Shown here in pieces: positions 1 to 38,212 of a stretch of 38,212 bases of DNA (positions are counted from its first letter, which is position 1; every line of letters begins with the position of its first letter). The translations under genes were made by a program, and so were the position numbers. The DNA lies in assembly GCA_019637315.1 (NCBI GenBank), contig JAHBVU010000011.1, forward strand, positions 71,242 through 109,453. Direction: 5' to 3'. The notes under the pieces were generated by a model. It saw only the letters and a list, made by a program, of their open reading frames with translations. It ran no database searches and had not been told where the DNA came from. The stretch comes from Gemmatimonadales bacterium. GTDB taxonomy: Bacteria; Gemmatimonadota; Gemmatimonadetes; Gemmatimonadales; GWC2-71-9.

Positions 1-490
1 TCAGCAACCGCCGCGACAGCACATAGTCGTAACCGATTCCCGAGGTCAGTCCGAGGCCGACCCCTGACGCCACCAGTGGCTCGCTGTCGATGGCGTCGAC
101 TGTGAAGTTTCCGTACGCGACCCCCACGCCGCCTTTCGCATAGAATCCCGATCGGCCCGGATACCAGAGCACGCTCAGGGCCGCCGTCGATGTTTCGGCG
201 ACGACCTTGCCCTCCTCCTCGTCGAGGCTGAAGCCGCGATTCACGAAGGTGAAATTGTCGAGGGCGACCAGCACCTTCTCCGACAGCACGCCGCCGATTC
301 GGAAGTTTGAGCTTGTGCCTGCCGTGGAGATCACCCGGTCGCAGTTGGAACAGGAAATTCGCCCGACGCCGGGGCCGCCGCCGAGTTCGAGCCAGAGCTT
401 GCTGCGGAAACGTTCCTGCGCCGTGAGCGCGCTGGTCGAGCCGAGCAGTGCGGTGGCCAGGAGCGCGATGACGGTGCCGCGCCTCATCAT
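1..490 (-). CDS. Outer-membrane beta-barrel-like protein, C-terminus cut by window edge
   Basis: The first 163 codons are present; the frame stays open to base 1, so the C-terminus lies outside. It begins with a Met-Met and a clear signal peptide (hydrophobic stretch about residues 6-20, Ala-rich, ending near LTAQ), followed by Gly-rich, alternating polar/aromatic segments such as GGVGVAYGNF and GLGLTSGIGYDYVLS, typical of small porin-like beta-barrels with an OmpA/opacity-like fold. A CSNC pair sits near residue 50. The ATG at 490 overlaps the stop of the upstream DUF3943 gene in an ATGA junction, so the two are probably translationally coupled. Export and beta-barrel character are inferred from composition; no specific function is recognised. 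Confidence 0.7.
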   Translation of the reverse strand, partial: MMRRGTVIALLATALLGSTSALTAQERFRSKLWLELGGGPGVGRISCSNCDRVISTAGTSSNFRIGGVLSEKVLVALDNFTFVNRGFSLDEEEGKVVAETSTAALSVLWYPGRSGFYAKGGVGVAYGNFTVDAIDSEPLVASGVGLGLTSGIGYDYVLSRRLL

Positions 491-1896
491 GGCGCACTCC
501 GTCCCGTGTTGCCAATCGTCCAGGTGCTGATCAGCCTCACCTCGGGATACTCGCGTCGCTGCTCGGGCCGGTCGGAGTAGCGGCTCAGGCGGCTGAAGTA
601 GCCGGTATGAATCCCGATGCCGAAATCCCGTCCGACGGGCACGGTAAACTCGAGGCCCCCGAAATGCGCCACGTGATCGGCGGTGGCTCCGCTGACGGAT
701 CGCAGGTACTCGGTCTGTGCGTAGGCGGCGATGACTGGCAGGCCCCGGAACTCGAGCAGGCCTTCGATGCGGACGCCTCCCCCGGGTCCGAAGTCGTAGT
801 CGCGCTCGCCCACGCCGGCGTCGGGCGCGTCGATGGCGCCGAGCAGAATCGCGTTGCCGAACGCCTGGGTTCTGACCCCGAGAGTGTTGGACAGGCGCCA
901 GCGCGAGTGGATCCCGAGTTCCACGCTCTGCGTACCGTAACGCTGCGCCGGGTTGTCGATGTATTCGAAGCGCTGGTTGACAGTCAGCTGGTGCCGGTGC
1001 CGAGCCGTTGGTCGGGTGATGTTCCGGCTGTAGAGCCGCCCGGTCGCCCGGAGCTGGTGCAGGCCGCCGCCGGAACTCACCTGGCCCCGGATGGCAAAGA
1101 CGTCGAAGGGGGCGGTGTACGGCGTGTCCAGCGGGTCGCCGTAGAGAAAATCGATCAGCGCGGTGATCGATCGTGCCGAGCTGTCGGCGACTTCACGGTC
1201 GCCGGTCGTCCGAATGCCCGTATAGGTGCGGAGCATGAAGGCGTCGGGGTGCGCCATCATGGTCGGGTGGGTCCGGCGCCCGCGCCCGCCGGTCAGGCGA
1301 TCGAAGCTCCCGATCGGGTCGAAGGGCAGCGCCATGAGTTCGCGCCAGAGTGGCGCGGGACTGCCGGGAGCCGCCTGTCGGATGCCCGCGCCGATCCGGC
1401 CGAAGATCTCCCCCAGGGCAACGCCGCCGAAGCTCGTCATTACGAAATCGTTGAGCGACGGGCGATACCGCTCCCCCAGATACTCCCAGGTCCAGGAGCC
1501 GATGAACGCGAGCGGGATCGACTCCCAGTAGCTGAGACCGTTATGTCGGCCGGCGTTGAAATAGAGCGAACCGTGATAGGGGTGGTCGAACATGTTGGTG
1601 CCGAACTGATTTTCGTCCCACTCCCATCCGAGGCGGAGGTTGCGCATCCAGGACGAGGGCGTGACCCGCGCAAAGTCCTCCTTCAGGACCCACATGTTGA
1701 AGCGATTGACGGCAACGTTGACGACCAGCCCCGTCCCGATGCTACGGAGGGCGCGGGAGGGAACTCGCAGAGCGAGCGAGTCTGCCGGCACGGGATTGTC
1801 TGGCCGCTGCTGGGCTCGCGCCGGGGTCGGCGCGAGCACAGCACAGCAGGCGGCCAGAGCCAGGCCGCGCGCTACTCGGCGGGTCGGAGTGCCCAC
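487..1896 (-). CDS. DUF3943 family exported protein
   Basis: A 469-residue exported protein. The GTG at 1896 is preferred because it directly precedes a signal peptide (RR, then ARGLALAACCAVLAPTPARA, cleavage before QQ); a GTG at 2028 gives an improbable Arg/Pro-rich extension lying over the small membrane-protein gene. Residues about 55-165 carry the DUF3943 signature: N-R-F-N-M-W near the start, WDENQFGTNMFDHPYHGSLY, FNAGRHNGLSYWES, WEYLGE and a GGVALGEIFGRI block. The remainder is beta-rich and probably forms an outer-membrane barrel. The family has no established biochemical role. The gene overlaps the small membrane protein upstream by 25 nt and the beta-barrel gene downstream by 4 nt, forming a three-gene envelope operon. 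Confidence 0.85.
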   Translation of the reverse strand: MGTPTRRVARGLALAACCAVLAPTPARAQQRPDNPVPADSLALRVPSRALRSIGTGLVVNVAVNRFNMWVLKEDFARVTPSSWMRNLRLGWEWDENQFGTNMFDHPYHGSLYFNAGRHNGLSYWESIPLAFIGSWTWEYLGERYRPSLNDFVMTSFGGVALGEIFGRIGAGIRQAAPGSPAPLWRELMALPFDPIGSFDRLTGGRGRRTHPTMMAHPDAFMLRTYTGIRTTGDREVADSSARSITALIDFLYGDPLDTPYTAPFDVFAIRGQVSSGGGLHQLRATGRLYSRNITRPTARHRHQLTVNQRFEYIDNPAQRYGTQSVELGIHSRWRLSNTLGVRTQAFGNAILLGAIDAPDAGVGERDYDFGPGGGVRIEGLLEFRGLPVIAAYAQTEYLRSVSGATADHVAHFGGLEFTVPVGRDFGIGIHTGYFSRLSRYSDRPEQRREYPEVRLISTWTIGNTGRSAP

Positions 1897-2021
1897 CAGC
1901 GGATCAGCAGGACCACGCCAATGGTCAGAAGGAGGTGGACCAGTCCAATGCCGACCGGAGTAACGAAAGTCAGAACGAACCAGACGATCAGAGCCAGCAC
2001 CGCGCCGATCAGATTTACCAC
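1872..2021 (-). CDS. Small hydrophobic membrane protein (49 aa)
   Basis: A short frame starting at GTG 2021, behind a good ribosome-binding site (GAGGTGA about 5 nt upstream). The product has two hydrophobic segments (about residues 3-20 and 24-41) separated by TPVGIG, then a short basic/aromatic tail RWWALRPAE. The layout resembles the very small two-helix proteins of the DUF5670/lmo0937 type, which are often linked to stress responses; that assignment is tentative. It overlaps the DUF3943 gene's GTG by 25 nt, consistent with coupled translation, and lies behind a perfect TATAAT on this strand. Hydrophobic periodicity, ribosome-binding site and position support a real gene. Confidence 0.6.
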   Translation of the reverse strand: MVNLIGAVLALIVWFVLTFVTPVGIGLVHLLLTIGVVLLIRWWALRPAE

Positions 2022-2044
2022 AGATCACCTCGAACCAGGGTACG

Positions 2045-2073
2045 TTGACGCTCTGCCGCGCCGTCCGTATTAT
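2045..2073 (+). promoter_or_regulatory. Sigma70-type promoter of the 6S-like RNA
   Basis: TTGACG (2045-2050), a 17-nt spacer, then TATTAT (2068-2073). The predicted transcription start, about 2079-2081, falls at the first bases of the 20-bp closing stem of the downstream RNA. Strong match in both hexamers and spacing. Confidence 0.75.
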
Positions 2074-2074
2074 A
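2069..2074 (-). promoter_or_regulatory. -10 element for the minus-strand envelope operon
   Basis: A perfect TATAAT reading on the minus strand, about 48 nt upstream of the small membrane-protein GTG. No convincing -35 is seen at 16-18 nt. The same bases form the -10 of the divergent RNA promoter, so the two promoters overlap back to back and may compete. Confidence 0.45.
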
Positions 2075-2079
2075 GAGGC

Positions 2080-2242
2080 GTCGGCTGGTGACTGGGAACC
2101 ACGTTATTGAGCCAACAGGTCCGAGGTTGGGCCCACATACTGTAGGTGATGCCATGCCCCCCAGGGGAAGGCAGATCTTGTGGTGAGGGCGCCGAACATT
2201 CTTCTTCGGGCTTCAAGAAACCTCCTGGTTGCCAGTCGACGC
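2080..2242 (+). ncRNA. ssrS: Probable 6S RNA
   Basis: A non-coding interval that folds like 6S RNA, the RNA that mimics an open promoter and binds sigma70 RNA polymerase. Bases 2078-2097 pair with 2223-2242 as 20 consecutive base pairs, five of them G-U, closing the molecule. Inside lies a long, weakly paired region. The apical arm around 2149-2172 pairs GCC with GGC and CCCC with GGGG. On the 3' side, a small hairpin pairs TTCTT (2202-2206) with AAGAA (2215-2219); it follows an ACATTC also found at the equivalent place in the E. coli RNA. Length (about 163 nt), own promoter, terminator and architecture all fit. Sequence identity to known 6S RNAs is low, so a lineage-specific RNA of other function cannot be excluded. 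Confidence 0.7.
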
Positions 2243-2244
2243 TT

Positions 2245-2286
2245 GGGGCGCCGATCGACGCGAGTCGGGTCGGCGCCTCTCGTTTT
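2245..2286 (+). terminator. Intrinsic terminator after the 6S-like RNA
   Basis: A GC-rich 12-bp stem (2245-2256 with the GGTCGGCGCCTC arm ending at 2279) is continued by GAC/GTC around a GCGA tetraloop with one bulged G, and followed by TCTCGTTTT. Because of this terminator the pterin gene at 2318 may need read-through or its own promoter. Confidence 0.65.
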
Positions 2287-2317
2287 GGCAAGCCCCTAGC
2301 GAGAGGCCCGTCACCGT

Positions 2318-2731
2318 ATGGCTCACTGCGTGGTCGCGCGCCGCTTGCATTTCAATGCTGCGCACAGGCTGCACAACCCTGCTCGCTCCGAGGAATGGAA
2401 CCGGAGCACCTTCGGGGTGTGTAACAACCCCAACTACCACGGCCACAACTACGAGCTGGATGTCCTGGTCGAAGGCGAAATCGACCCCGAGACCGGCTAC
2501 GTCGTCGACGTTGCCGTTCTCAAAGCCATTGCGCAGGAGCACGTTCTCGATCTGCTCGACCATCGGAATCTGAACCTCGACGTACCCTGGTTCAGCACCC
2601 GCCTGCCGTCGGCGGAGAATATCGCGATCTTCTGCTGGGAGCAGATCGCACCGAGACTGCCGGCCGGGCGCCTCAAACTGATTCGGCTCTGGGAGACGCC
2701 GCGGAACTATGTCGAATACCACGGGTCCTGA
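2318..2731 (+). CDS. 6-pyruvoyl-tetrahydropterin synthase family protein, animal-type motif
   Basis: A 137-residue enzyme of the PTPS/QueD fold, which converts dihydroneopterin triphosphate. Zinc ligands are His16 (FNAAHRL) and His41/His43 (YHGHNY). The catalytic Cys35 lies in [13 protein letters not shown], with five residues between Cys and HGH. That spacing, together with [17 protein letters not shown] (Asp81-His82) and ETPRN (Glu126), follows the mammalian PTPS pattern rather than the CxxxHGH of QueD. I therefore favour 6-pyruvoyl-tetrahydropterin synthase, a tetrahydrobiopterin route, over the queuosine enzyme. Start ATG 2318 has GAGAGG 11 nt upstream. It overlaps folE, which supplies its substrate, by 23 nt. 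No sepiapterin reductase is present in the window. Confidence 0.88.
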
Positions 2732-3293
2732 TTTCGAGCAGCACATTCTCGCCATTCTCGAGGCGCTGGGAGAGGACCCTGCGCGCGATGGACTGGTGCG
2801 TACCCCGGAGCGGGTTGCCAAGGCCTACCGCTGGATGACGCGCGGCTATGAGATGTCGGTGGCCGAGGTGGTGGGGGACGGCGTCTTCGACGAAAGCCAC
2901 GAGAACATGATCCTGGTGCGCGACATCGAGTTGTACTCGATGTGCGAGCATCATATGCTGCCCTTCTTCGGCAAGGCGCATGTCGCGTATCTCCCGGCGG
3001 GCAAGATTATCGGGCTGTCGAAGCTGCCCCGGATCGTGGATGTCTTTGCCCGCCGTCTGCAGGTGCAGGAGCGCCTGACCGATCAGGTGGCCGATGCCGT
3101 GATGGACGTGCTCCATCCCCGTGGCGTCGGCGTCGTGATCGAGGCGTCGCACCTCTGCATGATGATGCGCGGTGTCGAGAAGCAGAACTCGACGACCATC
3201 ACCAGCGCGCTGCGGGGCGTCTTTCGCGACGACGCGCGGACGCGGGAGGAGTTCCTCCGCCTGGTGCACGGACCGCGGACCCAGACGATCTGA
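2709..3293 (+). CDS. folE: GTP cyclohydrolase I
   Basis: A 194-residue cytosolic enzyme that converts GTP to 7,8-dihydroneopterin triphosphate, the first step of folate and biopterin synthesis. The family signature is complete: zinc ligands Cys79 and His82 in [10 protein letters not shown], and Cys150 in [11 protein letters not shown]. Other family landmarks are [10 protein letters not shown] near residue 31, [19 protein letters not shown] and the QVQERLT segment. Length is typical of the bacterial type IA enzyme. The gene overlaps the PTPS gene by 23 nt and is followed after 3 nt by the next gene, so all three probably share one transcript. Confidence 0.97.
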
Positions 3294-3296
3294 TCG

Positions 3297-3869
3297 ATGT
3301 TCATCGAGCTGACAGATCACCTTCGCTGTACTGAACCGCACCCTGAGGCATTCCTCGTTCTGCTGCCGGACGCGCTCGAAGGCCGTCGGGTGGTCTCCGG
3401 AGTGCTGGGGTGCCCGATCTGCAATCGGGAAGTGCGAATCGAGGGTGGGGTGGCGGCGTTCGGAGCGGCCCCGCCGGTCCGGTCGACGTCGCTCACGGCA
3501 GAGGCGGTTGCTGCGCTGCTCGGCCTCGATGGTCCCGGCGGCTACGTCGCGCTGCTCGGTGCGGCGGGCGGGCTGGCGGACGCGCTGACCGCGCTGATGC
3601 CGGGGATTCGCTGGGTGCTGGTCAATCCGCCGGCCGGCGGCGGAGAGTCGCCCTGGACCAGTGTGCTCCATGCCGATCGATTGCCCATCAAAGAGCGGAG
3701 CATGCGAGGCGTCGTTGTCTCCGCTGACCACGGCGACCCTGCCTGGGTCGATGCCGCCCTCGGCGCGGTGCTGCCTGGCAATCGGGCCGTGGTCGAGGCG
3801 CCCGTGCCCGTCCGGGCCGGCGCCCAGGTTCTCGCTGAGGCGGGCGGGGTATCGGTGGTGCGAGTCTAG
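3297..3869 (+). CDS. Uncharacterised protein with zinc-ribbon-like N-terminus
   Basis: A 190-residue protein starting 3 nt after folE. The N-terminal 50 residues carry Cys11, His15 and a CPIC pair (Cys39, Cys42), in the style of a Trm112-like zinc ribbon. After a linker, residues about 70-190 contain VALLGAAGGLADALT, IRWVLVNPPAGG and alternating helices and strands. This resembles a degenerate Rossmann/methyltransferase fold, but I cannot point to an intact SAM motif. No family is recognised with confidence. The position suggests co-expression with pterin synthesis, but gives no proof of a role there. Confidence 0.7.
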   Translation: MFIELTDHLRCTEPHPEAFLVLLPDALEGRRVVSGVLGCPICNREVRIEGGVAAFGAAPPVRSTSLTAEAVAALLGLDGPGGYVALLGAAGGLADALTALMPGIRWVLVNPPAGGGESPWTSVLHADRLPIKERSMRGVVVSADHGDPAWVDAALGAVLPGNRAVVEAPVPVRAGAQVLAEAGGVSVVRV

Positions 3870-3870
3870 C

Positions 3871-4944
3871 TCAGCTCGCCGGCAGCCGAAGCGCCTGGCC
3901 GGCTCGAATCCGATACCACTCGGGAATCGCGTTGATGCGGCGAAGTGCCGCCTCGTCGACGCCGTGTCGCCGGGCAATATCGCCGAGCGAATCACCCCGT
4001 TTGACACGGACCAGCTCGCCGAGCCGGTAGCGCGGCCGATCCTCGAGGCGATGGAGTGACGCGCTCGGCAACCCGTTGAGACGCTCTGCCGCCCCCGACT
4101 CGGCATCGGCCGGGATTCGGAGCCAGGCGCCGCCGGGCGGGGTTACCCCGAGGAGAAACTGCGGGTTGAGCTGGGTCAGCGTTTGGCGATCGAGGCCAAG
4201 GGCCTGCTCCGCAGCCGCCAGCCGGATCGGCTTCTCGAGCCGGATCGAATCCACGGCAATGGGCGCCAGTGAGTCCACCGAAAAGCCGAACCTGGTCGGG
4301 TCCCGCCCGATGATTGCCGCGGCCAGCAGCTGGGGCACGTAGTTCTGGGTTTCCTTCGCCACCATCCCGCGCCCGGCAAGGGCGAAGAAATCCTGGTCCG
4401 TCGCGCTGCCTCCTTCGCGCAGGGAAACACCGCGGAGCTGTGCCAGGCTGCGGGTGAGTCGACCGGCGCCTCCGTTGTACGCAGCTGCCGCTACCAGCGA
4501 CGATCCGAAGGTTCGGTTCAGGTCGCGGATGTGGCGCACCGCAGCGTCCGTGGCCCGAAACGGATCGCGGCGTTCGTCGACCCAGCGATCGACCCGGAGG
4601 CCATAATCGCGCGCGGTTGCCGGCATGAACTGCCACATGCCGACCGCGCCTGCCCGGCTGACGGCGGTGTTCGAGAAGCCGCTTTCGATCATCGGGAGAT
4701 AGGCAAACTCGCGGGGCAGTCCTTCCCGTTCGAGATGCTCGTCGATCAGCTCGCGATACCGGGTGCCCCGGTTGAGCCACTGGCTCATCCGGTCACGCGC
4801 GGGCCCGGTAAAAAAGTCGATGTACCGGGTTACGTCGGGTCGTTGCAGCAACTCGGCGTCGATCGAAGACGAGTCACGCTGTGCATTCCCGGAACCGGGG
4901 GTCGCCAGCAGGGCCAGGCCGAGAAGGGGAATGAGGCGTCGCAT
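3871..4944 (-). CDS. MltD-like lytic transglycosylase with LysM domain
   Basis: A 357-residue exported murein hydrolase. Signal peptide residues 1-21 end at GNAQ; there is no lipobox, unlike classic MltD. The SLT domain spans about residues 65-200: catalytic Glu87 in PMIESGFSN, AVGMWQFMPATA (100-111) and AAAYNGGAG (153-161). One LysM peptidoglycan-binding domain lies at the C-terminus (about 308-355, VKRGDSLGDIARRHGVD), where E. coli MltD has two. The enzyme would cleave the MurNAc-GlcNAc bond with 1,6-anhydro formation in the periplasm. Its 3' end abuts the convergent gene ending at 3869. Confidence 0.92.
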   Translation of the reverse strand: MRRLIPLLGLALLATPGSGNAQRDSSSIDAELLQRPDVTRYIDFFTGPARDRMSQWLNRGTRYRELIDEHLEREGLPREFAYLPMIESGFSNTAVSRAGAVGMWQFMPATARDYGLRVDRWVDERRDPFRATDAAVRHIRDLNRTFGSSLVAAAAYNGGAGRLTRSLAQLRGVSLREGGSATDQDFFALAGRGMVAKETQNYVPQLLAAAIIGRDPTRFGFSVDSLAPIAVDSIRLEKPIRLAAAEQALGLDRQTLTQLNPQFLLGVTPPGGAWLRIPADAESGAAERLNGLPSASLHRLEDRPRYRLGELVRVKRGDSLGDIARRHGVDEAALRRINAIPEWYRIRAGQALRLPAS

Positions 4945-5040
4945 AGCTGGGCCGGAGTGCAGGCACCGAGCCGTCCCTGGCGGATCTCTGTAACTTGTTG
5001 ATTTGCAGGTGGTTGCGGTGGTCGGTACTGGCGGCGTGTG

Positions 5041-5068
5041 CCCGGTCGGTCCGGCAAGGCCGGCCGGG
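5041..5068 (-). terminator. Stem-loop downstream of the acyl-CoA synthetase gene
   Basis: CCCGGTCGGT (5041-5050) pairs with GCCGGCCGGG (5059-5068) as 10 bp including two G-U pairs, loop 8 nt, starting 17 nt after the stop at 5086. No T-tract follows on the minus strand, so it may stabilise the 3' end or be a weak terminator. Confidence 0.35.
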
Positions 5069-5085
5069 TCGCGGCCAACTTTTCC

Positions 5086-6936
5086 CTACAGCGTCAGGTG
5101 GCTGTCGGTGTGCCCGTCGGATTCTGCGTCATCGTAGGCTGCATCGATCAACTCGCGATAATGCTCTTCGACCACCTTGCGGCGCACCGAGAGCTTCGGG
5201 GTCAGCTCGCCGGTTTCGATCGAGAACTCGCGCGCAACGATCAGGAACTTCTTGGGCCGTTCGTAGCGGGCCAGCTCGCGCAGGTGCTTGGAGGCTTCGG
5301 CCTCCAGGTGTTTCCGAACCTGTTCCAGGCCGATCAGCTCTTCCCGTGAGCTCCACTGCAGCCCGGCGGACCTGGCCCAGGCCTCCAGCGGGGGGAACTC
5401 CGGTGCCAGGAGCACGATGGGGAATCGGCGCCGGTCGCCCAACATCACGGCGTTGGCGATGAAGGGGTTCTTCCGCAGTTCGTTCTCGATCGGCTGGGGT
5501 GCGATCTTCTTGCCGCCCGCAGTGGCAATCAGGTCCTTCTTGCGGTCGGTGATCTTGAGGAAACCGTCGCTGTCGATTTCCCCGATGTCGCCGGTGTGGA
5601 ACCAGCCGTCGGCATCGAGCACCTCCGCGGTGGCCTCGGGTTTCTTGTAGTAGCCGCGCATCACGTGGGGGCCGCGCGTCAGAATCTCACCATCCTCCGC
5701 GATCCGGACCTCGACTTCGGGAATGGCGCGACCGACGGTGCCAAAGCGCAGGTGCTCGAAGCTGTTGACGGTAATCACCGGTGACGTTTCCGTCAGACCG
5801 TAGCCTTCCAGGATGGGCAGGCCCGCCGAATAGAAGAACCGGGCAATATCGCCGGAGAGCGGGGCGCCGCCCGACAGGAAGAGCCGGATCCGGCCGCCGA
5901 CGCGCTTGCGCAGCTTGCTGAAGACGAGCCGATCGGCCAAGCCGTGAGCCAGCCCGAGGCCGAACGGGATCGGTTGTCCCGCTACCCGCAGGTCGGCCCA
6001 GCGACCGCCGACTCGCACGGCCCAGAGGAAGATCGAGCGCCTGAGGCTGCCGCCCTGGGATGCCGTTTCGAGCGCCCGAGCGTAAATCTTGTCGTAGAGC
6101 CGAGGCACTGCGGCCACCACGGTTGGCCGGACTTCGCCGATGTCCTGTACCACGGTCTCGATGCTCTGAGCGTAGCTGATGACCACGCCCGCGTGGAACA
6201 TGCAGTAATGGCCCGTCATCCGCTCGAAGATGTGCGAGAGCGGCAGCAGCGAGAGGAATTCGTCGCCGGGGGCAATCGAGAGCACGGCAAAGCCGCCGCG
6301 AACATTGGAGGAAATGTTGCCGTGCGTCAGCATCACCCCTTTGGGCTCGCCGGTCGTGCCTGAGGTGTAGATGATGGTGGCGAGATCGTCGGGGGCGGCG
6401 GCCAAGGCGGCGGCGCGCCAGGCCGCGTGATCGTGCGCGGCTTGGGCGCCTTTGGCCTTGAGCGCCTCGAGCGAGAGCACCTGTGGTCCTTCGATGTCGG
6501 GGTCGAAGCCCACCACCCATTCCACCGCCGGTGCTTCGGCGAGGACTTCCGTCAGCTTCGCATACTGGGCCGCGGTCGAGGCGAACACCAGCCGCGCTCC
6601 CGAGTCGCGCAGCAGGTAGCCGATCTGTTTCGGCGTGAGCGTCGGATAGATCGGAACATCGATCGCGCGGGCGGTCAGGCAGGCATAGTCCGCGAGAGCC
6701 CATTCCAGCCGGTTTTCCGAGAGGATGGCGACCCGATCGCCGGGGGCGATACCGAGCGCCAGCAGACCGCGACTCAAGGCTTCGACCTGCTCAGCCACTT
6801 CCGCGTGCGTGACCGCAATCCACTCGCCATTCCGCCTGACGCGCATCGCGGCCGGATGGTCGCGGTAGCGGTCAATGGCTCCGAAGTAGAGCCCGGTGAG
6901 CGTGGTCGGCTCGGCGCCTGTCTGGGGGGCGCTCAT
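5086..6936 (-). CDS. Long-chain fatty-acid-CoA ligase (AMP-binding family)
   Basis: A 616-residue acyl-activating enzyme: fatty acid + ATP + CoA to acyl-CoA via an acyl-adenylate. The adenylate-forming signature IIYTSGTTGEPKGVMLTHGN occupies about residues 188-207. Later motifs are EGYGLTETSPVI, the core GWFHTGDIG and DRKKDLI near residue 470. The C-terminal GELTPKLSVRRKVV contains a late Lys that may be the A10 lysine. Length and the long LSLLPLSHIFERMTGHY segment match the FadD15-like bacterial long-chain group. The ATG at 6936 overlaps the stop of the lipoprotein gene (ATGA), so it is the last gene of the TPR-lipoprotein-ligase operon. Confidence 0.93.
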   Translation of the reverse strand: MSAPQTGAEPTTLTGLYFGAIDRYRDHPAAMRVRRNGEWIAVTHAEVAEQVEALSRGLLALGIAPGDRVAILSENRLEWALADYACLTARAIDVPIYPTLTPKQIGYLLRDSGARLVFASTAAQYAKLTEVLAEAPAVEWVVGFDPDIEGPQVLSLEALKAKGAQAAHDHAAWRAAALAAAPDDLATIIYTSGTTGEPKGVMLTHGNISSNVRGGFAVLSIAPGDEFLSLLPLSHIFERMTGHYCMFHAGVVISYAQSIETVVQDIGEVRPTVVAAVPRLYDKIYARALETASQGGSLRRSIFLWAVRVGGRWADLRVAGQPIPFGLGLAHGLADRLVFSKLRKRVGGRIRLFLSGGAPLSGDIARFFYSAGLPILEGYGLTETSPVITVNSFEHLRFGTVGRAIPEVEVRIAEDGEILTRGPHVMRGYYKKPEATAEVLDADGWFHTGDIGEIDSDGFLKITDRKKDLIATAGGKKIAPQPIENELRKNPFIANAVMLGDRRRFPIVLLAPEFPPLEAWARSAGLQWSSREELIGLEQVRKHLEAEASKHLRELARYERPKKFLIVAREFSIETGELTPKLSVRRKVVEEHYRELIDAAYDDAESDGHTDSHLTL

Positions 6937-7700
6937 TGGTGCAGGAACCGGACGACCAGGGTCCGCCCGGACCCGGGTATCTCATTGCCGTTGGCCCGGC
7001 GGGCGCGGATCTGGATCACGGCGCGGTCGGGCACCGGCCGATTGGGCAGGTTGCGCACCGTGAAAGTTGCAACGCCGTTGCTCGCGGTCATCAAGGAATC
7101 GTTGACGCGCCCGCTTTGGAAGACCACCGTCGGCGAATCGACCGGGACGGGCTCGATGATGCGGGCCGTAATCGGACGCTGCTGGATTCCGACGGCTGGT
7201 GATCCGCCATCGGCGCGGATCTGGAATGACGCGGTGCCGTTGTCGCTCGCGACCGTGAGCGAATCGTCTCCCACCAGGTATACGGTGTCCGCCCTGCCGG
7301 TGAGGGTGATCGTCAGCGCGGTGAGCGAGGTGGCGATCGTGTCTGAACCGAAGACGCCGACTTGGATTCGGGCGCTGCCGGTTGCGCCGACCTGTGACTG
7401 GACCAGGCCGGTCGTCTCGTTGACGGTGACAGTCGTATCGGGCGTGCGCCAGCGGAGCGGGGCAGATTCCACCACATTGCCATTGCGGTCGAGCGCAACG
7501 GCCGACAACTGGACGGACGACCCCGCTTCGAGAAAGGTCGTCGCGGGGTAGCGGAGTTCCAGTGAGGCGATACCGTCGTTGTTCTCGGAGATGCCGCTAC
7601 AGGCGGCAACCGCCAGGCCCGCGCCGATCAGGCCGAGCCGTAGGCCTTGGCGGCGACGGGTTCGAGTTCCCGCAGGGTTGATTCGGCGTGCTGAATCCAA
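6933..7700 (-). CDS. Ig-like (Big-type) lipoprotein
   Basis: A 255-residue predicted lipoprotein. After an Arg-rich N-terminus, a hydrophobic stretch ends in the lipobox AVAAC (Cys34), followed by SGISENNDG. The mature part begins with IASLELRYPATTFLEAGSSVQLSAVALDRNGNVV, a bacterial Ig-like (Big_2-type) strand pattern (residues about 43-125). Beta-rich sequence follows and ends in VVRFLHQ. The only in-frame start before the signal peptide is TTG 7700, which lies 73 nt inside the TPR gene, so the start is uncertain. A cell-surface adhesion or structural role is inferred from the domain only. Confidence 0.75.
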   Translation of the reverse strand: MDSARRINPAGTRTRRRQGLRLGLIGAGLAVAACSGISENNDGIASLELRYPATTFLEAGSSVQLSAVALDRNGNVVESAPLRWRTPDTTVTVNETTGLVQSQVGATGSARIQVGVFGSDTIATSLTALTITLTGRADTVYLVGDDSLTVASDNGTASFQIRADGGSPAVGIQQRPITARIIEPVPVDSPTVVFQSGRVNDSLMTASNGVATFTVRNLPNRPVPDRAVIQIRARRANGNEIPGSGRTLVVRFLHQ

Positions 7701-8077
7701 CGGTCGGCGTCCGGTCCACGGGGTGGGCGATTGAGGAAGGCGCGCAAATGCTCCGCTGCCTTCTCCTCGTTCCCGCGTTTGAGCAGCAGGAACGCCAATC
7801 CATAATGGGCGCCCGTCAGCGAAGAGTCCAGTTCCAGGGCGCGGCGGTAGTGGCGAATGGCTTCGTCGGGCTGGCCTGTCTTGGTAAAGGCAATGGCCAT
7901 ATTCTGGAGGATCCGAGGGTCATCCGGATGTTCCCGCAGGCCGAGCCGATACGAGGTAATCGCGGCGGTGAAATCGCCCTGACGCTCGAGCGCCAGCGCT
8001 TCGTTGAGATAGTCGAGGCGCTGGGGCCCGGATTGGTCCGAGTTCAGTTTACCGAAGACGCGTTGCCAGAAGCTCAT
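7628..8077 (-). CDS. TPR-repeat protein
   Basis: A 149-residue cytosolic protein without a signal peptide. About three tetratricopeptide repeats run between residues 20 and 125; the clearest is DEAIRHYRRALELDSSLTGAHY (about 68-89), preceded by FTAAITSYRLGLREHPDDPRI. These repeats form helical scaffolds for protein binding; the partner is unknown. GAGGAG stands about 12 nt upstream of ATG 8077. It is the first gene of a minus-strand operon with the lipoprotein and acyl-CoA ligase and is transcribed divergently from the phosphoribosyltransferase operon. Confidence 0.88.
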   Translation of the reverse strand: MSFWQRVFGKLNSDQSGPQRLDYLNEALALERQGDFTAAITSYRLGLREHPDDPRILQNMAIAFTKTGQPDEAIRHYRRALELDSSLTGAHYGLAFLLLKRGNEEKAAEHLRAFLNRPPRGPDADRWIQHAESTLRELEPVAAKAYGSA

Positions 8078-8151
8078 GATCCGTGGCTGCTCCTCTAGGC
8101 TCGCAAGTCGCTGCGATCGAATGGGATCCGGCGCAGACTGATGCGGAGCGA

Positions 8152-8193
8152 TGCACCGCTGCTACAACATAAGAAAGTTCTTCAAGCGGTGCA
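8152..8193. promoter_or_regulatory. Nested dyad in a divergent promoter region
   Basis: TGCACCGCT (8152-8160) and AGCGGTGCA (8185-8193) are perfect inverted repeats separated by 24 nt. A second perfect dyad, AAGAA-AG-TTCTT (8171-8182), lies between them. On the minus strand TTGCAC-N17-TATGTT overlaps this element and could be the TPR-operon promoter. An operator function is inferred from position and symmetry. Confidence 0.4.
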
Positions 8194-8338
8194 ATACAAG
8201 TTGTTGTGGCATCTACGAGATCACCGCGACCTTGCGGCCGACTTTCGGACCTCATGACAAGGCCGTATACTTGGGCGAACCGGGGGCAGGCTCTCTGGCG
8301 TGCGGTTCGACCCGCTGACCCGAAATCGGAGGAACCCT

Positions 8339-8854
8339 ATGCCTCGTCCACGGCTGGATCCGGCTCGCGGCTTTCTGGAGATCGACTGGGCGCTCTTCGG
8401 TGAGCTCTGCCGGGCCATGGCCCTCAAAGTGGCCCGGGAGTATGACCCCGAGATCGTGCTCGGTATCGCGACGGCCGGCGTGATTCCCGGTGCCGTCGTT
8501 TCGGCCCTGCTGGAGCGTGAGTTCAGCTCGATGACCGTCACCCGTCGTCGGGCCGGCGGCGATCCGGAACTGGTCAGCGGTCCGCCGGCGTCATTGCGGG
8601 GGCGTCGGGTTCTCTTGGTCGACGAAACCTGCGACACCGGCCATACGCTCAAGCTGGCTTTGAACGAGGTCCGCGCGCTTGGTCCTTCGGAGATCCGCAC
8701 TGCGGTGTCCTTCAAGACCGGATCGTTTCGGCCCGACTTCTTTTCCTTCGAGACGGAGAAGGTCATCATCCTGCCGTGGGACCGCGAAGTGATCAGGAAC
8801 GGTGAACTGGTCCGCCGTCCCGAATGGCCGCTCGATCCCGAACCGAATGCGTGA
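8339..8854 (+). CDS. Phosphoribosyltransferase-domain protein
   Basis: A 171-residue type I phosphoribosyltransferase-fold protein. ATG 8339 is chosen over the in-frame GTG 8300 because GGAGGA (8328-8333) sits 5 nt before it. The PRPP-binding loop is VLLVDETCDTGHTL (about residues 91-104), preceded by the strand VLGIATAGVIPGAVVSALLE, which carries the pyrophosphate-loop region. Substrate base is not evident; the length is like hypoxanthine/guanine or uracil enzymes, and some such proteins are regulatory. The gene overlaps the next (TldD-like) by 8 nt, suggesting coupling in a three-gene operon. Confidence 0.85.
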   Translation: MPRPRLDPARGFLEIDWALFGELCRAMALKVAREYDPEIVLGIATAGVIPGAVVSALLEREFSSMTVTRRRAGGDPELVSGPPASLRGRRVLLVDETCDTGHTLKLALNEVRALGPSEIRTAVSFKTGSFRPDFFSFETEKVIILPWDREVIRNGELVRRPEWPLDPEPNA

Positions 8855-10208
8855 ACTGCTGGCCCGGGCGCTGACGGCCGCACCCGGGTACGTCGAAATC
8901 CGGTTGCGACGGCGGTGGTCGACCGCCGTGGTGTTCCGTCGTCACCGGCTCGAGGTGGCCACCGAGTACCACGCCAGTGGCGGCGTGGTCCGCTGCCTCG
9001 CACCGGGGCACGGCTGGGGGGCGGTGGCCTTCACCGATGCGGAGCAGGCGGCTGCCGCAGTGCAGCGCGCCTATGAGCTCTCCACCGAAACCCGCCCCGA
9101 TCGGGACATCATCCTCGCGCCGATTCCCGTCCGCCAGGTGGAGCGGGCCGACGGGCTGACCGACGACCCTCGCCTCGCGGCCCTCCCGGACAAACGCGAT
9201 CTGCTCGACGGGCTGACCGCCGAGCTGCATGGAGTCGATCGTCGCATCGTCGATTCGCGCACCAGCTACGGCGACACGGTGCTGGAGACCTGGCTGGTGA
9301 CCAGCGAAGGCGCCTGGCTCCACGACTTGCGGAGCGAGAGCACGCTCGGTGCGCTGGCCGTGGCGGGCGAGGATGGCGGGCAGGAACGGGCCCTCGAATC
9401 CATCGCCGTGGCAGGCGGGTGGGGCGCGTTCGGTGAGCGCCGTTCGATGTTCCGCCAGGTGGCGGAGCGGGCCATCGCCCGGCTCCATGCCAAGCCGATC
9501 GTCTCGGCGCGGTACCCCGTCGTCTTCGACCCCCGGGCGAGCGGTGCGCTGGCGCTGCAGACCATCACGAATCTGTGCCGGGCGCCCTCGCGCGGAGTGG
9601 ATCGGAACCTGTTGCCCCTGGGACAGCGGATCGGGCCGGAGTGCCTGTCCGTCGGCGACGATCCGACCGCCCCCGGGCTGCGCACCAGCCTGGTCCTCGA
9701 CGACGAAGGCACCCCGGTGACCCACGCAATGGTGGTCCGCAACGGCGTCGTCGTCGGTCACCTGCACACCCGTGAAACCGCCGCGCGCGCCGGCGTGGCG
9801 CCTACCGGTCACGGCCTCGCGCCGACCCTCCGTTCGGTGCCCGCGGCTCGGCCTGCCAACACCTACGTAGCCGGTACCCAGGGATCCGCCGCGCAACTGA
9901 TCGAGGAGATCCCGCTCGGTGTTTACGTGGCCGATGTGCTCGGTGTGGCGGTCGAGGGTCGCCACGTCACGATCACGCCGGCCGTGGCGCGGATGATCCG
10001 GGGCGGCCAGCTGGCGGAGCCGGTCAAATGCGCGCCGATTACTTCCGACCTGCTCAGCTTGTACGGCCGCCTCGACCGGGTGGCCGGCGACTTCAGCTGG
10101 GACCCCAGCGCGGCAACCCTGCAGGAGGGCGGTGCTCTCCGCCCGGTCACGACCGGAGCGCCGCACACCCGGTTCATCGACCTCGAGATCTCCCCACTCC
10201 ATCTATGA
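8847..10208 (+). CDS. TldD/PmbA-family protein lacking the HExxxH motif (first of pair)
   Basis: A 453-residue member of the TldD/PmbA family, known as subunits of a heterodimeric metalloprotease that matures modified peptides and degrades unfolded peptides. ATG 8847 is chosen because it overlaps the preceding stop; a start at 8802 would extend it into the upstream gene. Landmarks: VVFDPRASGALALQTI (about residues 225-240), LPLGQRIGPECLSVGDDPTAPGLRT, LVLDDEGTPVTHAMVVRNGVVVG and the following GHLHTRETAARAG. At the place where TldD carries HEAxGH this protein reads TITNLCRAPSRG, so the zinc site is absent. Either it is TldE-like, or the pair is catalytically different from E. coli TldD/E. Confidence 0.85.
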   Translation: MRELLARALTAAPGYVEIRLRRRWSTAVVFRRHRLEVATEYHASGGVVRCLAPGHGWGAVAFTDAEQAAAAVQRAYELSTETRPDRDIILAPIPVRQVERADGLTDDPRLAALPDKRDLLDGLTAELHGVDRRIVDSRTSYGDTVLETWLVTSEGAWLHDLRSESTLGALAVAGEDGGQERALESIAVAGGWGAFGERRSMFRQVAERAIARLHAKPIVSARYPVVFDPRASGALALQTITNLCRAPSRGVDRNLLPLGQRIGPECLSVGDDPTAPGLRTSLVLDDEGTPVTHAMVVRNGVVVGHLHTRETAARAGVAPTGHGLAPTLRSVPAARPANTYVAGTQGSAAQLIEEIPLGVYVADVLGVAVEGRHVTITPAVARMIRGGQLAEPVKCAPITSDLLSLYGRLDRVAGDFSWDPSAATLQEGGALRPVTTGAPHTRFIDLEISPLHL

Positions 10209-11476
10209 TCGGCGGGCTACTCGGCGACCTCGCGGCACGAGGCGCACAAGCCGACGTCACGCTGGTCGTCGACGATACCCTGACCGTCTCGCTCGATCCC
10301 GACGGCGCCGCGTCGGTATCCGCCGACGGTAATCACTCGGTCCACGTCCGGGTGGCGCAGCATGGGCGGGTCGGCTGGGCCGCCGGCGCAACCCGGTCGG
10401 TCCGGGAGGTGATCGACGCCGCCTACCGGTCGGCCGCGTGCGCGGGTCCGGCCGCCCTGTTCCTGCCGGCGCCGGCGCCGCTGCCTGCGGTGGTGACGCG
10501 CTCACCGGCGGCGGGTATGCTGGGCCCCCGGGAGCTGCTCGAGGATGCCAGCCAGCTGCGCGACCGACTCCGCCGACACGGCTGGCAGCTGGAAACCTGG
10601 GCCGAACGCTCCGCTGGCACGGTGGAGGTCGGCAACACGCGCGGGGTGCACGCCGCTTATGACGTCAGCCTGGTTGGCCTCGGCGTCGAGGCCTCCACGC
10701 GAGACGGCCAGATCTGCCGGATCTATCACAGTCAGGTGGCGCCGCTCGCTTCGCATGACGTGGCTGACCTGGTCGACGAGGTGGAGCGCCGCTTGTCGCC
10801 ACCCCTGCTCGAGCAGGGGGCTGTCGCTCGGGCCGAACGGGTCTGGTTCGGCCCGCGGGCGGTGCGGGCGCTGCTCGCGCCACTGTTGCCACGTCTGATC
10901 GGCGAACGCTGGGCGGCCGGCCGGGATCGCTGGCCCGGGCTCGACCATCGGATCACCCTGATCGATGATCCGCTGATCGACGGCCGGCCTGGCAGTCGGC
11001 CGATCTGTGACGACGGAGTGCCGACGCGGTCGATCACCCTGATCGATGATGGCCGGCTGGTGGAGGGTATCCTCGACCTGACCGTGGCATCGCGGACCGG
11101 CCGGCCCGCCACCGGTCACGGCTGGCGCCGCGGTTTTGCGCCGCCGCATGCCGGGTTCTCGAATCTCGTGCTCAGGGCGGGCACGGCAACGGACGATCAG
11201 CTTGCTGCGGAGCTGGGGCGCGGCCTCTACCTGGCGGACTGGACCTTTGGCACGGCGCCGAACCCGGCCGCTGGTGTCTTTCGCGCCGAGGCGCCTTGGG
11301 CCTACCGGATGGAAGGGGGGAGGGTCACAGGCCGGCTCGAGGGTGTGGTCTTGACCGGCGACGTCTTCGAACTGCTGGCGCGGGTCGTGGCGATCGGCAC
11401 AACGACCGAGGCGGTCGGTGGCGCCCTGCTGCCGTCGCTGCTGATCGATGGGGTTGGAGCTGAACTCCGGTGCTAG
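10205..11476 (+). CDS. TldD/PmbA-family protein, TldE-like (second of pair)
   Basis: A 423-residue second family member. ATG 10205 overlaps the preceding stop (ATGA), which fixes the start. It has the same layout: an N-terminal half with VSLDPDGAASVSADGNHSVHVRV and IRS-like helices, then WFGPRAVRALLAPLLPRLIG, the HRITLIDDPLIDGRPGSRP segment, CDDGVPTRSITLIDDGRLVEGIL and the C-terminal core RLEGVVLTGDVFELLARVVAIG. As in PmbA/TldE no HExxxH occurs. Coupled translation implies equimolar production with the first protein, consistent with a heterodimer. A role with the upstream phosphoribosyltransferase is unexplained. Confidence 0.85.
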   Translation: MIGGLLGDLAARGAQADVTLVVDDTLTVSLDPDGAASVSADGNHSVHVRVAQHGRVGWAAGATRSVREVIDAAYRSAACAGPAALFLPAPAPLPAVVTRSPAAGMLGPRELLEDASQLRDRLRRHGWQLETWAERSAGTVEVGNTRGVHAAYDVSLVGLGVEASTRDGQICRIYHSQVAPLASHDVADLVDEVERRLSPPLLEQGAVARAERVWFGPRAVRALLAPLLPRLIGERWAAGRDRWPGLDHRITLIDDPLIDGRPGSRPICDDGVPTRSITLIDDGRLVEGILDLTVASRTGRPATGHGWRRGFAPPHAGFSNLVLRAGTATDDQLAAELGRGLYLADWTFGTAPNPAAGVFRAEAPWAYRMEGGRVTGRLEGVVLTGDVFELLARVVAIGTTTEAVGGALLPSLLIDGVGAELRC

Positions 11477-11483
11477 CAGCGCA

Positions 11484-12050
11484 TCAGCTTCGGGTACCGG
11501 TGCGGAGCTGATCCGCCATTTGCGTATAGGCTGTTCCGGCGACCATGCCCTCGTAGATCCAGGTGAGAACATCCGGGCTGCCCGTCAGGAACCGGCAGCG
11601 CGCATCACCGCGGCTGCGGCATTCCACTTCCATCACGGCCGCCGGATAACCGCCGAGCCTGGTAAAGAAGTCGGACAGCATGCCTGAGCTGAAATGGCAG
11701 GAAGGCACGGCAGCGCTGCGACCGCCGGCTTCAGTCCAATCCGGGCTGTCGAGGGCGACGAGACCGGGGGCGAGCGTTTCGAGCGCCACCGCACCCCAGC
11801 CCTCTTCGCGCAAATATCCGCCAACCGCCTCGGAGAGATACCGCGCATCCAGCGCCTGGGGCGTTTCCACGCCGTACCGCTCTACGACCGACGCGACGAA
11901 GCCCTCGAAGCAGGCATCACCGGCGGCAAAGCCGATTTCCCGGAGCAAGCTCGCGGCCTGCTGCGGCAGCTCGCGCTCGAGAACGGTGCGGACCTGGTCG
12001 AGCGTGGCGCGACCGAGGGCCAACCGGGGCGGGGTATGGGTAGTTGCCAT
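11484..12050 (-). CDS. V4R-domain protein
   Basis: A 188-residue protein whose C-terminal half matches the V4R (4-vinyl reductase) domain: SCHFSSGMLSDFFTRLGG, then VMEVECRSRGDARCRFLTGSP, with Cys118, Cys144 and Cys152 as potential metal or ligand contacts. V4R domains bind small hydrophobic molecules or metals in regulators such as XylR/DmpR-type activators and in bacteriochlorophyll-pathway proteins. Here there is no DNA-binding domain. The N-terminal half (LERELPQQAASLLREIGFAAGD) also fits the family. It begins 9 nt after the ligA stop and is likely co-transcribed. Confidence 0.82.
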   Translation of the reverse strand: MATTHTPPRLALGRATLDQVRTVLERELPQQAASLLREIGFAAGDACFEGFVASVVERYGVETPQALDARYLSEAVGGYLREEGWGAVALETLAPGLVALDSPDWTEAGGRSAAVPSCHFSSGMLSDFFTRLGGYPAAVMEVECRSRGDARCRFLTGSPDVLTWIYEGMVAGTAYTQMADQLRTGTRS

Positions 12051-12059
12051 CGATCCAAG

Positions 12060-14078
12060 CTAGGTATTGCGCCCGATTCGACGCAAGAGCTCGGCCTCAT
12101 CGATCACCTCGACACCGAGCGCTCGGGCCTTGTCGAGCTTGGAGCCGGCCTCCTCGCCCGCGACGAGACTGTCGGTCTTCTTGCTGATGCTGCTGGTCAC
12201 GCGCCCGCCATGCGCCTCGATCAACGCCGCCGCATCCGCGCGCGAGAGCGTCGGCAGCGTGCCGGTCAGCACGAAGCTCTTGCCGGCCAGGGCGTCGCCG
12301 GTGGGAGCGGCGTTGGGCTCGACGAAGTTGACCTCGGCTGCTGCGAGCCTCTCGATCAGAGCCTGATTGGCCTCGTTCCGGAAGAACTCGACGACGGCGT
12401 CGGCAATGGTCGGGCCGATTCCGGCAATGCTGCCGATCTCCTCGGAGCTGGCCGCTGCGAGAGCGGGAAGCGAAACGAAGCGGCGAGCCAGCAGTTGCGC
12501 CGCATTCTTGCCGACATGACGAATGCCCAGGGCAAAGAGCAGCAGCGAAAGCGGCTGCGCCTTCGACGCGGCAATGGCCTCGACGAGCTGGGTCGCGGAT
12601 TGCTGCGCGTAGCGGTCCAGCTCGATCAACTGATCGACGGTCAACTGGTAGAGATCGGCCACGTTGCGGATCAGGCCGGCGTCGAGCAACTGTCGGACCC
12701 GTTCATAGCCCAGGCCCCGGATGTCCAGCGCGTCGCGGGAGGCAAAGTGGACGATGCTCTCGAGAATCCGGCCCGGGCAACTCGCATTGGGGCAGTAGCG
12801 CATGGCCTCGTCGGGCAACCGCTCGACCGGGGTGCTGCAGGCCGGGCAGCGATCGGGCATGGCCCACGGTTCCTCGCTGCCGGCGCGCCGGTCGCGCAGC
12901 GGACCGATCACTTGGGGAATGACCTCGCCTGCCCGCATGATCTCGACCCAGTCGCCCTCGCGAATGTCCTTCTGGGCAATCAGGTCTTCGTTGTGGAGCG
13001 TCGCGTTGGAGACGGTAACTCCGCCCACTTCGACCGGTTCCAGCACGGCATAGGGATTGAGCGCCCCGGTGCGCCCGACGTTGATTCGGATCTCCCGCAA
13101 TCGGGTCACGGCCACTTCGGGGGCAAACTTCCGGGCCACCGCCCAGCGGGGCACCCGGCCACCCACGATGCCAAGATCGTCCTGCAGGTCGCGCCGGTCG
13201 ACCTTGATGACCACGCCGTCGCACTCGAACGGCAGGCTGCCGAGCAGCGCTTCGTACTCCGGTACCGCCGCCTGGACCTCAGCCAGCGACGCGAAGCGCC
13301 GGTGGTGCGAGGCGACCTGAAAGCCCCACTCCTGGAGCAGCGCCAGGAGTTCGGTCTGCGTGGCAACCGGAAGCCTGCCCTCGATAGCTTCGATGCTGAA
13401 GGCAAAGAAACGGAGCCGGCGGCTGCGCGTGACCTCGGGGTCGAGCTGTCGGAGGCTCCCGGCGGCCGCGTTGCGCGGATTGGCAAAGGGTGGTTCGCCC
13501 TCGATTGCGCGGCGAGCGTTGAGTTTCCTGAAGGCCCCCAGGGAGAAATACACCTCGCCCCGGACTTCCATCAGGTCGGGGTGGCCGGACCCTTTGAGCA
13601 CGAGCGGCACATCGGGAACTGTGCGCAGGTTGGCGGTGACGTCTTCGCCGATGATGCCGTTGCCGCGCGTCGCGCCGATCAGCAGGGCGCCGCGCTGGTA
13701 GGTGAGGTTGACGGCGGCGCCGTCGATCTTGAGCTCGGTGGTGTAGCCGCCGCTCCGGACGTCCGCATTGATGCCCGCGTTGCGCTCCTCCCAGGCAGCC
13801 ACTTCCGCCTCGTCGAACGCATTGGCAAGCGAGAGCATCGGCCGGCGGTGGGTGTGCTTGCGCAGCGACACGGCGGGGTCGGCGCCGATGCGCTGGGTCG
13901 GGCTGTCGGGATCGGCCAGCTCCGGGTGCTCCAGCTCGAGCGCCTGGAGTTCCCGGAAGAGCCGATCATACTCGGCGTCGGAGAGCTCGGGTGCGTCGTC
14001 GATGTAGTACTGGTGGTTGGCACGATCGATCACCGCGCGGAGTTCCGTCGCGCGGGCCCGGGCGGCTTTGAGGCTCAT
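12060..14078 (-). CDS. ligA: NAD+-dependent DNA ligase
   Basis: The 672-residue essential replicative ligase seals nicks using NAD+. Domain Ia (YYIDDAPELSDAEYDRL, residues 24-40) is followed by the adenylation domain with Lys117 in TELKIDG. Then come the OB fold (RTGALNPYAVLEPVEVGG), the four-Cys zinc finger (CPACSTPVERLPDEAMRYC...C, about 408-432), helix-hairpin-helix repeats (FALGIRHVGKNAAQLL, IAGIGPTIADAVVEFF) and a C-terminal BRCT domain (about 590-668, GKSFVLTGTLPTLSR). Full length with all key residues. ATG 14078 overlaps the GAF gene stop. Confidence 0.98.
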   Translation of the reverse strand: MSLKAARARATELRAVIDRANHQYYIDDAPELSDAEYDRLFRELQALELEHPELADPDSPTQRIGADPAVSLRKHTHRRPMLSLANAFDEAEVAAWEERNAGINADVRSGGYTTELKIDGAAVNLTYQRGALLIGATRGNGIIGEDVTANLRTVPDVPLVLKGSGHPDLMEVRGEVYFSLGAFRKLNARRAIEGEPPFANPRNAAAGSLRQLDPEVTRSRRLRFFAFSIEAIEGRLPVATQTELLALLQEWGFQVASHHRRFASLAEVQAAVPEYEALLGSLPFECDGVVIKVDRRDLQDDLGIVGGRVPRWAVARKFAPEVAVTRLREIRINVGRTGALNPYAVLEPVEVGGVTVSNATLHNEDLIAQKDIREGDWVEIMRAGEVIPQVIGPLRDRRAGSEEPWAMPDRCPACSTPVERLPDEAMRYCPNASCPGRILESIVHFASRDALDIRGLGYERVRQLLDAGLIRNVADLYQLTVDQLIELDRYAQQSATQLVEAIAASKAQPLSLLLFALGIRHVGKNAAQLLARRFVSLPALAAASSEEIGSIAGIGPTIADAVVEFFRNEANQALIERLAAAEVNFVEPNAAPTGDALAGKSFVLTGTLPTLSRADAAALIEAHGGRVTSSISKKTDSLVAGEEAGSKLDKARALGVEVIDEAELLRRIGRNT

Positions 14079-14860
14079 CCTCGCGGCTCTCGGCGCAGCA
14101 CCGTCAGCGCGACGCCCACCAGCCGATCGAGCTCGGCCTGACCGGTGCGCGGAACCAGCTCGTCATCTGCCGTGCCCTCATCCTGACTCTGGTAGCCGGC
14201 CAGCAGTTTGGCCAGAAAGGCAATCAGGGCAGCGCGTTCCCGATCGCGCTCGAGGGCGGCGCCGTCATCGCCGCGGCGGCGGGCCTGGAGCCGCTCGAAC
14301 TTGTGGGCGGTACGGAGGGCCTGTGCGGTGACGCCGGCAACCAGCTTGGCCCACTGGATGTCGGGATGCGACAACGGGGGCCGGGTACGGTCGGTGCGCA
14401 AAAACAGGGCGCCGATGACGACTCGGCGCCAGGCAATTGGAATCACCGTGATCGACTGCACCCGGCGAGCCGCCAGCTGGTCCTGGACCGCCTCGAGCGA
14501 AGGCTCGTGCAGCACATCCGGGATGTTGACGACCGAGGCGGTCTCGAGCGCCTGGCGGATTTCCGGGTAACGGCCCAGCTGAATGATCTGACTCCGCAAG
14601 GCGGGGTCTTCGTAGCTGGCGACGAGGTGAACCGTGGTGCCGCCCTTTTCGGTCAGGAACACCGAGCAGCGATCCAGTTCGAGGGCATAGCCGATCCGGC
14701 GCGCCACCGCATGGACGATATCCCGGTAGTCGAGCGACCCGGCCAGTTCCCGCAACAGCTCGATCACCATCAGGAGCCGCCGGCGATCGGCCTCCAGCTC
14801 TTCGACGCGGGCCCGCAACTGGTCGGCGTCGGACGGCGGAAGGCGAGTGGTCGAGATCAT
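14075..14860 (-). CDS. GAF-domain protein
   Basis: A 261-residue cytosolic protein. A coiled coil at residues 8-45 (RARVEELEADRRRLLMVIELL) precedes a GAF domain at about 50-190 (LDRCSVFLTEKGGTTVHLVASYEDP, PEIRQALETASVVNIPDV, SITVIPIAWRRVVIGALFL). A long C-terminal helix follows (KFERLQARRRGDDGAALERD). The family binds small ligands or cyclic nucleotides, and no kinase, cyclase or HTH output domain is present, so it may act by protein interaction. It is upstream of ligA with a 4-nt overlap; a functional link to DNA ligation is not evident. Confidence 0.85.
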   Translation of the reverse strand: MISTTRLPPSDADQLRARVEELEADRRRLLMVIELLRELAGSLDYRDIVHAVARRIGYALELDRCSVFLTEKGGTTVHLVASYEDPALRSQIIQLGRYPEIRQALETASVVNIPDVLHEPSLEAVQDQLAARRVQSITVIPIAWRRVVIGALFLRTDRTRPPLSHPDIQWAKLVAGVTAQALRTAHKFERLQARRRGDDGAALERDRERAALIAFLAKLLAGYQSQDEGTADDELVPRTGQAELDRLVGVALTVLRREPRG

Positions 14861-14930
14861 GGAGGTCCGGGGTCGGCAGAGGGGGTGAAAACTGGTCGCG
14901 CGGGTCGGGGCCGGTCAAGCGAGCCATCGG

Positions 14931-14959
14931 TTGTACCGGGCGGACGGGTTGGGTAGCTT
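14931..14959 (+). promoter_or_regulatory. Possible leaderless promoter of the YtxH-like gene
   Basis: TTGTAC (14931-14936), 17-nt spacer, TAGCTT (14954-14959). The ATG begins 7 nt after the -10, where transcription would start, and no ribosome-binding site precedes the ATG. The hexamers are only moderate matches. Confidence 0.35.
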
Positions 14960-14965
14960 CGAGAG

Positions 14966-15259
14966 ATGAGCACTGACGACCGAGAAATCGAGATCGAGAG
15001 CGACGACGAAGTCGAGGAGGAAACGCCCGTGCGCTTTACCACCACGCCCCGCTATTCCGCCGGGAGTTTTGGCTTGGGCCTGTTCGTAGGCGCGTTGCTT
15101 GGCGGTATGGCCGCTCTGCTGCTTGCGCCCGGCTCGGGTCGGGAAACCCGGCGTCACCTGCGCCGCCGAATCCGCCAGGCCAAGGAACAGGTCGGCGATC
15201 GGCTGGAAGAGCTGGACGATCGGGTCCGTAGCGAGATCCGCCGTCGGCGCGATCGGTAG
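14966..15259 (+). CDS. YtxH-like single-pass membrane protein
   Basis: A 97-residue protein. An acidic N-terminus (EIEIESDDEVEEET, residues 7-20) is followed by one transmembrane helix with glycine zipper (FGLGLFVGALLGGMAALLLAPGSG, about 34-57). The LLAPGSGRETRR motif after the helix is the hallmark of the YtxH/gas-vesicle-like family. A basic amphipathic tail (RRIRQAKEQVGDRLEELDDRV) could form a coiled coil. Homologues are general-stress proteins of unknown mechanism. It lies 56 nt upstream of the thymidine phosphorylase gene and may be co-transcribed. Confidence 0.85.
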   Translation: MSTDDREIEIESDDEVEEETPVRFTTTPRYSAGSFGLGLFVGALLGGMAALLLAPGSGRETRRHLRRRIRQAKEQVGDRLEELDDRVRSEIRRRRDR

Positions 15260-15315
15260 CCGACCATGCCGCGGCCGCTCGACGTGCCGCATCACTTTGC
15301 CGGGCGTGCTCCGAC

Positions 15316-16656
15316 GTGAGTGCGCCCGGCATCCTCGTTCCCCGCCTGATCGAGCGGAAACGGGACGGCGCTGCCCTGACGCCCGGCGAGTGGCAGGCCC
15401 TGATCCAGGGCTACGTTACGGGCGACATCCCCGACTATCAGATGGCGGCGCTGGCCATGGCCGTCGTTTTTCGCGGCCTCGAGGCCGATGAGCTGGTGGC
15501 GCTGACGGCTGCCATGCGCACCTCCGGCGACCAGTTCGCGCTCGCCGATCTTGGCCGACCCCGGGTCGACAAACACTCGATCGGTGGCGTGGGCGACAAG
15601 ACCTCACTGCTGCTCGCTCCCATGCTTGCTGTGCTCGATGTGGCCGTTCCGATGATCTCGGGACGCGGGCTCGGCCACACCGGAGGCACCCTCGACAAGC
15701 TGGAGGCGATACCGGGTTTCGATACCAGGCTGACCCTCCACGCCGCTCGCGCGCAACTCGAGCGGATCGGCGCGGTGATGGTCGGGCAGACGCCCGAACT
15801 GGTGCCTGCCGATCGCAAGCTCTACGCGCTTCGGGACGTCACCGGCACGGTCGAGTCGATCCCCCTGATTGCCGCCAGCATCATGTCCAAGAAGCTGGCG
15901 GAGTCTCTCACCGGGCTGGTGCTCGACATCAAGACGGGCAGCGGTGCGTTCATCCGTGATCCCGGGCAGTCGCTGGTGCTGGCCGAGACGATGATCCGGC
16001 TCGGTGAGGCGAGCGGGTGCCGCACGGTCGGGCTGTTGACGGCGATGGATCGCCCGCTAGGCATTGCCTGCGGTAATGCGATCGAAGTGGAGGAGGCGAT
16101 TGCCGGCCTGCGTGGCGCGGGGCCGCCCGATCTGATGGAGGTCACCTACGCGCTCGGTGCCGAGATGCTGCTGGCCTCCTCGCTCGAAGCCGACCGTGAT
16201 CAGGCTCGGCGCAAGGTCGAGGCGGTGGTGGCGAGTGGCGCCGCGCTGGAGCGGTTCGGCCGCCTGATCGAGGCGCAGGGAGGCGATCCTCGCGTCATCG
16301 ACGATCCAGCCCGGTTGCCCCAAGCGCCGGTCGTGGTCGACCTGCTCGCTGACCGTTCAGGAGTCGTCACGTCGGCCGACCCGCGCGCCATCGGCCACGC
16401 GATCGTAGCGTTAGGCGGCGGCCGATCCAGAACCGAAGACGCCGTCGACCCGGCCGTCGGGTTCCGGGTGTACGTCAAGCCGGGTGACGGGGTCGATCGG
16501 GGTGCTCGACTGGCCACGGTGCTGGCTCGTAGCGCCGATCAGGTTCCGGCCGCGCTGGCCGCCCTCAGTGCTGCACTCCCGATCGGCGAATCCGCGGCCC
16601 CGCTGCCGCTCGTCAGTCATCGCGTCTCCCGTGATGGTGTCATCCCGCTCACCTGA
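15316..16656 (+). CDS. deoA: Thymidine / pyrimidine-nucleoside phosphorylase
   Basis: A 446-residue cytosolic enzyme that splits (deoxy)pyrimidine nucleosides with phosphate to base and (deoxy)ribose-1-phosphate. Phosphate- and base-binding motifs are complete: VDKHSIGGVGDKTSLLLAPM (residues 84-103), SGRGLGHTGGTLDKLE (115-130, the family signature) and SIMSKKLAESLTGLVLDIKTGSGAF. The C-terminal PYNP domain begins after GGGRSRTEDAVDPAVGF. The start is GTG 15316; no ATG or good ribosome-binding site is available in frame. Whether it prefers thymidine (DeoA) or uridine and thymidine (Pdp) cannot be read from the sequence. Confidence 0.95.
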   Translation: MSAPGILVPRLIERKRDGAALTPGEWQALIQGYVTGDIPDYQMAALAMAVVFRGLEADELVALTAAMRTSGDQFALADLGRPRVDKHSIGGVGDKTSLLLAPMLAVLDVAVPMISGRGLGHTGGTLDKLEAIPGFDTRLTLHAARAQLERIGAVMVGQTPELVPADRKLYALRDVTGTVESIPLIAASIMSKKLAESLTGLVLDIKTGSGAFIRDPGQSLVLAETMIRLGEASGCRTVGLLTAMDRPLGIACGNAIEVEEAIAGLRGAGPPDLMEVTYALGAEMLLASSLEADRDQARRKVEAVVASGAALERFGRLIEAQGGDPRVIDDPARLPQAPVVVDLLADRSGVVTSADPRAIGHAIVALGGGRSRTEDAVDPAVGFRVYVKPGDGVDRGARLATVLARSADQVPAALAALSAALPIGESAAPLPLVSHRVSRDGVIPLT

Positions 16657-16958
16657 CTCCGGCGCTCCTCGTTCGATCGAAATTGAGTCGTGCTGTTCGT
16701 GAGACCCATCGGCGTCTCCCCCTCGATAGGCGCGGAAGCGACCCCGCACACTGCAGAGTTGTGCATCCCGACCCAGCCTCGTGCTGGCGTGCTGATTGCT
16801 CGGTCAACGGCACGGGGTACCTCGGCGACGCGGGGCAGGTTCCGGTGCGCCTTGGACTTAGCTCTCAGCGGTGCTTCAGGGCGCTGGGGTGCGGTTGCGG
16901 CAAAACGCAAGCGGTGGGCGTCCACCAAGGATCGGGTCATGCCGAAGGTTGCAGTTCC
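16657..16958 (+). other. Gap between deoA and the AraC-like gene
   Basis: About 300 nt with no supported gene. The reading frame of the downstream gene stays open back to 16683, but the product there is Arg/Cys-rich and unlike a protein domain. A short dyad GAGAC-N8-GTCTC (16701-16718) lies 45 nt after the deoA stop without a T-tract. No convincing promoter was found. Confidence 0.4.
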
Positions 16959-17840
16959 ATGACAGTGTCGGTTGCGGCCTGGCTCACCCCGACCGGCGGT
17001 GAGGGCGGGCGAACGGTGCAGGGACCCCGGGCACTCGACGCGCGCGGGCTTGCCACGCTGCACCACATTCTGGTTCAGCTGAGCGAGGTGGCGCTCCGGC
17101 CTCGCTTTGCCGAAGCGTGCAAGGCCTTCGGGGATGTCGTCTGGTGCGATGATCTCGATGAGTTGGTTGCCCGGTCGTCGGCGCGTGAGGCGCTGGCGGT
17201 CGTGGTCGATCTGACGGATCGCGGCGGCGCCTCCACCGCGGCGGCTGTGGCTCGGATCAGGACTCGCCGTCCGGAGCTGCCGGCCATTCTCTGGTGTGAT
17301 CGTGCCGCCGCTGCCGAGCATCTCGGTGCGCTTGCCACGGCCGGCATTTCGAGCGTCGTCTTTCGCGACGATACCGAACTCGAACGGCGCCTCCTCTCGG
17401 CGATAACCCGGGCGAGCGACGTTGCCTTCCAGCAGCTGACCGATCAGGCGCTGCATCGCCGGGTGCCGTATCCGTTCATTCCGGTGGTACGGTACTGTCT
17501 CGACCATGCGGCCAGCATGCCCCGGGCGGACGTGATTGCCCGGTCCGTCGGCCTCACACCGAAGGCGCTTGGCGTGCAGCTCCGGCGGGTTGGCCTCCCG
17601 CCGGTGAGTGCCCTGGTGATGTGGAGCAAGGCCCTGGTGGCCGCCTACCGTCTCGAGAAGACGACCGAACCGGTGGCGGTGATTGCGCGGTCGCTCGGGT
17701 TCTCGTCGGGTTCTGCGCTGCGTCGGCTCCTCAAACGCTGCACCAACGAAGTCCCGCAGGTGCTGCGCGACCCGGGCGGCTTTGGCTGGACCCTCCGTTG
17801 CTTCGAGCGTTACCTCACCAAAGTCAGAGACCACCGCTAG
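16959..17840 (+). CDS. AraC-like HTH protein with receiver-like N-terminal domain
   Basis: A 293-residue probable regulator, start ATG 16959 chosen where recognisable sequence begins. Residues about 65-150 show the beta/alpha pattern of a receiver domain (ALAVVVDLTDRG, ELPAILWCDR, GISSVVFRDDTELERRLLSAI), but the acidic pocket and Lys are not clear, so it is probably not phosphorylated. The C-terminal 100 residues hold two helix-turn-helix units of AraC type: ADVIARSVGLTPKALGVQLRR and PVAVIARSLGFSSGSALRRLLKR, with the characteristic RSLGF turn. It stands 45 nt upstream of a histidine kinase gene and likely forms one signalling operon with it. Confidence 0.75.
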   Translation: MTVSVAAWLTPTGGEGGRTVQGPRALDARGLATLHHILVQLSEVALRPRFAEACKAFGDVVWCDDLDELVARSSAREALAVVVDLTDRGGASTAAAVARIRTRRPELPAILWCDRAAAAEHLGALATAGISSVVFRDDTELERRLLSAITRASDVAFQQLTDQALHRRVPYPFIPVVRYCLDHAASMPRADVIARSVGLTPKALGVQLRRVGLPPVSALVMWSKALVAAYRLEKTTEPVAVIARSLGFSSGSALRRLLKRCTNEVPQVLRDPGGFGWTLRCFERYLTKVRDHR

Positions 17841-17885
17841 ACCGGGGCCTTGCTCCAGGGCCTCGGCGCGGTTTGCTTGGGCCCG

Positions 17886-19634
17886 ATGCCGGATTTTCAG
17901 CTCGCCGAGCTGTCGGCGGCCATTTTTCAGACGGCGGTCCTCGCGGGGTTGGCCGGGTTCTTTGCCTACCTCTATCGCCGCTACGGGAAGATCCACTTCT
18001 TCTGGTGGGCCATTGCGTTCGGGCTCTACTCCCTCGCGCCCGCGGCCATCGTCACCTTCATCCTCACCGAAGCCCGCGGCTTCCTCTACTGGCACCAGAT
18101 CATCATCGGCTGGACCGCGCTGGGTTTCCTCTATGCGGCGCTCGTCTTTGCCCGTCATGGCTTGCGGTGGCGCTGGTGGTATCTCGGCTACCTGGCCTTT
18201 CCGGTCGGCTGGGCCTACATCGCGATCTTCGTACTGGAAAGTTTTGCCCTCGCGGCGGGGCCCATGGTCGGGTTTCTGGCGCTGACGACAGGGTGGACCG
18301 GCGTCGTCTTCTGGCGCTACCGCAAGCGGACCGGCTCGGCGGCGGCGGGGTTCCTGGCCGTTACACTGCTGCTGTGGGGCCTGCATCACCTGGACTACCC
18401 CATCCTGCGGGCTCGGGGGGCGTGGAGCCCCTGGGGCTACATGCTCGACACCGTGTTCGTCCTCGCGACCGGCGCCGGCATCATGCTGCTGATTTTCGAG
18501 GAGCTGCGCGAAGGCCTCGGTACTCTGGTGGCGCTGTCTGGTGATCTTCGCCGGGAGGGCCTCGAGGATTCTCGCGCGGCGCTCCTGGCGCGCCCCCTGG
18601 CGCTCCGCGGGGTCGATGGCGCGGCATTGCTGTACGTCGGGCCGGACGGGCCTGTCTTCGATCGTGGGGTCGGGATCTGTCGCGACTGGGGCTCGACCGG
18701 CATCCCGGCGACCGTGCGCGCTGTGGTGGCGGAGGCCATGGCAGCCGGCAAGTCGCGTCTCGTCGGCGAGTCTGCCGAGACCACGGCAACGCCCTCCTAT
18801 ACCGGGGTGATCCGGCTCGGAGGCGCCGGGGGCGGCAATCGGGTGCTGGTGATCTCAGGCGACCTGGCGGCGTCGTTTGCTGCGCTCGATGAGAGTCTGC
18901 TCGAGGCGGTTGGTGAGCAGATCGGATCCGCGCTGGAGCGGTCGGAGCTGTCCGTCCGGTTGGAGCAGCGCACCGCGGATCTCGAGCGTCTCTCGGTGCG
19001 GATGCTGAGCGAGCACGAGGAGCAGCGTCGTCGGCTCGGTCGTGAGTTGCACGACGAAACGGCCCAGGTGTTCTCGGCGCTCAAGCTGCAGCTCGGTACT
19101 TTCCGGGAAAGCGCTCCGGTGGAGCTTTCGCCGCGAGTCGATCGACTGGTGGAACTGGTCGATGCCGGGACGCGCAGCATTCGGAGTGTGACGGACGACC
19201 TCCGGCCTGCGGTGCTCGAAGATCTGGGCGTGGTACCGGCGCTTCGTGCGCTGATCAGCGACTTTCGGGAGTGGAGTGGCCTGACGGTGACATTCGAGGC
19301 GCCGGCCGAGGTTCGAGGCTTGTCGTCAGAGGCTGAGCTGGCCCTCTTTCGGACCCTGCAGGAGGCGCTGTCGAATGTCGCGCGTCACGCTCACGCCACC
19401 CGGATCGCGGTGCACCTCCAGGTGGCCGACCGGCTCGTGACCCTGAGCATCGAAGACGACGGCGATGGTCTCTCGGCAGGCGACCTCGATCGGCTGCAGA
19501 GCGGTCCGGGGCGTTCGGGTCTCTTCGGGATGCGGGAGCGGATCATCGCGCTGGGTGGGTCGGTCATGTTGCGGTCGCAGTCGGGATCCGGTGTCTCGGT
19601 TGCGGCCGAGCTGCCCTTGGAGCGGGTGTTATGA
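17886..19634 (+). CDS. Multi-pass membrane sensor histidine kinase, NarL/DesK type
   Basis: A 582-residue kinase; ATG 17886 precedes the first membrane helix, with an upstream TTG at 17850 less likely. About seven transmembrane helices fill residues 10-215. A GAF-like region follows (about 235-350), then a coiled coil and the HisKA_3 dimerisation domain with the phospho-accepting His389 in RRLGRELHDETAQVFSALK. The ATPase domain contains LQEALSNVARHAHAT (N box), IEDDGDG (G1) and GLFGMRERI (G2). It would autophosphorylate and pass phosphate to the response regulator whose ATG overlaps its stop. The membrane part has no recognisable sensor motif, so the signal is unknown. Confidence 0.93.
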   Translation: MPDFQLAELSAAIFQTAVLAGLAGFFAYLYRRYGKIHFFWWAIAFGLYSLAPAAIVTFILTEARGFLYWHQIIIGWTALGFLYAALVFARHGLRWRWWYLGYLAFPVGWAYIAIFVLESFALAAGPMVGFLALTTGWTGVVFWRYRKRTGSAAAGFLAVTLLLWGLHHLDYPILRARGAWSPWGYMLDTVFVLATGAGIMLLIFEELREGLGTLVALSGDLRREGLEDSRAALLARPLALRGVDGAALLYVGPDGPVFDRGVGICRDWGSTGIPATVRAVVAEAMAAGKSRLVGESAETTATPSYTGVIRLGGAGGGNRVLVISGDLAASFAALDESLLEAVGEQIGSALERSELSVRLEQRTADLERLSVRMLSEHEEQRRRLGRELHDETAQVFSALKLQLGTFRESAPVELSPRVDRLVELVDAGTRSIRSVTDDLRPAVLEDLGVVPALRALISDFREWSGLTVTFEAPAEVRGLSSEAELALFRTLQEALSNVARHAHATRIAVHLQVADRLVTLSIEDDGDGLSAGDLDRLQSGPGRSGLFGMRERIIALGGSVMLRSQSGSGVSVAAELPLERVL

Positions 19635-20275
19635 GCGAGCAGACGGTCCGAGTCGTCATTGTCGACGACCACCCGCTGGTGCGGGAAGGCATTCGCCAGG
19701 CCCTGTCGGTGCCGGGGTTCGAGGTGGTGGGTGAAAGCGGCAACGGGTCTGACGGAATCGAGCGTGCCGCCGAACTCCGGCCCGACGTCGTGATCATGGA
19801 CATCAGCCTGCCGGGCGATTCCGGCATCGTCACGGCGGAGCGGCTCCGGGCCCGGTTGCCGGACGTCCGGGTCCTGATGCTGAGCGTGCACGACCACCCC
19901 GAGTATGTGCTCGAGAGCATCCGGGCTGGTGCGCACGGGTACCTGCGCAAGGACAGTCTGCCCGATGACTTGCGTGCCGCGATTCGGAAAGTTGCCTCCG
20001 GCCAGACCTGTTTCGGGGCGGCGGAGGGGGGCGCGTCGGTCGAGACGGCGGCGCCCATTCTGGCGGCCGCGGTTCAGCGCCTCAACCTGCTGACGCGACG
20101 GGAACGTGATGTGCTGCTTGGCGTTGCCAGCGGCAAGACCAACAAGGAAATCGCCACCGACCTGGGCCTCAGCGTCCGAACCGTCGAGTCCTACCGGGAA
20201 ACGCTCACCCGCAAGCTCGGCATTCCGAGTGCCGCGGGGTTGGCCCGGTTCGCGATCGAGGCCAAACTCCTCTAG
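19631..20275 (+). CDS. NarL/FixJ-family response regulator
   Basis: A 214-residue two-component transcription factor. The receiver domain (1-120) has Asp12-Asp13 in VIVDDHPLVREG, phospho-acceptor Asp57 in VIMDISLPGDSG, and Lys107 in GYLRKDSLPDDL. A LuxR-type helix-turn-helix occupies about residues 148-212: LNLLTRRERDVLLGVASGKT, NKEIATDLGLSVRTVESYRE. The ATG overlaps the kinase stop (ATGA), so the kinase and regulator form a cognate pair. The 3' end overlaps the convergent gene's stop by 3 nt. Confidence 0.97.
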   Translation: MSEQTVRVVIVDDHPLVREGIRQALSVPGFEVVGESGNGSDGIERAAELRPDVVIMDISLPGDSGIVTAERLRARLPDVRVLMLSVHDHPEYVLESIRAGAHGYLRKDSLPDDLRAAIRKVASGQTCFGAAEGGASVETAAPILAAAVQRLNLLTRRERDVLLGVASGKTNKEIATDLGLSVRTVESYRETLTRKLGIPSAAGLARFAIEAKLL

Positions 20276-21915
20276 GGCGTCGTGATGCGATCGATCAACG
20301 AGAGCCGGGGTCGCTCCGGCGGCAGCTGGTACAGCCGCACAGGGGTGTGACCGGGGGGCGTGACGAACAGCTCGGCAGCTCGGTTGGTCGGCAGCCCGCA
20401 AAGCCGCACGATGCCCAGGGTGTCGGACTCGAGCCTGGCCTCCCGATCAGTTACCAGCAGTGCGGAGCCCGATTTGCGGAGGTCCTGCCAGCGGGCCGTC
20501 AGCGGGACTCCTGCGCGCCCGGCTCCATTCCCATCGACGATTCGTCCCGCGAAGAGACTGGTCGTGGTGTCGCTGGCTGCCGCCGGGCACGCCGCGGCAA
20601 TCACGGCAAGCCGGTTTGGCAGCTGCGGAACGACCCGGGTGGTGTCTCCCGCGCGGGCGGTCACTGTCTGTTCCAGAACCGGCAGGCCGAGCAGCTCGAT
20701 GCGCGGGTGTCGGACCTGCAGTGCATAGTCGCCAGACTGCTCGGCGCGAATCGTGAACCGTCCGTTGTCGTCGCTGCTCGTTTGCGCAGCCCCGTCACCG
20801 ATCGCTATCTGCGCACCGGCAAGGGGCCGACCCGAGGTCGAATCGAAGAGGCGGCCGGTGATGATTGCGTCACGCCGCGGCCGATCGGTTGGCTCGGAAA
20901 TCCGGGCACCCACCTCCAGGAAGCCCAGCAGTGACAGGCGGCTCGAGCCGCCCGCGCCGACAGTGGACGCCAGCCGCGGCATCCGGATGGCCCATTCTTC
21001 CACGATGATGAGACCGTGCGCGGCCCGCCGGAAGGTGAGGCGGCCGCCGGCCCGCCGTTCGGCGCCGTGGGGCATTGGGATGCCCAGGTAGTTGTACGTC
21101 AGCGAGGTGACATAGCCGGATCGGCTGTCGAGCCACACCGTACCGGCAATGCTCGGCTTGACGATCCGCTGCGGTTCGAACGCGATGCCCACCAGAGGGG
21201 AGGGCGGCTCGCCGCGTTTCGGACGTGGCGGCAACACCGCCCTGAAACAGTAGACGCCGGCAAACGCGTCGGACAGGAAGAGCGCCGCATCCGGGGCGTA
21301 GTAGACCGTTTCGTCGTTCACGCTCTGTACAAAGCCGTCGCTCAGCAGGATCTCGCTGCTGACGGAGCTAAACGGCTGGACGAAGTAGCCCCGATCGCGG
21401 GTCGTCTGCTCGCGCGTTATCACTTCCCGGTCGCTCAGGTGGCGGGTAAAACGTGTGATCTCGAGCGGAGTAGGGCGGTGGTGGCGGCCGGCCAGCACCA
21501 GTTCCAGGTTCTTGCGCGCTTCCCCCCAGATCTCGGCCGCGGCTGTGCCTGCCTTCGGATCGACTTGGCATCCGGACTCGTCGCCGCGGACGGCAAGCTC
21601 ATCGATCACGAACGGTTTGCGTTCGAGCACGACATCGAGCGTCGACGCGCCCGATGCGCTGACGCCCTCGATCAGGCGGGTGGCGTATCCGATCCCGTCC
21701 ACCCTTACACTGAACCTTCCGGCTGGTAGCGTGAGCCGGGCGTTGCCCCGTTCGTCGGCCAGCAGTCTCGTGCGGACGGCGCCGGTCGGATCGAGCAGGC
21801 GCACCAGGGCGCCTGGAATTGGGCCGGTGTCGCTCCGAACCCGAACCGTCACGGTTTGGCCGATCAGGGGGGTGGCGCCGAGGAGCAGGAGCAGGGTGGC
21901 GAACAGCCGGGACAT
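20272..21915 (-). CDS. Exported protein with carboxypeptidase-regulatory-like domains
   Basis: A 547-residue protein. ATG 21915 gives a clean signal peptide (MSRLFATLLLLLGATPLIGQ), whereas an upstream in-frame start adds 31 unlikely residues. Residues 21-100 form a carboxypeptidase-regulatory-like (beta-sandwich) domain: VRVRSDTGPIPGALVRLLDPTGAVRT. A second such domain lies about 345-420 (GRLFDSTSGRPLAGAQIAIGD), and a third similar segment near 470-520. The middle (about 100-330) is unassigned. Family members with this layout are cell-surface or TonB-receptor-associated proteins. A Cys near residue 113 and another near 225 could form a disulfide. Confidence 0.8.
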   Translation of the reverse strand: MSRLFATLLLLLGATPLIGQTVTVRVRSDTGPIPGALVRLLDPTGAVRTRLLADERGNARLTLPAGRFSVRVDGIGYATRLIEGVSASGASTLDVVLERKPFVIDELAVRGDESGCQVDPKAGTAAAEIWGEARKNLELVLAGRHHRPTPLEITRFTRHLSDREVITREQTTRDRGYFVQPFSSVSSEILLSDGFVQSVNDETVYYAPDAALFLSDAFAGVYCFRAVLPPRPKRGEPPSPLVGIAFEPQRIVKPSIAGTVWLDSRSGYVTSLTYNYLGIPMPHGAERRAGGRLTFRRAAHGLIIVEEWAIRMPRLASTVGAGGSSRLSLLGFLEVGARISEPTDRPRRDAIITGRLFDSTSGRPLAGAQIAIGDGAAQTSSDDNGRFTIRAEQSGDYALQVRHPRIELLGLPVLEQTVTARAGDTTRVVPQLPNRLAVIAAACPAAASDTTTSLFAGRIVDGNGAGRAGVPLTARWQDLRKSGSALLVTDREARLESDTLGIVRLCGLPTNRAAELFVTPPGHTPVRLYQLPPERPRLSLIDRITTP

Positions 21916-22115
21916 CGTCGGAGTAACCGGTCGCAGAGGTTCAGGCACGAATGCTAGGCGGGTCGGGCGCCCGGCGCACCCCCCTCCCGGTTCTCGGTAG
22001 CGGGTCAAGACCTACTACCCGGTTCTGAGCCTGGGATACGGTGTCTCGACCGGTTCGAGGCGCGCCGGGAACGGCGGAAAGTCCATCGCAGAGTGAACCT
22101 GAACCGATCCGGCTG

Positions 22116-22736
22116 CTACAGAGCAGCCGCCGCCGCCCAGAGCAGCCAGAACACCACGAATCCGATCCAGGTAACCGGGTGAATCCGGCGCAGGGTCAGG
22201 TAGTCGTAGTAGAACATCGAGCCGAACAGCAGGTTCCAGAGCACGGGTGAGAAGATCAGTGTCTCGAAGTCGAGATGGCCGGCCACCCGATCGATGATTG
22301 GCTGCAGAATGTAAAGGTTGGCCAACAGCATGAACCGCTTGTGCAAGGCCGGCGTGCCCCGTTTGACCAGAGCTGCCACGACGAGGATCGTGAAGCCCGT
22401 CATCAGGAATCGATTGGCCTTGACGAAGTAGGGCATCTCGCGCCAGCTGGTAAAGACGGCAGCGAAGACGTACACCGTGCTGATCAAGACTCCAAGCCCC
22501 ACCAGCGCGGTAGCTATGCCGAGCTTGCGGTGCAGCGCACGGTTGCCGCTGCCGATCAGCTTGCTCTGAACGAAGAACAGGCTGAACCAGGCCAACCAGA
22601 AGATGCCGTGAACGACGAACTTGGGATCGCGGTTGCTGTCCTGATGGATGTCGGTGAAGAGGTTGTCGGAGAACGCGACGATGGAGAGGAGCAGCAGCGT
22701 GAGGCTGATCGCGACGAAGTAGTGGCGTACGTACAT
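22116..22736 (-). CDS. Multi-pass membrane protein of unknown function
   Basis: A 206-residue integral membrane protein. ATG 22736 is preferred (GAGGA about 7 nt upstream) over an upstream in-frame start that adds an Arg/His-rich, non-membrane stretch. Six hydrophobic helices are visible: residues about 6-24, 42-60, 72-95, 105-120, 130-150 and 170-200. Between them are conserved-looking polar features HGIFWLAWF, NRALHRKLG and TPALHKRFML, where His/Arg pairs face the membrane boundary. I recognise no characterised family. It is divergent from the gene at 22935 with a strong dyad between them. Confidence 0.8.
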   Translation of the reverse strand: MYVRHYFVAISLTLLLLSIVAFSDNLFTDIHQDSNRDPKFVVHGIFWLAWFSLFFVQSKLIGSGNRALHRKLGIATALVGLGVLISTVYVFAAVFTSWREMPYFVKANRFLMTGFTILVVAALVKRGTPALHKRFMLLANLYILQPIIDRVAGHLDFETLIFSPVLWNLLFGSMFYYDYLTLRRIHPVTWIGFVVFWLLWAAAAAL

Positions 22737-22853
22737 GACGGATCCTCGCTCGTCGAACGGCCCCGCTCTCAGATGATGGTCTAAGGTGCGGTCCGCTTGG
22801 CGATGGTGCAAGCGTCCCCAATGCCGTGCGGGCCAAAGGGGGACTTGCATATC

Positions 22854-22884
22854 AGAATCTACTTTGTACTATAAAGTGGATTCT
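22854..22884. promoter_or_regulatory. Long dyad between divergent membrane-protein genes
   Basis: AGAATCTACTTT and AAAGTGGATTCT form a 12-bp inverted repeat with one mismatch around a 7-nt centre (GTACTAT). It covers a TATAAA (22870-22875) on the plus strand and a TATAGT on the minus strand. The AT-rich symmetry in a GC-rich genome is typical of a repressor operator; the cognate regulator is not identifiable here. Confidence 0.55.
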
Positions 22885-22934
22885 GCAGGGGCGCTGATCG
22901 GTTTCCAGAGGGCGATCAAGGGGACGGTGGCAGG

Positions 22935-23381
22935 ATGAGAGGCAACTGGGTACGGCGGCTGAGGGGGGCGATCGGCGTGGGGCTGGCGTGGGCGGCTGCC
23001 TGGTTCGGAGCCGGGATGATTCTGCTGGCGATTATCGGCCTCGACGCTGCAGACGTGCCGTTTCCCCTGTTCTTCGGCTTTCTGGGTTTCATCGCGGGAG
23101 CTGCCTTCTCCGGGATCCTCGCGATGGTCGAGCGGCACCGCCGGTTCGATCAGATGTCGGTGCCCCGTTTTGCCGCGTGGGGGGCCGTGGGCGGGATGGC
23201 GCTGTCCGGCGCTATGGCGCTGGTCTCCGGGTCGGCGGCCGACTTTCTGGGTCTCTCCGTCGTATTTGGGACGGCCGGCGCTGCGTCTGCGGGAGGGTCG
23301 CTCGCGCTGGCGCGGCGCGGGGCGGAGCGGGCCTTGCCGGCGTCGGTTGGTGAGGACGAGGATGTTGGCCCACCCGTCTGA
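22935..23381 (+). CDS. Small four-helix membrane protein of unknown function
   Basis: A 148-residue protein with about four transmembrane helices (residues 11-34, 43-65, 78-98, 102-125), rich in Gly and Ala, and a short acidic C-terminus (GEDEDVGPPV). No known motif is visible. The ATG follows AGGATG without a strong ribosome-binding site. Its stop codon lies inside the 5' arm of a terminator-like hairpin. Its expression is probably controlled from the dyad at 22854-22884. Confidence 0.7.
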   Translation: MRGNWVRRLRGAIGVGLAWAAAWFGAGMILLAIIGLDAADVPFPLFFGFLGFIAGAAFSGILAMVERHRRFDQMSVPRFAAWGAVGGMALSGAMALVSGSAADFLGLSVVFGTAGAASAGGSLALARRGAERALPASVGEDEDVGPPV

Positions 23382-23409
23382 CGCCATCTGCCAGGCGGGG
23401 TGGGCCAAC
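23364..23409. terminator. Bidirectional terminator-like hairpin
   Basis: GTTGGCCCACCC (23364-23375) pairs perfectly with GGGTGGGCCAAC (23398-23409). A further GTCTG/CAGGC pairing (one G bulged) extends the stem to about 17 bp with an 11-nt loop. It lies between convergent genes and overlaps the last codons of the upstream gene. No T-tract is present on either side. Confidence 0.6.
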
Positions 23410-23430
23410 GCTAGTTCTGCGCGGACCGGG

Positions 23431-25014
23431 TCAGTTGCCCGCTGGACCGCTCCGCCCGCCGCGCTCGCGCACGACGCCGAAGCTGCCCAGGTTGTTGATT
23501 TCGAGGCTGGACGGCTTGCCTGACGGATCGAGCTGAAACGTGGCCAGCGAAGCCAGCGGCGCGAGCACGCCGGCGCTTTCCCAGTCGACGATCCGGAAGG
23601 TGTTGAATCGGAACGGCGTCAGCCGGGCCGAGAACCCGGGGCGATTGTCCCAGGCAAGACGCAGGGTCCCGGCCTCGAAGGTGACTCGAACGGGTCCGTT
23701 CAGCGAATCGGCGTAGGTGCCAGCGTATTCGGCCACCGGAAGAGACGGAGGTGCCCCCGTTGGCGCGGCCGCCTGCTCACCTTGCGCGTTCTGGGCGCGC
23801 GTCATCCGTGCCAATGCCATGCCGTTCCAGTCGCGCTCCGGGAGGCCGAGCGCGATGTCGAAGATGCGCTGAACCAGCGCCGTGTGCATGGCGTGGCCAT
23901 CGCGGTTGGTCAGCACGACGACGCCGATCCCCGCTTCGGGCAACACCGTCATCGCGGCCAGCATCCCGTCGATCGCTCCACCGTGGTCGATCGAGCGGTA
24001 GCCGCGATAGTACTCGAGGAACCAGCCCAGGCCGTAGCCGAGCGACGTGGTGCCGCTGTCGGACAGGACGACGGGCGTTCGGGCGGGGATGCTGACGGTG
24101 CGCATCTCTGCCATCGATGCTTCCGAGATCAGCCGCTTGCCTCGATAGACCCCGTTGCCCAGCTGCAAGCGGAGATACTGCGCCATGTCGCGGGCACTCG
24201 AGTAGTATCCGCCTGCTCCGCCGATGTTCTGGGTGTTCCGGTGCGGTATCGGAACCGGCGCGCCGTCGATCACCCGATGGGGTGTCACGATGTTGCTGCC
24301 GGGCGGAACCTGCACGATGCTCACCACGGTCGAACGCATCTCGAGTGGCTTGAAGAGACGCTGGTCGAGCAGATCCTCGAACGACAATCCTGCCGTGGCT
24401 GCTGCGGCTTCACCCGCCGCCATCAGCATCAGGTTGTTGTAGAGCATTCGGCTTCGGAAATCGAAGCTTTGTTTGAGGTAGCGGAACCGCTGCTTGATCA
24501 GCTGCGCTCGACTCAGCGGTGAGCCATACCAGGCGCCGGTGGAGTTCTCGACCCCGGTGCGGTGTGCCAGCAGGTCGCGAATCGTGGCGTACCGGCTCAC
24601 GAAAGGATCCTCGACCCGGAAGTCCGGCAGGTAAGTCCAGACCGGGGCATCGAACCGCATCTTGCCTTCATCGACCAGCATCGCGGTCGCGGCAGCGGTC
24701 ATCGATTTGCCGCTCGACCCGATCGAGAAGAGGGTTCGGTCGTCAACCGGATCGGTTTTGCCGACTTCCTTGACGCCGTATCCCTTGGCAAAGACGACAG
24801 AGTCACCCTGTACGATTGCGATGGACAGCCCGGGGATACTCCACTGCTGCCGGACCTGTTCGATGTGGCTGTCCAGGGCGCGAAGCTGTGCGGCGGTCAA
24901 CACTTTGGCCGGGCTGGCGGTGCTGCTTGTTCGCTGCGCCGTCGCGGGCGCCGCGATCAGCACACCGCATAGCATTGCTCCCAGACACGCTCCCGCTCGT
25001 GATCCTGTAGGCAT
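23431..25014 (-). CDS. Exported serine hydrolase, beta-lactamase class C / PBP4* family
   Basis: A 527-residue exported enzyme. ATG 25014 precedes a signal peptide (CLGAMLCGVLIAAPATAQ); a TTG 7 codons upstream is less likely. The catalytic SxxK is in SIGSSGKSMTAAA (Ser100, Lys103), the tyrosine motif in MLYNNLMLMAAGE, and the third box is HGGAIDGML (HxG). The C-terminal 150 residues form a separate lipocalin-like beta domain (VAEYAGTYADSLNGPVRVTF), common in the non-beta-lactamase members. Likely a peptidase or esterase acting on D-amino-acid peptides or esters in the periplasm; antibiotic hydrolysis is not implied. Confidence 0.92.
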   Translation of the reverse strand: MPTGSRAGACLGAMLCGVLIAAPATAQRTSSTASPAKVLTAAQLRALDSHIEQVRQQWSIPGLSIAIVQGDSVVFAKGYGVKEVGKTDPVDDRTLFSIGSSGKSMTAAATAMLVDEGKMRFDAPVWTYLPDFRVEDPFVSRYATIRDLLAHRTGVENSTGAWYGSPLSRAQLIKQRFRYLKQSFDFRSRMLYNNLMLMAAGEAAAATAGLSFEDLLDQRLFKPLEMRSTVVSIVQVPPGSNIVTPHRVIDGAPVPIPHRNTQNIGGAGGYYSSARDMAQYLRLQLGNGVYRGKRLISEASMAEMRTVSIPARTPVVLSDSGTTSLGYGLGWFLEYYRGYRSIDHGGAIDGMLAAMTVLPEAGIGVVVLTNRDGHAMHTALVQRIFDIALGLPERDWNGMALARMTRAQNAQGEQAAAPTGAPPSLPVAEYAGTYADSLNGPVRVTFEAGTLRLAWDNRPGFSARLTPFRFNTFRIVDWESAGVLAPLASLATFQLDPSGKPSSLEINNLGSFGVVRERGGRSGPAGN

Positions 25015-25139
25015 CTCGGCTCTCTGATTGTTCAAGGGTCTTGGCTCGACGGTGCCGTGAGGGGCACGCTGTCAGATAAAGATGGACCGGGGCAGATCAT
25101 CCGGCCAGAGGTGTGATCCTGGGTGACCCGCGTTCGGCG

Positions 25140-25574
25140 CTATCGGGAGGTGGACTGCTCGATCGCGCGCCGCAAACGATGCCCCCAGGCGTCGAGCTCT
25201 GCTCGCTCGGGGTGGTTGGGTGGTGCTGGATAGATCCGGAGCAGCTCGTCGCCGGCGATGCGGGGGTGCACGTGGAAGTGCAGGTGGGGCACTTCCTGAC
25301 CGGCGCCAGGACCCGCCGAATGCCAGACCGAGAGGCCGTCGTTCGGAAAAACGGCGCTCACCGCGCGTGCCATCCGGGCGACAGTGAGCATGATCGCGGC
25401 TGCAAGATCGTCACTGACCCCCCGGATGTCCGCGACATGGTCCCGCGGCACGACCAGCACGTGGCCAGGGTGGAACTGCCGGAGGTCGAGGAACGCGACC
25501 GTGTCGCGATCAGCGGCTATGAGGGTCGCCGCTTGCCGCCCCGCGACGATGTCACAGAACGCGCAGGGCGTCAT
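25140..25574 (-). CDS. HIT-family nucleotide hydrolase/transferase
   Basis: A 144-residue histidine-triad protein. The signature VPHLHFHVHPR carries the HxHxH triad near residues 107-111. The N-terminus begins CAFCDIVAGR, with a CxxC pair, followed by the HPGHVLVVPRDHVADI strand, typical of the family. Such proteins hydrolyse nucleoside-phosphoramidates or dinucleoside polyphosphates. Its ATG overlaps the DUF1801 stop at 25571-25574 (ATGA), so the two are co-translated on the minus strand. Confidence 0.94.
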   Translation of the reverse strand: MTPCAFCDIVAGRQAATLIAADRDTVAFLDLRQFHPGHVLVVPRDHVADIRGVSDDLAAAIMLTVARMARAVSAVFPNDGLSVWHSAGPGAGQEVPHLHFHVHPRIAGDELLRIYPAPPNHPERAELDAWGHRLRRAIEQSTSR

Positions 25575-25987
25575 CCGTACTGCCGCTTGATCTCAGCCAC
25601 CGAACCCGCGACGATCGCCTCCAGTACGGAGCTGTCGAGGTCCGACAGACGTTTGAAGTAGAGGCACGACTTGCCGATCCGGTGCTTGCCAAGCTTGGCC
25701 AGCAGCGCGCGTTGCGCCTCGCTCTCGGCGAACACATACACCACTAGTTCCTTGCCGCGGATGGCAAAGCCGGCGAGGCAGGCCTCGCCAGACCGACCGC
25801 TATCGTAAGTGTACCGGTACGAGCCGTAGCCGACGATACTCGGCCCCCACATCTTGGGCTTCTGTTTCGTGACGCGTTGGAGGATTGCCATCAGTGCGCG
25901 GCAATCCGCACGCTGCTCCTCGCTTCCTCTTGCTTCGAGATAGTCCTCGATGCTGGCCTCGGTTGGCTGGGTCTTGTTCGTCGCCAT
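25571..25987 (-). CDS. DUF1801 domain protein
   Basis: A 138-residue protein; ATG 25987 is chosen because the family sequence begins there (MATNKTQPTEASIEDYLEAR), while the upstream extension is low-complexity. Diagnostic segments: SEEQRADCRALMAILQRVT, KPKMWGPSIVGYGSYRYTYDSGRSGEACLAGFAIRGKELVVYV and CLYFKRLSDLDSSVLEAIV. DUF1801 proteins fold like the YdhG/iron-chaperone frataxin-type domain; biochemical function is unproven. Co-operonic with the HIT gene. Confidence 0.88.
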   Translation of the reverse strand: MATNKTQPTEASIEDYLEARGSEEQRADCRALMAILQRVTKQKPKMWGPSIVGYGSYRYTYDSGRSGEACLAGFAIRGKELVVYVFAESEAQRALLAKLGKHRIGKSCLYFKRLSDLDSSVLEAIVAGSVAEIKRQYG

Positions 25988-26220
25988 CGTGGGTGCGTAC
26001 CGGTGGTCCGGTCGCGAGCTGAGGTGGATCGGCTCGTTCCGATGAGCCGGTGGTCTGGTCGGGTTGGCACGGCTGGTCGGGACCATCGAACCTACCATCA
26101 CGGTCCTTGGCTCACCAGCCGGTTTGCAGTCGCCACGCGCTTCTCCGCCGCGGCGTCTCCGACTCGCCGTTTCCTCGCGGCGGGCTATCTTTGCGGACCC
26201 TTCCTCAACCTGGAGTTTCG

Positions 26221-26619
26221 ATGTCCGCCCTGAATGCCACTACCCTTGGCTGCTCGATCACCTGTAAGGATGTTGCCGCCTCGATTCGCTGGTACGAACA
26301 GGCCCTCGGGTTTACTGTGGCCTTTCCCTTCGAGAGCGACGGTAAGCTGGTCGGCGCGGTCATCGTGGCGGGTGATATTCGGATCGTCCTCAATCAGGAC
26401 GACGGCGCCCTCGGTTGGGATCGGATCAAGGGCCAGGGCTTTTACCTCCAGATCAACGTCAAGTCCCCAGCCGATGTCGACGCCGCGGCCGAACGGATCA
26501 AGACTGCTGGCGGCACCCTGATCGATGAGCCGGCCGACCGTCCCTGGGGTGCCCGGATGTTTCAGTTCCGCGATCCGGACGGCTTCAAGTTAGGGGTCTC
26601 GACGCCGCTGGGCGGCTGA
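26221..26619 (+). CDS. VOC-superfamily (glyoxalase/bleomycin-resistance-like) protein
   Basis: A 132-residue protein; ATG 26221 is the start of recognisable sequence, and the longer frame upstream is Arg/Ser-rich. Two beta-alpha-beta-beta-beta modules are visible: ITCKDVAASIRWYEQALGFTVAFPFES at the N-terminus and MFQFRDPDGFKLGVSTP at the C-terminus. FRDPDG is the strong VOC C-terminal motif. Metal-ligand positions typical of glyoxalase I are not obvious, so substrate and chemistry are unknown. Its 3' end overlaps the convergent LuxR-type gene by 35 nt. Confidence 0.9.
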   Translation: MSALNATTLGCSITCKDVAASIRWYEQALGFTVAFPFESDGKLVGAVIVAGDIRIVLNQDDGALGWDRIKGQGFYLQINVKSPADVDAAAERIKTAGGTLIDEPADRPWGARMFQFRDPDGFKLGVSTPLGG

Positions 26620-27181
26620 TCGAAGTTGAATCCGGAGCGGCGGTTGCTGGTGCAGGCGCTGCCGCCGCCTCGAGGGGCAGATCTCGCAGGAAGTACGCCG
26701 CCATCTCTGCTCGGCCGGAGAGGCCCGCCTTTCGATACGCTGCCGCGGCATGCTGTCGTACCGTCCGGTCGCTTCGTCCTGTGGCGGCGGCAATTTCTTT
26801 GTGGCTCCGGCCCCGCAGTAACTGGCCGATGACGTCGCGCTCTGCAGGGGTTAGTTGCCACGCCGCCAGCTGGAGACTGATGGCGTGCGCCATGCCTTCC
26901 AGCGCTGCCTCCGCGTTGGCCTTCCAGGCATCCCGCTCTGCCTGGCGCTGGCCGATCTCCCGCTCCAGCGTAACCGTCCGTCGCTCCGCTGCTCGCCATC
27001 TGAACCAGAGGTAGGAGGCCATCGCCAACGCGGCGATGATCAGTCCCAGCTCGTAGAGCAGGTGAAGCGAACGCCAGGTCGTTGGGGCGTCGAGAACGAC
27101 GTCCACCGCACCCCCCACCGCAATGGCGAGGAGCAGCCCGATCAGGGGTAATCGCAGTTTCGCCTCGGTCTCATCGGCCAC
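26585..27181 (-). CDS. Membrane-tethered LuxR-type HTH protein
   Basis: A 198-residue protein starting at GTG 27181 behind GGAGGG. Two transmembrane helices (about residues 10-28 and 40-58) are followed by a coiled coil (RRTVTLEREIGQRQAERDAW). The LuxR-type helix-turn-helix (about 108-165) reads LTPAERDVIGQLLRGRSHKEIAAATGRSDRTVRQHAAAAYRKAG. A low-complexity Ala/Pro tail ends the protein. There is no receiver or ligand-binding domain, so the DNA-binding domain appears to be held at the membrane, a rare layout. It is transcribed divergently from the DUF2231 gene. Confidence 0.85.
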   Translation of the reverse strand: MADETEAKLRLPLIGLLLAIAVGGAVDVVLDAPTTWRSLHLLYELGLIIAALAMASYLWFRWRAAERRTVTLEREIGQRQAERDAWKANAEAALEGMAHAISLQLAAWQLTPAERDVIGQLLRGRSHKEIAAATGRSDRTVRQHAAAAYRKAGLSGRAEMAAYFLRDLPLEAAAAPAPATAAPDSTSISRPAASRPLT

Positions 27182-27321
27182 GGTGCCCTCCGCCAGATGT
27201 CGGATACCTCCTAAATCTGGCTGGGAGGAGCCCCTCCGGCACCTGTCGGATTGCGCGCCGCCGCTCGGCTGTCCAACGTGATCACGTCAGGCCGCTGGTT
27301 CGACCATCACACGGAGGCACC

Positions 27322-27828
27322 ATGGTTCCCGATCCGCTCCACCCGGCCGTAGTTCATTTTCCGATCGTATTTGCGGTCCTGCTACCGATCGTCGCGGGCA
27401 TTGCACTGTGGGCCATTCGCCGGGGGACGGGAGCTCGGCGGGCCTGGGCGGCACCCGTCGCCTTGGCAGCAGCGCTGTCGCTGTCCGCCTGGGCAGCAAC
27501 CGAAACTGGTGAGGACCAGGAGGAGCGCGTCGAAACGGTCGTGGCGGAGGCTCCGCTCGAAACCCACGAGGCGGCGGCCGATCGCTTCCTGGTCGGATCG
27601 CTGGGTGTTCTCACGATCATGGTCGTCGGCCTGGCCGGAGGGCGGGTCGGTTCTATCGCTCGAGGTCTGGGGTTGGTGGCGACCTTGGCCCTGACCGTTG
27701 CGGGATATCAGGTCGGGCACTCCGGGGGTGAGCTGGTCTATCGTCATGGCGCCGCCTCGGCCTACACGGTGCCGGATTCGAACGCGCCCAGGTTTGCCCC
27801 CGAGAGAGAACGGCACCGCGATCGATGA
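27322..27828 (+). CDS. DUF2231 membrane protein
   Basis: A 168-residue protein; ATG 27322 has GGAGG 4 nt upstream (27313-27317), and an upstream in-frame region is not protein-like. The N-terminus MVPDPLHPAVVHFPIVFAVL is the DUF2231 signature (HP.VVHFP). Four transmembrane helices are seen (about 9-31, 43-60, 93-110, 113-135). The loop after helix 2 is acidic (ETGEDQEERVETV) and carries ETHEAAADRF. The family often sits near respiratory or redox genes; its function is unknown. Confidence 0.92.
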   Translation: MVPDPLHPAVVHFPIVFAVLLPIVAGIALWAIRRGTGARRAWAAPVALAAALSLSAWAATETGEDQEERVETVVAEAPLETHEAAADRFLVGSLGVLTIMVVGLAGGRVGSIARGLGLVATLALTVAGYQVGHSGGELVYRHGAASAYTVPDSNAPRFAPERERHRDR

Positions 27829-27858
27829 GGGTTGGGAACGATCGATTGGCGAAGGCGG

Positions 27859-28464
27859 CTAGCGGTCGTGTATCCCTTTGCCGGCGAGAATAGCGGGCAC
27901 GGCTTTCTTGATTCGGGTCAGCCGGGTCGCGGCCTGCTTGGCGCTGGCAAAGTGAAGCACGTAGGCCCGGCGCCGTCCGGGGGTCAGCGCCTCGAATGCT
28001 TTGGCCAGCTTGCGGTTATCCGCCAGGATTCGGTCGAGCTCGACCGGCAGATCGAGAGTCTGTTTTGCCGGGAACGCGACCGTCTCGCCGCGCTGTTCCA
28101 CCCCGATGGCCTGTTTCACGTAGGAGGCAATGACCGACTGCTTGATCGACGCTTCGCCGGTAAACTCGAGCCGCATCGCCGACTGGGTATTCTCGCCCTG
28201 GCTCCGAAGCAAGCCATGGGTGTCCTCGAGGAGCGCGCCCTTGAAGAACATCAGTGCACAGTGCGCCTTGAACGGCTGAATGATGGCGATGTTCTTTCCT
28301 CCGAACGTGTAGCACGGTTTGCCCCACTTCAGCTCTTCGTTCAAACCCGTGCCAAGGAGGATGGCCCGCAGTCTTCTGATTTCTCCCTGCCAGGACGATG
28401 CCCGGCTGACGAAGGCGTCGACCCTCTCACTTGGTACGGGCATCATTGTCTCCAGCTGACTCAT
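27859..28464 (-). CDS. DUF1801/YdeI-family protein
   Basis: A 201-residue protein of the YdeI/OmdA type. The N-terminal half has the DUF1801-like block LKWGKPCYTFGGKNIAIIQPFKAHCALMFFKGALL. The C-terminal half has the YdeI helix region LPVELDRILADNRKLAKAFEALTPGRRRAYVLHFASAKQAATRLTRIKK. YdeI homologues have been linked to peptide resistance and outer-membrane protein interaction, but mechanism is uncertain. It is the second DUF1801-related gene in 3 kb. It lies 6 nt downstream of the cupin gene on the same strand and is likely co-transcribed with it. Confidence 0.9.
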   Translation of the reverse strand: MSQLETMMPVPSERVDAFVSRASSWQGEIRRLRAILLGTGLNEELKWGKPCYTFGGKNIAIIQPFKAHCALMFFKGALLEDTHGLLRSQGENTQSAMRLEFTGEASIKQSVIASYVKQAIGVEQRGETVAFPAKQTLDLPVELDRILADNRKLAKAFEALTPGRRRAYVLHFASAKQAATRLTRIKKAVPAILAGKGIHDR

Positions 28465-28470
28465 GGGTAT

Positions 28471-29031
28471 TCAGGCTGGTCGGCGGTTCACCGGCGGCGG
28501 GGCGTCGGCAAACTTTCGATATTTTCCAAGCGCGTAGCCGAGCAGCACCAGGCCAGGGAACAGCAGGCGTTGCACCAGGGCCGGTATCTCGTCCATCGAG
28601 AACTCGCTCCGATACCGCGAAATCAGGAATGCGGCATCGAACGGGTCGGGTCGAGTGCTGCCTGATGCTCTCTGGGCGTTGAACAGCGCGCCGAGGAAGA
28701 ACTCGATGTTGTCCGGGGGGCGAATGTACCCGGTGCACCGCAACTCGTCCGGTCCCGCATTCCAGAATCGGTGTGATTCGCCGGCGCGAAAGACGACGGC
28801 TTCGCCTGGCCCGGCAAACCGCGCCTCCTCGCCCTTGCGCTGGTAGCCGACGCGTCCGCTGTCCACGGTGAAGGCTTCTTCCTGGAGCAGGTGCGTATGC
28901 ATGGGCGGGCCGATGCCGGGCTGAACGGCGCTCTTGACCTCGAGCGCCTCGCCCTCCGGCGTCGCGACCCGGCGCAGAAAGGTGATTCTTTCGCCGAGTC
29001 CGTTGTCGATCGTATGCGGATAGGAGAACAT
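28471..29031 (-). CDS. Cupin-domain protein with C-terminal hydrophobic segment
   Basis: A 186-residue protein; ATG 29031 has GGAG at 6 nt and is preferred over an in-frame GTG 24 nt upstream. The cupin beta-barrel (about residues 35-105) carries PPMHTHLLQEEAFTVDSGRVGY (motif 1, with His ligands and Glu) and PGEAVVFRAGESHRFWNAG (motif 2, with His), so it can bind a metal. The C-terminus has a hydrophobic stretch (RLLFPGLVLLGYALGKYRKF), possibly a membrane anchor. Substrate and reaction are unknown. Confidence 0.88.
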   Translation of the reverse strand: MFSYPHTIDNGLGERITFLRRVATPEGEALEVKSAVQPGIGPPMHTHLLQEEAFTVDSGRVGYQRKGEEARFAGPGEAVVFRAGESHRFWNAGPDELRCTGYIRPPDNIEFFLGALFNAQRASGSTRPDPFDAAFLISRYRSEFSMDEIPALVQRLLFPGLVLLGYALGKYRKFADAPPPVNRRPA

Positions 29032-29192
29032 GATGGCTCCAGAAGGGGTCGTCACGCGTCCCGCGAGTCGGCGAAATCTACACGTCCCCTGCTGGCGTCA
29101 GCTGCGCTTTCCTCGCAACCCCTTCCGGACTACCAGCTTGAGTCCCGACCACACCGCTGACGCCGCACAGACTTTGATGTCGAATCTGCCGA

Positions 29193-31916
29193 TCAGCCCT
29201 CGGCTCGCATCGCCTCGCTCGCCTCGATGGCCAGCACGCGTCGGGTCGGGACCAGACAGGCAATCAATCCTACGATGAGCACAATGATGCCAGCCAGGCC
29301 GATTGCCGACAAGAGTGACCCTGCGGCTGAGGCCGTCCCGTCGGCGCCACCCCGGAGCTCGAAGACGAACCGCGCAGCAAACGGCAGGCCGATCAACGCT
29401 CCGGCGCCGATCTGCACCAGGGAGCGGCGCAGAATCGTCCTGACCAGCGCACCGGCCGATGATCCCAGAGCCGAGCGAATGCCGATCTCGCGCGTGCGCT
29501 CGGACACCGCGAGGGAGAGCATCGCGTAGAGCCCCGACGCGGCGAGTGTCACCAGTACACCGACCAGTACCAGGAGCCCGCCTGCGACAGCCATGACGAG
29601 GTACCAGTCGCTCTGGCGCAGCTCACTCAGCACGACGGGCGCTCCCATTGCCAGGGTCGGGTCGACCGATGCTACCAGCGCAGGAAGCGCGGGCACCAGC
29701 CGATCCGGCGTCGGCCCGGCATGAATCGCAAGATGCATTGGATTGAGCAGCCCTGGTGCGGTTGGTACGTAAACGGCGGCTCCCTTCTCGGGGTTGATCA
29801 TGTTGATGCCGAGGTGTGGAACCACCCCGACAATCTCGTGCCATACGGGCTGGCCATCGTCGGAGCTCACGAAACTGATCTGTCGACCCAGGGGGTCTTC
29901 GCTCCCGAACTCGCGCGCCGCGAAGGCCGTGTTGACGATCACGACCGGTCGCGCGTCCGCGATGTCACTCACCGTGAAGTCTCGACCCGCGACGACTGAT
30001 TGCCCCAGCGCCGCGAGAAAGCCGATGTCGACCCGTGCAGTGCTGACCCAGCGCGGCCGTGCATCGGCAGACTGGTCTCGCCCTTCGATTCGGTATGGGC
30101 GGGCCCGCTGGTCCATCCGAGGCAGCGCATCGGCGACTGCCACACCGATGACCCCGGGTTGCCGTTCGAGTGCCGCGACCAGCTCGCGCTGGACGGTTGC
30201 AAGGCGATCGGCGAAGAGTTGCTGCGCCGGTCCTCCGCCTGCCAGCTGCCCATCGTCGGGCAGGCGGAGCTCGACGGCGAGGTACTCCGCGGCTGGAATG
30301 CCTGCCGCGCGATCGTCCTGTTTCAGGTCGGTTGCGCGGTCGGCCATGGCCAGCGCCAGTCCGACGACCGCGACCGAGACCGCAATGTCTCCGACGACCA
30401 GGGCGGAGGTAAGCCCCCCGAACCGCGAAGGTGACTGATCAGCCCCCCGCTCGCGCGCCGCGCGGCCCGTGATCCGAAGAGCCGGTACGACTCCGGCAAC
30501 CGTGGCGCAGGCTGCCGCGAGGGCCACGGCCTGCAACATGGCTTTGCCCGTGACGTTGAGTGACAGCCAGTAGGGCAGGGCCGTTGCTCCGGCGAGCGCC
30601 GCAAGGTTCAGATGCCGGATGATCCAGTCGATCGTGAGGACACCTGCCCCTGCCGCGATGACCGCCAGCACCAGGGTCTCGACGAAGACCTGGCTCACGA
30701 TCCTTGCCTGGCTGGCCCCGAGCGCGGTGCGGATGGCCATCTCTTTGAAGCGGGTAACCGTGCGGGCAAAGATGAGCATGGCGACGTTGCCGCATGCGAC
30801 CAGCAGGAGCGCCAGGCTGAGCGCCTGCACCAGCCAGTACTCCGGCATGCTGTCGAGTCCGTTGCGCGGGAGGCCCATGTAGAGCAGGCCGAACGGCACA
30901 ACTTCAGGTCGCAGCTGACGCCGTCCCTCGACTGGATCAGTGAGCGGCGGTGGCCCGATGGCCGCCAGCTCCGCTTGCGCCTGTTCGGCCGAGATGCCGT
31001 CGGCGAGGCGGCCGACGAGTTGCACCCGGGCGCTCCGGGCTGCCGGGCTACCGTTTGCCGCGGTCATCGGTAGCCAGATCTGCTCGTCGTTCGGAAATCG
31101 GAAGCCTTCCTGCATGACACCGACAACGGTGCGCACGGTGCCGCCGACTCGAACTGGCCGACCCACGACGCCAGGATCCCCGCCGAATCGTGATTGCCAG
31201 AGGTGATAGCCCAGCACGGCCACGGCCGGTGCGCCGTACTCGTCGTCGGCCGTGGTGAGGGTCCGACCGAGGTGTGGCGCGGCGCGAAGCACCGCAAAAC
31301 CTCCTCCCGTCAGCTCAGCACCAGCCACCGGGGCGGCTCGGCCATCGTCGGACCCCACGCTGTACGAGGAGGTCCGGAACGCGGCCAGCGTGCTGAAGCT
31401 CCTGAGCTCGCGGGTGTAGAAGGCGAACTCCTCATAGAGCGTCGAGTGGACCCTCGATGCGACCGGATCCCAGGTTCGGATGGCGCGGATTCGGTGGGCC
31501 GGGTCTCCCGGAAGCGGCGCCTCGAGCGCATTGGCGACATGGCTCGGCGCGATGCCGATGGGAATGCCCACCGCCAGGGCAAAGATCGCCGCGAGGCTGA
31601 GCATCGGATGGCGAGCAACCATCCGAGCGCCGAGCTTGATGTCGAGCCAGGAGAAACGGGCTTCGTCGAGGAGTCGAAGGCCGCGTGACGCTCGTGCCTC
31701 TTCTCGGTGCGAGTCCTGGTGCCCGAACTCGACCCGCGCTTGCCGTGCGGCGGCGGTGGGGTTGAGCCCCTGACGTTGCAGGTGCTCGGTGCGCATCGCG
31801 ATGTGATGCTGAAATTCTTCGCGCATCTCGGCTTCGACCTCGTTTCGGCGCAGCCAGCCGCGCACGAGCGAGCGAATCCGAGCTGTCAGGCCCGCGATGC
31901 TGGGGCGACCCGTCAC
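29193..31916 (-). CDS. ADOP-family (MacB-like) duplicated ABC permease
   Basis: A 907-residue permease of the acidobacterial duplicated orphan permease type. GTG 31916 is chosen because an AGGAGG lies 6 nt upstream. An N-terminal helical region (about 1-90, EMREEFQHHIAMRTEHL) precedes the first membrane helix and a MacB-type periplasmic domain. Three FtsX-like helices follow near residue 400, then a second periplasmic domain, and three helices in the C-terminal 130 residues. The cytoplasmic loops SERTREIGIRSALGSSAGAL and VTRFKEMAIRTALGASQARI match the coupling-helix consensus. No ATPase gene is adjacent, as is usual for this class. It follows the padR gene by an overlapping-range junction. 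Confidence 0.94.
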   Translation of the reverse strand: MTGRPSIAGLTARIRSLVRGWLRRNEVEAEMREEFQHHIAMRTEHLQRQGLNPTAAARQARVEFGHQDSHREEARASRGLRLLDEARFSWLDIKLGARMVARHPMLSLAAIFALAVGIPIGIAPSHVANALEAPLPGDPAHRIRAIRTWDPVASRVHSTLYEEFAFYTRELRSFSTLAAFRTSSYSVGSDDGRAAPVAGAELTGGGFAVLRAAPHLGRTLTTADDEYGAPAVAVLGYHLWQSRFGGDPGVVGRPVRVGGTVRTVVGVMQEGFRFPNDEQIWLPMTAANGSPAARSARVQLVGRLADGISAEQAQAELAAIGPPPLTDPVEGRRQLRPEVVPFGLLYMGLPRNGLDSMPEYWLVQALSLALLLVACGNVAMLIFARTVTRFKEMAIRTALGASQARIVSQVFVETLVLAVIAAGAGVLTIDWIIRHLNLAALAGATALPYWLSLNVTGKAMLQAVALAAACATVAGVVPALRITGRAARERGADQSPSRFGGLTSALVVGDIAVSVAVVGLALAMADRATDLKQDDRAAGIPAAEYLAVELRLPDDGQLAGGGPAQQLFADRLATVQRELVAALERQPGVIGVAVADALPRMDQRARPYRIEGRDQSADARPRWVSTARVDIGFLAALGQSVVAGRDFTVSDIADARPVVIVNTAFAAREFGSEDPLGRQISFVSSDDGQPVWHEIVGVVPHLGINMINPEKGAAVYVPTAPGLLNPMHLAIHAGPTPDRLVPALPALVASVDPTLAMGAPVVLSELRQSDWYLVMAVAGGLLVLVGVLVTLAASGLYAMLSLAVSERTREIGIRSALGSSAGALVRTILRRSLVQIGAGALIGLPFAARFVFELRGGADGTASAAGSLLSAIGLAGIIVLIVGLIACLVPTRRVLAIEASEAMRAEG

Positions 31917-31917
31917 C

Positions 31918-32259
31918 TCACACCTCCTGCGGTGTGGCAGCAAGCGACAAGGCAATCGCGTCGGCCAGCCGGCCCCAGCTTGCCTTCTCCGCTTCGAACT
32001 GCCGGCGACCGAGTGGGGTCAGCCGGTAGTACTTGGCGCGGCGGTTGTTCTCCGAGGTGCCCCACGTACTCGCGAGCAGGCCCTGATGCTCCAGGCGGTA
32101 GAGCGCCGGGTACAGAGCGCCCTGCTGCACCAGAATCGCTCCCCTGGAGATGGCCTCGATCCGGAGCAGCACGCCGTAACCGTGCACCTCGCCGAGCGAG
32201 ACCGCTTTGAGGATGACGAGATCGAGATTGCCGGGAAGCAGGTCGGCTTGGCGGGTCAT
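31918..32259 (-). CDS. PadR-family transcriptional regulator
   Basis: A 113-residue winged-helix repressor of the PadR type. DLVILKAVSLGEVHGYGVLLRI, the GALYPALYRLEHQGLLAS recognition-helix region and KYYRLTPLGRRQFEAEKASW wing are all present. It is 2 nt upstream of the ADOP permease on the same strand, a frequent pairing, so it very likely represses its own operon. AGGAGA lies 6 nt before ATG 32259 and is at the same time part of the upstream dyad. Confidence 0.96.
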   Translation of the reverse strand: MTRQADLLPGNLDLVILKAVSLGEVHGYGVLLRIEAISRGAILVQQGALYPALYRLEHQGLLASTWGTSENNRRAKYYRLTPLGRRQFEAEKASWGRLADAIALSLAATPQEV

Positions 32260-32263
32260 GCCG

Positions 32264-32319
32264 TTCTCCTAAGTTGCATAGGAGAACAATGACAGCCTTC
32301 TCCTATCCCGTCAAGGAGA
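32264..32319. promoter_or_regulatory. Tandem dyads in the padR-permease promoter
   Basis: Two copies of TCTCCT-N9-AGGAGA: 32265-32285, where symmetry extends to TTCTCCTA/TAGGAGAA, and 32299-32319. Centres are 34 bp apart. A minus-strand TTGACG (32314-32309) with 17-nt spacer and CATTGT could be the promoter, with both dyads overlapping or flanking it. The nearer dyad also contains the padR ribosome-binding site, so an RNA hairpin is an alternative reading. The pattern is not the usual PadR ATGT-N8-ACAT. Confidence 0.65.
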
Positions 32320-32342
32320 GCAGGCCAGGGCCAGGGCCGGGG

Positions 32343-33275
32343 TCAGGGGCGGGCGAGTTCTCGCAGCAGGCTGCGCAGCCCCGGCAGGTCGCTGACGATC
32401 TCTCCCTCGGCGGCATCGATGGCGTCGCTGTATGACGCCGTCGCGCTGCCCCCGACGAGCAGGGCGACGTGCGCCGGCAAGCCCTGTCGCAAGGTCGCGA
32501 AGTAGCCGGGCACGGCCGGGTCGTCGGCGGGAAAGATCACGCTGACGGCGACGGCACGGGCGCCGGTGCGAACGGCGGTTGCGGCAATGTCGGCGCTCGG
32601 GAGATTGGTGCCGAGATAGGTCACTCGCCACCCTTCCGCGGCGGCGGCGGCGGCGGCAAGCAGGGCGCCGCCTTCGTGCAGCTGGTTGACCAGGGTTGCC
32701 ACGACGAGTCTCGGCGCAGAGTCCGACGTCTCGGCCGACTCGCGGACAGCCGAGCACCTCTCGCACCACCACCGTACCGAGGTGCTCCTGCGCGATGCTG
32801 AGGGCGCCCCTCGTGCCAGCGTGCCCCATTCCCGTAACAGCGGGTCGGCGACCTCTTCGAGGAATGCCGTCACGCCGAGTGCCATGACGCCGCGGCTCAG
32901 CTCCCGGCGCAGTCGCGACCCGTCCATTGCTTCGATCGCGTGGAATGCCAGCTCCCGCCACCGTGCGGTGTCCTGAACCTCCGGGGTCGGTGCCGCCACC
33001 ATGTCTTCCCGGCTCAATCGGGTCAACTCGGCGGTCGGCAGGTCGGCCAGCTGGCCGATGGCGCCGCCGCGCGAGGCGAGGGTACTGAGCAGGGTCAGGC
33101 GTTCGATGTCGGCGTCGGAGTAGAGCCGTTGCCCACCCTCTGTCCTGGTTGGCGCCACGACTCCGTAGCGCCGTTCCCAGGCTCGCAGCACGTGGCTCGA
33201 CAGCCCGGTTTTCTGGGCCGCGACCCTGACCGGGTGACGCGGGATATCCCTCGGGTCGGCTGTTGGGGTAGACAT
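32343..33275 (-). CDS. MerR/B12-binding (CarH/LitR-like) regulator with out-of-frame segment
   Basis: A 310-residue light- or B12-responsive-type regulator. The N-terminal MerR HTH (about 14-80) has RVAAQKTGLSSHVLRAWERR and YSDADIERLTLL. The C-terminal B12-binding domain contains LVNQLHEGGALL, with the lower-ligand His in an HxxG context, and VTYLGTNLPSADIA. Between them, family members carry an (x)EHL motif. In this frame the segment reads Arg/Ser/Trp-rich junk, but another frame of the same strand (about 32748-32804) encodes LSIAQEHLGTVVVREVLG, the expected sequence. So two compensating frameshifts, or sequencing errors, interrupt about 19 codons. The promoter appears leaderless. The divergent FAS1 gene is a candidate target. 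Confidence 0.85.
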   Translation of the reverse strand: MSTPTADPRDIPRHPVRVAAQKTGLSSHVLRAWERRYGVVAPTRTEGGQRLYSDADIERLTLLSTLASRGGAIGQLADLPTAELTRLSREDMVAAPTPEVQDTARWRELAFHAIEAMDGSRLRRELSRGVMALGVTAFLEEVADPLLREWGTLARGAPSASRRSTSVRWWCERCSAVRESAETSDSAPRLVVATLVNQLHEGGALLAAAAAAAEGWRVTYLGTNLPSADIAATAVRTGARAVAVSVIFPADDPAVPGYFATLRQGLPAHVALLVGGSATASYSDAIDAAEGEIVSDLPGLRSLLRELARP

Positions 33276-33281
33276 GATTCC

Positions 33282-33310
33282 ATTCTATACACTTGTATAA
33301 GTTGTGTCAA
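33282..33310 (-). promoter_or_regulatory. Leaderless sigma70-type promoter of the MerR/B12 gene
   Basis: Minus-strand TTGACA (33310-33305), a 17-nt spacer, TAGAAT (33287-33282). The ATG at 33275 begins 7 nt after the -10, so the transcript likely starts at or within the start codon. Perfect -35 and near-perfect -10. Confidence 0.7.
33286..33299. promoter_or_regulatory. TATACA-CT-TGTATA palindrome over the MerR/B12 promoter
   Basis: A 14-bp dyad lies across the -10 and spacer of the regulator's own promoter. Related TGTATA/TGTACA-type sites are bound by CarH/LitR-like proteins, so autoregulation is a plausible inference. A second match, TTGTACAA (33373-33380), is near the FAS1 gene. Confidence 0.5.
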
Positions 33311-33331
33311 GATAAATACATAGACAAAGCC

Positions 33332-33380
33332 TTGACAAAGTTGAACTATTGTTAGAGATTGTTAGACGTGAGTTGTACAA
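33332..33380 (+). promoter_or_regulatory. Upstream region of the FAS1 gene with direct repeats
   Basis: TTGACA (33332-33337) is a good -35, but no -10 is convincing. Downstream are two copies of ATTGTTAGA (33348-33356 and 33358-33366) in 10-bp phase, then TTGTACAA (33373-33380). These are AT-rich and unusual for the window; helical phasing suggests protein binding. Confidence 0.45.
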
Positions 33381-33404
33381 ACAATCTTCTACAGGAGTTC
33401 TGTC

Positions 33405-33923
33405 ATGAGCAAGCTGAGCCTCTCGACCGCCGCCCTTCTGGTACTGGGCGCAACCATCTCCGGGTCCGCCCTGGCCCAGTCGGCCGCCCCGGGCACCATC
33501 GTCGAAACCGCCGTTGCTGCGGGGCAGTTCAAGACGCTGGCCGCTGCACTGCAGGCGGCTGATCTGATTCCGACCTTGTCGGGCAAAGGTCCCTTTACCG
33601 TCTTCGCGCCGACGGATGCCGCGTTCGGCAAGCTGCCCGAGGGTACCGTCCCGGGCCTGCTCAAAGACAAGACCAAGCTCACGGGCATTCTGACCTACCA
33701 CGTCGTCGCGGGTGCGCTCACGGCTAAGGACCTCAAGGCCCGGGCCGACAAGGACGGCAACGTGACCCTCAAGACGGTGCAGGGGTCGACGCTGCGGATT
33801 CGCCTCGGTGCGAATGGTGTCCAGGTTGGTGAGCAGCGCGCCAACGTTGCTGCGGCCGACGTCATGGCCAGCAACGGCGTCATTCATGTGATCGATGCAG
33901 TGGTTCTGCCACCGCAGGCGTAA
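33405..33923 (+). CDS. Secreted FAS1 (fasciclin) domain protein
   Basis: A 172-residue exported protein, ATG 33405 with GGAG at 8 nt. Signal peptide residues 1-24 (LSTAALLVLGATISGSALAQ) end before SAAPG. One FAS1 domain (about 30-170) has the conserved H1 motif FTVFAPTDAAFGKL, the H-box region TYHVVAGALTAKDL and the C-terminal NGVIHVIDAVVLPP. Such single-domain proteins mediate adhesion or interactions at the surface. It is divergent from the MerR/B12 regulator. Confidence 0.96.
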   Translation: MSKLSLSTAALLVLGATISGSALAQSAAPGTIVETAVAAGQFKTLAAALQAADLIPTLSGKGPFTVFAPTDAAFGKLPEGTVPGLLKDKTKLTGILTYHVVAGALTAKDLKARADKDGNVTLKTVQGSTLRIRLGANGVQVGEQRANVAAADVMASNGVIHVIDAVVLPPQA

Positions 33924-33945
33924 TCAACGGTACGGCACGCGAGCG

Positions 33946-33976
33946 GCGCGACCGCATCGCATTCGCACGGTCGCGC
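33946..33976 (+). terminator. Hairpin between FAS1 and DUF4397 genes
   Basis: GCGCGACCG (33946-33954) and CGGTCGCGC (33968-33976) form a perfect 9-bp stem with a 13-nt loop, 23 nt after the FAS1 stop. No T-tract follows; it may attenuate rather than end transcription into the next gene. Confidence 0.4.
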
Positions 33977-34022
33977 AGGGCGGCGTGCTTGAACGAAACT
34001 CAGAATGAGGAGAGCAGTACCA

Positions 34023-34718
34023 ATGTTCAGACTGACTGGCTATGGAATGGCCGCTCTGGCGGCAACCGCCCTGTTGGCGGGATGTGACAGTGACTCGACC
34101 ACGGGCCCCGATGCGACCGCGCAGGTCCGGGTGGTGCATGGTTCACCGAATGCCCCCGCTGTTGACGTGCTCGTCGATGGCACGCGGGTGCTGAGCAACG
34201 TTGCCTACAGACAGTTTTCGGGGTATCTCGAAGTGCCCGCAGGCACCCGGAACGTCAGGGTCAACGCGGCGAACACGACCACCTCGGTCATCAACGCCAA
34301 CCCGGCGGTGGCGGCCGGCGGGGCCTACACCATCATCGCCACCAACCTGCTCGCCAGCATCGAGCCGTTGGTGCTGACCGACAACCTCGCGGCGCCTGCC
34401 GCGGGCAACATCAAGCTCCGGCTGGTGCATGGCGCACCGAACGTGGGGTCCGTTGATATCTACGTGACCGCACCTGGAGCGGACATCGCCACGCTGTCGC
34501 CGACCTTGACCGGTGTGCCGTTCAAGGGTGCCAGCAACTACCTGGAAGTTGCGGCAGGCAGCTACCGGGTCCGCATCACCCCCGCCGGTACCAAGACGGT
34601 TGCGATCGACACCGGCACGTTGACGCTGGCCGCTGGACAGGTTCGCACTGCCATTGCCGTCGAAGCGCAGGGCGGTGGAGCGCCCCTGTCGGCGCTGTTG
34701 CTGCCGGATCGGAACTGA
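34023..34718 (+). CDS. DUF4397 lipoprotein
   Basis: A 231-residue predicted lipoprotein; ATG 34023 has GAGGAG about 9 nt upstream, while an in-frame ATG at 34005 has a poorer site. The signal peptide ends in lipobox LLAGC (Cys21), followed by DSDSTTGPD. Two DUF4397 repeats follow: VRVVHGSPNAPAVDVLVDG (about 35-53) and LRLVHGAPNVGSVDIYVTAPG (about 133-153). Each resembles a beta-sandwich domain with the HG.PN motif. Family function is unknown, with surface anchoring inferred. A strong terminator follows. Confidence 0.93.
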   Translation: MFRLTGYGMAALAATALLAGCDSDSTTGPDATAQVRVVHGSPNAPAVDVLVDGTRVLSNVAYRQFSGYLEVPAGTRNVRVNAANTTTSVINANPAVAAGGAYTIIATNLLASIEPLVLTDNLAAPAAGNIKLRLVHGAPNVGSVDIYVTAPGADIATLSPTLTGVPFKGASNYLEVAAGSYRVRITPAGTKTVAIDTGTLTLAAGQVRTAIAVEAQGGGAPLSALLLPDRN

Positions 34719-34741
34719 TGTTTCGGGAGCCAGCTGGACGC

Positions 34742-34778
34742 ATGGCCCGGGGGTGGTCGACCCGGGCCATCGCTTTTT
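34742..34778 (+). terminator. Intrinsic terminator after the DUF4397 gene
   Basis: ATGGCCCGGG (34742-34751), 9-nt loop, CCCGGGCCAT (34761-34770), then CGCTTTTT (34771-34778). A perfect 10-bp stem and T-run identify a rho-independent terminator for the plus strand. Confidence 0.85.
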
Positions 34779-34783
34779 GGGGG

Positions 34784-37429
34784 CTACACCTTGAACCAAT
34801 AGCTCAGCTTGGCGGCGAGGAAGTTGTCTCCTGGCGCGTTGACCGCATCCCAGAGCGAGCCGACACGAACGTAGTCGCCGGCGTTGAGGGTATTGCCGCG
34901 GCTCTGCTGCCAGATCAGGAAGAAGGTGCTGCCCGCCATCCATTCCCAGCGGATGACCAGGTTCGAACGGAAGGACAAGACGTTGAAGTCCGGTCTCGAG
35001 AATGCGAACGTCGCGCCGCCGTCGGTTACGGTATAGCGCCCGTTCGCGTCGGTCGAGATAGCGGTACCGGCGGCTGATCCGTAGGTGCGCAGATCGGAGG
35101 TCCGGGCCGCGGCCAACTCGCCGAATCCATAGTACCGCCCGCTCGACGCAAACGGCTCGGCGTAGCCCTGGATCGTCAGGTTCGGGGTAAAGGCATAGTT
35201 GAGCCGGAACTGCGCGGCAATCGTGCTCTGGTCGATGAACGAGAATAGGTAGCGAGAGCCATAGGTGCTGGCGCTGCCCCCGGCCGCGCGGCCGATGTAC
35301 TGTCGGGGATTGGTCAGCCGGGCGTAGCGGGGCGTGACCGACGCCTCCCACCGGGCAGTGGGCCGAGTCCGGATGGTGGCGTTGAGGCTCCACCCCGTAC
35401 CGCCCAGCCCATCGTGCTGGCGGGCCGCCGACGTGGACCAGGTTGTCTTGGCTGACGAGTTCCCGGCCAGCGATGCCTGGAAGGTCCAGCTATGCGGCGT
35501 CTCCATATACGGTCCGCCGCGGGTCAGGGTGTTGCTCATCGCGTGGTGCGCGTAGGTGACTCGGAACGAGGTGCTCCAGAAGTTGTTGAAGACGAAGCTG
35601 GTGTTCTGGCTGGCGCGCAGCAACTGCCGCTCCATTCCGAAGTCCCACTGACCCACGACCGCGTGCCCGATGTTGAAAAACCGGAAGTAGCGGTTGGGCT
35701 TGGTGTCTCGCAGTTGGATGTCGGCGTTGAAGTCGATGACGTCTGCGCGCGCCATCTGCCCGATATCGTTGATCTCGAACCCTGGCGATCGTACCCCGGC
35801 CTGAATGCCCCAGAGCGTATGCCGGCCGGCGTTCTTATCGGCGCGCACCGAGGCAGTGTAGCCCGAGAGCGAGCGGCGCAGCGCGTCGTAGTTCAGATAG
35901 TCGGCGTCGGGCCGTTGGAAGTAGTGCGCGCTGGCCCGCTGGACCCGGTCGATGCTCGCGGCATCGCCGGCGACGCGGCTGAAGCCGGCCCAGCCGGTGA
36001 TCTCGTACTTGCCCTGCTCGAACCGAAGCCGCCAGTCGACCCCGCCGGTAACCGCGTCGCGGCTCAGCAGGGTGTCGAGCCCGCCAGTCTCGCCCAGGTC
36101 GCGTCGTACGCCGGTCAGGACCATGCCTAACGTCGAGCGGCTCCGTCCCACCTCCTGCTGAAGCCGGAGCACCCCGTAGCCGGTGCCTGGTTCGACGGCC
36201 GCGCGAGAATACGCCCCGGTGGCCGTATCGTAGCCGCGACCCGACTCGCGCGCGGTCACAGAGGTCAGCATCCCGATCGAGAGCCCCGATGGCAGCCGGC
36301 CGGTCACCTTGGTGGCGCCGAGGATTGTGCTGTTGCGGGGCTGGTCGACGAAATCGCCGCCAATGGCGCCGCGAGGGCTCGCGCCGATCCGGCGCGTATA
36401 GAAATAGGTCGGCCGGCCGAGGTAGCTCTGAGCGCGACCGGTCAGGATTTCATGCCCCTCGATGAAGAAGGGCCGCTTCTCCTCGAAGACGGTTTCGAAG
36501 GCGGTGAGGTTCACCTCGGCAGGGTCGGCTTCGACCTGACCGAAGTCGGGGTTGACGGTGGCGTCGAGCGTCAGGCTGGCGCCCAGCCCGGCTTTGATGT
36601 CGGCGCCTGCCCGGCCGATGAAGGCCTGATCGAATGGATTGCGCGGATCTCGGTTGCCGCGCAAGGTCAGGTCGCCGGCGGTGTAGGGCACGACTTCGAT
36701 GCCGCGTCCGCCTCGGATGCCCTCGATCCCGGTCAGTTGCCCGAAGAAGGAGGCCCAGCCCGACATCTCGTTGGCCCGCGGAATCAGCACCCAGTACAGA
36801 TCCATGTTGCGATCGGGAATGAGGCGCTGAATCTGGAGTCCCCAGACCTGCTCGGCGCGTGCGCTGAACCGCAGCTGTGAGAACGGAATCCGCATCTCGG
36901 CCGTCCAACCGAGGCTGTCGACCCGAGCTTTGGCGGTCCAGATCGGGTCGAACTCATACTGGCGATTGGTCTGGAGGTCCTGGCCGTGATAGTAGTCGCT
37001 GCGCACCCCGCCCGACGAGATCGCGAAGCTGTACGAGGTCCTCCGGTCGAGATAGGTGTCGAACGACAGCACGAGCGACTCGGCGTTGCTGGCTGCATCC
37101 CGTCGAGTCACGGCGACAGGAATGTTGTGCGGGTCGGGCCGGAAGAGTCGGGCGCCGACGTAGATCGCATCCTCGTCGAACAGGATCCGGACCTCGGTTC
37201 GGAGGCTGGGCTCGGCGCCTTCGACGGGGATCTTCTCGACGAAGTCGCCGATCGGCGCGGCGGATTCCCAGACAGGGTCGCGCAGATCGCCGTCGATATG
37301 GGGTGCCGAGCCGGTGAGCCGGACGGCACGGGCAGACTTGGGCGAGGCTTGAGCGACCGCCAGCGCAGGCAGGCCTGCGGCAAGAGCGCTCGTCAGCAGG
37401 AGCAGGCGAATATCGATTCGTCGGGTCAC
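34784..37429 (-). CDS. DUF5916 outer-membrane protein with CBM9-like domain
   Basis: An 881-residue exported protein. GTG 37429 is chosen because an in-frame GTG 37471 overlaps the promoter -10. A signal peptide (RLLLLTSALAAGLPALAVAQ) is followed by a CBM9-like beta-sandwich (about 35-230: PHIDGDLRDPVWESAAPIGDF, ILFDEDAIYVGARLF, WTAEMRIPFSQLRF). The DUF5916 beta-barrel region fills the remainder, with VNPDFGQVEADPAEVNLTAFE and EEKRPFFIEGHEI as family hallmarks. It ends in KLSYWFKV, a C-terminal aromatic typical of BAM-inserted barrels. It is probably involved in carbohydrate binding or uptake. Confidence 0.95.
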   Translation of the reverse strand: MTRRIDIRLLLLTSALAAGLPALAVAQASPKSARAVRLTGSAPHIDGDLRDPVWESAAPIGDFVEKIPVEGAEPSLRTEVRILFDEDAIYVGARLFRPDPHNIPVAVTRRDAASNAESLVLSFDTYLDRRTSYSFAISSGGVRSDYYHGQDLQTNRQYEFDPIWTAKARVDSLGWTAEMRIPFSQLRFSARAEQVWGLQIQRLIPDRNMDLYWVLIPRANEMSGWASFFGQLTGIEGIRGGRGIEVVPYTAGDLTLRGNRDPRNPFDQAFIGRAGADIKAGLGASLTLDATVNPDFGQVEADPAEVNLTAFETVFEEKRPFFIEGHEILTGRAQSYLGRPTYFYTRRIGASPRGAIGGDFVDQPRNSTILGATKVTGRLPSGLSIGMLTSVTARESGRGYDTATGAYSRAAVEPGTGYGVLRLQQEVGRSRSTLGMVLTGVRRDLGETGGLDTLLSRDAVTGGVDWRLRFEQGKYEITGWAGFSRVAGDAASIDRVQRASAHYFQRPDADYLNYDALRRSLSGYTASVRADKNAGRHTLWGIQAGVRSPGFEINDIGQMARADVIDFNADIQLRDTKPNRYFRFFNIGHAVVGQWDFGMERQLLRASQNTSFVFNNFWSTSFRVTYAHHAMSNTLTRGGPYMETPHSWTFQASLAGNSSAKTTWSTSAARQHDGLGGTGWSLNATIRTRPTARWEASVTPRYARLTNPRQYIGRAAGGSASTYGSRYLFSFIDQSTIAAQFRLNYAFTPNLTIQGYAEPFASSGRYYGFGELAAARTSDLRTYGSAAGTAISTDANGRYTVTDGGATFAFSRPDFNVLSFRSNLVIRWEWMAGSTFFLIWQQSRGNTLNAGDYVRVGSLWDAVNAPGDNFLAAKLSYWFKV

Positions 37430-37469
37430 GTAGGTTCGTCGTTGGTTGGGTTGGCCCAGGGCGTGGAAC

Positions 37470-37497
37470 ACTATACCGGCAACTGGCCCGGCCTCAA
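37470..37497 (-). promoter_or_regulatory. Promoter of the DUF5916 gene
   Basis: Minus-strand TTGAGG (37497-37492), a 16-nt spacer, TATAGT (37475-37470). Predicted start about 37463, giving a roughly 34-nt leader before GTG 37429. Confidence 0.6.
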
Positions 37498-37593
37498 GAT
37501 AGTGGCGGCGGGCGAACGTCAGCGGCGAGATACTGCGCCAGACGGACGAGCCGCCGGCCAGGTTTCCGGCGGCACCACCGATGTCAGATGCCG

Positions 37594-38212
37594 CTAGCGC
37601 GTCTGATTCGGAATGATCGGGAGGGTCAAGTGCGACGTGTATCGCCCTCCATGGCTGATCTGCTGGTCGGCCACGACTGCCTCATCTTCGCGTACCAGCC
37701 CGACGTTGTCCGCCCCGCTGTTCAGGTTTCGGAGATAGTACGGATACCAGCTGCTGGAAATCTCCACCCGGATCCGATGCCCGGGTTTGAACACGTTGGC
37801 CACGCCCCGCCAGAAACGAATCGTGTACTGATAGGTGCTGTCCGGCATGATGGTCGACAGCGCCGACGCAGTGAAGCGACCCTCACGCGCCGGGTCGCGG
37901 TTTCGGGCTCGGATCACGCCGTCCGCCAGCAGTGCTGCGTAGCCATCGGGATGCACGTCGACCAGCCGTACGGTCCAGTCGGTGTCGCGGGCGGAGGTTG
38001 ACGCGTACAGCGTTGCCTCGATTGGCCCGATCATGGTCACTGACTCCGTCAGCACCGGCGTCTGATACACGAGCACATCCGCTCGCCCTGATGAGCTGCG
38101 CGTGTCCGCCGCCCCGGTGATGTGACCGTTCTCGGTCCCTGCGGACGGTGTCGGGTTGGCAGGGTCGTAGCGATACCGATCGACTCCGGTGCGCGCTGGG
38201 AGCTGGGTGCTG
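37594..38212 (-). CDS. CocE/NonD-family hydrolase, C-terminal part
   Basis: The last 205 codons of a larger gene whose start is beyond the right edge; the frame is open to the window end. RYRYDPANPTPS, then DVLVYQTPVLTESVTMIGPIEATLYASTSARDTDWTVRLVDVHPDG and GHRIRVEISSSWYPYYLRNLN are characteristic of the C-terminal jelly-roll domain of X-Pro dipeptidyl-peptidase/CocE hydrolases. The catalytic alpha/beta-hydrolase part with its Ser nucleophile is outside the window, so activity and substrate cannot be judged. Confidence 0.92.
   Translation of the reverse strand, partial: STQLPARTGVDRYRYDPANPTPSAGTENGHITGAADTRSSSGRADVLVYQTPVLTESVTMIGPIEATLYASTSARDTDWTVRLVDVHPDGYAALLADGVIRARNRDPAREGRFTASALSTIMPDSTYQYTIRFWRGVANVFKPGHRIRVEISSSWYPYYLRNLNSGADNVGLVREDEAVVADQQISHGGRYTSHLTLPIIPNQTR

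Follow-up and report, generated by a model that had tools for sequence, protein, structure and literature searches.

A diverged 6S RNA gene conserved in the Gemmatimonadota and mostly missed by the standard model

Main

Positions 2080–2240 (+) of a 38,212-nucleotide stretch of a Gemmatimonadales genome (phylum Gemmatimonadota; assembly GCA_019637315.1, contig JAHBVU010000011.1; the whole stretch is hereafter called the window) form a 6S RNA gene. Elsewhere in bacteria, 6S RNA is a small RNA that mimics an open promoter and restrains RNA polymerase. The present analysis establishes the gene and its conservation, the fold of the RNA and the kinship with 6S RNA by homology, and the best explanation, to which we assign a probability of about 0.95, is a free-standing ssrS homologue whose product is a promoter-mimicking rod acting on RNA polymerase. 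The Gemmatimonadota 6S RNA is new to annotation in its lineage and diverged from the standard model; it is ordinary in kind and useful in reach. Our literature search for 6S RNA in Gemmatimonadota, Gemmatimonadetes or Gemmatimonas returned none, a 2014 survey of 6S distribution, where an earlier listing is possible, lying beyond its coverage.

Results

Architecture of the locus

At the level of sequence, the 6S core is flanked by its own promoter and terminator, between which a transcript is predicted (Table 1). The elements TTGACG (2045–2050) and TATTAT (2068–2073) match the consensus at 10 of 12 positions across a 17-nt spacer. The region holds 2 promoter-like sites against 0.3 in shuffles, and a promoter of the same type (TTGAC, 16–18 nt, TAnnnT) precedes most of the 48 relatives aligned below. 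The predicted first base, G2080, lies 7 nt past the −10 hexamer and is the base of the closing stem, and the terminator hairpin stands outside that stem and separate from it. The promoter at 2045–2073, a start placed exactly at the base of the closing stem and a terminator with a GCGA tetraloop had all been proposed in a first-pass annotation of this DNA, and each is found as described. A second promoter-like site, TTCCCA-18-TATAAT, lies on the opposite strand (2098–2069, −), overlaps the 6S promoter and could drive the divergent gene upstream, which encodes a DUF3943 protein.

The plus strand folds much better than its dinucleotide shuffles (z = −4.87). The minus strand folds no better than shuffles (z = −0.85), and a minus-strand RNA was rejected on this ground. 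The fold has the long closing stem, central bubble and apical arm of 6S RNA, with an inner helix at the position that it holds in the Rfam 6S family RF00013; in the window species this helix carries one A–G mismatch (2106/2217). Two details of the first-pass annotation need amending. Its 20-bp closing stem is real but counts 18 bp when measured from the predicted start, and 22 bp when the four bases before that start are included. Of its mostly open interior with a small 3′ hairpin, the hairpin is present in the window sequence, and the interior is less open than described, holding a conserved inner helix as well as the bubble and a long apical arm.

Table 1 Features of the 6S RNA locus, in window coordinates
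Feature	Position	Strand	Basis
Sigma-70-type promoter, TTGACG-N17-TATTAT	2045–2073	+	Sequence; same element before most of 48 relatives
6S RNA gene, mature core of approximately 161 nt	2080–2240	+	R1 (149.1 bits), covariation, bridge to RF00013
Closing stem, 5′ strand, 18 bp	2080–2097	+	8 of 11 modelled pairs (A1) changed on both sides
Inner (P2-like) helix, 5′ strand UUAUUGAGCC, predicted pRNA template	2104–2113	+	98.4% of cells paired, compensatory pairs
AAC triplet; C2116 homologous to E. coli 6S U44, predicted pRNA start (5′-GUUGGCUCAAUAACGUGG)	2114–2116	+	Position, E. coli ssrS
GUCCGA, able to pair with 2206–2211 (UCGGGC) to the exclusion of P2; candidate alternative helix	2119–2124	+	Covariation, energies
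Apical arm (approximate ends), conserved tip UGCCAUGCCCC...GGGGAAGGCA	2126–2191	+	Helices 3–6 of covariation analysis
Small hairpin CCGAA/UUCGG (2192–2196/2205–2209), 3′ side of bubble	2192–2209	+	Window sequence alone
Inner (P2-like) helix, 3′ strand GGCUUCAAGAA	2209–2219	+	Covariation, sequence
Closing stem, 3′ strand	2223–2240	+	Fold and covariation
Terminator hairpin with GCGA loop (2247–2277) and T-rich tail TCTCGTTTT	2247–2286	+	Sequence, fold

Covariation and distribution in the phylum

Of 60 related genomes, most yielded relatives in DNA searches. Aligning 48 sequences gave A1, on which a covariance model (R1) was built; A1 supports all four elements of the fold (the closing stem, the inner helix, the bubble and the apical arm), with 93.5% of cells paired. 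Both partners changed in 22 of the 37 pairs, yielding 149 such cells compared with 46.6 in shuffles; none of 500 shuffles scored as high as A1, and every measure collapsed once the pairing partners were slid. Covariance of the closing stem in relatives, named beforehand as one of the points on which the 6S proposal could fail, is present (Table 1). An 87-sequence alignment (A2), drawn from named records but fitted to the model, agrees with the A1 fold.

R1 matches the window over 2076–2244 and finds the RNA in 279 of 298 Gemmatimonadota genomes, almost always in one copy; the named records that it matches are Gemmatimonadota and include Gemmatimonas and Gemmatimonas phototrophica. Two R1 matches each occur in four genomes (G268, G029, G284 and G237), which may hold a second 6S copy or reflect duplication in the assembly. 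In a separate class (f11), six genomes gave no R1 match in the whole-genome scan, and two loci of these genomes (L204 and L208) match R1 and RF00013 weakly. In one genome (G053, L034:1718–1969) a long imperfect inverted repeat directly follows the 6S RNA and attracts spurious miRNA and UTR matches in Rfam. Loci in Opitutales (L101:1265–1387) and Anaerolineales (L079:2251–2358) that carry UUGAGCCAACA...GGGCUUCAA may be either 6S RNAs or fortuitous pattern matches; their weak R1 matches (13 bits) carry no weight because the loci were preselected by pattern.

Continuity with accepted 6S RNAs

Rfam at gathering scores found nothing over the window, and at E 10 the neighbourhood of the locus gave no 6S match but only chance-level ones (mir-639, guanidine-III and P6 among them); RF00013 likewise had no 6S match anywhere in the source genome, as the first-pass annotation had foreseen in warning that standard models may miss the RNA. 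The bridge to the accepted family runs instead through other Gemmatimonadota. RF00013 matches 32 of the 298 genomes at E 1, only 3 of them above its cut-off of 46.4 bits, and at 21 of 22 RF00013 loci examined (18 from the 298-genome scan and four from another RF00013 search) R1 matches the same place. Two homologues match both models at one place with RF00013 scores beyond the cut-off that the window copy does not reach: L202, which lies outside A1 and was not used for R1 (RF00013 56.6 bits, R1 78.4 bits), and L203 (53.3 and 37.1 bits). The Gemmatimonadota family is therefore continuous with accepted 6S RNA, and because these two pass, the failure of RF00013 on the window copy is a matter of divergence from the model, not of unrelatedness. 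The family and the RF00013 consensus have in common the core of the bubble, UGAGCCGAUA...GGGCUUCAA, and the tip of the apical arm, which also appears in RF00013 alignments. Together, the co-located loci, the scores of L202 and L203 and the common core and tip lead us to conclude that the family is homologous to accepted 6S RNA. When all RF00013-found loci were left out of an nhmmer profile, the profile nonetheless retrieved them, with E values from 1e-16 to 1e-24.

The one exception among the 22 loci, L201 (G304:C266), scores 62.5 bits with RF00013, goes unrecognised by R1 and sits on a 3.2-kb contig; since the G304 genome carries its R1 copy elsewhere, we judge it to be probably foreign DNA contaminating that assembly.

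With compensatory changes in the closing stem, near-universal and mostly single-copy presence in the phylum and relatives above the Rfam 6S cut-off, the proposal of a lineage-specific 6S RNA is borne out. A global transcription regulator is thus present across the whole phylum, yet annotation pipelines would report it as absent because just 3 of 298 genomes score above the RF00013 cut-off, and for one of these the score probably comes from foreign DNA. R1 provides a direct means of annotating Gemmatimonadota 6S RNA.

Predicted pRNA start and release

By analogy with the 6S family, we expect expression, processing, polymerase binding, pRNA synthesis and release to run as follows. The housekeeping-type promoter would give a transcript of approximately 205 nt, presumably trimmed to approximately 161–165 nt, and the rod with its central bubble would mimic an open promoter and bind the housekeeping sigma–RNA polymerase holoenzyme. 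When nucleotides return, the polymerase would copy the 5′ side of the bubble from C2116 into a pRNA, predicted to read GUUGGCUCAAUAAC...; its synthesis would open the inner helix and free GGGC to pair with GUCC, as in the collapse helix of B. subtilis 6S-1 RNA, and formation of that helix would release the polymerase. The candidate pairing GUCCGA/UCGGGC accords with how PMC8876501 defines a central bubble collapse helix. Its cells are paired at 93.4% and its covariation score lies above all 500 of 500 shuffles, two-sided changes being few, and the alternative folds, with the inner helix or with GUCCGA/UCGGGC, are about equal in energy (−72.2 and −71.5 kcal/mol).

The R-A-Y triplet that follows GAGCC corresponds by position to G42-A43-U44 of E. 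coli 6S. The pRNA of E. coli is AUCGGCUCAGGGGACU, and that of B. subtilis 6S-1 starts GUUCGGUCA (PMC12005410). The first 9 nt of the predicted pRNA are GUUGGCUCA in 89 sequences, including the window, and AUCGGCUCA in 42; AUCGGCUCA is also how the first 9 nt of the E. coli pRNA read (PMC12005410). The template sequence is conserved and, in part of the phylum, equals that of E. coli, the pRNA itself being predicted. Across 127 sequences from A1 and A2, most collected with a pattern that permitted all four combinations, the triplet is AAC in 84, GAU in 42, GAC in one and AAU in none. A rough tree, built from the RNA with the triplet removed and noisy at approximately 165 bases, implies about ten coupled switches between AAC and GAU. 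No pairing explains the coupling, and mutual information in A1 pointed to no convincing third site that pairs with the triplet. We tentatively suggest, as a rather doubtful reading, that the pRNA start might have two coupled, interchangeable states, a GTP-started GUU and an ATP-started AUC, that switch as a unit; these are the triplets of the B. subtilis and E. coli pRNA starts, respectively. If so, the first three pRNA bases would be selected together, perhaps for the nucleotide that triggers polymerase release. The alternation of the predicted start between GUU and AUC within one phylum allows comparative tests of whether the start nucleotide controls 6S release.

Genomic surroundings and alternative readings

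Downstream of the RNA in the window lie genes for PTPS (2318–2728) and FolE (2709–3290), and folE, often with PTPS, follows at about two thirds of the 48 loci. The 6S RNA of the window adjoins pterin/folate genes (PTPS and folE), and that of E. coli adjoins fau (5-formyltetrahydrofolate cyclo-ligase); the loci concerned are 2318–3290 of the window and L170:1342–1890, and folate-related neighbours in both are possibly a coincidence.

This arrangement, together with the terminator hairpin between RNA and gene, is what a riboswitch-like, cis-acting leader or attenuator of PTPS–folE would display. At L021, L026, L031, L039 and L042, however, the same RNA is kept without those genes, and what follows it is a Na+/Ca2+ exchanger gene that runs convergently on the opposite strand, so that there is no downstream cis control there and a general cis-leader role is excluded. 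The RNA is, then, not always upstream of and co-directional with folE/PTPS, and a folate-gene leader was rejected by this synteny in other genera; the homology to RF00013 also argues against it. We regard a leader as very unlikely, and the nearby folE and PTPS genes are not the target of the 6S RNA.

Three observations count against 6S RNA: the RF00013 null at E 10 in the window, the lack of an R1 match to E. coli ssrS and the inner-helix mismatch in the window species. The first of these would suit some other structured RNA, rod-shaped by coincidence and without kinship to 6S, but the bridging loci contradict such a view, 21 of 22 RF00013 loci falling on the same RNA with two above the cut-off, and so does the conserved occurrence, in some members of the phylum, of the 9-mer of E. 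coli pRNA; we consider it extremely improbable. An RNA of 6S-like shape that binds core polymerase, as Ms1 RNA of Actinobacteria does, is a further reading, since core and holoenzyme binding cannot be distinguished from the fold by itself (PMC9130861). Homology to RF00013 and length nevertheless speak for 6S RNA, the Gemmatimonadota core of 161 nt lying between promoter and terminator without the extra 5′ and 3′ hairpins of Ms1, and we hold an Ms1-like role to be most unlikely.

Comparison with known systems

Ms1 RNA shares with the Gemmatimonadota 6S RNA a rod with a central bubble; a length of approximately 300 nt, extra hairpins at both ends and core polymerase binding are Ms1 features (PMC9130861). 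B. subtilis 6S-1 RNA resembles the window copy in a pRNA starting GUU, as predicted here (PMC12005410), and B. subtilis 6S-1 and Aquifex 6S RNA share with the window copy a possible central bubble collapse helix and a small hairpin on the 3′ side of the bubble (PMC8876501), the sequences being otherwise unlike. The E. coli-type 6S RNA (SsrS, RF00013) has the same closing stem, inner helix, bubble, apical arm, size and core UGAGCCGAUA, and in part of the Gemmatimonadota the same 9-nt pRNA start AUCGGCUCA. It differs in that the Gemmatimonadota RNA scores below the Rfam cut-off nearly everywhere, in its neighbours (zapA–fau in E. coli; folE/PTPS or a Na+/Ca2+ exchanger gene in Gemmatimonadota) and in its 9-bp 3′ hairpin, in place of which the Gemmatimonadota RNA has a possible collapse helix.
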